A DNA stretch of 64,000 bases from NCBI RefSeq assembly GCF_005406125.1, contig NZ_BIXZ01000005.1:186001-250000 (forward strand), read 5' to 3'. The DNA comes from Haloarcula mannanilytica (lineage in GTDB: Archaea; Halobacteriota; Halobacteria; Halobacteriales; Haloarculaceae). The notes under the pieces are model-generated. The model did not search any database. It was not told where the DNA came from and saw only the letters and a list, made by a program, of their open reading frames with translations. This document shows positions 1-64,000 of this stretch, one piece after another (position 1 is the first letter of the stretch; each line of letters starts with the position of its first letter). The position numbers and the translations under genes were made by a program.

Positions 1-762
1 CTCGGGTCCGGCTTTCTCGACCGACTGCGCTTTCGCTGGCGCGCCTGGCGGGCCAGCTACGACGACGCGGACGCCGAGTCGGTGGCTTCGGCTGTCGACA
101 CCGTCCCGACGTTCCCGGTCGTCGGTCCACCAGGGATTGCTCCCGACGGGGCCACGCTGTACCCGGGGTGGCGGTACGGCGACGCGGCCGACCTCCCGTG
201 GCTCTGCTCTCAGTTCAACGTCGGCGGTGTCGTGGCGGGCTTCGGGGCCGGTGCGTTGGGAACGGCGGAGCCAAACGACAGCCCCGGATTCGACAGGGAC
301 TGCCACGACCGCCACGTCGACGGTGGCCTCGACGCGTCACAGGCGTATCAGGCCGGGGTCGTCCGCGAGGTCGCCGAGACGCTCCGGCAACGCAATGCGC
401 CGCTCATCATCGTTGACAGCCTCCGAGACTTGGGTGACGCGGGCATGGGTCTACTCGCCGCAGATGGGACCGAAAAGACGGCGTTCGGCGCTCTCGCCGA
501 CAGCTATGAGCCCACACAGGTAGTCCTCTCTGACTCGACACCCGGCGAGCGTGATATCGTTGTCATCCACGACCGGCCGGAAAAGGCGGACCTCACCGTG
601 GAGTGGGACTGTAATGGCGACCGCGAGCAGGCCGAACATACCGTCGGCCCGTTCGCCCGCGTCACCGTGGACACGCTCGCGCTCTCACCCGGTGATAACG
701 TGACACTTGCTGTCACTGACGGGGAAACTGTCGTCAAAAACGAGTACCGTATTAATGAGTAA
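1..762 (+). CDS. Glycosidase-like protein, C-terminal part (5' truncated by window edge)
   Basis: The reading frame is open from the first base, so the true start lies outside the window; 253 residues are visible. The middle part (about residues 95-165) has the look of the end of a TIM-barrel glycoside hydrolase: a DRHVDGG segment, a long helix, the strand APLIIVDSLRD, then a GMGLL-ADG-KTAF-ALADSYEP ending that resembles the C-terminal border of family 2-type glycosidase barrels. The last 85 residues are beta-strand rich and could form an Ig-like domain. No signal peptide or catalytic pair can be judged from this fragment. Family assignment is my inference; it could be an uncharacterised haloarchaeal exported or polysaccharide-related protein. 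Confidence 0.6.
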   Translation, partial: LGSGFLDRLRFRWRAWRASYDDADAESVASAVDTVPTFPVVGPPGIAPDGATLYPGWRYGDAADLPWLCSQFNVGGVVAGFGAGALGTAEPNDSPGFDRDCHDRHVDGGLDASQAYQAGVVREVAETLRQRNAPLIIVDSLRDLGDAGMGLLAADGTEKTAFGALADSYEPTQVVLSDSTPGERDIVVIHDRPEKADLTVEWDCNGDREQAEHTVGPFARVTVDTLALSPGDNVTLAVTDGETVVKNEYRINE

Positions 763-1029
763 TATATGTCCGTGATATACAAGGGTAAATCGGGATGGTA
801 TCGACCGGTTCACCCGCCGAATTAGGGCGTGTGAGGGGTTGACGCGGTATTCGTTGCACCGGAATGTTTAAACAATATCCACCGCTATTTGTAGACACCA
901 GAACGCTTCCGCGTTCAGGCAGTATCGCTTTCAGCCCAACATGAGAGGGAACCCTTGTTATTGGTGTCAGCCCCTCAGTAGTGGGCCGACTGTCTGTGCT
1001 GAAGCGGTGATGGCATAGAGGATTCAACA

Positions 1030-1920
1030 ATGGCAGACTCGATAGACGAATCAAAGAACGTTACAGTAACAGAAGAGGATCTCGAAAACAAATCGAAAGG
1101 CGAGCTTATCAAACTCGCCGGCCAGCTCCGCGACCGACGCAACGAGCTGAACCAGATGGCATCCGAGCGGGCCTCCGCCCGTGACGACCTGAACGCGAAG
1201 ACTCGCGAGAAGGTTGACGAAGCCCAAGAACACCGCGAGAAGCGCGACGAGCTCAACGAGCAAGTCCAGGAGCACAAGGACAAGCGCAACGAGCTCAACG
1301 CGGACGCAAACGAGCTGTTCGACAAGGTCGACAACCTGAAAAACGACCTCGAACTCGACGAGGGTACGTCGGTCGAACAACTCAAAGAGGAGATCGAGGA
1401 CCTCGAATTCAAGCAACAGACCGAAGTGCTCTCCTCGGAGGACGAGAAGGAGCTCATCGAGAAGATCGAGACCAAGCGCGAGAAGCTCCAGGAGAAACAG
1501 GAGAAGCTCGATCAGGGCGGCGACCTCGAAGAGCTCAAAGAGGAAGCGGAAGAGGTCCGCTCGGAAGCCTCAAAGCACCACCAGAAGGTCACGGAACTGG
1601 CCGACGAGGCCCAGAAGCACCACAACGAGATGATTGAGGCCTACCGCGAGGCCGACGAGATCCGTGACGAGGCCGACGAGAAACACGAGGAGTTCGTCGA
1701 AGCACAGGAAGCGGCCGACCAGCACCACGAGGACTTCGTCCGCGTCCAGAAGCGCCTGCGCGAACTCGACAAGAAGGAAGAAGAGCAGGAGCGCTCCCAG
1801 CGTGAGGAAAAGCAGGAAGCCGCTCGCGAGGAAGCCGAGGAGATTTATCAGAAGTTCAAGGAAGGCGAGACCCTCGACACCGAGGACCTGATGAAGCTCC
1901 AGAAGGCCGGCAAGCTGTAA
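1030..1920 (+). CDS. Archaeal coiled-coil protein (COG1340-like)
   Basis: A 296-residue, highly charged protein made almost wholly of heptad-compatible helix (about residues 15-270), rich in Glu, Lys and Arg with repeated EKRDELNE-type motifs and His pairs (HHQK, HHNE, HHED). There is no enzyme motif, membrane segment or signal peptide. It matches the general form of a coiled-coil family found across archaea; some genomes label it phosphoserine phosphatase, which nothing in this sequence supports. Its unusually high Lys content for a halophile is notable. A 267 bp spacer precedes it. LysE follows after 36 bp on the same strand, so co-transcription is possible. Biological role unknown. Confidence 0.85.
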   Translation: MADSIDESKNVTVTEEDLENKSKGELIKLAGQLRDRRNELNQMASERASARDDLNAKTREKVDEAQEHREKRDELNEQVQEHKDKRNELNADANELFDKVDNLKNDLELDEGTSVEQLKEEIEDLEFKQQTEVLSSEDEKELIEKIETKREKLQEKQEKLDQGGDLEELKEEAEEVRSEASKHHQKVTELADEAQKHHNEMIEAYREADEIRDEADEKHEEFVEAQEAADQHHEDFVRVQKRLRELDKKEEEQERSQREEKQEAAREEAEEIYQKFKEGETLDTEDLMKLQKAGKL

Positions 1921-1956
1921 TCTGCGGGATTTTCTCTCTGTTTTTACTGACTGTAG

Positions 1957-2658
1957 ATGCTTCACTCGCTCTCGCTTGGCCCGCTCCAGCTCGGCGCGTT
2001 CTCACTCGTCCCGACAGCCCTCGGTGGCGTCCTGTTCGGCCTCGCACTGGCCGCGCCGCCGGGGCCGATGAACGCCGTTATCGCTGAGGAAAGCGCACTA
2101 CGGGGCTGGCGGGCCGGCTTCTTCGCCGGTCTCGGCGCGATGACCGCCGACGCCTGTTTCTTCGTGCTCGCACTGCTTGGCGTCGCCACGATAATCACCG
2201 AAACGCCGGGGTTAGAGCGGGTGATGGTCAGTGCTGGCGGGCTCCTGATGCTCTGGTTCGCCTACGGAGCGGTACAGGACGCGCATACGGTCGCCGGGGC
2301 GGACTTATCAGCCACATCCGGAGAGAGTCGGGGCTTCCGCAAGGCGTTCGTGCTGGCGCTGACGAACCCCTATCAGGTCGCCTTCTGGCTCACCGTCGGC
2401 GTTGGCCTCCTCGAACCGGGCGTGGTCGACGTGGCGTCGTACGTGCCCGCGGTCGGAGCCGACGCGCTGACGGTCCAGACCGGCCACCCGGTGCTGTTGG
2501 CGGGGTTTTTCGGTGGGATCGGCCTCTGGATTACCGGGTTTCCAGCCACCATTGTCGCCGCGAGAAGCCGCATCGAACGACTCGCACCGCTAATCGCGTG
2601 GGCCAGCGCCGCCGTCCTCGCCGGAACCGGCGTTCTGTTCCTGCTGCGGGCGCTATGA
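1957..2658 (+). CDS. LysE/RhtB-family amino acid exporter
   Basis: A 233-residue inner-membrane protein with about six hydrophobic segments. The N-terminal motif AAPPGPMNAVIAEESALRGW followed by a glycine-rich helix is the hallmark of the LysE/RhtB translocator family, which exports amino acids or related small molecules. Length is usual for the family. The substrate cannot be read from the sequence. The gene lies 36 bp after the coiled-coil gene, and its 3' end overlaps the convergent HD-domain gene by 6 bp. Confidence 0.85.
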   Translation: MLHSLSLGPLQLGAFSLVPTALGGVLFGLALAAPPGPMNAVIAEESALRGWRAGFFAGLGAMTADACFFVLALLGVATIITETPGLERVMVSAGGLLMLWFAYGAVQDAHTVAGADLSATSGESRGFRKAFVLALTNPYQVAFWLTVGVGLLEPGVVDVASYVPAVGADALTVQTGHPVLLAGFFGGIGLWITGFPATIVAARSRIERLAPLIAWASAAVLAGTGVLFLLRAL

Positions 2659-3369
2659 GTCGCCCATCCCGGTCGCTACGTCGTCGAGGTCGTCCTCAAC
2701 GGTCATCTCGGCGACTTCCATCGTCAGCCACTCCTGGAACCAGCGGGTCCGCTTGAGTCGCTGGTGGACGATGGACTCGGCCGTGTCGCTCTCGACGCGC
2801 TCGCGTGCGTCCTCGCCGCGCTCAATGACCCGATCGACCATCTCGGCCGAATCCATGTGGGTCCGGGACTCATAGCCCATGCGCAACAGCATCAGGGCGG
2901 TCCCGTTCGCGCCGACCTTGTCGAGGATGTCGGCCTCGATGAGACACTGGACCTCCAGGGGCAGGTCGTCCAGCGGGCCCTGGTAAGAGTGTGCCTCGAC
3001 GGCGGCGCAGACCTGTTCGATAAACGATTCCGGGTAGTCACCGTGTGCCGTCAGATACTCGCGCGCGATCCGAGCGCCGGCCTCCGCGTGGAGGTCCTGC
3101 TCGGCCTCTAGTTTCGCGATGTCGTGAAACAACGCAGCCACGCGGGTCACGTCCACGTTCGCCCCCTCCTTGCGGGCGATCTTCGTTGCGATGTCGACAA
3201 CGTTGAGGATGTGATTGAAACGGTATTCCGCGGAGTGCCACGGGTACCAGCGCATACGGCCGCCCTCTTCTTCGTTTTCGACGCTCGCCGCGAGATAGTC
3301 GTGGACGAACTCCTTCATGTCCTCGAACGCGTCGGCTGAGACAGGTGACTCCCTAATCTCGACGCCCAC
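2653..3369 (-). CDS. HD-domain metal-dependent phosphohydrolase
   Basis: A 238-residue soluble protein of the HD superfamily. The metal-binding signature is present: a leading His in the helix beginning HILNVVDIA, the HD pair in ALFHDIAKLE, a His in DLHAEAG and a downstream Asp in EADILDKVGA. Such proteins hydrolyse phosphomonoesters or phosphodiesters, often of nucleotides; the substrate is unknown here. The start taken is GTG; a later Met (about residue 19, MKEFVHDYL) is an alternative. The C-terminal tail is acidic. Monocistronic by layout, convergent with the LysE gene. Confidence 0.85.
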   Translation of the reverse strand: MGVEIRESPVSADAFEDMKEFVHDYLAASVENEEEGGRMRWYPWHSAEYRFNHILNVVDIATKIARKEGANVDVTRVAALFHDIAKLEAEQDLHAEAGARIAREYLTAHGDYPESFIEQVCAAVEAHSYQGPLDDLPLEVQCLIEADILDKVGANGTALMLLRMGYESRTHMDSAEMVDRVIERGEDARERVESDTAESIVHQRLKRTRWFQEWLTMEVAEMTVEDDLDDVATGMGDS

Positions 3370-3598
3370 AGCACCACCTCCGGAGACGGATTTCGATAGT
3401 CATCTTACACATATAGAGGTACGTTCGACTCTTTAGCGTTACGACAGGGAGAACGGATGCCACACCCGTCATTTGTGGGTACAAACAGCGGGCAAAAACA
3501 ATCCGTTTCCAATAAACTGTCCAGACCGAGAGACAAGAATCGCGGCCATCAGCGATGCAGCGTCGGTCAGCGCCCGTATCAGGGACCGCCCAGCCGTA

Positions 3599-3617
3599 GT
3601 TCCCAGCGGCTGGGAAC
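3599..3617. promoter_or_regulatory. Perfect 9 bp dyad upstream of a TATA-like box
   Basis: The arms GTTCCCAGC and GCTGGGAAC are perfectly complementary around a single central G. A T-rich, TATA-like stretch (about 3629-3637) follows, 22-30 bp before the ATG of the small membrane protein at 3659, consistent with a leaderless haloarchaeal promoter. The dyad therefore sits where an activator or repressor could bind. No regulator is identified. Confidence 0.35.
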
Positions 3618-3658
3618 CTTAGTCCGGCTTTTTAGCGCTAGTCAATAAATTAGGACAT

Positions 3659-3856
3659 ATGTCTCTCCAGCCACTCCACATGCCCGTCGGCGACGTGCCG
3701 GTCGTCGCCCACGCAGTGAACGAACACGCGGTGACGGACGTGCTCGTCGGCGTCGGTATCGCCCTGTGTCTGTTCGGACTGTACTACAGACTGATACTCC
3801 TCCCGGCGAATAGACAAGAGTCATCACAACGCAGAGGGGGCCAGTCGCCGCCGTAA
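3659..3856 (+). CDS. Small single-span membrane protein
   Basis: A 65-residue protein with one clear hydrophobic helix (about residues 26-48, DVLVGVGIALCLFGLYYRLILL region), a short N-terminal part and a polar Arg/Gln/Pro-rich tail. A TATA-like box lies about 25 bp upstream of the ATG, and codon composition fits the neighbours, which supports it being real. Its stop codon abuts the stop of the convergent GNAT gene with no spacer. Function unknown; it resembles the many short haloarchaeal membrane proteins without named family. Confidence 0.6.
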   Translation: MSLQPLHMPVGDVPVVAHAVNEHAVTDVLVGVGIALCLFGLYYRLILLPANRQESSQRRGGQSPP

Positions 3857-4582
3857 TTACAGGTAGGCGGCGTCCCAGCGCATCGGCTTGCGGACGTTCC
3901 CGCAGTTGTCACATTCGATGCGCCCCATCGAGTCCATCGCGTTCGCTAACGTCTCGCAGTTACTACAGTAGTAGCCGTAGCGGTCGCTCCCGTCCTCTGT
4001 GACGTGGACAACGTGGAACGGCGCCATCGATCCGGATTCGTGGTTGTTGTGGTCGACGTAGACCGTCTGTCCGTCATCCGCTACCGGTTCGCGGCCGAGT
4101 TCCGCGGCGTCGGTGTAGAGGTTCTCGACGTAGGTCCGCCCGGCAATGTCGACTTCGCCCGTTCCGGCGCGTTCGAAGCCGCGGTCCTCGTAGAAGCTGT
4201 TGCCCTCGACGTTGTCGGCCAGCACGCGTCCCTGGAGGGTCTCAGCCCCCCGGTCGTGAAGCGCCCGGTGGGTCTCGTCGAACAGCGCCGACCCGATGCC
4301 CTCACCGCGGTACGCCGGATCAACGTGGAGCCAGAGAATGGTCCCGATACTGTCGCCCGACAGAACGCTCTCGGAGAGGCCGACCACCTGTCCATCCTGA
4401 TCGGCGACGAGGATAACCCTGTCCTCCCCGTCGAGTACCTCCGTGATGCGCTCCTCGTCGTACCACTCTTCGATTGCGCTCGTAATCGCCTTCGGCCCCA
4501 GCGAATACGACGCCTCCAGTGATCGCCGCGCCACGTCACGGATAGCCGGCCTGTCCGACGGCTTCGCTTCTCGGATTTCCAT
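3857..4582 (-). CDS. GNAT N-acetyltransferase fused to a zinc ribbon (DUF5816-like)
   Basis: Residues 1 to about 155 form a GNAT acyltransferase: the acetyl-CoA-binding strand and loop (WLHVDPAYRGEGIGSALF) and the closing strand (NSFYEDRGFERAG) are clear. Residues 165-241 carry a haloarchaeal zinc ribbon with CSNC and CDNC knuckles and the ending MGRIECDNCGNVRKPMRWDAA, which matches my memory of DUF5816. The fusion suggests an acetyltransferase targeted by the ribbon to a protein or nucleic acid partner; substrate unknown. Cytoplasmic and soluble. Stands alone between a convergent gene and tRNA-Gln. Confidence 0.85.
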   Translation of the reverse strand: MEIREAKPSDRPAIRDVARRSLEASYSLGPKAITSAIEEWYDEERITEVLDGEDRVILVADQDGQVVGLSESVLSGDSIGTILWLHVDPAYRGEGIGSALFDETHRALHDRGAETLQGRVLADNVEGNSFYEDRGFERAGTGEVDIAGRTYVENLYTDAAELGREPVADDGQTVYVDHNNHESGSMAPFHVVHVTEDGSDRYGYYCSNCETLANAMDSMGRIECDNCGNVRKPMRWDAAYL

Positions 4583-4788
4583 ATGGGGCTAGTTGACACG
4601 GACCATCATAAATCTACAGTTCGATGTCAGAATTCGGGACACACGTTAGCTATTCAGGCCGGCACATCGGGATTTGTGGTCTCCATCGGTGTTGATCCAC
4701 ATACTATCAACATCTTTCCATGTCTGGCCCATGCTCGCAAGAATGGCCGCGAGGATATTTCGTGCTCATACGGTCGGTTGCAGGAAAA

Positions 4789-4861
4789 TAGTCCCGGGCG
4801 GATTCGAACCGCCGTCAAGGGCTCCAAAGGCCCTTATGATTGGCCACTACACCACGGGACT
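4789..4861 (-). tRNA. tRNA-Gln (anticodon TTG)
   Basis: On the minus strand all arms fold. The acceptor AGTCCCG pairs with CGGGACT. The anticodon stem AGGGC/GCCCT holds loop CTTTGGA, giving TTG at positions 34-36 and so reading CAA. A four-base variable region follows. The T arm GGCGG-TTCGAAT-CCGCC is followed by discriminator A. CCA is not encoded. The D arm GTGTAGTGGCCAATC is the one typical of archaeal tRNA-Gln. In archaea this tRNA is usually charged with Glu and then amidated by GatDE (family knowledge). No intron. Confidence 0.95.
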
Positions 4862-4894
4862 TCACTCACTACGTTCGCTTGACCCGCGAGAGTC

Positions 4895-4989
4895 GCAATT
4901 CCGAGGAATTGCTCACCACCACGGGACTTCGTTTCGCTCGTCCCGTGTACCTCGCAGAACCGTCCGGTTCTGCTCACCACCACGGGACT
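4895..4989. repeat. Two copies of the tRNA-Gln 5' end, each joined to a perfect palindrome
   Basis: Read on the tRNA strand, the first 11 bases of tRNA-Gln recur twice on its 5' side within AGTCCCGTGGTGGTGAGC (4972-4989 and 4911-4928), spaced 61 bp. Each copy runs directly into a perfect inverted repeat with a 2-base centre: GCAGAACCG/CGGTTCTGC at 4954-4973 and GCAATTCC/GGAATTGC at 4895-4912. The copies lack the rest of the tRNA, so they are not genes. They may be scars of repeated insertion or recombination at the tRNA. Confidence 0.75.
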
Positions 4990-5063
4990 GCACTCACTTT
5001 CAGCGAGCTAACCGTGTTCGGAATAATCGACGGAACGCACTTGAACGCTTCGAGAGACAGCGG

Positions 5064-5498
5064 TCAGTCGCTGGTGACCTCGGCCTCGACTTCGAGCAGG
5101 CCACAGACATCGCCCTCGGGGTCGAAACAGTCCGGACACTGCGGTTCGCGGTCGATAATGGTGTCCAGCCGCTCGGCCACCGTTTCGTCGATGACGCCCT
5201 CCAGTTGCTTGGCCTCGGCCCGGAACTCCTCGACTTCCAGCACTTCGATGAGGAACCGCTCGATGATGCAGTAGTTCTGGAGCGCATCTCGTGCCTGTGT
5301 GATCCCGTCGTCGGTGAGATCGACACCCTTGTACTTCTCGTGGTTCAGCAGTCCACGGTCCTCGAGCTTCCCGATCATTTCGTTGGCGCTGGCCGGGCTG
5401 ACATCGAGCATGTCGGCCACGTCGCCAGTCGACGCCGGTCCGTCTTCTTGCTGTTGGGTGAGATAGATCGCTTTCAGATACTGGGCCTGCGTGTTCAT
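5064..5498 (-). CDS. sirR: DtxR/SirR-family metal-dependent transcriptional regulator
   Basis: A 144-residue repressor of the DtxR/MntR family. Residues 1-60 are the winged helix (YLKAIYLTQQQEDGPASTGDVADMLDVSPASANEMI), and residues 65-130 are the dimerisation and metal-binding part with the usual E/C/H-type ligands (CIIERFLIEVLEVEEF, then EGVIDETVAERLD). The C-terminus carries an extra CPDC...C cluster, as in haloarchaeal SirR proteins. No SH3-like third domain. Its ATG overlaps the stop of the ferritin-like gene by 4 bp, so the two are almost certainly co-transcribed and coupled to iron or manganese status. Confidence 0.9.
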   Translation of the reverse strand: MNTQAQYLKAIYLTQQQEDGPASTGDVADMLDVSPASANEMIGKLEDRGLLNHEKYKGVDLTDDGITQARDALQNYCIIERFLIEVLEVEEFRAEAKQLEGVIDETVAERLDTIIDREPQCPDCFDPEGDVCGLLEVEAEVTSD

Positions 5499-5977
5499 TG
5501 GTGGTCCTCCATCAGGTCGGTCACGTCTTCGACTCCCTCCGCCTCGTCTTCGCGGATCTCCGAGAGCACGTCGAGCAGCCGCTCGCGGTCGATAGTGAAC
5601 GTCACGTCTGAGGCCTCGATAGCTTCGATCAGGTCATCGTAGAACTTGTACGCCGTCTCCTCGTTACAGAGTTGGTCGTACAGCACCCCATCGAAGTCCT
5701 TGTCGGCCTCGTACTGGGCTTCGACCAGCATCTCGATCTCCTCGAACGGAACGGTATCGGCTTCGAGGTCGTCGATGAGGTCCTCCAGTTGTCGGCGATG
5801 CTCGGCCGACTCCAGTTCGGCATGTTCAAGCAGGTCGAGTATCGCCTGATCGTGTTCACCACTTGTTTCCTCCGCGTGCTTTGCGGACCGTGCCTCGACG
5901 ACCTCTTCAAGGACGATACCGATCTGTAGCAACCGGGCGAGCTGATGGTCGGATACGACCGGCTGTGTGAGACTCAC
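5495..5977 (-). CDS. Ferritin-like/rubrerythrin-like four-helix protein
   Basis: An all-helical acidic protein of about 160 residues with glutamates spaced as in ferritin-like diiron proteins (EEVVEARSAKHAEE, EHAELESAEHRRQLE, EAQYEADKDFD, NEETAYKFYDDL). The start chosen is the GTG giving VSLTQPVV, because a G-rich Shine-Dalgarno-like GGGGG lies just upstream; an upstream GTG at 6016 is possible. It is translationally coupled to the DtxR-family gene, which suggests metal storage or oxidative protection under that regulator (inference). It might instead lack a diiron centre and serve as a partner; the ligand set was not verified structurally. Confidence 0.8.
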   Translation of the reverse strand: MSLTQPVVSDHQLARLLQIGIVLEEVVEARSAKHAEETSGEHDQAILDLLEHAELESAEHRRQLEDLIDDLEADTVPFEEIEMLVEAQYEADKDFDGVLYDQLCNEETAYKFYDDLIEAIEASDVTFTIDRERLLDVLSEIREDEAEGVEDVTDLMEDHQ

Positions 5978-6215
5978 GGCAACACCCCCACTCGGCGCTG
6001 TGCTGCAGTCATACACGTAGTTCGGGGAGGCCCGGACTTAAGCGGTTCCCTGTCGCCGGACCGCATCCCCCGGTCGCACCGCTTCGAACGCCCCGCTAAT
6101 CACGACTCAACAGCTGAGACTGAGACTGTCGGTGGCGGCCACAAACACCCGAATCAGTCTGTGAGCCAATCGGCACCCGAAACTACCAGATAGTGGGGCA
6201 CGGTAGCAACAAATA

Positions 6216-7847
6216 ATGGTTGAGAATGACTGGCACGAAGATGCGGTCATCTACACCCTGGACGTAAAGACGTTCAACGACAGCGATGGCGATGGCTGGG
6301 GTGATTTCCAGGGACTCATCGACAAACTCGACTACATCGAGGACCTCGGCGTCACCTGTCTCTGGCTCCGGCCGTTTTACCCGAGTCCGCTGCGGGACAA
6401 CGGCTACGACGTGGCAGACTACTACGGCGTCCACGACCGCATGGGCACACTTGATGACTTCCGGGAACTCACCGAGCGCGCCCACGACCGCGGTATCCGC
6501 GTCCTCACCGACCTCGTGTTCAACCACACCTCGACCGACCACGAGTGGTTTCAGCGTGCCCGCGCGGACCCGGACTCGGAGTACCACGACTACTACCTGT
6601 GGACCAGTCACCTTGAGGACGCGTACAAGACCACGAACATCTTCCCCGACCGCGAGGACGGCGTCTGGAGCTACGACGAGGCTGCCGGTAAGCACTACTT
6701 CCACCAGTTCTATCACCACCAGCCGGACCTCAACGTTGCCAACCCCGCCGTCCGCGGGGAAATCCACGACGTGATGCGCTTCTGGCTGGACCAGGGGGCC
6801 GACGGCTTCCGAATCGACGCCGCCCACCCGATGCTCCTTCCGAAGGGCCACAACGGGACAACCGAGGACATAGAGCTGTTCAAAGAGCTGAAACGCGTCG
6901 TCACGGAGGCGAAAGACCACGCCGTCCTCCTCGCCGAAGCCGACGACGAGCCGGAACACCTCGACTACTACTTCGGCGAGGGCGAGGCGTTCGACCTCAT
7001 GTTCAACTTCGTTCTGAACGCCCACATGGTGTACGGTGTCGGCGTCAAAGATACCTGGCCGCTCCACCGCGCGAACGAGGTCTTGCCGGACATCTCCGGG
7101 GTCGGCCAGTGGGCGAACTTCCTCCGGAACCACGACGAGTGGAATCTCCTGAAACTACCTCACGAAGCGTTGGAGCATGCCCGTGACTATTTCGGCCCCG
7201 ACGACGGCTCCGCGTGGATTTTCGGCCGCGGTCACCGACTCCGACTAGCGGACCTCTTCGGCCACGACCACGACCGCATCGCGATGGCCCACAGCCTCCT
7301 CTTCGCGTATCCGGGGACACCGGTGGTCCTCTCGGGCGATGAAATCGGCATGGGATCGGACCTGTGGCTCGACGAACGGGAGTCGGTCCGAACGCCGATG
7401 CAGTGGGACAACACCGAGAATGGCGGCTTCTCGACGGCCGACCGCGAGGACTGCTACAACCCACCCGTCGTCGGCACCGAGTACAGCTACGAACATATCA
7501 ACGTCGCCGACCAGCAGGGAGACCCCAACTCGCTCCTCTCACGCATTCAGAACGTCACTGACGCCCGCAAGCGCAATCCCGAACTCAGCGACGGCGACCT
7601 TCACCTCGCTGGGTCGGGGCACAAGGACGTGCTCGTCCACCGCGTCGACACCGACGACATCGCGTTCATTTTCGCCCACAACTTCGCCGACGAGTACCGC
7701 GAGCCAGTGCTCCAGTGGGAGGTCCCCGATGCCGACACGTCGAAAGAACTCGGCGATGGCGGCTACCACATCGAAGACAGCGGCGTCACCTTCCTGCTGG
7801 ACCCGTGTGATTACGTCTGGCTTCGCGGGGACAAGTCCGACTGGTGA
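6216..7847 (+). CDS. treS: GH13 alpha-amylase-family enzyme, probable trehalose synthase
   Basis: 543 residues with a complete GH13 catalytic barrel: nucleophile Asp201 in FRIDAA, acid/base Glu241 in LLAEADDEP, third carboxylate Asp307 in RNHDEW, and the DVKTFNDSDGDGWGDF start typical of maltose alpha-D-glucosyltransferase (trehalose synthase) and alpha-glucosidase subgroups. The N-terminal WHEDAVIYTLDVKTF and FLRNHDEW signatures favour TreS, which interconverts maltose and trehalose. The C-terminal beta domain (from about residue 450) is present; there is no fused maltokinase. No signal peptide, so cytoplasmic. Trehalose is a compatible solute in some haloarchaea, so osmoprotection is plausible. 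It stands alone and is convergent with sufD. Confidence 0.85.
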   Translation: MVENDWHEDAVIYTLDVKTFNDSDGDGWGDFQGLIDKLDYIEDLGVTCLWLRPFYPSPLRDNGYDVADYYGVHDRMGTLDDFRELTERAHDRGIRVLTDLVFNHTSTDHEWFQRARADPDSEYHDYYLWTSHLEDAYKTTNIFPDREDGVWSYDEAAGKHYFHQFYHHQPDLNVANPAVRGEIHDVMRFWLDQGADGFRIDAAHPMLLPKGHNGTTEDIELFKELKRVVTEAKDHAVLLAEADDEPEHLDYYFGEGEAFDLMFNFVLNAHMVYGVGVKDTWPLHRANEVLPDISGVGQWANFLRNHDEWNLLKLPHEALEHARDYFGPDDGSAWIFGRGHRLRLADLFGHDHDRIAMAHSLLFAYPGTPVVLSGDEIGMGSDLWLDERESVRTPMQWDNTENGGFSTADREDCYNPPVVGTEYSYEHINVADQQGDPNSLLSRIQNVTDARKRNPELSDGDLHLAGSGHKDVLVHRVDTDDIAFIFAHNFADEYREPVLQWEVPDADTSKELGDGGYHIEDSGVTFLLDPCDYVWLRGDKSDW

Positions 7848-7920
7848 CTGTCCGAGGGCGATTTGTAGTACCGGAAAACTGCAAAATAAAACACTTGCTC
7901 GCAGGCAGACCGCGCTCGCG

Positions 7921-9132
7921 TTACTCGCGCAGACGCTCGTAGATCAGCTGGTCGAGGTCGTCACGGAGTTCGTCGACCTGTACCTCTTCGAGCACAGGGA
8001 CGTAGAACCCTTCGACGAGCATGTTCTTCGCGCTCTCGGGGTCGACACCGCGGGAGGTCATGTAGAACATGTCCTCCGCGTCGACCTGTCCGACCGTCGC
8101 GGAGTGGGAGGCCTCGGTGTCGTGGTTGTTGATGATGAGCTTCGGCGACGCGTCGGCCTCGGAGTCGTCCGAGAGCATGAGCGTGTTCTCACGCTGATAC
8201 GACGACGTGTCCCAGGCCTCGCGGCCGACATCCTGGACGCCCTCGTACACCGAGCGGGCCTCGTCGTCGAGGACCCCGCGCGTGACGAGGTCGGCAATGG
8301 TGTGTTCGGCCTCGTGCCAGACACGCGACGCGATGTCGAAGTGCTGGTCCTCGTGACCGAAGAACGCACCCAGAATCTGGGACTCAGAGGAGTCGCCCAG
8401 CAGTCGGGTCTCGACGTTGGACTTGGTCAGGCGGGAGCCGATATTGCCGTCGATCCAGTTGACCGTGGCGTAGGTATCGGCGTGGCCGCGCTTGGTTTGG
8501 AAGTTGTAGGTCTCCTCCGAGAGGTTCTGGAGTGCGCCGTACTGGACGTAGGCGTTCTCTTCGGCGACGACTTCGACGACGCCGGAGTAGTACCGGTCGC
8601 CGTCGGTCTCCTCGCCGGTACCCTGGCGCTCCAGAATCGTGACCGAGGAGGACTCCTCGGCGAGGACGAGCGTGTAGTTGAACAGCGACTGGCTGTTCAT
8701 CGTCGTCCGGATCTTCACGTCCTCGGCGTCGACGCCCTCAGGGACGTAAACGACCGTGCCAGCCGAGAACAGGGCCGTCGACAGCGCGGTGAGGTAGTCC
8801 CGCTGTGGGTCGACGACGCTGCCGAAGTGCTCCTTGACGAGGTCCGCATGCTCGTCGAGCGCCTCGCTCCAGGACAGCACCTCGACGCCCTCTGCGTCGA
8901 CGCGGTCCTTGTCCTGTGCGTAGTCGAGCGGGTCGACCAGCGACTCGTATTCGAGCGCGTCGAGGTTCGTCCAGGTGCGACCCGGCGTCCGGATGACATC
9001 CGGCATGTCGAGTTCGTCGAGCGCTGCGAGCGCGTCCTTGCGCGTCTCCAGCAGCCACTCGGGCTCGCCGAGATCCTCGGAAATCTGTTCTACCTGACTC
9101 TCCGACAGTGTGGCGTGTACCTGCGTGCTCAT
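7921..9132 (-). CDS. sufD: Fe-S cluster assembly protein SufD
   Basis: A 403-residue SufB/SufD-family beta-helix protein, last gene of the sufC-sufB-sufD transcription unit and only 2 bp after sufB. The C-terminal core (EDMFYMTSRGVDPESAKNML) and the HSATVGQVDAE segment with its conserved His are the family signatures. It is shorter than SufB and lacks SufB's N-terminal extension, as expected for SufD. Known role: part of the SufBC2D scaffold that builds Fe-S clusters and helps acquire iron. Cytoplasmic. Confidence 0.93.
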   Translation of the reverse strand: MSTQVHATLSESQVEQISEDLGEPEWLLETRKDALAALDELDMPDVIRTPGRTWTNLDALEYESLVDPLDYAQDKDRVDAEGVEVLSWSEALDEHADLVKEHFGSVVDPQRDYLTALSTALFSAGTVVYVPEGVDAEDVKIRTTMNSQSLFNYTLVLAEESSSVTILERQGTGEETDGDRYYSGVVEVVAEENAYVQYGALQNLSEETYNFQTKRGHADTYATVNWIDGNIGSRLTKSNVETRLLGDSSESQILGAFFGHEDQHFDIASRVWHEAEHTIADLVTRGVLDDEARSVYEGVQDVGREAWDTSSYQRENTLMLSDDSEADASPKLIINNHDTEASHSATVGQVDAEDMFYMTSRGVDPESAKNMLVEGFYVPVLEEVQVDELRDDLDQLIYERLRE

Positions 9133-9134
9133 GG

Positions 9135-10565
9135 TTATCCGAGCGACCCCTCCATCTCCAGCTCAATGAGGCGGTTCAGCTCGACCGCGTACTCGATCGG
9201 CAGTTCTTCCGTGATCGGCTCGATGAAGCCAGCGACGATCATCTGCTTTGCGTCGTCGTCGTCCAGTCCGCGGGACTGGAGGTAGAAGACATCCTCGTCG
9301 CCGATCTTGCCGACAGTCGCCTCGTGGGCAACGTCGACTTTCGACTCCTTGATTTCCATGTACGGCATCGTGTCCGACGTGGACTCGTTGTCGAACATCA
9401 GCGCGTCACACTCGACAGAGGTCGAGGAGTCTTCGGCACCGTCGGCGATGTGGACGAGACCGCGGTAGTTCGTGCGGCCGCCGTCCTTGCTGATGGACTT
9501 GGATTCGATGGTGGACTTCGTCTCGGGGGCGTTGTGATAGACCTTCGCGCCCGTGTCGATGTCCTGGCCCTCGCCGGCGAAGGCGATGGTGATGTGGTTG
9601 TCCGTCGCGCCAGGACCTTTGAGGACGGTGGATGGGTACAGCATCGTGGCCTTCGAGCCCATGCTGCCGGAGACCCATTCCATCGTGCCGTCGGCCTCGC
9701 AGATGGCGCGCTTGGTGTTGAGGTTGTACGTGTTCTTCGACCAGTTCTGGACGGTCGAGTACTGGACGTGAGCGCCCTCTTTGACGAACACTTCGACGCC
9801 GCCGGAGTGGAGGTTGAACTCGGAGTACTTCGGGGCGGAACAGCCCTCGATGTAGTGGACCTCGGAGTTCTCCTCGGCGATGATGAGCGTGTGCTCGAAC
9901 TGGCCCATGCCGTCGGAGTTCATGCGGAAGTACGCCTGGACCGGCATGTCGACCGTGGTGTCCTCGGGGACGTAGACGAACGACCCGCCGGACCAGATAG
10001 CGCCGTGCAGCGCCGCGAACTTGTTGTCGCTCGGCGGCACGGCCTTGGTCATGAAGTACTCTTTCAGGATGTCCTCGTGCTCCTGGACGGCCTTGTCCAT
10101 GTCACAGAAGATGACACCCTTCTCCTCCCAGCGCTCCTGCATGTTCTGGTAGACGATCTCGGACTCGTACTGCGCGCCGACGCCCGAGAGGGCGTTCTTC
10201 TCGGCTTCCGGGATACCCAGTTTGTCGAAGGTGTCCTGGATCTCTTCGGGGAGGTCGTTCCAGTCGTCGACCCCGCCGCGCGTCTCGATGTCAGGGCGGA
10301 TGTACGGAACGATCTCGTCAACATCGACCTCCGAGAGGTCGGGCGCGCCCGGCCAACCGGTCGGCATCGGCATTTCCTGGTACTGTTCGAGTGCGCGAAG
10401 GCGGCGCTCGAGCATCCATTCGGGCTCATCCTTGTCTTCGGAGATGACCCGGATGGTCTCCTCCGTCAGGCCCTTCTCGGCTTCGAAGGCGGACTTCTCC
10501 TCCTTCTTGAACTCGAAGCGCTTCTCCGTGTCGGTTTCTTTGAGGTGGTCTTGATCTGAACTCAT
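9135..10565 (-). CDS. sufB: Fe-S cluster assembly scaffold SufB
   Basis: 476 residues, the usual SufB length. The family motifs are clear: YVPEDTTVDMPVQAYFRMN, EGCSAPKYSE with the conserved Cys that takes part in cluster assembly, and the C-terminal EATVGKIGDEDVFYLQSRG. An N-terminal DUF-type helical region (residues 1-120) is the form found in archaeal and cyanobacterial SufB. It is flanked by sufC upstream (36 bp) and sufD downstream (2 bp). Known role: scaffold on which [4Fe-4S] clusters form, with SufC as ATPase. sufS and sufE are not in the window. Confidence 0.95.
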   Translation of the reverse strand: MSSDQDHLKETDTEKRFEFKKEEKSAFEAEKGLTEETIRVISEDKDEPEWMLERRLRALEQYQEMPMPTGWPGAPDLSEVDVDEIVPYIRPDIETRGGVDDWNDLPEEIQDTFDKLGIPEAEKNALSGVGAQYESEIVYQNMQERWEEKGVIFCDMDKAVQEHEDILKEYFMTKAVPPSDNKFAALHGAIWSGGSFVYVPEDTTVDMPVQAYFRMNSDGMGQFEHTLIIAEENSEVHYIEGCSAPKYSEFNLHSGGVEVFVKEGAHVQYSTVQNWSKNTYNLNTKRAICEADGTMEWVSGSMGSKATMLYPSTVLKGPGATDNHITIAFAGEGQDIDTGAKVYHNAPETKSTIESKSISKDGGRTNYRGLVHIADGAEDSSTSVECDALMFDNESTSDTMPYMEIKESKVDVAHEATVGKIGDEDVFYLQSRGLDDDDAKQMIVAGFIEPITEELPIEYAVELNRLIELEMEGSLG

Positions 10566-10601
10566 AGTGTATGTAATGTTATCGCTGTGTACGGAAGGGC
10601 G

Positions 10602-11531
10602 TTACGCGGCCTCGTAGGCTTCCTCTCGGACCCAGTCGTACCCCTCGTCTTCGAGCTTTTCGGCGAGTTCCGCGCCACCGGAGGTGGCGATCTGGCCGTC
10701 GAGCATCACGTGGACGTGGTCGGGTTCGACGTAGTCGAGGATGCGCTGGTAGTGGGTGATCTGGAGGATGCCCGCGCCCTGCTCGTCACGGAGCGCGTTG
10801 ATACCGTTGGAAACGTCCTGCAGGCGGTCGATGTCCAGCCCGGAGTCGATCTCGTCGAGCACGGCGATCGACGGTTCGAGGATCGCGGCCTGGAGAACTT
10901 CGTTTTGCTTCTTCTCGCCGCCCGAGAAGCCAGCGTTGAGATACCGGGACGCGAACTTCTCGTCCATGTCCAGTTGCTCCATCTTCTCCTGGAGGATCTC
11001 CTGGAACTCGGCGACGCCGATCTCGCCCTCTTCGACGTTGCCCTCCATCGGGGAGGTGTCGTAGCCGGCGGCGTCCTCGTTGGTATCGCCGCCCTCGGCT
11101 TCGGCTTCTTCCTCGTCGTCGTCCTCGAACAGCTCTTCGCGCTCTTCGAGCTTGGCGTTGAGCGCGGTGCGAAGGAAGTTCACCATCGTGACGCCCTCGA
11201 TCTCGGCTGGGTACTGGAAGCCCAGGAAGATGCCGAGCGCGGCGCGCTCGTTCGGTTCGAGGTCGAGCAGGTCCCAGGTGCGGAGGTCCTCCGGGATTTC
11301 CTCGTCACCGAACTCGTCTTCCTCGAGGTGGATGAGCACTTCGCCGTCGGTTACCTCGTAAGCGGGGTGGCCGGCGATGATCTTCGCTGTCGTGGATTTC
11401 CCCGAACCGTTGGGACCCATCAGTGCGTGGATCTCGCCGGACTCGACTTCGAGGTCGACACCGCGAAGGATGGTCTCACCGTCCTCTTCTGCGACTGCTG
11501 CGTGGAGATTGTTGATTTCGAGTTTCGCCAT
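10602..11531 (-). CDS. sufC: Fe-S cluster assembly ATPase SufC
   Basis: 309 residues, an ABC-type ATPase first in the operon. Walker A is GPNGSGKST, the signature FSGGEKKQNE and Walker B IAVLDEIDSGLDID are intact; the Glu and Ser spacing is the SufC variant. About 45 residues longer than bacterial SufC because of an acidic insertion around residues 130-165 (a run of Asp/Glu followed by a Gly/Asp/Asn linker) between the Q-loop region and the helical subdomain. Such insertions are common in halophilic proteins. Known role: powers conformational change of the SufBCD complex. Confidence 0.95.
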   Translation of the reverse strand: MAKLEINNLHAAVAEEDGETILRGVDLEVESGEIHALMGPNGSGKSTTAKIIAGHPAYEVTDGEVLIHLEEDEFGDEEIPEDLRTWDLLDLEPNERAALGIFLGFQYPAEIEGVTMVNFLRTALNAKLEEREELFEDDDEEEAEAEGGDTNEDAAGYDTSPMEGNVEEGEIGVAEFQEILQEKMEQLDMDEKFASRYLNAGFSGGEKKQNEVLQAAILEPSIAVLDEIDSGLDIDRLQDVSNGINALRDEQGAGILQITHYQRILDYVEPDHVHVMLDGQIATSGGAELAEKLEDEGYDWVREEAYEAA

Positions 11532-11607
11532 AGGTATCTCTTAGGTCAACCGAAAGAAGGTCCGTTTCACCCATGAACCTTTCGCATTGCCAGGAACTCT
11601 AATTCTG

Positions 11608-11627
11608 TATATAGAAATAATATTTCT
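11608..11627 (-). promoter_or_regulatory. suf operon promoter with adjoining dyad
   Basis: On the minus strand a TATATA core (11608-11613) lies about 77 bp before the sufC ATG, within an AT-rich island that stands out from its surroundings. Immediately upstream, partly over the BRE position, is a 15 bp dyad AGAAATAATATTTCT (11613-11627). A repressor bound there could block TFB or TBP, which would allow control by iron or redox state. The binding protein is unknown. Confidence 0.45.
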
Positions 11628-11656
11628 TTCAGCGAAAAGCAACTGCCGTCTGTGGG

Positions 11657-14467
11657 TTACATGAAGTTACCCAGGCCAGTCTGCTCCTGGCCGGACTTGA
11701 CCTCCTCCCAGGAGATGTCCATCGCCTCCAGAATACGTGCGATGGGGCCTTTCAGCGTCTTATCGAGCATCTTGTCCCAGTCGATCTCGAACTCCTCGGG
11801 GATCTGATCGGCGTACTCGAAACAGATCACGTCAGGGTCCCGGCGGAACTCGCCGTACAGCGGGTCCCGCTGGGGGTCTAGTCCCTCTTCCTCCTCGATG
11901 CGCTGGAAGAAGTCCGAATGCACTCTGTCCAGATACAGCCGCTTCGGTTTCGACCCGCTCTGGAAGTTCGTCCCCAGCAGGAGATTAGCGTATTTCGCAC
12001 CCCGCACCTGCGCTGTGTCGGTATCGTAGTTGTCGAGTTTCTTGCCGATGCCGCCGGGGATACCCACGTCATCGTAGTTGACGTTCCCGTCCTGATAGTC
12101 CTCGATAACGTCGCTGACGTACTGCTTGATGGACTCGGCGTCCTCACCGCGGACGATGCGGTCGATGACCTCCTTCTGGACCCGCTTGGTGATGGGCGCG
12201 ATGTCCGAGCGCTGGTACTCGAAGCCCGTGATGTCGATATCGTCGACGTGTTTCCCTTCCTTCCAGACAATGTTGCCCGCGTAGCGCTTCTTCTTGCCCG
12301 CCTGGAAGAACCGCCGGTAGAGCTTCTCGAACTCGATCTGGAACCGGTGGTCGCTCGCGTTGAGCCGCTCCATCGCGAACTCGTCGTAGGAGTCGTTGAT
12401 TGTCTCCTCCAGTTCGAACCCTTTCTGGATGGTCGTGGCGATCAGTTCGAGTTCGTCATCGCCCATCTCGGGGTGTTTCTCGCGCATCTCCTCGGTGACT
12501 TCCACGTCATCCTCGACATCGTCGGGACCTACGTCACCAAGTTGTAACATGACGGAGTCCGTGTCACCGTAGACGACTTCATACCCCTCGTCGGCGACGA
12601 CCTCGTCTGTGTAGTCGATGACCTCTCGCCCGGTGGCAGTGACCGCCGCGCCCATCTCCTTGTCGTAGAGGCGGAAGCGGTCCCACCCAAGCACGCCGTA
12701 TAAAGAATTCATTATTACCTTGACAGCTGCTTGCTGCCTGTCAAAGCGCTCGTACTCTGGGTTATCGGGGTCGTAGCTGTTTCGCTGTGCCTTCTTTTCT
12801 TCGCGTTCTGACAGGAGTTCGTCGACCATCTCCCGGATGACGCCGTCCGGTTCCTTCCGGAAGTGGGTGCCGTTGGGCGCGCGGTAGGTGTCGCCGTCGT
12901 AGGCATCGGGGTCGACCTTCGTCTCCGGACTGGCGTTGGTCGTCACCATGCACATCGGATACAGCGATTTCAGGTCCAGCACGGTGACGTTCTCGCGGAC
13001 GCCGGTGATGGGGTCGAACACCGCGCCGCCCTCGTAGTCCTCGCTCTCCTGTTGGCCCTTCGAGGGGAGCGCGAACTCGCCGTGGAGTTTGTGGAGAACG
13101 TACATGTCGACGGCGTCACCGGGCGTCGTCGCGTCTTCGAGCTTGCACCCGACGAACGTGCGGACCTCGTCCCAGAAGTCGATGATGTCCTGCTCGCGGT
13201 CGAGTTCGACACACAGCTCCACGTCCCGGAGGTTGTACTCCAGCAACTGCTCGGGGTCCTGTTCCCAGAGGTCGCCGATGTCGCCGGTGTAGCGCTCCTT
13301 GCCGACGCCGAGTTCCTGTTCACCGACGGCGTCGAGCCGGTAGGATTCGAGTTCGGTGAACTGCGTGCGCTTGTAGGCATAGAGTAGGTCGAAGACGACG
13401 CGGCCCTTGATGTCCGGGCCGCCCCAGCCAGAGCGCCAGACCTCGTCGACCCGCGAGAGGCGGTCGATTTGCAGATCGTAGTCGTGGTTGTAGCTCTGGA
13501 GTTCCTCCAGGCGGTCGAGGAAGTACGGCGCGTCGAAGTCGTCGAAGTTCCAACCCGTCAGCACGTCCGGGTCGGTGTCGACGATGTAATCGACAAAGGC
13601 CTCCAGCATGGCCTCCTCTTCGTCGAAGACGCGCACGTCAGCCTCGAAGTCCTCCCGAATCGGGTCGTAGCCGGCGAGTGCCTCGGGGCCGTCGATACCG
13701 TCAGGGGACTCGTACAGCCAGACGACGTACTCGTCGCGGTAGGAGTCGTGGGAGGTGAGACAGATGATCGGCTCCTCGCCGTCCTCGGGGAAGCCCTGGC
13801 GGTCGTCCACCTCGATGTCGAAGGTGTTGACCCGTGGCTCGGCGTGGGCCTCGACCGGCCGAATCTCCTCGTGGTGGACCTTCAGGCTATCGTCGTCGTC
13901 GAGTTCGCGGGCGGGGACACGCACGCCGCTCGTGATGTCCTTGTCGATGAGCAGGCGGTTGGGAAAGAGGATGTCCGCCTCGTAGTGGTCGAACTCGTCG
14001 CGGATCTGGCCCACGTCGCGGGGCGTCTGCCCGAAGATTTTCGTCAGGCGCTCGCCCCGGATGGACTCATAGGGCTCGCCGTCCTCGTCTGCCTCCTCCC
14101 AGCCGGTGATGCTGTCGTACTGGCGGAGTTCGTCCTCAGTGACACTGTCAGTCGGCGCGTAGAAGTACGGTTTGAAATCGAAGACCCGCGCGTGGACCGC
14201 CTCGTTGTCGTCGGTGCGGCCGAAGACGTGGACGACCGGGAACTCGTCGTCGCCCTGGCCCTCGATGGTGTAGTCGACCTGCGTGACGACGAACTCGACG
14301 GTCTCCTCGACCGGCGGGAACTGTCGCTCGTCGAGGTCGACGACGCTCGTCCCGCCGGTGTCGCTCCCACCGTTGCCCGCGATGGCTGCCGCTTCGTCGG
14401 CGACCGGGCGGTCCTCGTCCGCGCCTTGCTCGAAGGCCCCCAGTGTTTCCTGATTCCCGTCACTCAT
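11657..14467 (-). CDS. polB: DNA polymerase B (replicative family B)
   Basis: 936 residues from the ATG giving MSDGNQETLG; an upstream in-frame extension is possible but reads as non-coding promoter DNA. The 3'-5' exonuclease motifs are present (FDIEVDD; TGWNFDDFDAP; YNLRDVEL), followed by the polymerase palm motifs: A, LDLKSLYPMC; B, KVIMNSLYG; C, YGDTDSV, with both catalytic Asp residues. An acidic, low-complexity N-terminus (residues 1-55) precedes the family domain. No intein interrupts motifs A-C, although haloarchaeal polB genes often carry them. Known role: chromosomal replication and proofreading, together with PolD in Euryarchaeota. Divergent from the next small gene. Confidence 0.97.
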   Translation of the reverse strand: MSDGNQETLGAFEQGADEDRPVADEAAAIAGNGGSDTGGTSVVDLDERQFPPVEETVEFVVTQVDYTIEGQGDDEFPVVHVFGRTDDNEAVHARVFDFKPYFYAPTDSVTEDELRQYDSITGWEEADEDGEPYESIRGERLTKIFGQTPRDVGQIRDEFDHYEADILFPNRLLIDKDITSGVRVPARELDDDDSLKVHHEEIRPVEAHAEPRVNTFDIEVDDRQGFPEDGEEPIICLTSHDSYRDEYVVWLYESPDGIDGPEALAGYDPIREDFEADVRVFDEEEAMLEAFVDYIVDTDPDVLTGWNFDDFDAPYFLDRLEELQSYNHDYDLQIDRLSRVDEVWRSGWGGPDIKGRVVFDLLYAYKRTQFTELESYRLDAVGEQELGVGKERYTGDIGDLWEQDPEQLLEYNLRDVELCVELDREQDIIDFWDEVRTFVGCKLEDATTPGDAVDMYVLHKLHGEFALPSKGQQESEDYEGGAVFDPITGVRENVTVLDLKSLYPMCMVTTNASPETKVDPDAYDGDTYRAPNGTHFRKEPDGVIREMVDELLSEREEKKAQRNSYDPDNPEYERFDRQQAAVKVIMNSLYGVLGWDRFRLYDKEMGAAVTATGREVIDYTDEVVADEGYEVVYGDTDSVMLQLGDVGPDDVEDDVEVTEEMREKHPEMGDDELELIATTIQKGFELEETINDSYDEFAMERLNASDHRFQIEFEKLYRRFFQAGKKKRYAGNIVWKEGKHVDDIDITGFEYQRSDIAPITKRVQKEVIDRIVRGEDAESIKQYVSDVIEDYQDGNVNYDDVGIPGGIGKKLDNYDTDTAQVRGAKYANLLLGTNFQSGSKPKRLYLDRVHSDFFQRIEEEEGLDPQRDPLYGEFRRDPDVICFEYADQIPEEFEIDWDKMLDKTLKGPIARILEAMDISWEEVKSGQEQTGLGNFM

Positions 14468-14574
14468 TCTTGAGGGTGCTTCGAGATGCCGCATAAAAAC
14501 ACCGACGGTCGACGGGGTATTGCCCCAGGCAGAAAGTATATGCCATCGAGTACCATACCCAAATTTGACGGCCA

Positions 14575-14766
14575 ATGTCGCACCACGCATCCCCCGACGG
14601 CGAGGCGGATAGGTCCGAAGAACTGCGGTCGGAGCCGGCGCTCCCGGACGCCATCCAGACGACCGAGACCTACGAGACCGAGGAGGGGACAGTGTTCTAC
14701 GACGCGGAGAACCCCCTCGCGTGGCTACAGACCGACACGGCGCTCACCTTACAGGAGATCGCCTGA
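14575..14766 (+). CDS. Conserved haloarchaeal small protein (DUF7331-like)
   Basis: A 63-residue acidic protein. The N-terminal half is variable and charged; the C-terminal half ends in a compact conserved block (YETEEGTVFYDAENPLAWLQ, then TDTALTLQEIA) that I recognise as a recurrent haloarchaeal small family. No Cys, signal or membrane segment. It is divergent from polB across a 107 bp intergenic region that probably holds both promoters. Function unknown; its steady position beside polB hints at a replication or repair link, which is inference. Confidence 0.75.
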   Translation: MSHHASPDGEADRSEELRSEPALPDAIQTTETYETEEGTVFYDAENPLAWLQTDTALTLQEIA

Positions 14767-14808
14767 CACAGAGTCCTTTTATCTGCCGGCCGACGTAATG
14801 AACCTGTA

Positions 14809-15213
14809 ATGGATATCCCCGGCGAGGACGACCCCAACCAGAGCCCGGGGGTTCTCTCGGAGAAGAGCGAGTACGAGCCCGACGAGTTCGACCCGGAGAG
14901 CCTCGGGCCTGACGTGCCCTCACCGTCGGACAGCGATTACAGCGGCGACGCCACGGGGCTGTTCGTCAAGCTCGTCATCGTGTTCAACGTCGCGCTGCTT
15001 GCCCTCTCACTGGGGCCGATGCTGGCCTACTTCGAGGGGCAGGTCGATCTCGGACTCCGTATCTTCCTCGTCGGCGTCATCGCCTTCGGCTACGGAACGT
15101 TCCGGTACGTCCAGTTCGAGCGGGACCGCAAACCAGGCGACGAGGGGACCGAAGAATCCGAGACGACAGATACCCAGCCCGACGCCGCGGAGTCAAGCGA
15201 CCACAACGGCTAA
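14809..15213 (+). CDS. Haloarchaeal two-span membrane protein (DUF7322-like)
   Basis: 134 residues: an acidic, Pro/Ser-rich N-terminal tail (1-45), two hydrophobic helices (about 47-70 and 78-100, joined by a short loop LAYFEGQVDLG), and an acidic C-terminal tail. Follows the small DUF7331-like gene after 42 bp and precedes a regulatory-looking gene by 25 bp, so the three are likely one transcript. No catalytic motif. Function unknown. Confidence 0.75.
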   Translation: MDIPGEDDPNQSPGVLSEKSEYEPDEFDPESLGPDVPSPSDSDYSGDATGLFVKLVIVFNVALLALSLGPMLAYFEGQVDLGLRIFLVGVIAFGYGTFRYVQFERDRKPGDEGTEESETTDTQPDAAESSDHNG

Positions 15214-15238
15214 CCGCGCCGGTCGGCTACGAACGGCT

Positions 15239-15661
15239 ATGCGTACTGTGCGGGACGACGACGGGACACACTACTTATTGCTGAAGGAGTCCACTGAATC
15301 GAGTCTGGTCCGGAACCCCGAAACCGGCGAACAGCGCCACGTCCCGAATGCTGACCTCGAATCCGTCGATGGAGAATCGCCGCTTGCCACAGCCGCCGAA
15401 GCCGTTCCCGACGCCGCTCGTCGCGTCCTTACGGCGGCCCACGACGACCGCGCGCTGGGTCTGCTTGTCGAACTCGACGACCGCGGGCCGCTCTCGGTAG
15501 CGGAACTGCTCTCCGCGTACGACCTCTGTGAAAGTGATCTACACGGCCTGCTGGGCGAGTTCCGCGCCGCCGGCCTGCTCACGGAGGCGACGGTCCACGG
15601 ACAGCGGGGCTACGACACGACAGAGACCGCCAGCGACGGGCTATCTCACCTCCGCGACTGA
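15239..15661 (+). CDS. Haloarchaeal protein with winged-helix-like C-terminus
   Basis: 140 residues from the ATG giving MRTVRDDDGT. Residues 1-45 look like a small beta domain (THYLLLKESTESSLVRNPETG, with the conserved phrase NPETGEQRHVPN). Residues 65-140 (RRVLTAAHDDRALGLLVELDDRG, then SVAELLSAYDLCESDLHGLLGEF and a beta wing) resemble a helix-turn-helix of the MarR/ArsR kind. A transcriptional role is inferred only from this. Third gene of the small cluster between polB and rad50; its stop faces the rad50 stop 48 bp away. Confidence 0.7.
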   Translation: MRTVRDDDGTHYLLLKESTESSLVRNPETGEQRHVPNADLESVDGESPLATAAEAVPDAARRVLTAAHDDRALGLLVELDDRGPLSVAELLSAYDLCESDLHGLLGEFRAAGLLTEATVHGQRGYDTTETASDGLSHLRD

Positions 15662-15709
15662 AGTCAGGTCACCTCCGAGGCGAAGGTCTGGTCGGCTCTG
15701 TGACTGCGG

Positions 15710-18385
15710 TCAGGCCAGTTCCGCAACCGTCGCTTCGACCTGCTCGACCCGCGAGCGGTTGGTCGTAGCGTCCTTTTCCACGCGGACGAGGTCATCGGCC
15801 GCACCGACCAGTTCCTCGTCGTGGCTGACCACGAGAATCTGTTCGACGCCGACCTCGTCGCGCATGTACTCAACGAGGTCGAGCAGTTGCGTGACGTGGC
15901 CCGAATCCAGGAACACCGTGGGTTCATCGAGGATGAGCGGCGGCATCGGCGCTGCGCCCTCGATGCCCTCTGCGAGCAGGCGGTAGATGGCACACCGCAG
16001 GCTGAGGTTGAACAGCGCCCGCTCGCCGCCCGAAAGCTGTTCGGGCTCCAGCGGTTCGCCGTCCTTTTGATACACCGTGAGCTGGTACTGCCCGTCGAGT
16101 TCGATGTGGGAGTACGAATCGTTCTGGTACACCAAGTCGAACGTCTGATTGAGCATCCGTTCGAGCGTCTCGACGTTACGCTGGCGCAGTTCCGCCCGGA
16201 GCGTCCCGTACATCTCCTGTAGTTGTTCGGTCTCCTCGTACAGCGTCTCGAGCTTTTCGAGGGTCGCTTCCAGGTCCTTGCGTCGATCCCGTAGCGACTC
16301 TAGCTCCTCGATTTCGTTCGTGACGCCGCCGATGGCGTTCTGTAGTTCGTCGCGTGTCTCGCGTTTCTCCGCCAGCGCATCCTCGGCCTGGTCGATGTAC
16401 GTCTCCGCCCGCTGTTTCTCGTTTCGGGCCTCTTCGATGCGCGCCTCGTCGAACGACTCCGCGAGGTCCTGTTTTCGCTCGCGCTTCTCCGCGAGCTGGT
16501 CGCGGCGCTGGTCGTTCAGTTCGGCCTGCTGCGTGCGCTTCTCGCGCAGCCGCTCGATGTCGTCGTCGCAGTCGTCGATGTCCGCAAGCAGGTCTCCGAC
16601 GCGCTCTAAGCGCTCAATCGACTGCTTGACCTGCTGGCGCTCCTGATTGCACTCGGCGACGACCGAGCGGCAGTCCTCGGCCTGCTCGCGGGCTTCGGCG
16701 GCTTTCTCGCGTTTCGTCTCTGCTTCGGACTCGTGTTCTGATGCTTCCTCGCGGAGCGTCTCGATGCGTTCCTGGTCCGCGTCCAACCCGTCCTCCTTCT
16801 CTTCGACCAGTTGGAGGATGTTTGAACGGTTGTTTTCGAGTGTCGATAGCTCGGTCGCTGTCTCGACCAGTTCCGTCGCCGTTTCGTGTTTGGATTCCAG
16901 TTCCGAAACGTCCTCGCGGGCGTCCGCAAGCGTCTCCTCTAGCTCCGCGATTCGCTCGCGGTCGTCCTCGATGGAGTCGACGTGTGGCGACTCGCTCACG
17001 TCCTGCCCGCATTCGGGGCACTTGCCTTCTTCCAGCAGCGCCTCGGCTTCCGCAAGCGACTCGCGTTCGTTCTCCAGTGTCGTCTCCAGTTCGGTCACCC
17101 GCTGTCGAGCATCATCAAGGTCGCTGGCAACGGATTCTTTGTACGATGTTGCCCCGTCGCGGTCCGTCGGCGCGTCCTCGAACCTGGCTTCGAGGCCAGC
17201 GATTTGGTCGTCGATGTCGCTGACCTGCTCGCGGCGCTCGGCGATTGTCTCCCGCGCAGATTCGATGTCGGCTTCCAGTTCGTCGGCCTCCTCACGCTTG
17301 TCCTCGGCTCGGGATTCGAGGTCGGCCGCGCTCTCGGCCAGCGCGTCGGCCGTGCTGCTGTGTTCCTTGGCGTCGACGCGCTGGTCCTCGATTCGGCTCT
17401 GTAGTTCGTCGTCGCGGGACTGCAACTCGTCTAGCCGCGCGTTGACGGTATCGGGGTCCGGCTCCGAACTGTCGAGGTCGGTTTCGGCGGCCGTTTCCGA
17501 GAGCTCCTCCCGCAGCGATTCCCGCTGGTCCTGCAGGTCGCTGATCTGCTCTTTGAGCTCGGTCCGTTCCGTCTCTGTCTCGGTAATCGTCGTCTCCAGT
17601 TCCTCGATATCGTCTTTCAGCGCCGACAGTTCCTCGCGCTTCTCCTCGTACTCTTCGAGCACGGAGGCAGCCTGTGTGAGCGTCTCCTCGGCGGTGGCCT
17701 TCTGGTCCTCGATGTGCTCGATTTCGTCCTGCAGCTCCGACTCCTTCGTTTCGAGGCTGTTCAGGCGCTCGTGGAGGTCTTTTTCCTCTTTCTCCTCGAT
17801 TTGTTCGTCAAGCTGTGAGAGCGCCCCCTGTTTGTCATCGCGCACGCGACCGACGCCGACGCGGGCGTCGCTGGCCCGCTCGCGGTACTCCTCCAGTTTC
17901 CCCAGTTGCAGGAGGTCATCGAGCATGTCCTGGCGGTCACCGGGGGAGGCGTTGATGAGCTTGTTCACCTCGCCCTGGCGGACGTAGGCGCAGTTGACGA
18001 ACGCCTCGCTGTCCATCCGCAGGAGTTCCGTAATTCGTCGGCGCACGTCGCGCGCCCCTTCGTAGTTCCCTTCGGGCGTCTCAAGGACGCATTTCGCCGT
18101 CGTCGGTTGTGCTCCGGTCGCGCGGACCCGTCGCGTGAGGTGGTAGTCACCGCCGGCGTGGGAGAACCACAGTTCGACAGTGCAGTCGTCGGCCCCAATG
18201 GTGACAACGTCACCGAGGTTCTCATCTAGTGCTTTCGAGCCGTACAGCGCGAAGAAGCAGGCCTCAAGCAGGGAGGACTTCCCGCTCCCGTTGAGCCCGT
18301 GGATGACAGTCACGCCGCTGTCCAGCCGCAGGTCGGCATCGTCGTAGCACTTGAAATTAGATAGCTTGACGCGTTCGAATTTCAT
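15710..18385 (-). CDS. rad50: DNA double-strand break repair ATPase Rad50
   Basis: 891 residues from [15 protein letters not shown]-terminal Walker [15 protein letters not shown] (about residues 27-40), a Q-loop in [10 protein letters not shown], two long acidic coiled-coil arms with the zinc hook CPECGQ near residue 450, and the C-terminal ABC signature [14 protein letters not shown] with Walker [14 protein letters not shown]. This is the standard Rad50 architecture; the zinc hook separates it from SMC, which has a folded hinge. Rad50 works with Mre11 to tether and process DNA ends. It starts 13 bp after the mre11 stop. Confidence 0.97.
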
Positions 18386-18398
18386 CGTTTGTCCTCCA

Positions 18399-19655
18399 TT
18401 ACAGGAACTCCTCGACGCTCGCCTGACCGTCGCCGTCTGTGCCATCGGCCTCGTTTACCGTTGCTCCGCCGTCGGTGTCGCCCTGGTCCCCGCTTGCGTC
18501 CGCGTCTGTGCCGTCTGCTTCGTCGCTCGCGGTCCCATCAGCACCGGCTGCGAGCGCATCCGAATCTTTCGAGAGGAGGTCACGTACGTGCCGCTCGACC
18601 TCGTCTTTGACGTTCGCGTCGGCGACCTTCGAGGCGCGGATCGTCTCGTCGATGTCGTGGGCGGCCTCGCTCAGTCCGAGCTCGCGGACGCGCTCGGTGA
18701 CGGCGTCGTCGGGGTCGGCGAAACTGATGTCCGTTTCCTGCTCCTCGGCCGTGATTTCCCGGTGGTCAGTGACGCGGGCCACGAGCGCACCTCGATCCAG
18801 CGCGAACGATTCGACGCTGGCCGGGGTGACCGGATCGCCGTCACCGCTGATGGAGACGATAACGACGGCGTCTTCGAGGTCGTGCTGACCGACGCGGCTC
18901 CGGACGCGCTCGACGCCCTCCTCTGGCCCGAGTTCCACGTCGACGAAGACGAACTCGCGTGTATCGAGGCCTCGTCGAGTGATCCGGACCTCATCGTCGA
19001 AGGTGACGATGTTGTAACCGCGGTCCTCACGTTCGCTTGCACTCGCGCGCTCGGTCGATCCGCAGTAGGTGACCCAGGCGTCTTCGACCTGCTGCTTGCC
19101 GGGGTCGTGGTTGTCGCCGAGTAACATCGCGTCGAAGTCGACCGACGACTCGGACAGAATCGCTTCAGCGTCCCAGTCGCCGTAGTCGAAGGGCTGGAAC
19201 AGGCCGTGGGTGACTAAGGCGGCGCTGTCGGCGTCGTGGGGAACGAAGTCGTAGTCGAGATCCTCGCGTTGCGAGCGCGGGACGAAATCGAGACCGTAGA
19301 AGGCGGTGTCGCTGATGACGGTCGGCTCGTCGTCAAGCCGCGTCGCCAGCCCAAGTGACTCGTACAGGTCGAGCCACTGGGCGTCCCGCTTTGCTTCGTG
19401 GTTTCCCACAACGGCAAGAAACGGAATGTCAGCTTCAGAGAGCTCTTCGAGAACGGTCAATGTGCCCATGATGTCGGCCAGAGCCGGGCGTCGGTCGTGG
19501 AACAGGTCACCGGCGTGAACGACGGCATCGGCGTCGTCCGCGATGGCGTCCCGGACCACCTGCCGGAACGCGTCGAGGAAGTCGTCCCGACGGTCGGGGA
19601 CGTTGTACTGCTGATACCCGACGTGGGTATCGCCGGTGTGTATCACCCGTGTCAT
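18399..19655 (-). CDS. mre11: DNA double-strand break repair nuclease Mre11
   Basis: 418 residues. The phosphoesterase motifs are in order: GDTHVGY (I), HAGDLFHD (II), VVGNHE (III), and further conserved His residues in [13 protein letters not shown] and GDNHDPG. The capping domain follows, and the tail from about residue 355 is an Asp/Gly/Ala-rich disordered segment that ends QASVEEFL, possibly a Rad50- or partner-binding tail. Known role: Mn-dependent nuclease of the MR complex. Upstream of rad50 in the same unit. Confidence 0.96.
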
Positions 19656-19739
19656 TTGCCCACCGGTAAGCCAGCGCCACCTAAAGAGGTATCGTGACCG
19701 GAGTGAAAGTGGTCGACGACAGCGCGGTCGGCTCGATGG

Positions 19740-20099
19740 CTATACTTCAACGTCAGCCCCTGCCGCGGCGTCCCGATACCGCCGGAACGCCCGCAGCGCC
19801 GCCCGTCCCTCGTCGGCCAGTCCACTTACTTCGTGTTCGGCCTGTTCGACTGCCGCTTCGAGCCGCCCGACGCCGAACGTCTCGACGAAGGCGACCGCCG
19901 CATCAAGGTCGTCGGTCGCAGCTGTCGCCTGTTCGATGACCGTCCGGTAGTCAGCGTCGTTTAGCTCATCGGTGGCCGTCCGACCCACATCGCTTGTGTT
20001 CCGGTCGGCCAGTTGGGTAGCTCCGCCCTCGTCGTCGCTATCGACTTCACCGTCGGCGAGCGCCGTGAGCGCCGCCTTCACCTGGTCGCTATCGGCCAT
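19740..20099 (-). CDS. Haloarchaeal hypothetical protein upstream of mre11
   Basis: 119 residues from the ATG giving MADSDQVKAALTALADGE (an upstream in-frame Met would extend it into the promoter region). The C-terminal 70 residues are helical (DADYRTVIEQATAATDDLDAA, then FVETFGVGRLEAAVEQAEHEV, then LADEGRAALRAFRRYRDAA) and carry no enzyme or zinc motif. It reads towards mre11 with 84 bp between them, so it may share the mre11-rad50 transcript. Function unknown. Confidence 0.7.
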   Translation of the reverse strand: MADSDQVKAALTALADGEVDSDDEGGATQLADRNTSDVGRTATDELNDADYRTVIEQATAATDDLDAAVAFVETFGVGRLEAAVEQAEHEVSGLADEGRAALRAFRRYRDAAAGADVEV

Positions 20100-20278
20100 G
20101 GGCCGACGTGGTCCCGGCATCCGGTATAAACGCTCGCTTGCTCCGGACCAGTCCATGGTCTGTTCGATCCAGCTCCGTTACCCGAACTAGTTGAAGAAGG
20201 ATACAGTTTAGTAATCTGACCGATTTGGTAGGGCTAACGCTCGAGTGTCGATACCGCTCGGCGAGACCCACGCAACTG

Positions 20279-20419
20279 ATGCCCACCACAATGCCACTGA
20301 CCAGATTTCGCTCCGACGACCGAGCGCTCTCGTCGATCACAATCGTCGCGCTGCTGATTCTGGCGACCCTGCTCATCTCCGTTGTCCTCGCGCTATTCAT
20401 CCTCGACATGGGTGTGTGA
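20279..20419 (+). CDS. Minimal pilin-like protein (46 residues)
   Basis: A short protein: a charged start with RFRSDDRALSS followed by one hydrophobic helix (ITIVALLILATLLISVVLALFIL) and the ending DMGV. The layout, charged residues then a small-residue junction then an uninterrupted hydrophobic helix, is that of an archaeal type IV pilin N-terminus (class III signal), but nothing follows the helix. ATG at 20279 or 20291 are both possible. It opens the cluster that contains a PilB-like ATPase and PilC-like membrane protein, so it may be a tiny pilin subunit. The cleavage motif is imperfect, hence moderate confidence. Confidence 0.55.
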   Translation: MPTTMPLTRFRSDDRALSSITIVALLILATLLISVVLALFILDMGV

Positions 20420-20507
20420 AGCTGGGGACCGCTTGGGGCGAAGGTCGGTCCGTCCCACTCGACCGCCGTCCGAGCGTTCAAGTACCAGCACGGGGCCAAG
20501 GCCAGGC

Positions 20508-21035
20508 ATGACGGACATAGAGACACTGGCCGAACGGCTCCGTACGGTCGAACGCACAATCACGGACGGAACAACGGAGTTCCCGGAGGTGACCGAACTC
20601 GCAGAGTTAGAGACTCGTATAGAAACCATCGAACAGCGCGTCGACGACATCGGCGAGCGGACAGCGGACCTCGAAGCGGCCACGCAGGCTCTCCGCGGGT
20701 ACGTGGGGAACATCCGCTCGGTCAACGAGGATGTCGAGCAGCGTGCCGACGCGGCGCTGGCGGCAACAGACCGTCTGGAGACGCGACTCGACGAGGAACT
20801 GGCGTCAGGGCCGGCGTCCGATCCATCGGCGACGCGGGCCGAGCAGTTACGCAGGGAGACAGCACAGGGGCATCCAAGCTCGTCGAATAGCGATAGCCAG
20901 ACAGAAACGGCCGCCACGACCGGTCTCGCAGCCGAATCACGGACCGATTTCTCCGCTATCACCGACGGCGGCGACCCTGAGGAAAGCGAGCCGACGGACT
21001 CGGGACTGTTCGGACGCATCCGCGCGCTGCTGTGA
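20508..21035 (+). CDS. Coiled-coil protein of the pilus cluster (DUF7310-like)
   Basis: 175 residues. Residues 1-105 form a coiled coil (LAERLRTVERTITDG, LETRIETIEQRVDDIGERTADLEAA). Residues 105-160 are a low-complexity Ser/Thr/Glu linker, and the end SGLFGRIRALL is a short amphipathic helix that could bind membrane or a partner. The stop overlaps the GTG of the next gene by 4 bp, so the two are coupled. I recall this family as haloarchaea-specific and linked to PilB/PilC neighbours. Possible role: cytoplasmic adaptor between ATPase and membrane platform (inference). Confidence 0.75.
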   Translation: MTDIETLAERLRTVERTITDGTTEFPEVTELAELETRIETIEQRVDDIGERTADLEAATQALRGYVGNIRSVNEDVEQRADAALAATDRLETRLDEELASGPASDPSATRAEQLRRETAQGHPSSSNSDSQTETAATTGLAAESRTDFSAITDGGDPEESEPTDSGLFGRIRALL

Positions 21036-21505
21036 TATACCGGCTGGTCATCGCTGTCGCAGTCATGACCGCACTTTTCGGTGCGGCGGCTCCGGCACTG
21101 TCGACGGCCCGGGCAGACGCGGCAAGCAGTGTGATGGAACGTCAACTGAGTGAGCTGGCGGCCGAACTGGCGTCGCTGGTCGAGACTGATGCCGCCACGG
21201 CGGACGGCGATGCGCAGCGGACAGTGGAGATACGATTCCCGGCCCGGACCTACACGAACGCCGGCGTCGACTATCTGCAGTTCGAGACGCGGGCCGGCGA
21301 CGGCGTCGCGTCCTGGCAGGTCGGATCCCGAAAGCAGACCGAGCGATTGGTCGAGACGCCGATTCGAACGACAGCGTCGGTCGAGCGTCTCGAAGAGCCC
21401 GGAACACATCGGCTCGTGTTCGTCCTGACTCGGGCCGACGGACAGCGAGCGCTGACTGTCCATCGATTTAAGTCCGAAGCCGCGGCGAAGGGTGGCTATG
21501 CGTGA
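21032..21505 (+). CDS. Exported protein of the pilus cluster (DUF7311-like)
   Basis: 157 residues with a GTG start overlapping the upstream stop. Residues 1-24 (MIYRLVIAVAVMTALFGAAAPALS) are a hydrophobic export or anchor segment with a Sec- or pilin-like profile. The rest is a beta-rich domain with the phrase GDGVASWQVGSRKQTERLVETP. The stop lies inside the ATPase gene (8 bp overlap). The order and overlaps place it in the machine as a surface or periplasm-equivalent component. No homologous function known to me. Confidence 0.75.
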   Translation: MIYRLVIAVAVMTALFGAAAPALSTARADAASSVMERQLSELAAELASLVETDAATADGDAQRTVEIRFPARTYTNAGVDYLQFETRAGDGVASWQVGSRKQTERLVETPIRTTASVERLEEPGTHRLVFVLTRADGQRALTVHRFKSEAAAKGGYA

Positions 21506-23360
21506 GTGGCTCTTCGGATCGGCGACGGCGTCTGCCTGTCGCTGTGAGACAACGGTTGAGGGTGACCGACTGATAGTGACAGCGGACGACTGTCCGGGCA
21601 GCGGTGACCTCGCCCAGTCGGCTGACTGCCGGACAACAGTCGTCAGTTCGCTCGCAGCGACCGGTGTCGATACCGTCGTCACCGAACAGGCCGGACAGGA
21701 GCGGGTGTACGTCGACCGGGCGGCAGCGGTGCTCACCGCGGCCGGCCGGTTCGCGACCAGGGTCGCCTCGCTGGATGATCGCCTCGCAGAACGTGCCCGG
21801 CGCGACCCAGTCGCCGCAGCGACGGAGGCAGCCGGTCGGGCAGGGCCGGTCGCCGACCTTGCAGCGGAGACCGGGCTGACGGTCGCAACCGAGGGCCTCG
21901 ACACCAACGAACAAGCCCTCGCCGCCTACACTGGACCCAAGATAAGTGACGCCCGTATCGGAGTGACGCCACCAGCGGACGCAGCGCTTCGGGACCAGCG
22001 AACACTCTCAACGGATGCTATCGTTCGGCGATACGACACAGCCGGTGACGAGCTACCGATGTACCACATCGAGCCCCGCGAGCAGCGGTTCGACACGTCG
22101 GCGACGGAGACGCTCATGGAGGCATACGAACAGGTCGCAACCGCCGCCGTCGATGGCGGTTGTCATCCCTACGACGCAGCGGGCGAGGTAGCCGACGACG
22201 AGACGACGGCGACCGCTGTCGGTGCCGTACTGGAGAAACACACCGGCGGGCTCGGGGTTTTAGAGGACATCTTCGCCGACGAGCGGGTGTCCGACGTGTT
22301 CGCGACAGCCCCGGTCAGCGACACGCGGCTGCGGGTGCGTTGCGGCGGTGAGACCATGCGGACTAACGCCCGCATGACGCCGTCGGGCGCGAAGACGCTG
22401 GCGTCCACCTTCAGACGGGCGAGCGGGCGGGCCTTCTCGCGAGCCAATCCGACGCTCGATGCGACTGCGACGGTCGCTGACCGGCAGATACGTGTCGCCG
22501 GCGTGAGCGAGCCGGTCAGCGACGGGCTCGCCTTCGCCTTCCGCGCCCACGACAGCGACGTGTGGCGACTGAGTGACTTCGTCGACAACGGGACGATGCC
22601 GGCCCCTGTCGCCGGTCTCCTATCCGTCGTCGCGGAACGTGGCGGGGCCTGCCTCATTGCTGGCCCCCGAGGTGCAGGCAAGACGACGACGCTGGGCGCG
22701 CTGCTCCGGGAGATTCCGCGCGATGTTCGAACGATCCTCATCGAGGACACGCCCGAACTCCCGGCGTCATCGCTGCAGGCCGACGGCCGGGACGTGCAGG
22801 CGCTTCGGACTGCCCGCGGGGAGGGACCGTCGGTCGACGCGACGGAAGCGCTGCGGACCGCACTCCGGCTCGGCGAAGGCGCGCTTGCCGTCGGTGAGGT
22901 CCGCGGCGAGGAGGCCGGCGTCCTCTACGAGGCGATGCGCGTCGGCGGCGGTGACGGGGCCGTCCTCGGGACAATTCACGGCAACGGTCCTGGGGCGATC
23001 CGGGATCGGCTGGTGTCGGACCTCGGCGTCCCGGTTCAGTCGTTCGCCGCGACAGATCTCGTCGTGACGCTGGCTCCACCCGCGTCGGAGCACGGTCGCG
23101 GAATAGCCTCTATCGCGGAGATCGTCCCCCACGGTGACGATGTCACATTCGAATCGCTCTACGAACGCGATGGGCCGATAGCGACCGCCACCGGCCGCCT
23201 CAAGCGCGGGAACAGCCGTCTGGTGGAGTCGCTCGCCGAACCGGGCGAGTCCTACGCGGAGGTATTCGATGCTATCGAGGCACGAACCGAGCGGTTCGTC
23301 GATTCCGTAGCTGTCGGCAACCAGGCGCGTGAACACGCTACAGAGAGGGGGCAGCCGTGA
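21498..23360 (+). CDS. PilB/TadA-type secretion ATPase
   Basis: 620 residues from the ATG giving MREWLFGSAT. The C-terminal half is a type II/IV secretion ATPase: Walker A AGPRGAGKTT with Lys395, an Asp box-like segment RTILIEDTPEL, Walker B GEVRGEEAGVLYEAMRVGG and a His box in LGTIHGNG. The N-terminal 45 residues hold four Cys (14, 16, 32, 44), rare in haloarchaea and suggestive of a metal site. Known role of the family: cytoplasmic hexamer powering pilin polymerisation or secretion. Its last 4 bp overlap the GTG of the PilC-like gene. Confidence 0.9.
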   Translation: MREWLFGSATASACRCETTVEGDRLIVTADDCPGSGDLAQSADCRTTVVSSLAATGVDTVVTEQAGQERVYVDRAAAVLTAAGRFATRVASLDDRLAERARRDPVAAATEAAGRAGPVADLAAETGLTVATEGLDTNEQALAAYTGPKISDARIGVTPPADAALRDQRTLSTDAIVRRYDTAGDELPMYHIEPREQRFDTSATETLMEAYEQVATAAVDGGCHPYDAAGEVADDETTATAVGAVLEKHTGGLGVLEDIFADERVSDVFATAPVSDTRLRVRCGGETMRTNARMTPSGAKTLASTFRRASGRAFSRANPTLDATATVADRQIRVAGVSEPVSDGLAFAFRAHDSDVWRLSDFVDNGTMPAPVAGLLSVVAERGGACLIAGPRGAGKTTTLGALLREIPRDVRTILIEDTPELPASSLQADGRDVQALRTARGEGPSVDATEALRTALRLGEGALAVGEVRGEEAGVLYEAMRVGGGDGAVLGTIHGNGPGAIRDRLVSDLGVPVQSFAATDLVVTLAPPASEHGRGIASIAEIVPHGDDVTFESLYERDGPIATATGRLKRGNSRLVESLAEPGESYAEVFDAIEARTERFVDSVAVGNQAREHATERGQP

Positions 23361-25102
23361 GCCACACGAACGGTTCAGACGACTCCGGTGATAGTATTGG
23401 CTCACCAGCAGTTCGTCGCCTCGTATCCGTGCTCGCGATGGCCTATCCGGGTACTGTCGAGGTGCCCAACGATTACCGGCGTGCGTGTCGACTGCTCTCG
23501 CTCCCGGTTTCACCGGAGGCGGTACTGACGGCGAGTTACGGTATCGCGCTGTGTGGCTCCCTCCTCGCGACAGTTGCCGTGTTGCTGGCGAGTGGCGCAC
23601 TGGCGACAATCGCAGTTCTCGGACTCCTCGTCGTGTCTCTGGGAACCGCGGCGCTGGGACGGTACGGCGTCCCGTTCGCCGCGGAGGCAAAACGCATTCG
23701 AACGCTGGGGGCCGCACCTTCGCTCGTCACAACGCTAGTCCTCGGGGCGACACTGTGGCCCAGCGCCGAGAGAGCGACCGTGTTCGCCGGCGAGGCTGGG
23801 AACGGGCTGCTCGCCGCACGGTTAGACGAACACCACCGCCGGGCCACGGGGACACCGCGGAGCGGCCTAGAGACCTTCGCAGCGGCCTGGAGCGACCGCT
23901 TCCCGGCGCTCGAACGCGCTGTCGGACTGGTCGAGAACGCAACGGCCGCTCCGGCTGAGGAACGCCCGGAGGTTCTCGAACGGGCGCGAGAGTGTATTCT
24001 CGACGGGACACGCGACGAAATGGCGGCCTTTGCGGCCTCGCTCCGCGGGCCGGCGACCGGGCTGTACGCCGTTGGTGTGCTCCTGCCGCTGGCGATGGCG
24101 TCGCTGTTGCCCGCCGCCGCTGCCGCGGGCGTTCCCGTGACTGGGCCTGTGCTGATCGGGACCTACGGCGTCGTGTTGCCCGCCGCGCTGCTGGTCGCCT
24201 GCTGCTGGCTGCTGGGCCGGCGACCGGTCGCCTTCCCACCGGTGACGGTTCCGTGGAGCCATCCGGACGTGCCGGACACGGTGCTCCCGGCGGTTGTAGC
24301 CGGCATTGCAGCGGGGACCGCTGGCTGGTTTCTCGCCGCCGCCCTGGTCGCTGAATGGGCGGCACCCATCGGCGCACTCGGAGCCGGCGTCGGGAGCGCG
24401 CTCGTCGTCCACTACCGGCCGGTATCCGCGGTCCGCGACCACGTCACCGCCGTCGAAGCGGGTCTCCCGGACGCGTTGTCGGCCGTCGGTCGCCGGCTGG
24501 ACCGCGGGCAGTCGGTGGAAGCCGCGCTCGTCGAGGCCGTCGACGAGACGCCCGACCCAACCAGTGGCGTCATCGAGGCCGCCGTCGCCAGACAGGAGCG
24601 ACTCGGTACCAGCGTCGAGGGGGCGTTCCTGGGTCCCGGCGGCGCGCTCGCTGACGTTCCGAGCCACCGGGTCCGTCGGGTTGTGACCCTGCTGGACACG
24701 GCTGCGACCATCGGACCACCGGCAGGGGAGTCCGTGACGACGATGGGCGAGCACCTGGACGCGCTTCGGGCCATCGAACGAGAGACGCGTCGAGATCTCG
24801 CACAGATAACCGAGACGCTGTCGAACACAGCCGCACTGTTCGGCCCGCTGGTCGGCGGCGCAACTGTCGCACTGGCCGGATCGATGGGCGGCGGCGAGCA
24901 GTTCGAGACGATCCCCAGCGCTCTCCTGGGGACGGTCGTCGGCTGGTACGTGCTCGTACTCGCCGTCCTGTTGACGGTGCTGTCGACGGGCCTGCATCGA
25001 GGCCTCGACCGTGCGCTTGTCGGCTACCGAACCGGCCTCGCGCTCCTCTCGGCAACAGCTACGTTCCTCGTCGCCGTCGTCGCCACGGAGCTGCTGGTCT
25101 GA
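23357..25102 (+). CDS. PilC/TadC-type pilus platform membrane protein
   Basis: 581 residues with a GTG start coupled to the ATPase stop. It has about eight or nine hydrophobic helices arranged as two T2SSF-like halves, each a membrane pair plus a cytoplasmic helical bundle. The second bundle shows family features (VEAGLPDALSAVGRRLDRGQSVEAAL; VVTLLDTAATIGPPAGESVTTMGEHLDALR). Family role: inner-membrane platform that couples the ATPase to pilin assembly. Archaeal versions (TadB/C-like) are commonly this long. Confidence 0.88.
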   Translation: MSHTNGSDDSGDSIGSPAVRRLVSVLAMAYPGTVEVPNDYRRACRLLSLPVSPEAVLTASYGIALCGSLLATVAVLLASGALATIAVLGLLVVSLGTAALGRYGVPFAAEAKRIRTLGAAPSLVTTLVLGATLWPSAERATVFAGEAGNGLLAARLDEHHRRATGTPRSGLETFAAAWSDRFPALERAVGLVENATAAPAEERPEVLERARECILDGTRDEMAAFAASLRGPATGLYAVGVLLPLAMASLLPAAAAAGVPVTGPVLIGTYGVVLPAALLVACCWLLGRRPVAFPPVTVPWSHPDVPDTVLPAVVAGIAAGTAGWFLAAALVAEWAAPIGALGAGVGSALVVHYRPVSAVRDHVTAVEAGLPDALSAVGRRLDRGQSVEAALVEAVDETPDPTSGVIEAAVARQERLGTSVEGAFLGPGGALADVPSHRVRRVVTLLDTAATIGPPAGESVTTMGEHLDALRAIERETRRDLAQITETLSNTAALFGPLVGGATVALAGSMGGGEQFETIPSALLGTVVGWYVLVLAVLLTVLSTGLHRGLDRALVGYRTGLALLSATATFLVAVVATELLV

Positions 25103-25136
25103 GTGTTTAAATGGGAACACGCGACCAGGGCTGTCC

Positions 25137-25598
25137 ATGTTCGAGACACACGTCGATACGCTGTATCTCTGGGTCGGCCTGGGGACGGTGAGTATCGCTG
25201 TCCTGGGGGTCGTCGTCGGCCTGCCGACGACCGCACCGCCGGACGCGACGGGAGCGGCGGCGACCATCGACGAAGTCACTACCAGCCCGGCAGGGTCCGT
25301 TACACACCGAGGTCTGATCGCCGAGGAATGGATACTCACCAACCGGGAGATACGCCTTCGCAACGACGGCGGGACAGCCATTGCCCGGCTGATTCGAGCA
25401 GTTGTCCCGGCACGGACCGACCAGCTACGGGCAGTGCTGGACGGGAAGCGCCCCGCTGGTGCGTACGACACACCGGACACGTTCCGCCGAGACATCCGTG
25501 AGGTCCGGAACGCAGACACTGACTGGCGGCCGGCCCCCGACCAACTGACGGTCAGGCACGTCGCCTGGGGAGGGACCGATGTCACCATCGTCGGCTAG
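25137..25598 (+). CDS. Single-span exported protein of the pilus cluster (DUF7283-like)
   Basis: 153 residues. A hydrophobic helix near the N-terminus (LYLWVGLGTVSIAVLGVVVGLP, about residues 9-30) is followed by a beta-rich exported domain with the phrase TSPAGSVTHRG and the C-terminal LTVRHVAWGGTDVTIVG. It begins 34 bp after the PilC-like gene and overlaps the next gene by 20 bp. The shape is that of a minor pilin-like subunit. Family name from memory; function inferred from context only. Confidence 0.75.
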   Translation: MFETHVDTLYLWVGLGTVSIAVLGVVVGLPTTAPPDATGAAATIDEVTTSPAGSVTHRGLIAEEWILTNREIRLRNDGGTAIARLIRAVVPARTDQLRAVLDGKRPAGAYDTPDTFRRDIREVRNADTDWRPAPDQLTVRHVAWGGTDVTIVG

Positions 25599-25974
25599 GG
25601 CGACGACGGAACCGCTAGCCGCGCTCGTGGCCGTCTTCGCCGTCACTCTCGGCGTGTCGCTGTACGCTGGCGTGCTGGACGACGCGTTCGGAACGCTGGA
25701 CGACGACCGCAACATCGCCACACCGACCGCTGACGCCGTGGAACAGCAGATAACCTCGGCGGGCATCGTTCAGCCGGAACGGCTCAGTATGGGACTCGAT
25801 TCGATGCCGGCGAACTACCACGGCAACGCAACCGTCACCGCGACGACCGGCGAGCGGTGGAGTGCTGGCCGAGAGCCACCGAACAGCGCCGACACCGAGA
25901 CCAGAACGGTGAGCGTACAGGTCGAACCGGGTTCGGTCCGCCCCGGAACGCTCGCCGTGCGAGTGTGGCGATGA
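25579..25974 (+). CDS. Pilin-like minor protein of the cluster (DUF7284-like)
   Basis: 131 residues. The N-terminus SSARATTEPLAALVAVFAV and following GVSLYAGVLDDAF reproduce a motif I know from haloarchaeal exported proteins (R-x2-x-EPLAALVAV), with a hydrophobic helix at residues 10-32 typical of a class III signal peptide pilin. The remaining 95 residues are soluble, Thr/Glu/Pro-rich and end in LAVRVWR. It overlaps the previous gene by 20 bp and the next by 4 bp, so all are read as one unit. Confidence 0.78.
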   Translation: MSPSSARATTEPLAALVAVFAVTLGVSLYAGVLDDAFGTLDDDRNIATPTADAVEQQITSAGIVQPERLSMGLDSMPANYHGNATVTATTGERWSAGREPPNSADTETRTVSVQVEPGSVRPGTLAVRVWR

Positions 25975-26840
25975 CCCGGGCGATGAGCGCCGTCGCCGAC
26001 GTGACGGTGTTTCTCCTGCTCGTCGGGGCAGCCGCGGGGGCCGTCACAAGCGGCGTCGGCGTCGACCAGCCAGCGACCACGAACCCCGCGGCGACACAGG
26101 CGTCGACGCTGGCGACGAGTACGGCGAGCGTTGAGTACGACTTGGTGGTTCCGGCGTCCGATGGCCGCAAGCCACCCGAGGATGCCACGCTTCGACGGCG
26201 AACCAGCCACGGGACCGTCGCGGAACTGCTCGGCGAGGCAGCGATGAGCGGCGTCACCGTCGACGGCGAGCGGCTGTCACGCACCGGAACGGACTTCGAG
26301 TCGAAAGTGGGGGCGACGACGCGTGACAGGCTCCACAGCCCGGGGCACAGAACGTCTGTCCGCGTCGCCTGGTCACCGTATCCAGGTGCGCCTGTCAAAA
26401 GCGAGTATCGTGTCGGTGACCGGCCGCCTGCTACTGTCGATGTCCGAGCCGCGACGGTGACGGTACCCAGCGGGATGGGGAATATCTCGGAGCCGGTCCA
26501 CGAAGCAGCGGAGACGGCCGGCTATGACGGCGTGGCGACAGTGGTGGCCCGGAACGTCGTCGACGGCCTGTTCCCACCGACGCAGTCGAAGTACGCGCTC
26601 CGGGGCGATTACCCCTCAGATGTGCTGATGAGGGCACGGTACGAGCGCATGGCTGAACTGACGGATGCTGGCGTCGCCGTTGAACACCAGTCGACGGCCG
26701 AGATGAACCGTGAACTGACCGCGGCGCTCGCCGCGCGACTTCGAGCAGACATGCGGTCACGGTACGAATCGCCCGAGGACGCCGCCAGAACCGTCCGGAC
26801 GAGTCGGGTCCGCGTGACCGTCAGGACGTGGTCACCGTGA
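25971..26840 (+). CDS. Pilin-like exported protein (DUF7285-like)
   Basis: 289 residues from the ATG that overlaps the previous stop. The N-terminus MTRAMSAVADVTVFLLLVGAA is again charged, then small residues, then one hydrophobic helix. The exported part contains a Thr/Ala linker, a beta domain and a helical segment near residues 210-270 (LRGDYPSDVLMRARYERMAEL; LTAALAARLRADMRSRYES). Four-base coupling to the following 999-residue gene. No catalytic motif. Probably a structural or assembly component; function inferred only from location. Confidence 0.75.
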   Translation: MTRAMSAVADVTVFLLLVGAAAGAVTSGVGVDQPATTNPAATQASTLATSTASVEYDLVVPASDGRKPPEDATLRRRTSHGTVAELLGEAAMSGVTVDGERLSRTGTDFESKVGATTRDRLHSPGHRTSVRVAWSPYPGAPVKSEYRVGDRPPATVDVRAATVTVPSGMGNISEPVHEAAETAGYDGVATVVARNVVDGLFPPTQSKYALRGDYPSDVLMRARYERMAELTDAGVAVEHQSTAEMNRELTAALAARLRADMRSRYESPEDAARTVRTSRVRVTVRTWSP

Positions 26841-29836
26841 GAGACGACACCCGCGGTCGGGTCCCGTTCTCGCTGCTCGGCGTCCTCCTGCTGGTAAGCA
26901 GTCTCACGCTGGCCCCGACATTCGTCACCGAACCAGCACCGAGCGAGACGGCCGTCGAGCGGGCGCTAAATCAGGCGACAGCGGAGACACAAGTCGCCGT
27001 GCGCGACGGTGTCTCGGCAGCCGGTCGGCGGGCGGCGGCGAATCCGGTTGTGACGCCCGCCGACACACCCATCGGTCGGGTGCTGAACGACTCGACGGCG
27101 TTCCGGGACTCGCTCCGGATCCGCGCGTATCTCCAGGTCGCGGACCGACTGGCGGAAGTCAACGGTCGGAGTGGCGACGTGACTGTGACAGCGAGTCTCC
27201 CAGAAGTTGCTAACGCGAGCGACCTCCGAGCAGCGAAACACCGCGTCTCGGTCGAGCGTGCCGGACCGAACGGGACCGCGATGCGGGCGATGGTCGAGAA
27301 TATCGTGCTCACGGTCCGGCGGAACGGTGAGGTCGTTTCGACGCGGCACGTCTCGCCGACTGTCGTCGTTCCGACGCAGGCGCTCATGCTCCACGACCAG
27401 GTATCGACCTACCAGACGCGGCTGAACAACGGCCTAGACAAGCCGGGCCTGAGCCAGCGGATGACGGCGCGGCTGTATCCGATTGCGTGGGCGAGAGGAT
27501 ACGCACAATACGGCGGCGCGGGCATCGAGAACGTCGTCGCGAACCGACACGTCTCGCTGGCGGCAAACGGCGCGCTGCTGGGCGTCCAACGCGCGACCTT
27601 CGGACGTAGCGACCCCGCCGGACGGCGCGCGCTGAAAGAGGCAACAGCGGTGACCGGAATCGAAGACATCGTTCGGGGCAGCAGGGGCACCGCTGCCTCC
27701 AGCACCGTGCTCGATGAGGCCGAGTACAAGCCGATGAGTGAGACGCCGCCACGTCCGAGGACCACCAATCGACCGGGGCCGGGTCCAGAGGATTCGATGA
27801 CCGTCGGCATCAACGGGACGGCCGAGAGCGTGTTCCGGACCGTCACTGTCCCATCGACGCTTAACGAGACACTCGAAGACGCCTACACCGTCGAGGTCGC
27901 GCTGGAAGTCCACAAGTCCAAGCGTGACGGGGGACCACCGGGTAAGCCGCCGTCGCCGGGCTCGAACTGGACACTGGTCGGCGACCGGACGACTGCCTCG
28001 GTAGTAGCGGTCGGGAACGCCAGCGACCGCGTCGGAACGCCAGACGGCTGGCACACGGTCGAGACGTTCAGCCGGACCGTCGAGCGTCGGTACACGCGGA
28101 CCGGTGTCTGGCAGAGCGGTCCGGACCGCACATACACCACCGCGTCGAGTACCGCGCGCTATCGCGTGTCCGTCGCCGTCGTCGGCCGGCACCACGGCCG
28201 CTCGCCGGCACCGAACCGCTCGATTCGGACCGCCCACGACGCGAGGGCAAGCCCGCTCAATGGGTCGAACCTCGCTGACGTGGAACCGAAAGCCATGGAC
28301 ACGCTCGTCAGTGATGCTGGCGGTCGGGATCGAGTCGCCGAACGAGTCGTCGCCGACAGCCTGGGTCGGACGGAGGCAACAGTGACGGCCGACCGACCGC
28401 CGGAACTGGACGACTGGGTGTACCGGGATCTGATGGGCCTGCGTGCGTCGGTCCGGAACACGACCGTCTCCGTCGAGCGAGGGAGCGTCGGGACCTTCGA
28501 GACGAATCCGCCACAGGAACTCCGGGAGCGGCTGATGCAGCGACGGGCCAACCTCTCGGACGTGCCGGACACCTACGACAGCACGGCCCAGAAGGCACGC
28601 ATCGCGGCCCGACTGACTTATCTGGACGCGGTATTGACGGAGTTAGATGCGCAGGCGACGGCGCGGGACGGCAACCGCAAACGAGTCGACACGCAGCTAA
28701 CTGAGCGCACCGATGGCTCGCTGCGTGCCCTCCGAAAAGGGTTAACGGCCCGCGAGACTCGCGCCGCCCGGTCCCGTCCAGTCCCGGTCGGCCCTGCCGG
28801 TCCCGTCAGAACGCGGGTCGATACGCAGACCCCGTATCTGACGCTGGCTGAACTGGACGAACGCCGGTATCGCGCGCTGGAGGGCAGCGAGCACCCGCTG
28901 GTGGCACGGAACGCGAACGTATTCACGGTCCCGTACGGCGATGCCGCCGACGCCGTCGTTGGCGGAGCGTTTGAATCGGTCGACAGGGTACGCCTCGCAA
29001 CGGCGGCGAACACGCTCGCGGCCGCGAACGAGACCCTCGAAAACGAGTCTACTACCACGCTCGCCGCCAAGCGGGACGACCTCCGGGGGGAAGTACGGGT
29101 AGCGAACGGGGAGATGACGACACAACTCTGGCTGGCAGTCTCCCAGCATACCGACGCCGGAAAGGGAGAGAGCAGAGCCATCGTGGGCGAGGCGATGTCG
29201 GCATGGGAGACCCCAGAGGCCAGAGCGCTGGCGCTGACCAATGGCTCCGCCCAAGAGCGGGTCGTCCGTGTCGCCGGTGGCCGACTGCACCTCACACGAG
29301 TCGAGCGGGACCGGCTCCGCCTGACGCTGCTTGCGGTCGATACCCCGGCGACGAAACCGACGCTGGGGTCGACAAACGGGACCGCCTCGGCAGTCCGGAC
29401 CGTCGCAAAGGACGAACTGAGCAAGGCACTTGCCGACGCCGGCAAACAGAGGGCCCAGCGGATCGCAAAGAAGCGACTCGGGACGGACAGGCTTCCAGCG
29501 GGACTGCCGCTGGCACCGCCGGTTACCCCGTGGTACGCGACGGCGAACATCTGGTGGGTGACCGTCGAGGGCGAATACGCCAGGTTCGCCGTCTCGGCGA
29601 ACCACGGGTCGCCGGGCGACCCCGGCGCACGGACCACCTACGCCCGCGACGGGCACAACGTCACGCTCGATGTGGACGACGACGGAGCGGCCGAGCGGCT
29701 GGGTACCGCCGACCGGGTCTCGTTCAGGGCCGATACGGGCGTCGTCGTCGTGGTGCCGCCCAAACCGCGCGGGGTCGGCGACAAGGACGGGAACGCCGTG
29801 GAGGAATCGAGCGGGTGGCCGGACGCAGGCAACTAA
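26837..29836 (+). CDS. Very large exported pilin-like/adhesin-like protein (DUF7286-like)
   Basis: 999 residues from the GTG that overlaps the upstream stop by 4 bp (a GTG 9 bp earlier is possible). The N-terminus RGRVPFSLLGVLLLVSSLTL is pilin-like, and the rest is extracellular: a helical first third, a Pro/Gly/Thr-rich middle with many N-x-S/T sequons (potential N-glycosylation), and a helical second half. The end is polar and disordered. By far the biggest protein of the cluster, so a tip adhesin, surface anchor or secreted effector are all possible. Those roles are inference. Confidence 0.75.
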   Translation: MRDDTRGRVPFSLLGVLLLVSSLTLAPTFVTEPAPSETAVERALNQATAETQVAVRDGVSAAGRRAAANPVVTPADTPIGRVLNDSTAFRDSLRIRAYLQVADRLAEVNGRSGDVTVTASLPEVANASDLRAAKHRVSVERAGPNGTAMRAMVENIVLTVRRNGEVVSTRHVSPTVVVPTQALMLHDQVSTYQTRLNNGLDKPGLSQRMTARLYPIAWARGYAQYGGAGIENVVANRHVSLAANGALLGVQRATFGRSDPAGRRALKEATAVTGIEDIVRGSRGTAASSTVLDEAEYKPMSETPPRPRTTNRPGPGPEDSMTVGINGTAESVFRTVTVPSTLNETLEDAYTVEVALEVHKSKRDGGPPGKPPSPGSNWTLVGDRTTASVVAVGNASDRVGTPDGWHTVETFSRTVERRYTRTGVWQSGPDRTYTTASSTARYRVSVAVVGRHHGRSPAPNRSIRTAHDARASPLNGSNLADVEPKAMDTLVSDAGGRDRVAERVVADSLGRTEATVTADRPPELDDWVYRDLMGLRASVRNTTVSVERGSVGTFETNPPQELRERLMQRRANLSDVPDTYDSTAQKARIAARLTYLDAVLTELDAQATARDGNRKRVDTQLTERTDGSLRALRKGLTARETRAARSRPVPVGPAGPVRTRVDTQTPYLTLAELDERRYRALEGSEHPLVARNANVFTVPYGDAADAVVGGAFESVDRVRLATAANTLAAANETLENESTTTLAAKRDDLRGEVRVANGEMTTQLWLAVSQHTDAGKGESRAIVGEAMSAWETPEARALALTNGSAQERVVRVAGGRLHLTRVERDRLRLTLLAVDTPATKPTLGSTNGTASAVRTVAKDELSKALADAGKQRAQRIAKKRLGTDRLPAGLPLAPPVTPWYATANIWWVTVEGEYARFAVSANHGSPGDPGARTTYARDGHNVTLDVDDDGAAERLGTADRVSFRADTGVVVVVPPKPRGVGDKDGNAVEESSGWPDAGN

Positions 29837-29886
29837 ACTCGGGTCGCATAACCGAAGTAAAATACCCCCGGGCCATACCGACGCGC

Positions 29887-30315
29887 ATGCTTAGAGGCGA
29901 ATTTCCCGATGCCGGCGAGCAGTCGGCCGAGGAGTTACTGGCGGCCTACGGAAATGTGCTGGCCGAGACAGTCGAGACGGTCGGCGTCGAGGGCGTCGTC
30001 GACGCGACTGGCCTCAACCGGGCGACGGTTGAGTTGTTCGCCGACGGTGATATCGCCGACCGAACGCTCGATGAGGCAGTCGCCGTGCTGGCGACCGGCC
30101 CGGACCGACCAGACGCCGACGCGTTGCAGGCCGAGGCACAGGATATCCTCCTGATGGGGATGACGACGGCGGTGATGGACGTTGAATCGCTAGCTTCGGG
30201 CATCGACGACGAACTGGAACCGAAGGAAATCCAGCAGAAAATCGAAGGACGCTACCCGGTGACACTGTCCGAGTACGCCCTCCTGCACAGCCACATCGAG
30301 GGGGAAAAGCGGTGA
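29887..30315 (+). CDS. Haloarchaeal helical protein (DUF5791-like)
   Basis: 142 residues, all-helical and acidic. The N-terminal part reads like a helix-turn-helix (AYGNVLAETVETVGVEGVVDATGLNRATVELFADGDI), and the C-terminal part (EIQQKIEGRYPVTLSEYALLH) has the conserved pattern I associate with DUF5791. No membrane segment. It begins 50 bp after the large pilin-like gene, and its stop overlaps the GTG of the SDR gene by 3 bp. Unknown function; may be transcribed with the SDR gene rather than with the pilus cluster. Confidence 0.78.
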   Translation: MLRGEFPDAGEQSAEELLAAYGNVLAETVETVGVEGVVDATGLNRATVELFADGDIADRTLDEAVAVLATGPDRPDADALQAEAQDILLMGMTTAVMDVESLASGIDDELEPKEIQQKIEGRYPVTLSEYALLHSHIEGEKR

Positions 30316-31202
30316 CGGCACGCGTCGCCATCCTGGGCTGTGGCTACGTTGGTCTCGAACTCGGACGGCAGTTGCGGGACGACCACGAGGTCGTTGGCGT
30401 TCGTCGCTCGGATGACGGTATCGCGGCTATCGAGGACGCCGGCTTCGAAGCGGTCCAGGCCGACGTGACCGACCCCGAGTCGCTGTCCGCGGTGCCGGAC
30501 GCCGACTGGCTCGTCTTCGCCGCGAGTTCCGGCGGCCGCGGTGCCGAGGCCGCCCGCGAAGTGTACGTCGAGGGACTCCGGACGGCTATCGACCACTTCT
30601 GGTCGCGGGCGAACCCGCCCGAACGACTCGTATATACTTCCAGCACCGGCGTCTACGGCGACCACGACGGCGCATGGGTCGACGAAGAAACGCCGCTCGA
30701 CCCACAGACCGAGAAGACCGAAGTGCTGGCCGAAGCGGAGCGGATCGCCCGTGAGCGCCCGGTAGAACACGGCGGCCACGGCACAGTCGCTCGCTTCGCT
30801 GGTCTGTACGGTCCGGACCGCTACCGACTGGAGCGGTACCTGGAGGGACCGGTGACGGCCGGCTATCTGAACATGGTCCACCAGGCCGACGCGGCCGGCG
30901 CGGTCCGACACATCCTGACCGAGGACCACCGCGACGAGGTGGTGCTGGTCGTCGACGACGAACCCGTCGAGAAGTGGGCCTTCGCCGACTGGCTGGCCGA
31001 GCAGTGTGATGTCCCGTTCCCGCCGAAGCAAACGACCGAGGAACGGCTTGCCGACGACAGCCTCTCGGCGACGGCAAAGCGCCGTATCCAGACCAGCAAG
31101 CGGTGTTCGAACGACCGCCTGCGGAATCTGGGATACGAGTTCGAATACCCGACCTTCCGGGAGGGGTATCGCGACGCCGTCCGAGAGTACCGGCAAAACT
31201 GA
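30312..31202 (+). CDS. NAD(P)-dependent SDR-family epimerase/dehydratase
   Basis: 296 residues, an atypical extended SDR. The N-terminal Rossmann motif is VAILGCGYVGLELG, and NADP or NAD selection follows in GVRRSDDG. The active-site region shows VYTSSTGVYGDHDG, where the usual YxxxK is not obvious in its canonical spacing. A C-terminal substrate-binding part is present (about residues 200-296). Related to the YeeZ/nucleoside-diphosphate-sugar epimerase subgroup by its GCGYVG start. Reaction unknown. Translationally coupled to the DUF5791-like gene. Confidence 0.85.
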   Translation: MTARVAILGCGYVGLELGRQLRDDHEVVGVRRSDDGIAAIEDAGFEAVQADVTDPESLSAVPDADWLVFAASSGGRGAEAAREVYVEGLRTAIDHFWSRANPPERLVYTSSTGVYGDHDGAWVDEETPLDPQTEKTEVLAEAERIARERPVEHGGHGTVARFAGLYGPDRYRLERYLEGPVTAGYLNMVHQADAAGAVRHILTEDHRDEVVLVVDDEPVEKWAFADWLAEQCDVPFPPKQTTEERLADDSLSATAKRRIQTSKRCSNDRLRNLGYEFEYPTFREGYRDAVREYRQN

Positions 31203-31250
31203 CGATATCGGGGCGAACTTTATTATTGACAGGCTGGCGAACAGCGTGGT

Positions 31251-32435
31251 ATGACTCGCGTTGCCGCCGGCGGGTTGCAGATCGGCGCCGCCGCGGCGTA
31301 CGCTAGCGAGAACCCGCTACTGGTCGCTGGTGTCGCTGTGGCGCTCATCGCCCTCCTCGGTGCTAGCGTCTGGCTGTATCGGTATCTCAGCCGGACGCCC
31401 GGCGAGCGACTGCGCCGCGTGCTGACGGAGTACGACGAGATAGCGGTGTTGATGCACCCGAACCCGGACCCGGACGCGATGGCCTCTGCTCTGGCCGTTA
31501 ATCAGCTCGTCGCCGGCACCGACACGTCAACGTCGCTGCTGTACTCGGGGGAGATACGCCGCCCGGAGAACCGGGCCTTCCAGACGGTCTTAGACCTGGA
31601 TTTCGACCACATCGAGGCAATCGATGACATCGACGAGGAGGCAGTCGTCCTCGTCGACCACAACACCGCACGCGGGTTCCCCGGTGCGAAGGAGATCGAG
31701 CCGGTGGCCGTCATCGACCACCATCCCGGCAACGGAACCGGCGAGAAGTTCACTGACGTGCGGTCCGATTACGGGGCCTGTGCGACCATCTTTGCGAGCT
31801 ACTTCAATCAGTTGGAGTTCGAATTCAGCGACACGCAGGGGAGCGGGGGTATCGACATCGACACGGCCCCGGCGGACACCATCCCCTGTGCGCTCGCGAC
31901 GGGGCTGATGTACGGCATCCAGTCGGACACCAAGTCGCTGACCAACGGCTGCCAGTCGGAGGATTTTGCGGCCGCTGCGTTCCTTTATGAAGGAATGGAC
32001 AACGACCAGCTCAACCGTATCGCAAACCCGCAGGTCGACGCCGAAGTACTGGACGTGAAATCCCGGGCAATCAAGGACCGCGAGGTACGGGCACCCTACG
32101 CGTTCAGCGATGTCGGCAAGGTGTCGAACACGGACGCGATTCCACAGGCCGCTGACGAACTGGAGACGCTGGAGGGGGTCTCGGCGGTCGTTGTCGTCGG
32201 CGAGAAGGAAGGAACCATGCGCATCGCGGGCCGCTCCCGGGACGACCGCGTCCACATCGGTCGAGCGATAGAAGCCGTCGTCGACGACATCCCGATGGCC
32301 GAGGGCGGCGGCCACGCCCGGATGGGTGGCGGCAAGGTCCCGGTCGAACACATGGCGGGCCTCGGCCCTGGCGACGGCATCTCCCGGGAAGACTTCCGCG
32401 AGCGGGTGTTCGACGCGATGTCCGGCGAGCTGTAA
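31251..32435 (+). CDS. Membrane-anchored DHH-family phosphoesterase
   Basis: 394 residues. A hydrophobic helix at about residues 25-47 is followed by a DHH domain: motif I HPNPDPDAMAS, motif II VLVDHNTA, the name-giving DHH in VAVIDHHPG, and later Asp residues. The C-terminal DHHA1 part has the GGGHARMGGGKV motif. Such enzymes act as cyclic-di-AMP phosphodiesterases, oligoribonucleases or RecJ-like nucleases; the membrane anchor resembles GdpP-type c-di-AMP hydrolases, but there is no PAS or GGDEF domain. Assignment to a substrate is open. Confidence 0.9.
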   Translation: MTRVAAGGLQIGAAAAYASENPLLVAGVAVALIALLGASVWLYRYLSRTPGERLRRVLTEYDEIAVLMHPNPDPDAMASALAVNQLVAGTDTSTSLLYSGEIRRPENRAFQTVLDLDFDHIEAIDDIDEEAVVLVDHNTARGFPGAKEIEPVAVIDHHPGNGTGEKFTDVRSDYGACATIFASYFNQLEFEFSDTQGSGGIDIDTAPADTIPCALATGLMYGIQSDTKSLTNGCQSEDFAAAAFLYEGMDNDQLNRIANPQVDAEVLDVKSRAIKDREVRAPYAFSDVGKVSNTDAIPQAADELETLEGVSAVVVVGEKEGTMRIAGRSRDDRVHIGRAIEAVVDDIPMAEGGGHARMGGGKVPVEHMAGLGPGDGISREDFRERVFDAMSGEL

Positions 32436-32505
32436 CCAGCAGATAGGTCGCACCCACAGCGCGGTGAATCTCCGCCCTTTTGTCGGAGCCCCACCAACGC
32501 CGGGT

Positions 32506-33591
32506 ATGGCCACACGGGAGGCGACCTGGGCGTACCGGGACGACCACGACGAGTTCGCGCGAACGTTCTACCGGCGGTTCGGTGACGGTGTCGTCTCCAG
32601 TATCGGCGTCGGCACGTACCTGGGCGACCCGACCGATGAGCGAGACGACCAGTACCACGATGCAATCGTCACGGCGCTTGAATCGGGCATCAATGTCGTC
32701 GATACGGCGATAAACTACCGCCACCAGCGCTCGGAACGCGTCGTCGGTGATGCCGTCGCGGACGCGGCTGTGGACCGCGAGGCGATCACCGTTGCGACAA
32801 AGGGGGGCTTCATTCCATTCGACGGGGAGCGCCCGGACAACCCGGGCGCGTTCGTCCGGTCGGAGTACCTTGACACCGGCACCATCGACCGCAGCGACCT
32901 CGTGGCGGGTCAGCACTGTATTGCGCCCGACTACATCGACGACCAACTCGACCGGTCGCTGGCGAACCTCGGACTGGACACTATCGACCTCTACTACGTC
33001 CACAACCCGGAGACGCAACTGCAATCGAACTCCCGCGAGGATGTCTACGACCAGTTAGAGGCGACCTTCGAGCAACTGGAGGAGCGAGCGGCGGCCGGCG
33101 ACATCAACCACTACGGTGTCGCGACGTGGCAGGCCTTCCGCGTGCCCGCCGACCACGACAGCTACCTCTCGCTGCCCGAGGTCGTTGAGCGCGCTCGGGC
33201 GGCGGCGGCGACGGTCGGCAACGCGGCGACGCATCTCCGGGCGATTCAGTTGCCGTTCAACGTCGCGATGGCCGACGCGTTCACCGTCGAATCCCACGAC
33301 GGCGCGGAAGGGCCGCAGTCGGCGCTGTGGTTCGCCCACGAGGCCGGCCTGGACGTGTTCACCAGCGCTTCGATCATGCAGGGACAACTGGCAGCAGAAA
33401 TCCCGGACGACGTAGCAGCGAAGCTCTCGGGTGAGACGAGCGCACAGCGTGCTATCAACTTCGCACGCAGCGCGCCGGGCGTGACCTGCTCCCTTGTCGG
33501 CACGGGCTCGGTCGAGCACGCCCGGGAGAACGTCGATGCGGGACGGTACGAACCGCTCGGTGCGGACGCGTTCGACGCCGTTTTCGAGTAG
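32506..33591 (+). CDS. Aldo/keto reductase
   Basis: 361 residues with the AKR barrel signatures: catalytic Asp and Tyr in VVDTAINYRHQRSE, Lys in TVATKGGFIP and His in LYYVHNPET. The NADPH-binding tail appears as SLVGTGSVEHARENVDA. Slightly longer than typical because of an insertion around residues 105-150. Cytoplasmic oxidoreductase of unknown carbonyl substrate. The stop adjoins the stop of the convergent zinc-finger gene with no spacer. Confidence 0.9.
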   Translation: MATREATWAYRDDHDEFARTFYRRFGDGVVSSIGVGTYLGDPTDERDDQYHDAIVTALESGINVVDTAINYRHQRSERVVGDAVADAAVDREAITVATKGGFIPFDGERPDNPGAFVRSEYLDTGTIDRSDLVAGQHCIAPDYIDDQLDRSLANLGLDTIDLYYVHNPETQLQSNSREDVYDQLEATFEQLEERAAAGDINHYGVATWQAFRVPADHDSYLSLPEVVERARAAAATVGNAATHLRAIQLPFNVAMADAFTVESHDGAEGPQSALWFAHEAGLDVFTSASIMQGQLAAEIPDDVAAKLSGETSAQRAINFARSAPGVTCSLVGTGSVEHARENVDAGRYEPLGADAFDAVFE

Positions 33592-33762
33592 CTAGCTGAG
33601 CTCCTTCCACTTGCCGTCACACTCGGGACAGACGCGCACCTTCCCGACCTCGTCCGGGTCGTTCTCCGTTGCGAGCGGTTCGTCACAGCTGGTACAGGAG
33701 AGCCGTCCGTAGTTGTCTTTCTCGACATCGCCGGCGCGGAGGGCCTTCCTCACTGAGTCCAT
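33592..33762 (-). CDS. Zinc-finger micro-protein (HVO_0758 type)
   Basis: A 56-residue protein: start MDSVRKALRAGDVEKDNYGRL, CTSC knuckle at residues 23-26, acidic loop TENDPDEVG, and CPEC knuckle at 45-48, ending KWKELS. This is the pattern I know from the HVO_0758 family of haloarchaeal zinc-binding micro-proteins. The ATG is preceded by GGCAGGT, and the gene packs exactly against the convergent reductase stop. Role in this organism unknown; related Haloferax micro-proteins affect growth and stress response (from memory). Confidence 0.85.
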   Translation of the reverse strand: MDSVRKALRAGDVEKDNYGRLSCTSCDEPLATENDPDEVGKVRVCPECDGKWKELS

Positions 33763-33845
33763 ACCTGCCAGTGTGCTACCCGCGTGTAAAAACCCCGTGG
33801 CGGCGTTCCGGAACGTTGTTCAGCTTTTCCCGCCTATCGCCGGTC

Positions 33846-35018
33846 GTGTCTCGTCGCCGTGTCTTCGGATCGCTGCTTGGGTTGGTGTTTTGCATCAACC
33901 TCGCCAGAGTCGTCTTTGCGCCCCTTATCGAACCGATTCGGGCGACAACGGGTGCGTCCGACGCGACGCTCGGACTGCTCGCGACGATGGTCTGGGCCGG
34001 GAGCGCCCTCCCGCGGATACCCACCGGCGTCCTGCTGACCCGGATATCGCGGGCGAAAGTCATCTTCGGCTCCGGTGTCGTGCTGACGCTCGGGACGACG
34101 TTCACCGCGCTCGCGTTCGACCCGACGCTGTTGCTCGTCGGCGCGTTCGCCATGGGGATTGCAAGCGGCGTCTACCTGACCGCGGCGAACACGCTGGTCA
34201 GCGAACTGTATCCGGAGCGCCCCGGCCGCGCGCTCGGGCAACACGGCGTCGCCTCACAGCTCGCTGCCGTCAGTGCGCCGGCCTTGATTTCGTTCGTCCT
34301 CATCGTCGGGACGTGGCGGACCGCGCTGCAGGGGATCGCCGTCGCCGCAGGGCTGATAACCGTCGCCTTCACCATCATCGCGAAGCGGTCCTCATTGCCC
34401 GACGCCGGGAGCGAAGACAGCGACCTGCTCGGGGCGGCCCGCGCCCAGTGGCATATCATCGCTACAAGCGTCGCCACCATCGGCGTCGCGGGACTGGTCT
34501 GGAACGGCCTGTTCAACTTCTATGTCACCTACGCCACGAGCGTCGGTCTGACTGCGGGGTCCGGCCGGATGCTGCTGTCGCTCGCGTTCGGAGCCGGCGT
34601 GCCGGCCTTCTACATCAGCGGCCGCCTGGCCGACCGCCTCCCGTCGATTCCGTATCTCCTGACGATACTGGCGGCTTTTACCGGCTGCGTGCTGGTGATG
34701 CCGACGCTGACCGGCTTCTGGTCGCTGGCCGTCTTCAGCGTCGTCGTCGGCTACATCATCCACAGCATCTTCCCGGCAGTGGACGCGTACCTGCTCGGGT
34801 CGCTCCCGGACCGCCACCGCGCGAGCGCCTACGCCACCTACGGCGCGGGCATGATGGTAATGCAAGCCCCCGGAAGCGCGCTCGTCGGAAGCTTGCTCGA
34901 CGCCGGCGTCACGTTTCCAACGCTGCTTCGCGGCATGGGGCTGGCGTTGCTCGTCGTCCTCGTTGCCATGGTGTCGCTGCACCTCGACGGCCGACTGCCG
35001 AGCGCAGCCCGAGCCTAA
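33846..35018 (+). CDS. Major facilitator superfamily transporter
   Basis: 390 residues from the GTG giving VSRRRVFGSLLGLVFCINL; the longer frame upstream overlaps the zinc-finger gene and is unlikely. Twelve hydrophobic helices, with the loop 2-3 signature region PTGVLLTRISRAK and a cytoplasmic loop between helices 6 and 7 (KRSSLPDAGSEDSDLLG). No substrate-specific motif recognised; possible drug, sugar or nitrate-type solute transport. Divergent promoter region shared with the zinc-finger gene. Confidence 0.85.
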   Translation: MSRRRVFGSLLGLVFCINLARVVFAPLIEPIRATTGASDATLGLLATMVWAGSALPRIPTGVLLTRISRAKVIFGSGVVLTLGTTFTALAFDPTLLLVGAFAMGIASGVYLTAANTLVSELYPERPGRALGQHGVASQLAAVSAPALISFVLIVGTWRTALQGIAVAAGLITVAFTIIAKRSSLPDAGSEDSDLLGAARAQWHIIATSVATIGVAGLVWNGLFNFYVTYATSVGLTAGSGRMLLSLAFGAGVPAFYISGRLADRLPSIPYLLTILAAFTGCVLVMPTLTGFWSLAVFSVVVGYIIHSIFPAVDAYLLGSLPDRHRASAYATYGAGMMVMQAPGSALVGSLLDAGVTFPTLLRGMGLALLVVLVAMVSLHLDGRLPSAARA

Positions 35019-35050
35019 AGGCTGAAGCCGCTCGGTGCCGCGTCACCTGT

Positions 35051-35521
35051 ATGGACCTGCCACCGGACGAGCTGGCCGGCGTCGTCGACCTCTTTGGCTC
35101 GCTCACCAGGACGGAGCTTGTCGACGCCTGTGGCGAACTCGCCTTCAAGCAGGGCGTCGACGCCGACCCGGACGCAGTCGCGGCGGCCATCGACGACGCT
35201 ATCGACTCGTACCACCTCGTCGCCGTCGACGACCACGCCGCAGACACCGACGAAACGCTGCTGGTAGTCGGCCCGGTCGCGTTCCCGGCCCTGCCCGATG
35301 GCGCGGAAGACCTCCCGCACATCATGGACGTGCCGTCCCGCGACATCTCTCGTGACGCCGTCATCGAGGCCGTCAAGTCCCGGTTCCGAGAGGACGCAGT
35401 GATGGCCGTCAAGAACGGCGACGAGGACCGCGTGGAGACGTTGCTCGACGTGAGCTACGACATCGAAGCCTGGGAGAACGTCGAGATGGACGCTCTTCGT
35501 GATCGGCTCGACGACGTGTGA
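35051..35521 (+). CDS. Haloarchaeal protein (DUF7109-like)
   Basis: 156 residues, acidic, mixed alpha/beta: MDLPPDELAGVVDLFGSLTR, then a helical HTH-like segment (TELVDACGELAFKQGVDADPD), a beta part (YHLVAVDD, LLVVGPVAFP) and a helical end with a conserved ARG/Lys-rich stretch (RDAVIEAVKSRFREDA). It lies 32 bp after the MFS gene. I recognise this only as a conserved haloarchaeal family. No catalytic or metal motif. Confidence 0.75.
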   Translation: MDLPPDELAGVVDLFGSLTRTELVDACGELAFKQGVDADPDAVAAAIDDAIDSYHLVAVDDHAADTDETLLVVGPVAFPALPDGAEDLPHIMDVPSRDISRDAVIEAVKSRFREDAVMAVKNGDEDRVETLLDVSYDIEAWENVEMDALRDRLDDV

Positions 35522-35668
35522 GAGGTCCTTCGGATACGCAATCGCGGGTTCTATCGGGGAGACGGTTCCGAAGGGCCGGAACGGGGTCGCTGGCGTGCTG
35601 CCATTTAATTATACACTTCATGAGACCGAGCCACGCGAATTAAGACGGATCGTTACCTACCAAGAACT

Positions 35669-36289
35669 ATGCAGTTCGACCGGGTCGCGGCCCACGAGCC
35701 AGTCGTCGTTGACGATGAGAAACGGGAGGCGGCCGTCATCGCCCCGGTCGTCACGCGGCCGGAGGGCGAGTCAATACTGTTCACGAAACGCGCTGACCAC
35801 CTCCCGGACCATCCCGGACAGATGTCGTTCCCCGGCGGCGGCCGCGAGCCCGAGGACGAGGACCTGCTGCGGACCGCGCTCCGGGAGGCAAACGAGGAGA
35901 TCGGACTCGACCCGATGGCGGTCAACGTCGTCGGCCGGCTGGACGACATCAGAACTATCACGCACTACTCCGTGCGCCCCTTCGTTGGGCGGATTCCGGA
36001 CCGCGACTATCTGCCGTCGGACGAGGAGGTCGCCGAGGTCGTTCCGCTTCCGGTGTCGGAGCTGACGGACCTGGACAACTACGAGTCCGAGCACCGTGAC
36101 CACCCCCACTACGGCGAGATTCGGCTCCACTTCTTCTACGTCGACGGCTACACCGTCTGGGGCGCGACGGCGCGGATGCTCGTCCAGTTGCTCGAACTGG
36201 CGACCGACTGGCGGATGCCGCCCGAGCCGGACCGGTACATGGGGCCGGACGACGACCTGCCGCCGAGCGTGCGCGACGAGGTGGAGTGA
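35669..36289 (+). CDS. Nudix hydrolase (CoA pyrophosphatase-like)
   Basis: 206 residues. A perfect Nudix box runs from GGGREPEDEDLL to REANEEIGL (about residues 51-74), preceded by the NUDIX-CoA hallmark LPDHPGQMSFPGG. Family knowledge: CoA and acyl-CoA pyrophosphatases hydrolyse coenzyme A derivatives to 3',5'-ADP and phosphopantetheine. Usual length for the group. A 147 bp AT-richer gap upstream holds its promoter. Single gene; stop lies 75 bp before the next start. Confidence 0.88.
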   Translation: MQFDRVAAHEPVVVDDEKREAAVIAPVVTRPEGESILFTKRADHLPDHPGQMSFPGGGREPEDEDLLRTALREANEEIGLDPMAVNVVGRLDDIRTITHYSVRPFVGRIPDRDYLPSDEEVAEVVPLPVSELTDLDNYESEHRDHPHYGEIRLHFFYVDGYTVWGATARMLVQLLELATDWRMPPEPDRYMGPDDDLPPSVRDEVE

Positions 36290-36363
36290 CGCGGGGCCGT
36301 TGGCCGCGCTCGCGCTCGATAACGACAGGATTTTGCGACCCCGCGCCGTTGGTCGCGTACTGG

Positions 36364-37146
36364 ATGACCACGCTTACCGGTGCGACACTCGCGGCCGCCG
36401 GCATCGACGCAGTGGCGCTCAAACCCGCAGAAGTCGACGTTTCGCGAGCGGTTGATTTGGATGTCGACACGCTCGCAATCGACTACGAGGGGCCGACCCA
36501 CATCCCGGAGCCAAACACCATCGAGCGGCTGGCGTCGACCGCCACTGTACGCGTCACCACGCCGGTCCGGGCCGACGGCTTCGACCCGCTGGGCGACGAC
36601 AGCGCGCTCGACGCACTGCCGGCAGACGCGGGGCGCGTGCTGGTCGCCGGCCACAGCGCGTACCTCTCCGAGGACGAGGCTTCGCGGGCTGTCGCACCGC
36701 GACTACGGGCGGCCGTCGACGACGCCAGCAACCCCTGGGTCGGCACCGAGGGCATCGAGCGCCTCGCGCTGGCGGTCGGGGGCACGCAGTACGAACTCCT
36801 CTCCCGGACGACGGCTCGCGACGTGCAGACCCTCCGGACGGCCGGCTTCGAGGGGTCGATTGCCGTCTACGCCCCGCTCGTGCTCTCGAACAGCGAGGAC
36901 GCAGTGCTCGACGCCGTCGGCGACTACGCGGCTCGGCGCGGTCCGGTCCGAGATGCGCTGCCCGACGGCGCACCGACGGACAGCCGCGCGACGGGGCGAG
37001 CCAGAGACGTACTCACACAGGCCGTCCGCGACTACGCGCTCGTCGGCTCCGTCGAGACAGTCGCCGAACGAACCGAACGGCTCCGCGACATCGGCGTCGA
37101 CACTATCGTCGGCTATCCGGCGCGTGGACTCGACCCCTTCCTGTAG
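36364..37146 (+). CDS. Luciferase-like barrel protein, haloarchaeal (DUF7388-like)
   Basis: 260 residues from the ATG giving MTTLTGATLAA. It looks like a shortened (beta/alpha) barrel: TLAIDYEGP, RVLVAGHSAYLS, IERLALAVGG, and a C-terminus ALVGSVETVAERTERLRDIG with VDTIVGYPARG that resembles the end of bacterial luciferase-like monooxygenases. The flavin- or F420-binding part is not evident, so enzyme activity is uncertain. Its stop is followed at once by the next ATG, so it forms an operon with the FAD oxidoreductase; partner function is possible. Confidence 0.75.
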   Translation: MTTLTGATLAAAGIDAVALKPAEVDVSRAVDLDVDTLAIDYEGPTHIPEPNTIERLASTATVRVTTPVRADGFDPLGDDSALDALPADAGRVLVAGHSAYLSEDEASRAVAPRLRAAVDDASNPWVGTEGIERLALAVGGTQYELLSRTTARDVQTLRTAGFEGSIAVYAPLVLSNSEDAVLDAVGDYAARRGPVRDALPDGAPTDSRATGRARDVLTQAVRDYALVGSVETVAERTERLRDIGVDTIVGYPARGLDPFL

Positions 37147-38250
37147 ATGACCGTCGCCGTCGTCGGCGGCGGGGCCGTCGGCCTGTCCACCGCAACAGCG
37201 CTGGCCCGCCGCGGCGCTTCGGTGACGGTGTTCGAACGCGACGAACTGGGCAGCGGCGCGACCGGCCGCGCGGCCGGCCTCTGCTACGACGCCTTCGCTG
37301 ACGACGTGGACGCCGCCGTCGCCGCGGACGCCCTGTCTCGCTACCGCGACCTGGACCTCTTCGACCCCCAGCCCTACGTCTGGGTCGCGCGCGACGGGAG
37401 CGACGCCACGGCCGTCCGCGAGCAAATCGCACAGATGCAGCGAAACGGCGTCGTGGTCGAGACACTGACGCCAGCAGAACTCGGGGACCGCTACCCCGCG
37501 CTGGATACCAGCGGTATCGAGGTGGCCGGCCTCGCCCGCGACGCCGGCGTGCTCAACCCCGATTCCGTGGTGGCTACGCTCGCCAAGCAGGCCCGAGCGA
37601 ACGGTGCGACCATCGAGACGCACACCCCGGTGTCGCTGGCCTCGCCGACGAGCCTCGAAACCCCGTGTGGGACGCGGACGTTCGATGCGGTGGTCGTCGC
37701 GGCCGGCCCGGAAACGAAGCCGCTCGTCGCCGACGTTGGCGTCTCGCTCGCGCTGAAGGCCTACCGAGCACAGGCGCTCGTAACCGACCCGGTCGACGCC
37801 GCTCTCCCGTCGTTCTACGACGCGACGCGGGAGTTCTACTGGCGACCGAGAGACGACGCGCTGCTGGTCGGCGATGGCGCACACGAGGTCGACCCGGCGG
37901 ACTGGAACCCGGACGCGGACCCCGAGTTCGTCGACCGGAGCCTCAATCGAGTTGAAGAAGCGGCGGCACTCAGACCGGCGTGTGACCGGGCCTGGGCCGG
38001 CCTTTGCACCGCGACGCCTGACGGCGCGCCACTGGCCGGAGAAGTCGTCGACGGCCTGTGGGTGGCGACCGGCTGGCAGGGCCACGGGCTCATGCGCGCA
38101 CCGGCGATGGGCGACTATCTGGCGGCGGCCGTACTCGACCGCCCGAATCCGCTCTCCGAGCATCTGCCCGGGCGCGTCGACCCGACACGGTTTGACGGCT
38201 CCGAGACGTTCGCCGCGCTGGATGACCCGACGCGGGACTGGAACGAGTGA
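37147..38250 (+). CDS. FAD-dependent oxidoreductase (DAO family)
   Basis: 367 residues. The N-terminal dinucleotide-binding motif VAVVGGGAVGLSTATALARRG and the GATGRAAG segment mark the D-amino acid oxidase/glycine oxidase/sarcosine oxidase fold. The C-terminal FAD contact is in GLWVATGWQGHGLMRAPAMG. Substrate is probably an amine, amino acid or 2-hydroxy acid, not determinable here. Starts directly after the stop of the luciferase-like gene, so it is co-transcribed. Confidence 0.88.
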   Translation: MTVAVVGGGAVGLSTATALARRGASVTVFERDELGSGATGRAAGLCYDAFADDVDAAVAADALSRYRDLDLFDPQPYVWVARDGSDATAVREQIAQMQRNGVVVETLTPAELGDRYPALDTSGIEVAGLARDAGVLNPDSVVATLAKQARANGATIETHTPVSLASPTSLETPCGTRTFDAVVVAAGPETKPLVADVGVSLALKAYRAQALVTDPVDAALPSFYDATREFYWRPRDDALLVGDGAHEVDPADWNPDADPEFVDRSLNRVEEAAALRPACDRAWAGLCTATPDGAPLAGEVVDGLWVATGWQGHGLMRAPAMGDYLAAAVLDRPNPLSEHLPGRVDPTRFDGSETFAALDDPTRDWNE

Positions 38251-38280
38251 ATACGCTGTAAGAAAATATATACTGATTGG

Positions 38281-38829
38281 TCAGGCGTCGGTCTCGTCAT
38301 CTTCACCCGCGTCGGCTGAGTCGGCCACATCCTCGTCGTCGGCCGCGTCGCCCACATCAGCCGTTTCGCCGTCCGCATCCGCTTCGTGTCCTTCGTCCGC
38401 CCCGCCGTCGTCGGTTTCGACACCGACATCGGTCGCGTCGTCCTCGTCGTGGTCCGTCTCGGCTTTCGGGACACGAACGTGGAGGGTTCCGTTGCTCTTG
38501 AGCGTCGCCCGGGCCGTCTCCGGGTCGACGACGGCATCGCCCGGGAGGGTGACGCTCCCGTCGAGTGCGAGCCCGCGACCGGGGTAGCGCATCTCGAAGC
38601 CGTCGTAGAAGTCACGGAAGCGGTCGATGCGGACCTCCACGCGGTCGTCGACGTACCGGACCTGAATGTCCGATGCCGTCGTGCCGGGCGCGTCGAAGAC
38701 GATGAGGTAGGCGTCGTCCGATTCCAGCAGGTCCGACGGCAGCGGCTTGTTCTCCTGGACCCGACCGGCGGCCCGGCCGATGTTCTCGAAGATGGCGTTG
38801 CTGATGGACGAACCGATGTCGCGCATCAT
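38281..38829 (-). CDS. Hsp20/alpha-crystallin family protein with acidic tail
   Basis: 182 residues. The alpha-crystallin core spans about residues 30-120 (LPSDLLESDDAYLIVFDAPG; RVEVRIDRF; TARATLKSNGTLHVRVPK); the last strand bears the family sequence A-x-x-x-N-G-x-L. The IxI-like tail motif is replaced by an Asp/Glu/Ala-rich disordered C-terminus of about 60 residues. Known role: ATP-independent holdase chaperone. The start overlaps the stop of the upstream zinc-ribbon gene by 4 bp, so they share a transcript. Confidence 0.88.
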   Translation of the reverse strand: MMRDIGSSISNAIFENIGRAAGRVQENKPLPSDLLESDDAYLIVFDAPGTTASDIQVRYVDDRVEVRIDRFRDFYDGFEMRYPGRGLALDGSVTLPGDAVVDPETARATLKSNGTLHVRVPKAETDHDEDDATDVGVETDDGGADEGHEADADGETADVGDAADDEDVADSADAGEDDETDA

Positions 38830-38984
38830 AGTTCGATTTCGTCGAGGCAGTCCGTCCCGCCACAGTACGGACAGGAAAAGGCCGCGAGTTCGACATCGTC
38901 CGGCATATCGTACGTGTAGTGCATCTCGAACATGTCGAGTTCGCAGCTGTCGTCCGTGCAGACGACCTCCATAGTGGCTGGCAT
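38826..38984 (-). CDS. Short zinc-ribbon protein (DUF7559-like)
   Basis: 52 residues from the ATG giving MPATMEVVCTDDSCELDMFE. It has two Cys pairs: C-x4-C near the N-terminus and CPYCGGTDC near residue 38, so one or two zinc sites. The sequence FEMHYTYDMPDDVELAAF lies between. Its stop overlaps the start of the Hsp20 gene, which gives a two-gene unit zinc ribbon then chaperone. It may bind nucleic acid or a protein partner; function unknown. Confidence 0.8.
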   Translation of the reverse strand: MPATMEVVCTDDSCELDMFEMHYTYDMPDDVELAAFSCPYCGGTDCLDEIEL

Positions 38985-39089
38985 ACTATTCCGTTGGTCC
39001 GTCGGGGACAAACCCCTTACGGACGGGGAAGTGTTCGCTCCGCTCCTGGCAGTCCCAACATTGATGCCGTCACCGCCGCACTCAGAGGT

Positions 39090-39887
39090 ATGAGTGAACG
39101 CGTCCTCGGGGTGGACTTCAGCGGCGCAGCGGCCGCTGGCGACGCACTCTGGGTTACGGAAGCGACGCCGACGGAGAGGGGCCTGGACGTACAGCGATGC
39201 TACCGCGCGACAGACGAATGGGGTCGGGACCGCGAGACGGCCCATGCCGGCCTCCTCGACCGCATCACGGACGACGATGTCGGGACCGTCGGGCTGGATT
39301 TCCCGTTCAGCCTGCCCCAGGCGCTGCTGGACGCGCAGTGTGGGGGGACCTGGTCGGGCTTCGTCGACTGGCTCGCAAGCGGCAGCGGCCCGACCGACCC
39401 GGGCTCGCTCTCCGAGGCGTGCCGTCACACCGCCGAGATGGCGACCGGGAGCCGGGACCTGCGCCGGGAGACGGACTTCCGCCGCGGCGCGCTGTGTCCG
39501 TACACAAATCGAACCCGCAGCATGACCTTCTACGGTGTCCGGGACGTACTCGGGCCGCTGCGAGACGACGAGACGACAGCCGTCGTGCCGATGCAGGGCT
39601 GGGACGCCGACACGCTGGTCGCCGAGGTGTACCCCGCCGCGACGTTCGGCTGGCTGGGCTGCTACCGCGAGGGGTACAAGAACGTCGATGACCCCCGACA
39701 GCGCCGGGAAGCGAACGTCGCGGCGGTCGAAGCCTGCAGCGTCACCGTCGGCGAGCACCGCGACACTTACCTCGGGAACCACGACGCGCTGGACTCGCTG
39801 GCCGCTGCGGTTTCGGCGGGCCGGCTGGCCGACGGGGCGAGACCCCCTGCAGCAGGCCCCGAAAGCGAAGGCTGTATCTACGTCTGA
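39090..39887 (+). CDS. DUF429-family protein (RNase H-like fold)
   Basis: 265 residues. The start ERVLGVDFSGAAAAGDALW and the mid segment VGLDFPFSLP are the typical DUF429 signatures, a family with an RNase H-like fold and acidic active-site residues in the GxDFS strand. The C-terminus holds HDALDSLAAAVSAGRLA, the conserved Asp-containing helix. Family function is not established; a nuclease role is predicted. It is divergent from the zinc-ribbon/Hsp20 pair. Confidence 0.85.
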   Translation: MSERVLGVDFSGAAAAGDALWVTEATPTERGLDVQRCYRATDEWGRDRETAHAGLLDRITDDDVGTVGLDFPFSLPQALLDAQCGGTWSGFVDWLASGSGPTDPGSLSEACRHTAEMATGSRDLRRETDFRRGALCPYTNRTRSMTFYGVRDVLGPLRDDETTAVVPMQGWDADTLVAEVYPAATFGWLGCYREGYKNVDDPRQRREANVAAVEACSVTVGEHRDTYLGNHDALDSLAAAVSAGRLADGARPPAAGPESEGCIYV

Positions 39888-39956
39888 CGACGCAGCGGCG
39901 TCACCATCTCCGGGGCGAAGCCCGGCATATATCAGTTTCCGCGCCAACTACCGTCT

Positions 39957-41879
39957 ATGCCTGCCGACCAGGGCGGCTTCGAGGGCGTCCGCGAGAATGT
40001 CGACGGCCACCCGATGGTCAAGCTCGTCGGCTACGCTACCCCCTACTGGCTGCGGCTGTTCGTCGGTATCGTCGCGGCGTTCTGTACCCGGTTCGCCCGT
40101 CTGGTGCCGCCGATAATCGTCGCCGCCGCCATCGACCGCGTCGTCCTCAGTAGCGGCGAGGCGGGGCTGCTGACCGACGCCGGCCTGTTGCCGCCCGGCG
40201 AGATAACGGGCGAAGCTGCCCGTATCGCCTTCCTCCAGCGGCTCGTCGTCATCGCGGCCATCGCGTATCTCATCCGGTCGGCGACGCGTTTCGCCTCCAG
40301 ATATCTCCTGCAATCGAGCGCCCAGAAGATACAGCGGGACCTCAGAAACGACACGTACGACCACCTCCAGCACCTCTCGCTGTCTTTCTTTGCGAACCAC
40401 CAGACCGGCGGGATGATGTCGATACTCAACAGCGACATCAACCGCCTGGAATCGTTCCTCAACACGGAGTTCCGTCAGATGATTCGGGTGGTGGCGACCG
40501 TCGGCGGTATCGCGGTCATCCTCTACACCTACTCGCCGAAACTAGCGCTCATCGCGCTCGCGCCGGTTCCGATTATCGGCGTCGCCAGCGGCTTCTTCCT
40601 CACCTGGATCGAGCCCCGCTACCGCTCCATCCGCCAGACGGTCTCGCGGCTCAACACCCGGCTGGAGAACAATCTCAGCGGCGCGCCGGTTATCAAGGCC
40701 TTCGACCGATACGACTTCGAGCGCGAGCGCGTAACTGAACAGAGCCAGGAGTACCACGATGAGAAGGTCGCAGCGCTCCGCATCCGCCGGGCATTCTTCG
40801 CCGGCCTGCGGCTGCTGACCGGCATCGTGTTCGTCCTGATTCTATATGTCGCCGGGATGGACTTCATCACGAACCCTGAAAGCGAAGCAGCGCTGTCAAC
40901 AGGGGCCTTCACCGCCTTCTTCCTCTACATCCGCCGGCTCTACTCGCCGATGCGGCGGGTCGGCAAATCTGCGAACAAGTACCAGCTCGCGAAATCCAGC
41001 GCCGAGCGCGTGTTCGGCCTGCTGGGGCAGGAACCCGAGGTCACTGACCCCGCGGACCCCTACGAACCCGACAGCGTCGACGGGGCGGTCGAGTTCGACG
41101 ACGTGACCTTCGGCTACGGCGACGAGCCGCCGGTCGTCCGCGATGTCTCGCTGGACGTACCTGATGGGGCAACAGTCGGCCTTGCTGGGGCGACTGGAGC
41201 CGGTAAATCGACGCTGCTGAAGTTAGTACCGCGGTTTCACGACGTGGACGCCGGAGCGGTCCGAGTGGACGGCGTCGACGTGCGCGAGTACGGCCTCCAG
41301 AGTCTGCGGAGCGAAATCGCCATCGTCGAACAGCAGCCATACCTGTTCTCGGGGACGGTCGCCGAGAACATCGCCTACGGGGACCGCGAGGTGCTTGACG
41401 CCGAGCAGTCAGATAGTGAGGTGCGAGAGACTGGCTGGGAAACGGCACGCGATCGCGTCCGCGACGCGGCGAAGGCCGCCCAGGCCCACGAGTTCATTCG
41501 GGACCTGCCGGAGGGGTACGACACCCAGATCGGCGAGCGCGGTATCAAGCTTTCAGGCGGCCAGCGCCAGCGGGTCGCCATCGCCCGCGCCCTGTTGAAC
41601 GACCCCGAAATCATCATCTTCGACGAGGCGACCAGCGACGTTGACACGGAGACCGAGGACCGCATCCAGGAGAGCATCGAGCAACTGGTCGCGGACCGAA
41701 CCGCCTTCGTCATCGCGCATCGCCTCTCCACGATTCAGGACGCCGACCGCATTGTCGTGATGGACGACGGCGAAATCGTTGAACGGGGCAGCCACGCCGA
41801 CCTGCTCGCGGCCGACGGCGACTACGCCGACCTCTGGCACGCCCAGGCCGACGACCGGGCGGTCAGCGCCGACGACTGA
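39957..41879 (+). CDS. ABC exporter (fused permease and ATPase)
   Basis: 640 residues. Residues 1 to about 335 are the six-helix ABC transmembrane domain with LSLSFFANHQTGGMMSILN and RLYSPMRRVG motifs; about 365-630 the nucleotide-binding domain with Walker A GATGAGKST, signature LSGGQRQRVA, Walker B EIIIFDEATSDVD and an H-loop IAHRLST. A half-transporter that must dimerise, of the MsbA/lipid- and drug-export type. It has a cytoplasmic N-terminal extension of about 20 residues. Substrate unknown. Confidence 0.92.
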   Translation: MPADQGGFEGVRENVDGHPMVKLVGYATPYWLRLFVGIVAAFCTRFARLVPPIIVAAAIDRVVLSSGEAGLLTDAGLLPPGEITGEAARIAFLQRLVVIAAIAYLIRSATRFASRYLLQSSAQKIQRDLRNDTYDHLQHLSLSFFANHQTGGMMSILNSDINRLESFLNTEFRQMIRVVATVGGIAVILYTYSPKLALIALAPVPIIGVASGFFLTWIEPRYRSIRQTVSRLNTRLENNLSGAPVIKAFDRYDFERERVTEQSQEYHDEKVAALRIRRAFFAGLRLLTGIVFVLILYVAGMDFITNPESEAALSTGAFTAFFLYIRRLYSPMRRVGKSANKYQLAKSSAERVFGLLGQEPEVTDPADPYEPDSVDGAVEFDDVTFGYGDEPPVVRDVSLDVPDGATVGLAGATGAGKSTLLKLVPRFHDVDAGAVRVDGVDVREYGLQSLRSEIAIVEQQPYLFSGTVAENIAYGDREVLDAEQSDSEVRETGWETARDRVRDAAKAAQAHEFIRDLPEGYDTQIGERGIKLSGGQRQRVAIARALLNDPEIIIFDEATSDVDTETEDRIQESIEQLVADRTAFVIAHRLSTIQDADRIVVMDDGEIVERGSHADLLAADGDYADLWHAQADDRAVSADD

Positions 41880-41941
41880 CTCGACGGGGAGACTGTTTGC
41901 CTGACCGACACTTCCTTGGTCCGCCGCGTCGTGGGCGACGT

Positions 41942-42286
41942 ATGGCGTCCGAACCACCGGCGCTCGGCCGCGTCCGAACGATTGCGCATCTGCTCGACGA
42001 GAGCGTCCGGGTCCCCGGAACCGGCTTCCGCGTCGGCCTCGACCCGCTGCTGGGCCTGGTCCCGTTCGTCGGCGACGTGCTGGCCGCGCTCTGCTCGCTG
42101 TACATCGTCGCCGAGGCCGCCCGGCTCGGCGTCCGCAAGCGGACGCTGGTCCGGATGCTATTCAACGTCGCCCTAGACACGTTGGTCGGGAGCGTCCCGT
42201 TCGTCGGCGACTTCTTCGACGCCTACTGGAAGGCTAACGTCAAGAACGCCAAGCTGGTCGCAGCTGCGCTTGACGCCGACAGTTGA
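41942..42286 (+). CDS. DUF4112 family membrane protein
   Basis: 114 residues with the DUF4112 pattern: two halves that both contain a GLVPFVGD-type motif (LLGLVPFVGDVLAAL and LVGSVPFVGDFFDA), one clear hydrophobic helix in the first half and one weaker in the second. Widely distributed family with no established function. It follows the ABC exporter by 62 bp and precedes the radical SAM gene by 45 bp, so it could be part of either transcript. Confidence 0.85.
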   Translation: MASEPPALGRVRTIAHLLDESVRVPGTGFRVGLDPLLGLVPFVGDVLAALCSLYIVAEAARLGVRKRTLVRMLFNVALDTLVGSVPFVGDFFDAYWKANVKNAKLVAAALDADS

Positions 42287-42331
42287 GGTCGACCAGACAC
42301 GGTTTTAGGCGTCGAGCGTCAAGCGCCGCGT

Positions 42332-44071
42332 ATGACTGACCCCGAGACGCTCGACGTGACCATCGTCGACGGCTACGTCGACGAACCCGCACACTTCGGG
42401 GTGCCGCCGTACATCTCGACGTATCCGCGGTACGCCGCCGGGGCGCTCGTCGACGCCGGCGTCCCCCGCGAGCGAATCACGTACCACACCATCGACGAAC
42501 TCCGCGAGGACAACGCCGTCTGGCGCGACGTGGAAGACGCCGACCTCATGGTGTACGTCGGCGGCATGACCGTCCCCGGCAAGTACGTCGGCGGGACGCC
42601 GGCCGAACCCGACGAGGTCCGCGAACTGGCCTGGACGGCCAATGGGACCTCCATCATGGGCGGGCCGGTCCGCTTCGGCGTCGGCGAGGCCAACGAGGGC
42701 GCGAGCGAGACGGCCCGTGACGACCTCGATTTCGACTTCCTGGCGATGGCCGACGCGGAGGCAGCCGTCTACGACCTCGTCGAGTCCGGCCTCGAAGGGT
42801 TCAACGACCGCTACCGGGACATCGAGGAGGAGACGCGCTGGGCGCGGGCCGGCGCGTTCGTCGTCGAACAGCACCCGAACCACCCGGACTACCTCATCTG
42901 CGAGATGGAGACCTCCCGGGGCTGTCCGTACCGGTGTTCGTTTTGCACGGAGCCGATGTACGGCAACCCGGACTTCCGACCGCCCGAGAGCGTCGTCGAC
43001 GAGGTCGACGCCCTCTCGGACCGCGGCGTGAAGCACTTCCGGCTCGGTCGGCAGGCCGACATCCTGGCCTACGGCGGTGACGGCGAAGCGCCCAACCCCG
43101 ATGCCCTCCGACGGCTCTACGGCGGCATCCGCGAGGTCGCGCCGGACCTGGAGACGCTGCATCTGGACAACATGAACCCCATCACGGTCGTCAAGTGGCC
43201 CGAGAAGGCCCGCGAGGGGATTCGCATCATCGCCGAACACAATACGCCCGGCGACACCGCCGCCTTCGGCTTGGAATCCGCCGATCCCGACGTGATGAGC
43301 GACAACAACCTCAACGTCACCGCGGACCAGTGTTTTGAAGCGGTGAAAATCGTCAACGAGGTCGCGGGCTGGCGACCCGGCGGTGACGGCGACCCGCGGA
43401 CCGACGCGGATGGGTCAGCCCCTAACTTCGGCGACGACGCCGCCCGCCGGCTTCCGAAACTGCTGCCCGGCATCAACCTCGTTCACGGGCTGAAAGGCGA
43501 GACGCGGGAGACCTTCGAGCACAACAAGCGGTTCCTCCAGCGGGTCTACGACGAGGGGCTCATGCTCCGCCGGGTGAACATCCGGCAGGTGATGGCCTTC
43601 GAGGGGACCGACATGGCCGAGACCGGCGCGGACATCGCCAAGGACCACAAACAACTGTTCAAGCAGTACAAACAGGAGGTCCGCGAGACCATCGACAACC
43701 CGATGCTCCAGCGGGTCGCACCGCCGGGGACGATACTGCCCGACGTGCATCTGGAGTACCACCAGGACGGCAAGACCTTCGGCCGCCAACTGGGGACCTA
43801 TCCGCTCCTTGTGGGCATCCCTGGTGAGCGCGAACTCGGCTCCGTCGTCGACATCGCGGTCACCGACCACGGCTACCGCTCGGTCACCGGCGTTCCCTAC
43901 CCGCTCGATCTCAACAGCGCGTCGATGAACGAACTCACTGCGATTCCCGGCATCGGCCGGAGTACCGCCGGCGACGTGGTGGTAAACAGACCCTACGAGT
44001 CGGTCGGCGACATTGACGTAGACTCTATCGAACGCTTCGTGACCGCCCAGTCGCCGGAAGGCGCTGACTAA
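42332..44071 (+). CDS. Radical SAM enzyme with B12-binding-like and HhH domains
   Basis: 579 residues. About residues 1-185 form a Rossmann-like domain of the type that binds cobalamin in other radical SAM proteins; no canonical D-x-H-x2-G is obvious, so binding is uncertain. The iron-sulfur motif is in TSRGCPYRCSFCTEP (C-x3-C-x2-C), and the central barrel continues through LETLHLDNMNPI. The C-terminal helix-hairpin-helix LNSASMNELTAIPGIGRS suggests DNA or RNA contact. Archaeal proteins of this arrangement are conserved but of unknown substrate. Confidence 0.88.
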   Translation: MTDPETLDVTIVDGYVDEPAHFGVPPYISTYPRYAAGALVDAGVPRERITYHTIDELREDNAVWRDVEDADLMVYVGGMTVPGKYVGGTPAEPDEVRELAWTANGTSIMGGPVRFGVGEANEGASETARDDLDFDFLAMADAEAAVYDLVESGLEGFNDRYRDIEEETRWARAGAFVVEQHPNHPDYLICEMETSRGCPYRCSFCTEPMYGNPDFRPPESVVDEVDALSDRGVKHFRLGRQADILAYGGDGEAPNPDALRRLYGGIREVAPDLETLHLDNMNPITVVKWPEKAREGIRIIAEHNTPGDTAAFGLESADPDVMSDNNLNVTADQCFEAVKIVNEVAGWRPGGDGDPRTDADGSAPNFGDDAARRLPKLLPGINLVHGLKGETRETFEHNKRFLQRVYDEGLMLRRVNIRQVMAFEGTDMAETGADIAKDHKQLFKQYKQEVRETIDNPMLQRVAPPGTILPDVHLEYHQDGKTFGRQLGTYPLLVGIPGERELGSVVDIAVTDHGYRSVTGVPYPLDLNSASMNELTAIPGIGRSTAGDVVVNRPYESVGDIDVDSIERFVTAQSPEGAD

Positions 44072-44139
44072 CGGCTGGCTCGGTCCCGTCAGCGTATCGA
44101 ACGGAAAGTACTTTTCACTCCGGGGATGACCAAGAGCGT

Positions 44140-45957
44140 ATGACTGCGGTCGAGGTGAGCGTCGTTCTCCCTGCCTACAACGAGGCAGACACCATCGAGC
44201 AGACGGTCTCGACAACGCTTGAGACGCTCGCCTCGTTTCTTCCTGACGACGCGTATGAAGTTATCGTCGCGGAGGACGGCTGCTCGGACCGCACGCCCGA
44301 GATCGCGACGCGACTCGCACGCGAGGACAGCCGAATCCGACACGTCCACAGCGACGAGCGCCTGGGTCGGGGCGGCGCGTTAGCGTACGCCTTCGAGCGG
44401 GCTGACGGCGAGACGCTGGTGTATTTCGATACTGACCTTGCGACGGATATGTCTCATCTCGAAGAACTGGTCAATGCCGTCCACGTCGACGGCTACGACG
44501 TGGCGACGGGTTCGCGCTGGATGCCCGAGAACCGCGCCGAGCGGCCCGCAAAGCGTGGTATTCCGAGCTTCGGTTACAACACGCTGGTCCGGACAGTCCT
44601 CCGGTCGGACCTTCGGGACCACCAGTGCGGGTTCAAGGCCTTCGACCGGCAGGCGCTGGAGACGCTGTTGCCGCTCGTGCAGGACGAACACTGGTTCTGG
44701 GACACGGAACTGCTCGTGAAGGCCCAGCGAAACGGCTACCGGGTGAAAGAGTTCCCCGTCGACTGGACGCCCAAGGGCGATTCGAAGGTCGACATCGTCC
44801 GGGACGTGTTCGGGATGGGCAGCCAGATACTCCGGACGTTCTGGGAACTGTCTGTCAGCCCCCGGATCACCCGCGAAGTGTCGCTGGGCGCGGGCACGAT
44901 GCTCGTCGTCATCGCCCTCCTGCTGATGACGCAGTATCTCGAACCCGACCGCGTTCTCGCCGAGATGGCCGGCGCAGCGCCGGAAATCGTCGCGTTGAGC
45001 GCGGTAGTCTACGCAGTCTCGTGGCCGCTTCGGGGTATCCGCTACCGGGACATCCTCATCTCAATGGGGTATCGGGAGCGGTGGGGCTTCCTGACGGGCG
45101 CGATATTCATCAGCCAGACCGGGAACCTCGTGTTCCCGGCGCGGGCCGGCGACGCGGTCCGGGCGTACGTCATCAAGGCCCGCCGCTCGATTCCGTACCC
45201 ATCCGGGTTCGCGTCGCTGGCCGTCGAGCGGGTGTTCGACCTGCTGACGATCACGCTGCTGGCCGGCGTCGTCATGATCGGACTGGCCGCAACAGGGTCG
45301 GCTGAGCAGCTGCTCACCGCGCTGACGGGCGGTACTGTCGGCGGTGATGCGGCCAGCAGCGGACGGACGGCCGTCGCCGTGGCAGCCGGGGTCGGCCTCG
45401 CCGCTATCGGGGCCGTCGTAGCGATTGTCGCCAGCGCCCGCACCGACCGGAACTTCGTCCGGGCCTTCGTCGGTCGGCTGAGCAGCGACTCCTACGCCGA
45501 CTACGTCGCCGGCGTCATCGAGCGGTTCGTCGGCGACGTGCAAACCGTCGCCGCCGACGGGCCGGCCTTCGCCCGCGTCGGCGCGGGAAGTCTCCTCATC
45601 TGGACGCTCGATGTGATTACGGCGCTCATCGTCTTCGAGGCCTTCGGCTACGGCCTGACGCCGTCGCTGGTAGCCGTCGGCTTCTTCGCGGTCAGCGTCG
45701 GGAACCTCGCCAAAGTCCTGCCGCTGACGCCCGGCGGGGTCGGCCTCTACGAGGGCGCGTTCACCGTCATCGTCGCGTCGCTGACGCCGGTCGGCGTCGC
45801 CGCCGCAATCGGCGTCGCCATCGTCGACCACGCGGTCAAGAACGTCGTGACCATCATCGGCGGCATCGCGTCGATGGCCTGGCTCAACGTCTCGCTGACG
45901 ACGGCCGTCGAGGAGTCCCAGTCCGCCGAGGCCATCGAACCGGAAACGAACGACTGA
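44140..45957 (+). CDS. aglD: AglD-like glycosyltransferase fused to flippase-like membrane domain
   Basis: 605 residues. Residues 1-230 are a GT-A family 2 glycosyltransferase: VSVVLPAYNEADTIEQ, EDGCSDRTPE, and YFDTDLATDMSH with the DxD. Residues 245-590 carry about eight membrane helices of the lysylphosphatidylglycerol synthetase-type (UPF0104) flippase-like domain. This fusion matches Haloferax AglD, which adds the last hexose of the S-layer N-glycan (from family knowledge). Same order of parts and comparable length to AglD. Other agl genes are not in the window. Confidence 0.82.
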   Translation: MTAVEVSVVLPAYNEADTIEQTVSTTLETLASFLPDDAYEVIVAEDGCSDRTPEIATRLAREDSRIRHVHSDERLGRGGALAYAFERADGETLVYFDTDLATDMSHLEELVNAVHVDGYDVATGSRWMPENRAERPAKRGIPSFGYNTLVRTVLRSDLRDHQCGFKAFDRQALETLLPLVQDEHWFWDTELLVKAQRNGYRVKEFPVDWTPKGDSKVDIVRDVFGMGSQILRTFWELSVSPRITREVSLGAGTMLVVIALLLMTQYLEPDRVLAEMAGAAPEIVALSAVVYAVSWPLRGIRYRDILISMGYRERWGFLTGAIFISQTGNLVFPARAGDAVRAYVIKARRSIPYPSGFASLAVERVFDLLTITLLAGVVMIGLAATGSAEQLLTALTGGTVGGDAASSGRTAVAVAAGVGLAAIGAVVAIVASARTDRNFVRAFVGRLSSDSYADYVAGVIERFVGDVQTVAADGPAFARVGAGSLLIWTLDVITALIVFEAFGYGLTPSLVAVGFFAVSVGNLAKVLPLTPGGVGLYEGAFTVIVASLTPVGVAAAIGVAIVDHAVKNVVTIIGGIASMAWLNVSLTTAVEESQSAEAIEPETND

Positions 45958-46093
45958 CCGACCTATTTTATCCGCTAATCGGGGAGACAACAGGAAAACG
46001 GCCGACTTCCGTTATATGAATGGTCATGCGACTGATGCACAAACGAGGGTCTCGTGACGTGTGGCGGCGGTCTCCATAGCAATACCGAAAGGG

Positions 46094-46100
46094 TTTAATA
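46094..46100 (+). promoter_or_regulatory. TATA box of the TFB gene
   Basis: The sequence TTTAATA within an AT-rich patch (GGGTTTAATAATTTTCG) lies 83 bp upstream of the TFB start and would give a 5' leader of about 55-60 bases, longer than most haloarchaeal leaders. A purine-rich GAAAGGG just upstream fits the BRE position. Called from sequence pattern only. Confidence 0.45.
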
Positions 46101-46182
46101 ATTTTCGTTCCAATACAGTGTTACCGACTGCCTCCGGGTTCTGTGATGCCTCTCACCCGGTGAGCACCCGCCTTCGCAACCA

Positions 46183-47148
46183 ATGAGTGAACACACACGG
46201 ACGCGACAGCAGCATGAGGAACAGACGACGGAGTCGACGGAATCGGAGAGCACGGCGTGCCCGGAGTGCAGTGGCTCGCTCGTTATCGACGACGAACACG
46301 GCGAAACGGTCTGTGAGGACTGTGGGTTAGTCGTCGAGTCCGACGAAATCGACCGCGGGCCGGAATGGCGCGCGTTCGACTCCAGCGAGAAAGACGAGAA
46401 GTCCCGCGTCGGTGCACCGACGACGAACATGATGCACGACAAGGGCCTCTCGACCAACATCGACTGGCGCGACAAGGACGCCTACGGCAACTCCCTGTCG
46501 GGCAAACAGCGCCAGAAGATGCAGCGCCTGCGCAAGTGGAACGAGCGGTTCCGCACCCGGGACTCCAAGGAGCGCAACCTCAAGCAGGCCCTCGGCGAGA
46601 TCGACCGGATGGCCTCCGCGCTCGGACTCCCCGAAAACGTCCGCGAGACGGCCAGCGTAATCTACCGTCGTGCACTCGACGAGGACCTGCTTCCGGGCCG
46701 CTCCATTGAGGGCGTCTCGACGGCCTCGGTCTACGCCGCCGCCCGCCAGGCCGGCGTCCCGCGGAGCCTCGACGAGATTACCGAGGTCTCCCGCGTCGAG
46801 AAAAGCGAAATCGCCCGCACCTACCGCTACGTCGTCCGCGAACTCTCCCTTGAGGTCCGTCCCGCCGACCCCGAGAGCTACGTCCCGCGGTTTGCCTCCT
46901 CGCTGGAACTGTCCGACGAGGCCGAACACCGCGCCCGCCAACTGCTCCAGAACGCCAAGGAACAGGGCGTCCACTCCGGGAAGTCGCCGGTCGGCCTCGC
47001 TGCCGCCGCGGTGTACGCCGCCGCACTGCTGACCAACGAGAAGACGACCCAGGCCGCCGTGAGCGAGGTTGCCGACATCTCCGAGGTCACCATTCGCAAC
47101 CGCTACCACGAACTGCTCGAAGCCGAGCAGGACCTGCCTGTTGCATAA
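46183..47148 (+). CDS. tfb: Transcription initiation factor TFB
   Basis: 321 residues. Residues 24-60 form the zinc ribbon (ACPECSGSLVIDDEHGETVC, then CEDCGLVVESDEIDRGPEWR); a B-finger/linker with RVGAPTTNMMHDKGL follows, then two cyclin-like repeats (about 120-210 and 215-315), the second ending in the helix-turn-helix that contacts BRE. It recruits RNA polymerase to TBP-bound promoters. Haloarchaea have several tfb genes; which number this is cannot be decided. A 225 bp leader region separates it from aglD. Confidence 0.95.
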   Translation: MSEHTRTRQQHEEQTTESTESESTACPECSGSLVIDDEHGETVCEDCGLVVESDEIDRGPEWRAFDSSEKDEKSRVGAPTTNMMHDKGLSTNIDWRDKDAYGNSLSGKQRQKMQRLRKWNERFRTRDSKERNLKQALGEIDRMASALGLPENVRETASVIYRRALDEDLLPGRSIEGVSTASVYAAARQAGVPRSLDEITEVSRVEKSEIARTYRYVVRELSLEVRPADPESYVPRFASSLELSDEAEHRARQLLQNAKEQGVHSGKSPVGLAAAAVYAAALLTNEKTTQAAVSEVADISEVTIRNRYHELLEAEQDLPVA

Positions 47149-47249
47149 AATTTGACTACGCGCTGAATCGCTCTGCGGAACGCGTTTTCTCTCGTAAATG
47201 GAGACATAAACAGCGTGTCCAGTTGCGCAACTGGTGGTCCAAACAGCAT

Positions 47250-47506
47250 GAAAGCCCCGGCCGGCTGAACTCGGGGGACTCGCTGTGGTCCTCGCTCGCC
47301 ATGTTCACTGCGGTCCTTACTTCGTCCGCCTTCGTTCAGCCGGCCGCCCCTTTCAGCATCCGTAGCTGATTGGCCAGCTGACATCGGGTGGGACCGAAAG
47401 GGGCCGTACTCTCAGCGAACCCCGACGACGCAAGCACTGGACGAGTGACTGTAGGGAGCGAGGAAGCGCGCAGCGAGTCGCGGGAGCTGAGAGTACGGGG
47501 GCTTTC
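47250..47506. repeat. 257 bp nested inverted-repeat element
   Basis: Two adjacent imperfect hairpins share terminal motifs. The first pairs 47250-47270 (GAAAGCCCCGGCCGGCTGAAC to 20 of 21 bases) with 47334-47354; the second pairs 47396-47416 with 47486-47506. In both, the only mismatches are three bases of a CCC/GGG swap after GAAAG. The outermost ends are a perfect inverted pair (GAAAGCCCC ... GGGGCTTTC), as are the inner ends (GCCCCTTTC ... GAAAGGGGC). The spacer of the first (CTCGCTGTGGTCCTCGCTC) resembles the reverse complement of the second's. No protein frame. It fills most of the 463 bp gap between tfb and the methyltransferase gene. Confidence 0.75.
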
Positions 47507-47611
47507 TGGGTCTCTACAGTTGTCACTGCAGGACGGGACACGACAGTCACAGAGTGACAGTCATCGACCGACAACCGCAAGACTAGAGTCAGTTCATCCG
47601 CTGGGACCGGT

Positions 47612-48640
47612 ATGGAGACGACACACCGGGTTCGAACCGGTGACGCCCGCACGCTCGACTGTCCCGACGACAGCGTCGAACTGGTTGTCACGTCCCCTCC
47701 CTACCCGATGATAGAGATGTGGGACGACATCTTCGCGGAATTAGACTCCGACATCGGGGCGGCGCTGGACCGCGGCGACGGCGACCGGGCGTTCACGCTG
47801 ATGCACGACGTGCTCGATACGGTGTGGGCCGAGCTAGAGCGCGTCCTCGTCCCCGGTGGCATCGCCTGTATCAACGTCGGTGACGCGACGCGGTCGCTGT
47901 CCGACGGCTTTCGCTCCTATCCGAACCACGCAGAGATAACCGACCGGCTGACCGACCACGGCCTGCGCGCGCTGCCCGATATTCTGTGGCGCAAACCGAC
48001 AAACAGCGGCGCGAAGTTCATGGGTTCTGGGATGGTCCCCCCGAACGCCTATCCGACACTGGAACACGAGCACATCCTCGTGTTCCGCAACGGGGAGCGC
48101 CGCCGTCTCGAACCCGGCGCTGACCGCCGCTACGAGAGCGCCTATTTCTGGGAGGAGCGCAACGAGTGGTTCTCCGACCTCTGGGAACTGCCCGGCGAGA
48201 CCCAGGACCTCGACGACGGGCTTCGGGACCGCTCGGGTGCCTTCCCGCTGACAGTCCCGTATCGACTCATCTCGATGTTCTCGGTGTACGGCGACACCGT
48301 ACTCGACCCGTTTCTCGGCACCGGGACGACAACGCTGGCGGCGATGGTCGCCGGGCGGAACTCGGTGGGTGTGGACCGCGACCCGGACCTGCTGTCGGCG
48401 CTCGAAGACCGGGTCGCCACGGCCCCCGAACGCTCCCGGACCATCGCCGATGAACGGCTGGCCGACCACCGATCGTGGGTCGAACAGCGCCGCGCCGACG
48501 GCAAGGAACCGGGGTACGAGGCCGAGCGGTACGACTTCGCTGTCAACACGAAACAGGAGCAGCGGATTCAGTTCTACGCGGTCGAGTCCGTCGAGTCGAC
48601 CGACGACGGCTACCGGGCCGTCCACAAGCCGGTCGAGTAA
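47612..48640 (+). CDS. DNA methyltransferase, probably CTAG-specific N4-cytosine type
   Basis: 342 residues, a beta-class arrangement. The catalytic motif TSPPY sits near residue 27-31, and the SAM-binding motif FLGTGTT lies late (about residue 230) followed by NSVGVDRDPDL. SPPY is typical of N4-cytosine enzymes. A solitary methylase with no restriction partner beside it. In Haloferax the homologue in a similar neighbourhood (HVO_0794, Zim-like) methylates CTAG, a motif depleted in haloarchaeal genomes (from memory). Starts 106 bp after the inverted-repeat element. Confidence 0.82.
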   Translation: METTHRVRTGDARTLDCPDDSVELVVTSPPYPMIEMWDDIFAELDSDIGAALDRGDGDRAFTLMHDVLDTVWAELERVLVPGGIACINVGDATRSLSDGFRSYPNHAEITDRLTDHGLRALPDILWRKPTNSGAKFMGSGMVPPNAYPTLEHEHILVFRNGERRRLEPGADRRYESAYFWEERNEWFSDLWELPGETQDLDDGLRDRSGAFPLTVPYRLISMFSVYGDTVLDPFLGTGTTTLAAMVAGRNSVGVDRDPDLLSALEDRVATAPERSRTIADERLADHRSWVEQRRADGKEPGYEAERYDFAVNTKQEQRIQFYAVESVESTDDGYRAVHKPVE

Positions 48641-48676
48641 GCACGGGTTTTTGTGCGGTTCCGTCGAAGCCGGCGT

Positions 48677-49366
48677 ATGGACTTCGAGTCGTTCACCTTG
48701 CTCGCCGCGACCGACGACCTCGGGGTGGAGCCGGCCGCCCGCGCCGACGCCGACGGGCTGGAGTTGCGGCTGGACTTCGCCGACGAGCCGCTGGCACAGC
48801 TGGACGCTTACGACGGGGAACTGCCGATACTTGTCACCAACCGGCCGACGTGGGAAGGCGGCGAAGCCGCCGACACCGCCGGTCGGCTCGACGCGCTCGA
48901 AACCGCACTCGAACACGACGCCGTGACGGCTGTCGACCTCGAACTCGCGGCGCTTGAGGGAGCCGGTGACTACGACGCCGGACGGGTCGCCGACACCGCC
49001 CGCGAGCACAACGCATCCGTCGTCGTCTCAACACACAACTTCGAGTCGACGCCCGACCGGGAAGCGATTGTGAACCGCCTCGAACGAGCCTGCGCTCACG
49101 GCGACGTGGGGAAAATGGCCAGCACGGCCGAGTCGCCGGACGACGTGCTGGCGATGCTCGGGGCGAGCCGCGAACTGACCGCCATAGATGAGCGGGTGGC
49201 CACGATGTGTATGGGTGCAGCGGGGCGACACTCCCGAGCGGTCGCGCCGCTGTACGGCTCCCGCATCGGCTACGCGCCGGTCGACCCCGCCGACGCGACC
49301 GCACCGGGCCAGTACGACCTCGCAACGCTCCGGACGCTGGTCGAGCAGCTACGAAGCGACGCCTGA
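48677..49366 (+). CDS. aroD: 3-dehydroquinate dehydratase, type I
   Basis: 229 residues. The type I fold is marked by the catalytic His in VVSTHNFESTP, the Schiff-base Lys in DVGKMASTAES, and EL residues in DADGLELRLDF. It converts 3-dehydroquinate to 3-dehydroshikimate, third step of the shikimate pathway. Fits with the archaeal early genes (dehydroquinate synthase II and ADH synthase) nearby, though on the opposite strand. Slightly short, as archaeal AroD proteins often are. 36 bp after the methyltransferase stop. Confidence 0.92.
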   Translation: MDFESFTLLAATDDLGVEPAARADADGLELRLDFADEPLAQLDAYDGELPILVTNRPTWEGGEAADTAGRLDALETALEHDAVTAVDLELAALEGAGDYDAGRVADTAREHNASVVVSTHNFESTPDREAIVNRLERACAHGDVGKMASTAESPDDVLAMLGASRELTAIDERVATMCMGAAGRHSRAVAPLYGSRIGYAPVDPADATAPGQYDLATLRTLVEQLRSDA

Positions 49367-49460
49367 GAACGGACCCACGACTGGGTGTATCGCACGGCCC
49401 TTTCCTCCGATAATCATGCCTTCGGAAGATATACGGGTATGCGCCACGGATTCGCGGAGT

Positions 49461-49877
49461 ATGACTGAAACAGGGCGCAAGCGGCCGCTGCTGGCCGTAG
49501 TGCTTGCGTTCATCTTTCCCGGGCTGGGACACTTCTATCTCCGCAAGTGGGGGCGGGGACTGCTGTGGCTCGGACTCCTGTTGGCGCTATCGGTGCTGTT
49601 AGTCGTCACCGGGACGCTCCAGCCGGTCTCCGAACTGACTCTGGAAGCTATCTCGGCGTCGTATCAGTCCAGGCCCACCGAGGTGACAATCGGCTCGGTC
49701 GTGATTACGACGCTCAACGTCGTCGACGCCTACTGGGTCGCCGTCAACGAGAACCAGACCCAGGAGGTCGAAGCCGGCGTGAAGTGTCCGAACTGCGGCA
49801 AGGAAATCGATCAGGATATCGACTTCTGTCACTGGTGTACGACGCAACTGGAACCAGTCGAGGCGGACCAGCAGTAA
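49461..49877 (+). CDS. Membrane protein with C-terminal zinc ribbon
   Basis: 138 residues from the ATG giving MTETGRKRPLL. Two hydrophobic helices (about 10-28 and 32-52; the phrase FPGLGHFYLRKWGRGLLWLG is typical of TM2-like or DUF6677-like proteins) are followed by a soluble loop, a third weaker hydrophobic stretch, and a C-terminal zinc ribbon CPNCGKEIDQDIDFCHWC. Zinc ribbons of this sort are frequent in haloarchaeal membrane proteins (DUF7575-like). Function unknown. Confidence 0.8.
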   Translation: MTETGRKRPLLAVVLAFIFPGLGHFYLRKWGRGLLWLGLLLALSVLLVVTGTLQPVSELTLEAISASYQSRPTEVTIGSVVITTLNVVDAYWVAVNENQTQEVEAGVKCPNCGKEIDQDIDFCHWCTTQLEPVEADQQ

Positions 49878-49913
49878 CCGACAGACTACCCGTAAACGCC
49901 GAGCCGCGTCGGA

Positions 49914-51080
49914 TTACTTCTCGATGATGCTCTCTTCGATTCGCTCGCCGAAGTGTGTCGCCGTGTCCTCGTGGTAGACGAGAATATCGTCGCCGGGTTC
50001 GAGGTCCGTGACGGCGGTTCGCCCGTCGCGGGTGTGGACTTTGATCGTCTCGGCGTTCTGGAGCAGCGTCTCGATGCGGTCACCGTCCTCGGTCTCGGCC
50101 TGCACGCGGAACATCGGGCGCTTCTCGATTTTCGCGCGGCCGACGATGGCCTCGCGGGTGCGACCGTTCGCGTCGACTATCTGGACCTCGTCGCCGGACT
50201 GCAGTTCCGAGAGGTACTTCGTGCCGCCGTCGGGCGTCCGGACGTAGGCGTGGACCGCGCCGGCATTGACGCGGAACGGCCGGGAGGCGACGTAGGGGGA
50301 TTCAGCCGTCTCGGCGTGAACGAAGAAGAGCCCGCGGGCCATCGACCCGACGAGCATCCCCTCGTCGTGTTCCATCAGGCTGCCCGTGTCGATGCAGACG
50401 CGGTCGGCGGAGCCGGTCTGTTCGATGGCGGTGACCTCGGCGTACTCCATATCGAGTGATTCCCGCCCCATCTCGTCGCGGACTTCGACGGTTTTGCGTA
50501 TCTCGTCGAGGTCGTCCGTGTCAAGCAGGACGCCGTCGGCACCCAGTTCCAGCGTCTCGTAGGCCGTCCGGGCGTCCTCGGCGGTTCTGACGCCGGCGAT
50601 GAGGTCCGTCTCCTCGCCGACGCGGGCGATGAGGTTCTCAAGGGGAATGATCTGCCAGTTCTCGCCGATGACGATAGTGAAATTGGCCTCGGCGGCGACC
50701 GCCTCGGCGAAGGCCTCGTAGTCCTCATCGAAGATGCGGACGTAGCCGCCATCGGGGGCAGCCCCGTTCTGGCGGAGTGTCGAGAGGTCCGCGGAGCCGG
50801 AGAAATCGGAGGGGAGGTCAACCGTGCCGTCGCCTTCACCGTTCTTGCCGACGATAGTGGCATCGGCCTGTGAGTCCTCGGCCTCGGCCTCCATCACGTG
50901 AACGTCGCCGTTGGTGAACGCGGCGATATTGATCGCGCCGAGTTCCGAGACGCGGTCGACATCTTCCTCGTCGACCAGCACCCAGTCGACGCCGGCCTCG
51001 ATACCGGCTGTTATCCGGCGTTTCCGTGTCTCCCAATCGCCGACCTCGCTGTCGGCTTTGAGCCAGACGCTTCGAGTCAT
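49914..51080 (-). CDS. 3-dehydroquinate synthase II (archaeal type)
   Basis: 388 residues. The start SVWLKADSEVGDWETRKRRI, the segment VRTAEDARTAYETLELGADGV and the C-terminal domain (VHTRDGRTAVTDLEPGDDIL) are diagnostic for the archaeal enzyme (AroB', EC 1.4.1.24) that oxidatively deaminates and cyclises the aldol product ADH to 3-dehydroquinate. No NAD Rossmann motif of classical AroB. Works with ADH synthase, encoded about 1.7 kb further along. A 253 bp AT-rich region separates it from the divergent minD-like gene. Confidence 0.93.
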   Translation of the reverse strand: MTRSVWLKADSEVGDWETRKRRITAGIEAGVDWVLVDEEDVDRVSELGAINIAAFTNGDVHVMEAEAEDSQADATIVGKNGEGDGTVDLPSDFSGSADLSTLRQNGAAPDGGYVRIFDEDYEAFAEAVAAEANFTIVIGENWQIIPLENLIARVGEETDLIAGVRTAEDARTAYETLELGADGVLLDTDDLDEIRKTVEVRDEMGRESLDMEYAEVTAIEQTGSADRVCIDTGSLMEHDEGMLVGSMARGLFFVHAETAESPYVASRPFRVNAGAVHAYVRTPDGGTKYLSELQSGDEVQIVDANGRTREAIVGRAKIEKRPMFRVQAETEDGDRIETLLQNAETIKVHTRDGRTAVTDLEPGDDILVYHEDTATHFGERIEESIIEK

Positions 51081-51333
51081 ACGCCCACGTCCGCAACGGC
51101 GGGGCTTGAACGTGGCGGAACCCGGGTCCGCCTGTCGGATGACAGGTGATCCAATAATGGAACTTGAAGATGTGAAATAGTATGCCCATATGAGTTGGAT
51201 GAGCCGGTTCAGAGTGGATAAATTGAAATATATGTTATTTATCTATTCCCAATTATCGTAATTAAATGTTGGCCAGTGGACTTATCACTGAGTCTTACTA
51301 ACAGTGTTTCTAGATTATAGAGTCCAGCTACAA

Positions 51334-52746
51334 ATGGTTACTAACCATGTCTTCACAATCGCCGGGGCGAAAGGGGGGGTCGGAAAGACCACGTCAAGCA
51401 TCAACCTCGGGACGATGCTGGCAGAGGCTGGATACTCGACCGTCGTTGTGGAGATGGACCTCGCGATGGCGAACCTCGTCGATTTCCTCGACATTGAAAT
51501 CGACACCGACGAGGATACGACGTTTCACGACGTGCTGGCCGGCGACGCGTCAATCACAGACGCGATGTACGAAACCGACGTGAATCTCTCCATCGTGCCG
51601 AGCGGAACCACGCTTGAAGGGTACGCAGACACCGACCTCGACCGGCTGCCGGATATCGTGGAAACGCTCCGGTGGCACCACGATGTCGTCCTGCTGGATA
51701 CGCCGGCGGGCCTGAGCGAGGAGACGATTCGACCGCTCCAGCTTGCCGATGACGCGTTGCTCATTTCAACGCCACGTGTCGCGTCAATCAGGAACGTTTC
51801 GAACACGAAAGAACTCGCCGAGCGGGTCGATGCACCGGTTCGGGGCCTCATCCTCACGAAATCCGGGACGGGGGCCTCGCCCGGTGCCGACGAGATCGCG
51901 GCGTTTCTCGATGTCGAACTGCTCGGCCACGTGCCGGAGGACGACGCCGTTCCCCACTCCCAGGACAACGGCACGCCTGTCGTCTTGAACGCGCCAAACA
52001 GCGGCGCAGCAATCGCCTACAAACGGATATCCGAACAGCTTGTCGATACAGAGAAGGCATCGAATGACACCACAACCGACGAAGTTGATCCGACGGACGC
52101 CCCGGTCTCGGCTGACACACTGCCGACGGCCCGGAACACGGAGCAGCCGAGACAGGACCACATCCCCGGGACGACGGACGGCGGCCGAGCAGTTCACCCG
52201 CCTGACGCAGCCGACGACGGTGACCTGGTCGGGTCAATGCCGACTGAGGAAGACAGCGCCGACGACCCGAGAGGTGACGACGTGGGCGAATCCGTCGATG
52301 CCGATGAGCTATCGGACACAGAGCCACAGCCAGCGGACTCGGATGCGGAAACCGAACCGTCAATAATTGACGGCTCTGATCTGGGAGAAAGCGAGCCGGA
52401 ATCATCCGACGAGTCGGAGGCAGAATCCGACGCTTCGGAGCGAGAACCGGATGCTCCGGATGGAGAACCCGACGCTCCAGAAGGGGACGCCGCCGTCTCA
52501 GACTTGATTGACGACACACCGCAAGGCGGTACCGACGGTGCGCCAAGAGACGCTACCACGTCGGAACACGGTGTCGATGACTCAACGCGAGAAACCGACG
52601 GGTCCTCAGAGTCTTCCGGTGAAGGTGGTGTGGAGGGGCAGGTCGAGGGAAGGGAAACCGATGGGAATGAGGTCGATGAGGCCGAAGCCGACAGAACTGA
52701 AACAGACGGTCTCGGCGCGCGAATGCGGTCGCTGTTTGGCCTTTAG
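51334..52746 (+). CDS. MinD/ParA-type ATPase with long acidic C-terminal tail
   Basis: 470 residues from the ATG giving MVTNHVFTIAG. Residues 1-240 are a deviant Walker ATPase: AKGGVGKTTSS, the Lys of the signature, VVEMDLAMANL, and LLDTPAGLS. Residues 245-455 are an Asp/Glu/Ser/Pro-rich disordered tail; the last residues ARMRSLFGL could be an amphipathic membrane-targeting helix, as in other MinD proteins. Haloferax MinD4 has a comparable extension and positions surface machines (from memory). The gene is inserted, on the opposite strand, between aromatic biosynthesis genes, after an unusually AT-rich 253 bp region. Confidence 0.85.
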   Translation: MVTNHVFTIAGAKGGVGKTTSSINLGTMLAEAGYSTVVVEMDLAMANLVDFLDIEIDTDEDTTFHDVLAGDASITDAMYETDVNLSIVPSGTTLEGYADTDLDRLPDIVETLRWHHDVVLLDTPAGLSEETIRPLQLADDALLISTPRVASIRNVSNTKELAERVDAPVRGLILTKSGTGASPGADEIAAFLDVELLGHVPEDDAVPHSQDNGTPVVLNAPNSGAAIAYKRISEQLVDTEKASNDTTTDEVDPTDAPVSADTLPTARNTEQPRQDHIPGTTDGGRAVHPPDAADDGDLVGSMPTEEDSADDPRGDDVGESVDADELSDTEPQPADSDAETEPSIIDGSDLGESEPESSDESEAESDASEREPDAPDGEPDAPEGDAAVSDLIDDTPQGGTDGAPRDATTSEHGVDDSTRETDGSSESSGEGGVEGQVEGRETDGNEVDEAEADRTETDGLGARMRSLFGL

Positions 52747-53546
52747 GCCTCGACGGCCAGCCCGGCCTCGCGGAGCGCTTCCTCGGTGGTGGCGTCGTCG
52801 TGGACGACGGCGGAGACGGCGCGGGCGATTTTCTCCGGTTCGTCGTGCTGGAAGATAGAGCGACCCATCGAGACACCGGAAGCCCCGGCGTCCATAGTCC
52901 CCCGAACCATTCGGACGGTCTCCTCGTCGGTTCCCTTCGACCCGCCGGCGATGACCACCGGCAGCGACGTGGACTCGACGACGTGCTGGAACGTCTCGGC
53001 GGAGCCGGTGTAGCCGGTCTTGACGATGTCCGCGCCGAGTTCCTCGGCGAGTCGGACGGCGTGGCCGACGGACTGGTTGTAGTCCTCGTTCTCGGAGTCG
53101 ATGTCGGGGCCACGGGCGTAGGCCATCGCCAGCACCGGCAGGCCGTAGTGGCTCGCTTCGGTCGTCAGTTCGGCGAGTTCCTCGATCTGTTCGGGCTCGT
53201 ACTGGCTACCGACGTTGATGTGGAACGAAACGGCGTCGGCTCCGGCGCGGATGGCGTCCTCGACTGTCCCCGTGACCCGCTTGTCCTGCTCGTCCGGGCC
53301 GATGGTCGTCGAGCCGTTGAGATGCGTGATGTAGCCCGCGTCGTTCTTGTTCGGATGGACGCGGCCGGCGATACCTCGCTGGGTGAGGACGGCATCCGCG
53401 CCGCCGCTGGTGACCGCGTCGATCGTCGATTCGATGTCTTTGAGGCCCTTTACAGCCCCCATTGTGATGCCGTGGTCCATCGGGACGATGACGTATGTGT
53501 CGTCTGTCCCGATGCGTTCGAGTCGTGCGCGTTTTCCTGCAGTCAT
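52743..53546 (-). CDS. 2-amino-3,7-dideoxy-D-threo-hept-6-ulosonate synthase
   Basis: 267 residues. A class I aldolase barrel: the start IVPMDHGITMGAVKGL, GADAVLTQRGI, the Schiff-base Lys in DIVKTGYTGSAE, and IAGGSKGTDEETVR. This is the archaeal first step (AroA', EC 2.2.1.10) that makes ADH from a ketose-derived donor and aspartate semialdehyde, replacing DAHP synthase. Same strand as the trp genes and 26 bp after trpA, so it is probably at the end of the trpCBA transcript. Overlaps the convergent minD-like gene by 4 bp. Confidence 0.92.
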   Translation of the reverse strand: MTAGKRARLERIGTDDTYVIVPMDHGITMGAVKGLKDIESTIDAVTSGGADAVLTQRGIAGRVHPNKNDAGYITHLNGSTTIGPDEQDKRVTGTVEDAIRAGADAVSFHINVGSQYEPEQIEELAELTTEASHYGLPVLAMAYARGPDIDSENEDYNQSVGHAVRLAEELGADIVKTGYTGSAETFQHVVESTSLPVVIAGGSKGTDEETVRMVRGTMDAGASGVSMGRSIFQHDEPEKIARAVSAVVHDDATTEEALREAGLAVEA

Positions 53547-53572
53547 GATATGAGACAGTGTGGCAAGTACGA

Positions 53573-54403
53573 TTATGTGCGTTCCGGTTGCGGTCGTTCT
53601 GACGCCCCCCGGAGCGCGCCCTCTTTGAGTTCACGAGCCTTCGCTTCGAGCCGGTCGGCCACCTCCTCAACGGAATCGCGGTTCTCGTGGCCCTCGGCGA
53701 CGATATCGACCAGTGCGGAGCCGACGATGACCCCGTCAGCGCCGGCGGAGACGATTCGCTCGGCGTGGTCACCCGTCTTGATGCCGAACCCGACGGCCTT
53801 GGGCACGTCCCAGTCGGACAGCCGGGCTAGCGATTCCTCGGTCGCGTCGTCCACGTCCTCGCGCGCGCCGGTGACGCCCAAGCGCGCCTGGACGTAGACG
53901 TAGCCCGACACCTGTTCGAGCATCCGTTCGAGCCGGTCGCCTGTCGTCGTCGGTGCGACGATGAACACCAGGTCAAGGCCGAACTCGTCACAGGCCCGTC
54001 GGAGCGGGCCGGCCTCCTCGGCGGGCAGGTCCGGGACGACAAGCCCCTCGATGCCGACCTCCGCGGCCTTCTCGACGAACGGTCGGGGGCCGTCTCCTGT
54101 GCCGTATTGGTAGATGAGGTTGTAGTAGGTCATACACACCAGCGGCACGTCCACGTCGAGATCCGTGACGAACTCGAAGAAGCGATCCGGCGTCATCCCG
54201 GCTTCCAGCGAGCGGACGATGGCGTTCTGGATGGTCTTGCCCTCTGCAATGGGCTCGGAAAAGGGCAGGCCGAGTTCGATGACATCGGCCCCGCCGCGGG
54301 CCAGCGCCTCGACGTATTCGAGTGAGGCCTCGTAGTTCGGGTCGCCGGCCGCGAGATACGGGACGAAGGCGGGCTCGTCGGCGAAGGCGCGTTCGAGGCC
54401 CAT
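53573..54403 (-). CDS. trpA: Tryptophan synthase alpha chain
   Basis: 276 residues. [21 protein letters not shown], the catalytic Glu in [13 protein letters not shown], and the Asp in [14 protein letters not shown] identify TrpA, which cleaves indole-3-glycerol phosphate to indole for channelling to TrpB. Start overlaps the trpB stop by 1 bp. Third gene of trpCBA. The last 25 residues are basic and Glu-rich. Confidence 0.95.
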
Positions 54404-55665
54404 CAGAGGCCACCTCCCCCGACCCGCTTGAAGATAGACATATCGGGCGCGATGTCGAGGTCCCGCTTCGACGTTTCCTCGATGACCGTTTCGAGGTCCT
54501 TGTCGCCGCGGCCGGAGACGTTGACGACGACGGTGTCGCCGACCTCGTCGTGGTGCTCTTCGAGGTAGCCGAAGGCATGGGCCGTCTCCAGGGCCGGGAT
54601 GATACCCTCGTCCTGGGAGAGCCGGTGGAACGCCTCCAGCGCGGCGTCGTCGTCGATATTGACCGGGATAACGCGGTCTTCATCGACCAAGTGGGCCAGT
54701 TCCGGGCCGACGCCGGCGTAGTCCAGCCCCGCGGAGACGGAGTGGGACTCCATTATCTGGCCGTCGGAGTCCTGCAGGAGCTTCGTGCGCGCACCGTGGA
54801 GGACGCCCTCGTCGCCGGTCGACAGCGTCGCGGAGTTGGGCGCGACGCCCTCTTCCTCGTCGACCTGCAGCGAGGAGCCGCCGGCCTCGACGGCGTAGAG
54901 GTCGACATCGGTGTCATCGACGAAGTGGGCAAACGCGCCCATCGTGTTCGAACCGCCGCCGGCGCACGCGAGAACTGCGTCAGGCAGGCCGCCCGTCTTC
55001 TCGATGGCCTGCTCGCGGGCCTCCTCGGAGATGACCGCCTGGAAGTCCCGGACCATCTTCGGGAACGGGTGCGGGCCGACGACGCTCCCGATGACGTAGT
55101 GAGTGTTCTCGACGGTGGTCGCCCAGTCCCGCATCGTCTCGGAGATGGCCTCCTTCAGCGTGCCGCGGCCGACGGTCACCGGGTTCACCTCGGAGCCGTT
55201 GATACGCATCCGGAACACGTTGGGGCGCTGGCGCGCGATGTCAGTCTCGCCCATGTAGATCTCACAGGGCATATCCAGGTGGGCCGCCGCCATCGCCGTC
55301 GCCGTGCCGTGCTGGCCGGCTCCGGTCTCGGCGATGATGCGCTCTTTACCCATGTACTTCGCCAGTAGCACCTGGCCGAGCGCGTTGTTGAGCTTGTGCG
55401 CGCCGCCGTGCAGCAGGTCCTCGCGCTTGAGGTAGACATCGGTGTCGTACCGCGCCGAGAGCTGGTCGGCGTACTGCAGCGGCGTCGGCCGGCCGCCGAA
55501 GTCGGCCAGTCGCTGTCGGAACTCGTCCATGAAGCCGTCCTCGTTTTCGAGCACGTACCGCTCGTAGGCGTCTTCCAGCTCCTCGATAGCTGGCATTAGC
55601 GCCTCGGGCACGTACTGTCCACCGTACTCGCCGAACTTGGGGTCGTGTGCGTCGTCAGTACTCAT
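54403..55665 (-). CDS. trpB: Tryptophan synthase beta chain
   Basis: 420 residues, TrpB1 type. The PLP Lys is in [12 protein letters not shown], the carboxylate-binding loop in [13 protein letters not shown], and the phosphate loop in [10 protein letters not shown]. An N-terminal [14 protein letters not shown] is the canonical start. Condenses indole with serine to tryptophan in complex with TrpA. Its start overlaps the trpC stop by 4 bp, and trpA follows directly. Confidence 0.96.
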
Positions 55666-56474
55666 GTGTCTGTGGTCGTCTCCGCCGCGTCAGTGTCCGC
55701 ATGTGTCAGCCGTCGCGTGTTCGCCGTCACGTCCGTCGCCGCGCCGTGGTCCATGATGGCCGACCCGACCAGCAGCGCGTCCGCGCCAGCCCGTCGCATC
55801 CGCGTCGCGTCTTCTTCTGTCTGTATGCCGCTTTCCGCAATGAGCGTGACGCTCTCGGGAATCACGGGTGCGACGGACTCGAAGGTGCCGAGGTCGACTG
55901 CTAGCTCTGTGAGGTCGCGGTTGTTGACGCCGATGATGTCAGCGCCGGCCTCCAGGGCTTTCTCGACCTCCGACGCCGTGTGGGTCTCCACGAGAACCTG
56001 AAAACCGCGCTCTCGCGCGGCCACAAGCAGGTCCGCCAGGTCGTCGGTCCCGTCCGCTTCGAGAAAGCGGACGATGAGCAGGACCACGTCCGCTTCGACG
56101 ACATCCAGCTGGTCCTCGTGGAGGATGAAGTCCTTTCGCAGCACCGGAACGTCAACGGCATCGCGGACCCGTTCGAGGGTCTCTGCTGACCCGCCGAAGT
56201 GCTCTGGCTCCGTCAGTACGGACAGGGCCGCTGCACCACCCTCGACCATCTGCTGGGCAAGGTCGACCGGGTCGTCGGTCCGCTCGCCCTCGGCGGTCGG
56301 ACTCGTGGGCTTGATTTCCGCGATGACCGGCGTCCGGCCGGCAGTCGACGCCGATTCGAAAGCGTCGGGCAGCGACCGAGGCGTCACCGATACCCGGTCG
56401 CCGCTGCCCCCGCGCTCCCGCGCCGCGTCGAGAATCGACTGAACTGCTGGTGCTATCTCCTCACTGTCGTCCAT
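55662..56474 (-). CDS. trpC: Indole-3-glycerol phosphate synthase
   Basis: 270 residues, first gene of the unit. [14 protein letters not shown] with the catalytic Lys, [13 protein letters not shown], and [14 protein letters not shown] are family signatures, and [14 protein letters not shown]-like sequence ([11 protein letters not shown]) closes the barrel. It makes the substrate of TrpA. An ATG with a short upstream region fits a leaderless transcript (see the adjacent dyad and TATA-like box). Confidence 0.95.
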
Positions 56475-56488
56475 TACTGAACACTAAC

Positions 56489-56507
56489 GTACAGAAGTGT
56501 ACATAAG
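56489..56507 (-). promoter_or_regulatory. Candidate trp operator: TGTACA-containing dyad over the TATA region
   Basis: Fifteen bases upstream of the trpC ATG is a perfect dyad, GTACA-GAAG-TGTAC (56489-56502), whose right arm extends to TGTACA (56498-56503). On the minus strand a CTTATG sequence at 56502-56507 is 28-33 bp before the ATG and would be the TATA box of a leaderless transcript. TGTACA is the box bound by the TrpY repressor in Methanothermobacter (family knowledge). No trpY homologue is in this window. Confidence 0.45.
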
Positions 56508-56604
56508 AGTTACCCTCTGATTGAGGCAGTGGCTGGATATATGGGGTTGCTCACGGTGTCAAATGGACCACAGTTCTATAGTGATTCGCGTTACACGTTC
56601 ACAT

Positions 56605-57102
56605 ATGTCGTTTCAGACAAGCATCCGTTCGGCCGAATCAATGGATATCGCGGCTATTCGCCGGGTCGCCAGGGCCGCGTGGCACGCGGTGTACGACGAC
56701 ATTCTCGGCGAAGAGACTGTGAACGAACATCTCAGAGAGGGGTACGCGCCGCCGGTACTGGAGCAAATGATCGAACTCGAAGAGGTCGGCCTGTTCGTCT
56801 CGACGGCCGACGACGACGTGGTGGCGTACATGAGCTGTGGGATGACGGACGCGACCGGCTTCGGCGACCTTGACCTGTACGTCCATCCGGACTACTGGGG
56901 CGAAGGCATCGGGACAGAGCTACTGCACCGCGGCGAACAGCACTTGCACGAGCTCTCCGTGCGGAAAATCCGCGACGAGGTGCTGGCCGAAAACGAGATC
57001 GGCAACGGGTTCTACCGGACCCACTTCGAGAAGGTCGGCGAGCGGACGACCCAGGTCGGCGGGCAGGAACACCCTGTCAACGTATACGAACGGCGGTTGT
57101 AA
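56605..57102 (+). CDS. GNAT N-acetyltransferase
   Basis: 165 residues from the ATG giving MSFQTSIRSAE; a TTCTATA box about 25-31 bp upstream makes a leaderless start likely. GNAT motifs: DLYVHPDYWGEGIGTELLHRG (acetyl-CoA loop) and the NGFYRTHFEKVGERTTQV close. An N-terminal helix pair ESMDIAAIRRVARAAWHAVYD fits the RimI/PA4866 class. Substrate unknown. Divergent from trpC. Confidence 0.88.
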   Translation: MSFQTSIRSAESMDIAAIRRVARAAWHAVYDDILGEETVNEHLREGYAPPVLEQMIELEEVGLFVSTADDDVVAYMSCGMTDATGFGDLDLYVHPDYWGEGIGTELLHRGEQHLHELSVRKIRDEVLAENEIGNGFYRTHFEKVGERTTQVGGQEHPVNVYERRL

Positions 57103-57203
57103 ACGCCGTCTCGTATCCGCTCCGCGCCAGTACGTGTGTGACTCACACGCTCTCGTAGCTCGTGTAACAGCGTTTAAGCAGCTGAAACTGCTTCATCTGT
57201 GCA

Positions 57204-58391
57204 ATGAGCTACAAGATCGGACTCGTCGGCAAACCCTCTGTCGGCAAGTCCACTTTCTTCAATGCGGCGACGATGAACGACGTGCCCGAGGGCGCGTACC
57301 CGTTCACGACAATCGACCCCTCGATGGGCGAGGCGTACGTCCGCGTCGACTGTGCGGCCCCCGAGTTCGACCACACCTGCACGCCGAACCACGGCTACTG
57401 CACGGACGGCGTGCGGTTCGTCCCGACGAAGCTCGTCGACGTGGCCGGCCTCGTCCCCGGCGCACACGAAGGGAAGGGGCTCGGAAACCAGTTTCTCACG
57501 GACCTCAACGAGGCCGACGTGCTCGTCCACGTCGTCGATTTCACCGGCGAGACGGACCTTGAGGGCGAACCGACGGAGGACCACGACCCGCGCGAGGACA
57601 TCGACTTCCTCGAAGACGAACTCGACATGTGGTATCTCGACATCCTGGAGAAGGGCATCGAGCGCTACCGGTCGGGGTACCACGGCGAGGACAAGGCTAT
57701 CGAGGACGACCTCGCCGAGCAGATGTCGGCGTTCAAGATCAACGCCGACGAGATCAAACAGGTCGTGCTTGCGCTGGACCTGGAACTCGACCCCGACACC
57801 TGGGACGACGAGGACAGGCAGTCCCTTGCCCGGGAAATCCGCATCCGAACCAAACCGATGCTCATCGCCGCGAACAAGATGGACACCCCAGAGGCCCAGG
57901 CGAACTGGGAGGCCGTCACCGAGGACCCGGCGTACGAGCATCTCACGTTCGTCCCCGTCTCGGCCCACGCGGAGAAGGCACTGAAAAACGGCAACGAGCA
58001 GGGCGTGCTGGACTACCGCCCCGGCGACGAGGACTTCACCGTGACGGCGGACCTCCCCGAAGAGAAGGCCGCGGGGCTGGAACAGATTCGGGACTTTGTT
58101 ACGGAGTTCGGCGGCACTGGCGTCCAGCAGGCGCTGGAAACCGCGCTGTTCGAGGAACTGGGCGCGATTGCCGTGTTCCCCGGCGCTCGCAAGCCCCAGG
58201 AGGACGGCACCTTCCTGCAGGACTGTTTCGTCCTCCCCGACGGGTCGACCGCGGAGGACTTTGCGTACTTCCTGCACACAGACATCGGCGAGGGCTTTCT
58301 CCACGCCCACGACGTGCGTACCGAGCGACAGATCGGCGCTGACACCGAACTCGACCACCGCGACGTGGTCGAAATCACGACGACGAACTGA
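57204..58391 (+). CDS. ychF: YchF/OLA1-type ATPase (Obg family, redox-regulated)
   Basis: 395 residues. G1 GKPSVGKSTFF, G3 DVAGLVPGAHEGKGLG and the G4-like ANKMD; the last is the NxxE-replacing form of the archaeal and eukaryal OLA1/Rbg subgroup. A helical middle domain follows, and a TGS domain near residues 310-390. Family knowledge: it binds ribosomes and hydrolyses ATP in preference to GTP. Upstream there are two inverted repeats (57133-57149 and 57176-57193); the second overlaps the region between a GTTTAAG TATA-like box and the ATG. Confidence 0.92.
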   Translation: MSYKIGLVGKPSVGKSTFFNAATMNDVPEGAYPFTTIDPSMGEAYVRVDCAAPEFDHTCTPNHGYCTDGVRFVPTKLVDVAGLVPGAHEGKGLGNQFLTDLNEADVLVHVVDFTGETDLEGEPTEDHDPREDIDFLEDELDMWYLDILEKGIERYRSGYHGEDKAIEDDLAEQMSAFKINADEIKQVVLALDLELDPDTWDDEDRQSLAREIRIRTKPMLIAANKMDTPEAQANWEAVTEDPAYEHLTFVPVSAHAEKALKNGNEQGVLDYRPGDEDFTVTADLPEEKAAGLEQIRDFVTEFGGTGVQQALETALFEELGAIAVFPGARKPQEDGTFLQDCFVLPDGSTAEDFAYFLHTDIGEGFLHAHDVRTERQIGADTELDHRDVVEITTTN

Positions 58392-58449
58392 GCGGGTCGC
58401 TATTACGGACATTCCGCCAGCATTGTTTTCCTATCCAGCGATAGCCGGG

Positions 58450-59022
58450 CTACAGCAGGAGGTGCGCCAGTATCGCGATGATAGCGACCTTCTTCACGAG
58501 GATGACGCCGATAATCAGCTGTGTCGTCGAGAGAGCGCGAACGCGTTCGATGCCACGCCGGACGAACGCCGGCGACTGAGCGAGTTCACGCACCAGCAAC
58601 TGCCACTCCGCGCGGAACGTCTCGACTGCCGATCCCGCGCCGTCGGTGTAGGCGGCCTCCGGCCGCGGCAACCACTGCGAGCCGGTGTATTCGAGTTCGA
58701 CTAGCGACCCCTCTAAATGGCTGGCCTGCTCGAACTGCAGGCCGTTCGCTTCACAGAGCCGCTCGACCTTGCCGATGTCGCGGTCGCTGTTCAGGTCGTA
58801 GCGCCGCTGTATCGGTTCGGTCGCCCAGTCGAACTGGAACCGACAGACGAGTTCGCTCTCGCCGACCCACACGTCGACGACCTCGGCCAGTTCGACCGTG
58901 CCGGCCGTTTCCTTCCGCTTCCGGTGGAGGTGCTCGTACTCGGCGGGGGACTCCGTCGAAGCCGTCACCTTGGACTCCGTCTCGGGCATGCCTTCTCGAT
59001 ACGGGTGTTTGTCTGACGACAC
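58450..59022 (-). CDS. Haloarchaeal hypothetical with C-terminal membrane anchor
   Basis: 190 residues. Residues 40-125 are a beta-rich soluble domain (VELAEVVDVWVGESELVCRF; EPIQRRYDLNSDRDIGKVER) with the phrase LEGSLVELEYTGSQWLPRPE; a single hydrophobic helix at about 168-190 (TTQLIIGVILVKKVAIIAIL) ends the protein and would tail-anchor it. No catalytic residues are recognised. An open, monocistronic-looking gene between YchF and the thiol-redox pair. Confidence 0.75.
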   Translation of the reverse strand: MSSDKHPYREGMPETESKVTASTESPAEYEHLHRKRKETAGTVELAEVVDVWVGESELVCRFQFDWATEPIQRRYDLNSDRDIGKVERLCEANGLQFEQASHLEGSLVELEYTGSQWLPRPEAAYTDGAGSAVETFRAEWQLLVRELAQSPAFVRRGIERVRALSTTQLIIGVILVKKVAIIAILAHLLL

Positions 59023-59091
59023 TATACGTTTTCTCCCGCTGGAACGGTCGGTGTCTCGACAGAGCCGAGAGTTAATCGGTCAGTTACACAG

Positions 59092-59691
59092 TCAGATATC
59101 GACCGGACAGCCGTTGATTTCGCCGCCACGCATTCCCTCGGCGAGCCAGTAGATAGAGAGGGTCAGTACCACGAGCGCAAGCAGCGCGAATTCCAGCCCA
59201 TCGAGGGGCAGAAACAGCAGGGATGTCGAGACGCCGAGCAGCGACAGCAGTCCCAGCAGAACCGCCGACCCGCAGGCCGCACAGCCCGCGCCGAGGGTCC
59301 CGAGGACGACCCCCGCAACGCCCGCGCCGCCCTGCTGGAGGTCGAGGCCGTGCTCGCGGAAGTGGTAGGTCACAAGCCCGATGTCAACGCCGGTAAGGAC
59401 GGCGACGACGACCAGCAGGAGTCCCTGTGCGGGGTTGAACGACGTGCCGATGAAGGGGTACAGTTCGCCGAGCACGCGCAGTCGGCTGGCGAGCGGGAGC
59501 GACCCGCCGATCACGAGGTCGAGTACCAGCGGGACGTTCAGCGAGACGACGAACACCGTCAGCGAGACGACGGCGGCAACCGTCGCGACCGCCGCGTAGA
59601 GCGGCACCGCGAGCACGAGCCTGACCGTCCGGCCCATGAGCCGCCAGTCCCCGCGCGTCGTCGGCAATCTGAGGCCCCGTGCAGTGCTCAT
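59092..59691 (-). CDS. Multi-span membrane protein with CAAC motif (thiol partner of the DsbA-like protein)
   Basis: 199 residues from the ATG giving MSTARGLRLP. Five or six hydrophobic helices and a C-x2-C pair in a membrane-facing segment (TLGAGCAACGSAVLLGLL, about residue 142). Its ATG overlaps the stop of the DsbA-like gene by 4 bp. The CxxC suggests a thiol-disulfide membrane partner, which would oxidise or reduce the secreted DsbA-like protein. It is not CcdA or classical DsbB/VKOR by sequence; I know it only as an unnamed haloarchaeal family. Confidence 0.78.
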   Translation of the reverse strand: MSTARGLRLPTTRGDWRLMGRTVRLVLAVPLYAAVATVAAVVSLTVFVVSLNVPLVLDLVIGGSLPLASRLRVLGELYPFIGTSFNPAQGLLLVVVAVLTGVDIGLVTYHFREHGLDLQQGGAGVAGVVLGTLGAGCAACGSAVLLGLLSLLGVSTSLLFLPLDGLEFALLALVVLTLSIYWLAEGMRGGEINGCPVDI

Positions 59692-60344
59692 CCGTCGTGC
59701 TCTCCCAGTGCCTCCGCGATGAGGTCGTAACTGACGCTCCCGTTGACCTTCGTCACGAACTCGCCGTCCTCGAACAGCAGAATGATCGGCGTCGTCTCGC
59801 CCAGCCCGGCGTTTTCCGCCGCCTGAACGTCCGCCTGGACGGCGTCGTCGTGGGCCCGCTCGCGCGCGTCGCTTGCGACCGCCTCGCCGTCGACCTCGGT
59901 CTCCTCGGTGAGAAACGCCTCCGTCCGCTCCAGGACGTTGTCCGAGTCGAACGACGACTGTTCGGCGAAGTAGTGGCCAAACAGCGACCAGAACGCCTCG
60001 CCGTCGCGGGCGAACGTCGATTCCAGCGCCTGCGTCGCCGGTTCGCCCCACGGATAGATGACGGGGTAGGTCCGGACGACGTACGCACCCTTGCCTGTGT
60101 CCACGATGTTTTGCTGAATGGCCGGCACCGTGTCCTGATGGAAGCGCCGACAGGTGGGACAGGACGGGTCCTCGAACGCGAGGACGACGTGCCCACCGAG
60201 TTCGCCGCGGCGAGGCTGGGCTTCGAGGTCCGCGGCCGCCGGGTGGTCGTCGATGGACTCGCCGGTGTCCGCGTCACCACTACAGCCCGCGACCGCGCCG
60301 ACGACACCCACCCCGGAGAGTGTCAGAAAGCGTCGTCTGTTCAT
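59688..60344 (-). CDS. DsbA-like thioredoxin-fold lipoprotein, Tat-exported
   Basis: 218 residues from the ATG giving MNRRRFLTLSG. A twin-Arg signal (RRRFLTLSG) is followed by a lipobox (VAGCSG), so the mature protein should be a membrane-anchored lipoprotein exported folded. The thioredoxin active site is CPTC in EDPSCPTCRRFHQD, followed by a DsbA-type helical insert and a cis-Pro region TTPIILLFEDGEF. It probably introduces or isomerises disulfides outside the cell, paired with the CAAC membrane protein it overlaps. Confidence 0.87.
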   Translation of the reverse strand: MNRRRFLTLSGVGVVGAVAGCSGDADTGESIDDHPAAADLEAQPRRGELGGHVVLAFEDPSCPTCRRFHQDTVPAIQQNIVDTGKGAYVVRTYPVIYPWGEPATQALESTFARDGEAFWSLFGHYFAEQSSFDSDNVLERTEAFLTEETEVDGEAVASDARERAHDDAVQADVQAAENAGLGETTPIILLFEDGEFVTKVNGSVSYDLIAEALGEHDG

Positions 60345-60384
60345 ATACGTCCGGTCGGCCCGCGTGGGTTTAGCGTTTGTTCTA

Positions 60385-60505
60385 CTGTAAGGCCCGATGA
60401 GTAACCGTCTTGTCGCCAGCGGCAGTAGCATCTGCCGGCCGATGACGACGCCTTACAGGGCCGAACCGGGGTGACTCCCCTGTAGTGACGAGCCCTATGA
60501 GTGCC
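60385..60505 (-). ncRNA. Candidate structured RNA at the element border
   Basis: A 9 bp closing stem, CTGTAAGGC/GCCTTACAG (60385-60393 with 60460-60468), encloses a second hairpin (GGCAG/CTGCC core, with GCC/GGC and CGTC/GACG outer helices). A third stem, GGGG-TGACT-CCCC, follows. An AATAAAAGTATT box at 60529-60540 on the minus strand would start a transcript near 60505 that runs towards dsbA. No tRNA or C/D-box pattern fits. It could be a small RNA or an unusual 5' leader of the DsbA-like gene; the call rests on structure alone. Confidence 0.3.
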
Positions 60506-60528
60506 GAGGCCACACTATTAGGACTAGA

Positions 60529-60540
60529 AATAAAAGTATT
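60529..60540 (-). promoter_or_regulatory. TATA-like box reading out of the element border
   Basis: The sequence AATAAAAGTATT (AATACTTTTATT on the minus strand) stands at the point where base composition drops. On the minus strand it is about 25-35 bp before the predicted RNA start. On the plus strand it is about 40 bp before the first element gene, whose own CATATA sequence at 60555-60560 is nearer. It could serve both directions. Called by pattern only. Confidence 0.3.
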
Positions 60541-60576
60541 GTTGAACAAACGTCCATATAGAGGTGTTGTTTTGCG

Positions 60577-61071
60577 ATGACTGGTAGACGTTTGTCCAAA
60601 AGTGAAGAGCGGAAGGTCGTCAAGACTTACGCGTTGGAACAGGTGAAAAAGGAGTGGAAACAGGAAGCAGAAGAGGAGGGACTGTCGCTCAGCCGGTATC
60701 TCCACAACCTGATCCAGGAAGGACGGGCAATGCGGAAGCAAGGCCGGTTGAAACTGGGAGATAAGAGACGGGTCGAAGAACTGAGACAGGAAGTCGACGA
60801 ACTGCAAAACAAGTTAGAGAAACAGGGTCAGACACGGAGTGATCCCGAGAACGCGGGCTCCACACTGGTTCAAAGACAGGTCTTAGAAAACCTGGTCCCG
60901 GAAGACGAGTACAAAACCCTGGATCAAATCCTGAAACAGTTAGTCGGAAACGAAGAGTTTCAGGACCGGCTACGCACTGAACTGAAAACCGAACTGTACC
61001 GGTTAGCGAACACGGGTAGAGTCGAGTATCGCCGGGGCAGCGGCTGGAAAAATCTGGGGGGTGGCGAATAG
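60577..61071 (+). CDS. Ribbon-helix-helix-like DNA-binding protein next to the integrase
   Basis: 164 residues, basic and helical. Residues 1-55 (KSEERKVVKTYALEQVKKEWK, then LSLSRYLHNLIQEGRA) look like a ribbon-helix-helix. A coiled coil follows at 60-85, and a C-terminal winged-helix-like part from about 105 (TLDQILKQLVG...ELYRLANTGRVEYRRGSGWK). It ends one base before the integrase ATG, so they form a unit. Small helper proteins encoded beside archaeal virus integrases (for instance in SNJ2) stimulate integration; a similar role is plausible but not shown. Confidence 0.7.
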   Translation: MTGRRLSKSEERKVVKTYALEQVKKEWKQEAEEEGLSLSRYLHNLIQEGRAMRKQGRLKLGDKRRVEELRQEVDELQNKLEKQGQTRSDPENAGSTLVQRQVLENLVPEDEYKTLDQILKQLVGNEEFQDRLRTELKTELYRLANTGRVEYRRGSGWKNLGGGE

Positions 61072-61072
61072 T

Positions 61073-62035
61073 ATGGCAGATTCCGAGTTCCTGTTTGACG
61101 GTGAAGTCTGGGAAAAGAAGGTCTACCGGAACAAACACACAGAGATCAACGACTGGCTTCGATCCAAAGAGACTACCGGGAAGTCAAGGCGGACGCTCAA
61201 CGAGTACAGCCGGACCGCGAAAAAGTTCTTCCACGAAGAGTTTCCTGAGCTGGATCCTGAAGACGTTACGGTAAGGGATATTGAAGAGTACTTGGCCAAG
61301 CTGAACCAGCGTGGGCTAAGTCAGAATACGAAACGCCGGTACTTGGAAAGCCTGTCAGCGTTCTACAGCTGGGCGCTCCAACGACCCCGATACCAGGAAA
61401 TCACAGGAAACCCTGCCGCAGTCATCCTCGAAGAAGTACCGAAGAACGTCCCGGAAAGACCGGACTGCGCCACATGGGAAAACGCCAAAGCAATCGTAGA
61501 CGCCGTAGAAGACCCCCGGAACTTCACCTTGACCGCAATCTTGGCCAAAACCGGTTGCCGCGCCAGCGAAGCCTGCGAAATAAAATTAGACGACCTACTG
61601 CTCGAAGAAGGATTCATCCGCCTACGGAAACGCAAAGGAGGGAAACAAACAGTCGTACCCATCGATAACGAACTAAAACAAGTCATAGAGTTCTACCAAA
61701 CCCTTCGAACCAGCAAAGGAACCGACTACCTGTTCGAATCCGTCAAAGGCGGGAAAATGAAACGCAAACAGCTCCGAAAACACGTACGGAACGCCGCCGT
61801 CAAAGCAGGAGTCATGGAAGAAGGCGAAACACGGTTCCACAAAAAATTCACACCACACACCTTCAGAACAGTCTTCACCACCCAAATGAGAAACCAAGGA
61901 ATGCCCGACCACATCCTCAAATACATCCGAGGAGACTCCAAAACAGAAACAATGGACATCTACACACGAGTAGACCGCACACAAGCACGCAAACAATACC
62001 TCAACTGCATCAAAAAACTCAACACCCAACTCTAA
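61073..62035 (+). CDS. Tyrosine recombinase/integrase
   Basis: 320 residues from the ATG giving MADSEFLFDGE, taken because it follows the upstream stop by one base; a GTG 12 bp earlier is possible. The N-terminal SAM-like domain (about 30-115) contains TLNEYSRTAKKFFHEEF. The catalytic set is Arg163 (KTGCRASEA), His262 and Arg265 (PHTFRTVF) and Tyr297 (MDIYTRVD), with a Lys-rich beta hairpin near residue 185. The second conserved His/Trp position is replaced by GDSKTE. Intact, so the element may still move. Confidence 0.93.
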   Translation: MADSEFLFDGEVWEKKVYRNKHTEINDWLRSKETTGKSRRTLNEYSRTAKKFFHEEFPELDPEDVTVRDIEEYLAKLNQRGLSQNTKRRYLESLSAFYSWALQRPRYQEITGNPAAVILEEVPKNVPERPDCATWENAKAIVDAVEDPRNFTLTAILAKTGCRASEACEIKLDDLLLEEGFIRLRKRKGGKQTVVPIDNELKQVIEFYQTLRTSKGTDYLFESVKGGKMKRKQLRKHVRNAAVKAGVMEEGETRFHKKFTPHTFRTVFTTQMRNQGMPDHILKYIRGDSKTETMDIYTRVDRTQARKQYLNCIKKLNTQL

Positions 62036-62061
62036 CAACTACCCCTCCGTCTTCTTTCCAA

Positions 62062-62468
62062 TCACCCAAAAACGCGGATGTACTCATCAAGCTCCCCTGC
62101 TTCCAGCCTCCAGTCTTCATGCTGATCAAAGTCCGCAAGCAACTCCTCAACCGCCGTTTGATACTCCAAAGCCACCTCATCATCACCGTACGCATCCGCC
62201 ACCAAGGAAACCGCCAGCAAGTAAGGACCATGCCCCGTATAACCCCACTCAAAACTCGCCTTCGGATTAGAATTACTCAACTCCCTACGCGGAAGCAACG
62301 GAAACTCTTGGTGGTTCCAGGCTCCGAGACATACACCTGAGGAAAATACTTCTTCTGTAACTCTCCTATCTCATCAATATAGGCATCAACAATCTCTCCC
62401 TCCCTCTCACCATAATAAACGGTTTCAGCAGGGCGTTCAAGCTCCGGCAAATCAGCAATCTCATCCAT
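62062..62468 (-). pseudogene. DUF6166-like gene, apparently frameshifted
   Basis: Two overlapping frames on one strand look like the halves of one gene. The first (ATG at 62468) reads MDEIADLPELERPAETVYYG... to YVSEPGTTKSF and then stops at 62277. The second reads EFPLLPRRELSNSNPKASFE then EWGYTGHGPYLLAVSLVADA, which resembles the DUF6166 core, but has only a TTG start. They overlap by 22 bp. A single-base slip near 62300 would join them. It could be decay, a sequencing error, or programmed frameshifting. Confidence 0.55.
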
Positions 62469-62633
62469 CGACACAAACAAACTTACCACTAAAAATTCAA
62501 GTATAACATGATACAAAAACAACTACAACTAACCAAACTAAAGAAACAATCCAACCAGATATAGAAACACCAAGAAACCACAGTATCCCCTTCTCGTAAT
62601 CACTACACAGTATATAGTCGTTCCAGGTTTTAG

Positions 62634-62763
62634 ACCTGTTTCAAGCCATTTTGTCTAACCTGTGTTCTGTTGTTATAACCTGTTTCAGAGCAGATTTTCT
62701 AACCTGGGTGTTTTGATAAAGCCTGTTTCATACCTGGTTTTCCCACCTGATTTCTCCGGTTAC
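62634..62763. repeat. Three tandem units of about 44 bp
   Basis: The units start at 62634, 62678 and 62721. Each begins with (A/G)CCTGTTTCA, and units 1 and 2 share TTTTNTCTAACCTG in the middle; the third is degenerate. The segment is AT-rich and lies between the DUF6166-like gene and a zinc-binding gene, reaching to about the latter's 3' end. Such iterated sequence in a mobile element can be a replication origin or regulator-binding array. No repeat/spacer constancy of a CRISPR. Confidence 0.65.
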
Positions 62764-63086
62764 AGTTTGTTGATTGCTTTCTCGATTTTCTTTCGGGCTT
62801 CGATTATGTTCTCTATTTGTTCCTGTTTGTCCCCTTCGTACATTGAGAGAGAGTCTTCGATTTCGCTGGCTATGTCGATTAGTTGTTCTGCTAAGGCGGT
62901 ATCGGGGTCGTAAGCGACGATGTAGTCTTCTACTTCTTCAGGGCGCTTACTGTCCTGGAAGCTGAGGTGGTATTTTTCACTCTCATTTTCTGCACAGCCA
63001 CTACATATTGGTACGACTTCGCTGTCTGCGTCGGGTTTAATCCACAGGTCATGTTCTTGTTTACAGTTTCCAAAAGCACATTTCAT
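62760..63086 (-). CDS. Small zinc-binding protein of the element
   Basis: 108 residues from the ATG giving MKCAFGNCKQEHDLW. Four Cys in C-x4-C and C-x2-C (residues 3, 8 and ICSGC near 31-34) form a likely zinc ribbon. The second half is an acidic coiled-coil helix (AEQLIDIASEIEDSLSMYEG; IENIIEARKKIEKAINKL). An upstream in-frame Met would add eight residues, but the Cys pattern begins cleanly here. No homologue recognised. Confidence 0.7.
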   Translation of the reverse strand: MKCAFGNCKQEHDLWIKPDADSEVVPICSGCAENESEKYHLSFQDSKRPEEVEDYIVAYDPDTALAEQLIDIASEIEDSLSMYEGDKQEQIENIIEARKKIEKAINKL

Positions 63087-63151
63087 TATTATTGAATTAC
63101 TTGTCAATTTTTATATAATTTATCCTATCTATCTTTCAAAGTGTAAGATAC

Positions 63152-63158
63152 TTATATA
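63152..63158 (+). promoter_or_regulatory. TATA box of the right-hand element genes
   Basis: TTATATA within CTTATATAAAAG lies about 30 bp before the in-frame GTG (63186) and 49 bp before the first sense codon after the stop of the zinc-finger frame. It is well separated from the minus-strand zinc-binding gene, so it probably drives the rightward genes. Pattern call. Confidence 0.4.
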
Positions 63159-63200
63159 AAAGTTGTAGACTAAATGTAAGATAAGGTGATTATATTGTAA

Positions 63201-63479
63201 ACGGAGCACGGGATTACCTGCGAATGCGGTGAAACCTTCAAAACCAGCGAACAACACACCCGGCACGTCGCAATCCGGGAAGTACTGGAAGAGGTGAAGC
63301 GAATCGGAGGAAAGAAATTCTACAAGCAAGCCAAGGCCTGGGAAAACGACGCTCACAGCGGAGACCTCCAAGAATTCACGGCAAACCACGGCCTCGAACT
63401 AAAGCCCGAGAACGCAACCCAGATAGCGAAAAAAGAAATCATCCAAATCGTCAACCACCACGACCAACTTGGCCTCTAA
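63201..63479 (+). pseudogene. C2H2-like zinc-finger protein without a normal start
   Basis: From 63201 the frame reads TEHGITCECGETFKTSEQHT, then RHVAIREVLEEV and a helical end, 92 codons. The CxC and H-x3-H pattern (C-E-C ... H-T-R-H) is that of the viral C2H2 fingers of haloarchaea. There is no ATG, GTG or TTG before the finger: an in-frame GTG at 63186 is followed after three codons by TAA at 63198. A GTG at 63294 would lose the finger. Either a nonsense mutation, a rare start, or an error. Confidence 0.5.
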
Positions 63480-63545
63480 AACCCCAAACCCTCTCTCCCT
63501 TCTTCCCCACCTATTATATCAATATTACAACATAACAGCTATATC

Positions 63546-63779
63546 ATGACTACAACCGCAGAAATCCTCTCCAAATACGGGCTTACACGAGAAACCGTAA
63601 CACAATACATCGACGCGATCACCCGGATGAACCAGACACAGACCGCAGAAGAAATCGAAGTCTCGCGCGACACCATCAACCGATACAAAAACGCGTTCAA
63701 AGAAATGAACGCGCAGGAACGCCTACTCCTCATCTCCAACCTAACCCAAGAAAAACTCCTATCCCAAACCAACAGGTGA
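63546..63779 (+). CDS. Small helix-turn-helix-like protein
   Basis: 77 residues, all-helical. The central segment TQTAEEIEVSRDTINRYKNAF has the shape of a helix-turn-helix (recognition helix SRDTINRYKNAF), and the flanking helices LTRETVTQYIDAITRM and QERLLLISNLTQEKLL would complete a trihelical unit. Probably a DNA-binding protein of the element. ATG start with 66 bp after the previous frame; codons fit the element. No homologue recognised. Confidence 0.65.
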   Translation: MTTTAEILSKYGLTRETVTQYIDAITRMNQTQTAEEIEVSRDTINRYKNAFKEMNAQERLLLISNLTQEKLLSQTNR

Positions 63780-64000
63780 TTCACCCATCTCACAGGCATA
63801 CCAGAAAGGCGACCAAGTCAAACTCATACTCGACAAGCAAAAAGGACCAGACACACATCTCCACGGCAAAAAAGGAGAAATCATCGACGTAGAATTCGAC
63901 GACGCACAATCAATCACAGGAAACAGCGAAGACAACTTCATCTACACAATCCGCCTGGACAACGGAGATGTGCCCGAAATCCACTTCCGCAGACACGACC
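63745..64000 (+). CDS. DUF8139-like protein, start not found, cut by window edge
   Basis: An open frame from 63745 to the window end. From the codon at 63799 it reads YQKGDQVKLILDKQKGPDTH, then HGKKGEIIDVEFDDAQSITG, then FIYTIRLDNGDVPEIHFRRH, which fits the haloarchaeal DUF8139 (SH3/KOW-like) pattern. No ATG, GTG or TTG lies in frame before the domain. It overlaps the end of the preceding HTH-like gene by 35 bp in another frame, which would permit a frameshift fusion. Function unknown. Confidence 0.5.

Follow-up and report, generated by a model that had tools for sequence, protein, structure and literature searches.

The nested inverted repeat at positions 47250-47506 of the window (the 64-kb stretch of Haloarcula mannanilytica DNA that was analysed) consists of two inverted copies of a single hairpin unit, arranged head to head as a dyad. 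This element is probably an old dyad copy of a class-wide, non-autonomous MITE-type family of Halobacteria that carries a structure-conserved hairpin unit.

Anatomy of the window element

The element lies in the intergenic gap between a stop codon at 47148 and a start codon at 47612. From our own reading of the open reading frames, we take the neighbors to be a transcription-factor-B-like gene and a DNA-methylase-like gene. The original prediction described a nested inverted repeat with four alternating termini, all of which were found by sequence match. The outer terminus GAAAGCCCC occupies 47250-47258 on the plus strand and recurs on the minus strand at 47498-47506, where the plus strand reads GGGGCTTTC. 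The inner terminus GAAAGGGGC lies at 47396-47404 on the plus strand and at 47346-47354 on the minus strand (GCCCCTTTC on the plus strand). Each 9-mer occurs once per orientation in the 64-kb window.

A covariance model, R1, places one unit on the plus strand at 47386-47506 and an inverted unit on the minus strand at 47250-47361. The plus-strand unit comprises a GGGTGGGACC lead, a GAAAG/CTTTC stem, a GGG.GGG internal loop, a variable covarying arm, and conserved inner loops; the sequence of the minus-strand unit reveals a damaged GGGYGGG lead. Read 5' to 3' on the sense strand, the unit runs GGGYGGGACT, GAAAG, GGG, C, arm, the inner motif GACGCAAGCAC...GCGCAGCGAG, arm, G, GGG, and CTTTC. The plus unit scores 112.4 bits (E 7.3e-21) and the minus unit 107.8 bits (E 6.2e-20) with a model whose 66 training rows include both; an untrained copy from a plasmid of Halobacterium sp. 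DL1 scores 99.2 bits. That one model fits opposite strands bears out the proposal that the two internal spacers are related as reverse complements.

Complementarity, predicted fold, and sequence delineate the P2 hairpin (47259-47345, minus strand; arm GGCCGGCTGAAC, inner motif AAGTAAGGACC..CACAGCGAG) and the P4 hairpin (47405-47497, plus strand; arm CGTACTCTCAGC, inner motif GACGCAAGCAC..GCGCAGCGAG). A central segment (47355-47395), which forms the loop side of P3 in the predicted fold, links the two units. The arms of both hairpins (22 and 21 nt) are 86% complementary, with three mismatches each at the CCC/GGG triplet. These mismatches are where the original prediction put them, although they make better sense as a conserved internal loop (G.G) within each single unit. 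Complementarity was also detected between the outer pair and from spacer to spacer. The plus strand folds at -136.7 kcal/mol compared with -113.1 (sd 5.5) for shuffled sequences (z -4.3; 0 of 200 as low), and the minus strand gives a z of -4.5, with none of 200 shuffles as low. Together with the sequence matches, these results confirm that the repeat structure is not due to chance. The suggested switch between two foldings is geometrically possible; the predicted minimum-free-energy shape of the plus strand favors a four-way junction. Possible terminal-repeat remnants, weak and not significant, were read from the sequence at 47211-47225 (CAGCGTGTCCAGTTG, plus strand) and 47532-47546 (TGTCGTGTCCCGTCC, minus strand).

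In dyads taken from 17 loci, the hairpin slots span 2-211 nt. Some slots hold further perfect hairpins, nested within them. At L066, L133, L161, and L186, perfect hairpins of 8-10 bp are inserted in the P2 and P4 arms, often two by two and linked by TGATGA/TCATCA; these nested hairpins resemble small mobile repeats that target palindromes.

Conservation of the fold and of G tracts

The original prediction held that an absence of second copies and of compensatory changes in the arms would count against it. Both turned out to be abundant. A search by stem motifs retrieved 224 units; it required 7 or more of 10 arm pairs, which inflates pairing. The inner motif gave the orientation of 198 of them, and these form 63 arm clusters. 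With one unit taken per cluster, 94.4% of arm pairs are Watson-Crick, compared with 39.5% when the 3' arms are shuffled among units, and all four pair types are common across the 63 representatives. In an alignment of 66 units, 92.2% of the stem cells are paired versus 68.5% after shuffling, and the covariation score is 0.576 versus 0.161 (0 of 500 shuffles as high). Sliding the structure by one column reduces pairing to 41.8 and 55.2%. RNAalifold independently predicted 25 pairs, 23 of which show compensatory change. In the outer stem, for which the search admitted all 16 combinations, the variants GAAAG/CTTTC (197), CAAAG/CTTTG (14), GGAAG/CTTCC (7), and CGAAG/CTTCG (4) leave 2 of 224 units uncompensated. 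Covariation of the kind expected of a structured RNA is therefore present above both shuffled and slid controls. Pairing of the P3 inner stem in dyads is no better than shuffled at conserved positions. Covariation of the dyad outer stem, P1, was not counted, since its two ends are inverted copies of each other and inverted duplication can by itself give rise to such covariation.

The mismatches are strand-asymmetric. Among the 198 oriented units, G.U occurs 41 times versus 13 for A.C, G.A 26 versus 4 for C.U, and G.G 20 versus 0 for C.C. The 63 cluster representatives contain 16 G.U and 3 A.C, and the 66-unit alignment, which has misaligned ends, contains 77 and 31. The G.G internal loop, a tandem G-A, and A-rich loops are invariant, while the outer stem, the arm, and the inner helices vary by compensatory change. 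Because this change is accompanied by an excess of G.U over A.C on one strand, it seems to be a folded single strand that is under selection. The ratios are those expected of folded RNA and favor it without proving it, since single-stranded DNA would also tolerate G.T, G.A, and G.G; C-to-T mutation alone could raise G.U. The conserved object would be one folded strand, for which a transcript is the likeliest candidate and single-stranded DNA a possible one, used by a protein or by the element itself.

The loop positions are G in all 66 aligned units, a count selected in part by the core pattern with which most of these loci were fetched. A fairer test of the G tracts uses loci fetched by the inner motif alone. 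Among 40 such units with a three-G loop, two GGG tracts lie upstream in 34, GG tracts in 3, and no such tracts in 3; all four units with a two-G loop have GG-N-GG. The two-G form occurs in 15 of 292 genomes and 8 genera, and its 30 sites comprise 26 with GG-N-GG, 4 with neither arrangement, and 0 with GGG-N-GGG. Loop size and upstream tract size are associated (Fisher p 3e-15), which suggests, without proving, a quadruplex with concerted loss of a tier, since it may reflect one founder per subfamily. In sequence, the unit has the four conserved G tracts on one strand that a G-quadruplex calls for, and the G.G internal loop may form one with the two upstream tracts. We offer, as a speculation that is more doubtful than the family assignment itself, that the unit represents a mobile quadruplex-duplex element, in the form of RNA or single-stranded DNA. 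GGG-Y-GGG-ACTGAAA-GGGG-C-[hairpin]-GGGG would form a three-tier quadruplex with the long hairpin as its last loop, and in a second subfamily tracts and loop would have been reduced together to two tiers (GG-Y-GG, two-G loop). Within a dyad, the C tracts of the inverted neighbor could switch the quadruplex to the four-way junction. Such a quadruplex would suit the haloarchaeal cell, which is high in K+. Archaeal quadruplexes are an active topic (PMC12873603).

Distribution and mobility of the family

A search with 361 bases around the element yielded 15 matches in its own genome (G000; 33 contigs). Of the 15 loci given to it, the covariance model found units at 11, 15 distinct ones in all; there were 16 model matches, one locus having been entered twice. 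A 19-base core, allowing one mismatch, is present in 72 of 116 family genomes (control, 0 in all), at copy numbers that range from 0 to 167 between related genomes with the maximum in G081. The exact core occurs in 146 of 292 haloarchaeal genomes of the class, representing 50 of 77 genera (reversed control, 0). In a species-wide collection at least 119 stretches match, and 80 of 80 names among the matches listed are haloarchaeal. Plasmid records gave 42 and 33 matches, all with haloarchaeal names among those listed; viral contigs gave 0 matches to the element, and phage records none. The inner-motif core pattern occurs in 75 of 194 genomes and is especially abundant in genus g26, which lacks the GAAAG form. 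Single units are common, and dyads are present in many genomes.

Several features recur in the flanks of individual units. A conserved stretch of ~200 nt (GGTTGCGGTGAGCCAGCATCCCGCG...) lies upstream of one orthologous unit in Haloarcula genomes (L067, L069, L070, L074, L075, L076, and L168); an Rfam search of L067 gave no match to it. Outside Haloarcula, many units (L063, L097, L102, L105, L118, and L354-L373) are preceded by another recurrent block (GAGTCGGYTGGGGAGG.GTGAGG...). At L345, L077, and L336, the hairpin core is sense-oriented within antisense flanks, as if inverted in place.

Clean termini and target duplications were observed mainly in one genus, g19 (G081 and G019). Here, the unit lies ~48 nt inward of inverted termini GGTAGTGTTCAGATA, for which there are 61 sites in G081 and 52 in G019 when one mismatch is allowed (reversed control, 0). 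Thirty-one elements with both termini measure 173-442 bp and are devoid of a transposase gene. Their 8-bp flanks match at 134 of 248 positions compared with 74.9 (sd 7.3) after permutation (z 8.1; the highest of 1000 permutations was 99), and 3 of the 31 have perfect 8-bp duplications. Flank lengths of 3-7 and 9-14 in the same elements gave no duplication signal; only an offset of 8 did. In g19 the family is thus short, without a transposase gene, bounded by terminal inverted repeats, and flanked by a duplication of fixed 8-bp length, as a MITE is. Both its ends and the length of the duplication match a classical DDE transposon. Beyond g19, the z was 3.2 for 34 candidate elements and 4.1 for the 18 with better termini, although some of the 34 come from loci that possibly belong to g19 too. 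Haloarcula and other genera were also scanned blind for 8-bp duplications at fixed offsets, which revealed no clear boundary; the strongest signal beyond g19 (a=34, b=24) was rejected on inspection, which found no real duplications. The only terminus pair at transposon length, 1.28 kb in L281, encloses host genes and was attributed to chance.

The inverted termini and 8-bp duplications suggest that the ancestral-looking single form of g19 spread as DNA through a transposase acting in trans. We infer that this transposase is a DDE enzyme that acts on ends starting GGTxGTGTT. IS1595 was set aside as a doubtful mobilizer: its domain is absent from both high-copy g19 genomes (G019 and G081), and IS1595 loci lack the terminus pair. 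ISH6 is doubtful too: its transposase, found in only 3 of 18 genomes tested, is absent from G019 and G081, and the duplications of the family are not AT-rich. An annotated ISH6 on the DL31 plasmid, the identity of which was confirmed by NCBIfam, has ends GGTCGTGTCGCAAAG and the 8-bp duplication AATAAATT on both sides; its termini resemble those of the family only in the first nine bases, GGTxGTGTT. The DL31 plasmid contains two ISH6 copies (L313, 3410-4747 and 34513-35850) with 8-bp AT-rich duplications, which can serve as references when terminal repeats are compared. These searches, for IS1595 in G019 and G081 and for ISH6 in 18 genomes, identified no mobilizing transposase for the family.

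Alignment between the two flanking genes in 14 close Haloarcula-like genomes showed that the window locus is filled in five (L210, L212, L213, L214, and L222) and empty in nine, where the intergenic DNA measures 107-125 nt. Covariance-model matches occur only in the same five of the 14. L213 has lost the P2 hairpin; L214 and L222 have P2 in common and other hairpins in place of P4, and two further hairpins are inserted in L222. Elsewhere in the H. mannanilytica genome, a P2-empty copy lies at G000:C1:1228166. About 40 extra nucleotides on each side of the filled copies cannot be aligned to the empty sites, so the exact ends of the element are unreadable at this locus. Given the lack of clean termini and of a demonstrable target duplication, the window copy is read as an old remnant of a mobile element. 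The original prediction of two inverted copies of a MITE-like unit is borne out at the level of the family, with its single units, dyads, and 8-bp duplications in g19. The dyads, hairpin losses, and hairpin swaps would have arisen by recombination between such copies.

Alternative explanations and relation to known systems

Palindromes can stay complementary through DNA-level repair, and a somewhat unlikely alternative is that the element is a palindromic MITE at the DNA level only, in which the hairpin is a by-product and template switching or arm conversion maintains complementarity. That dyads are themselves inverted duplications, that entire hairpins have disappeared or been exchanged at a single orthologous site, and that a P2-empty copy exists are consistent with this account, whereas neither the strand-asymmetric mismatches (G.U over A.C, G.G over C.C) nor the invariant unpaired positions are expected from arm-to-arm correction. 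It is less probable still that the unit is a structured RNA beneficial to the host, or a 3'-UTR or termination element, that is merely repeated. Its RNA-like covariation is in keeping with such a role, as is its position: a predicted ORF contains only 14 of 153 units, and of the 74 units with close neighbors on both sides, 47 run in the same direction as the left gene and 45 as the right, a weak bias. Terminal repeats with 8-bp target duplications, presence or absence at one locus, and a range of 0 to 167 copies between related genomes fit a mobile element better.

We regard as very improbable that P2 and P4 are independently mobile hairpins with the GCCCC repeat as their 5-bp target duplication. 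GCCCC/GGGGC does form a direct repeat around each hairpin, and some copies have no hairpin; nevertheless, 111 of the 121 distinct sites have the core within one context, GAAAGGGG..GGGGCTTTC, on which ground the target-duplication reading was dropped. A strict count finds that context at 36 of 50 core-fetched sites, the rest being mostly stem variants or rearranged, and no other target site was seen among the 121 distinct and 50 core-fetched sites.

Bacterial REP and REPIN sequences are single hairpin units and inverted pairs dispersed between genes. The family shares this arrangement and differs by its classical 8-bp duplication. Haloarchaeal MITEs (such as ISH2 and MITEHsal1/2) are likewise short and non-coding, with inverted termini, target duplications, and mobilization in trans, as described in PMC10264941 and PMC3119063; the former gives duplications of 8 and 6 bp for two MITEHsal2 copies. 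In contrast to these, the family carries a covarying, loop-conserved hairpin and spans many haloarchaeal families, and our searches of it found no related autonomous element. The Haloquadratum repeats SMR-A and SMR-B, as PMC3119063 presents them, are also small, have inverted termini, are without a known mobilizer, and tend to nest in the palindromes of other elements. By that description, and compared by description rather than sequence, SMRs are without target duplication, which sets them apart from the 8-bp duplications of g19. PMC3119063 also describes IS200/IS605-derived PATEs as devoid of terminal inverted repeats and target duplication, both of which g19 elements have. ISH6 and its prokaryotic Mutator-like group share with the family an 8-bp duplication and termini starting GGTxGTGTT; they differ from it in an AT-rich target (PMC3942029) and in all but the first nine terminal bases.

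Rfam searches of the window, of positions 46000-49000, and of six family loci gave nothing over the element at gathering score, only sub-threshold matches; one of these, to mir-4433 on the P3 hairpin, is a chance likeness. Away from the element, matches at threshold in the window are to the C/D-box RNA sR-tMet and a tRNA, at 60437-60511 (plus strand) and 4789-4861 (minus strand). The open literature searched yielded no report of the element, and the family appears to be absent from Rfam and from those papers. A structured, apparently mobile element is thus found in about half of the sampled haloarchaeal genomes, at up to 167 sites per genome. The family could readily be used to ask why a MITE transposed as DNA should keep an RNA-like fold, and it is a natural covarying candidate for G-quadruplex biology in potassium-rich cells.
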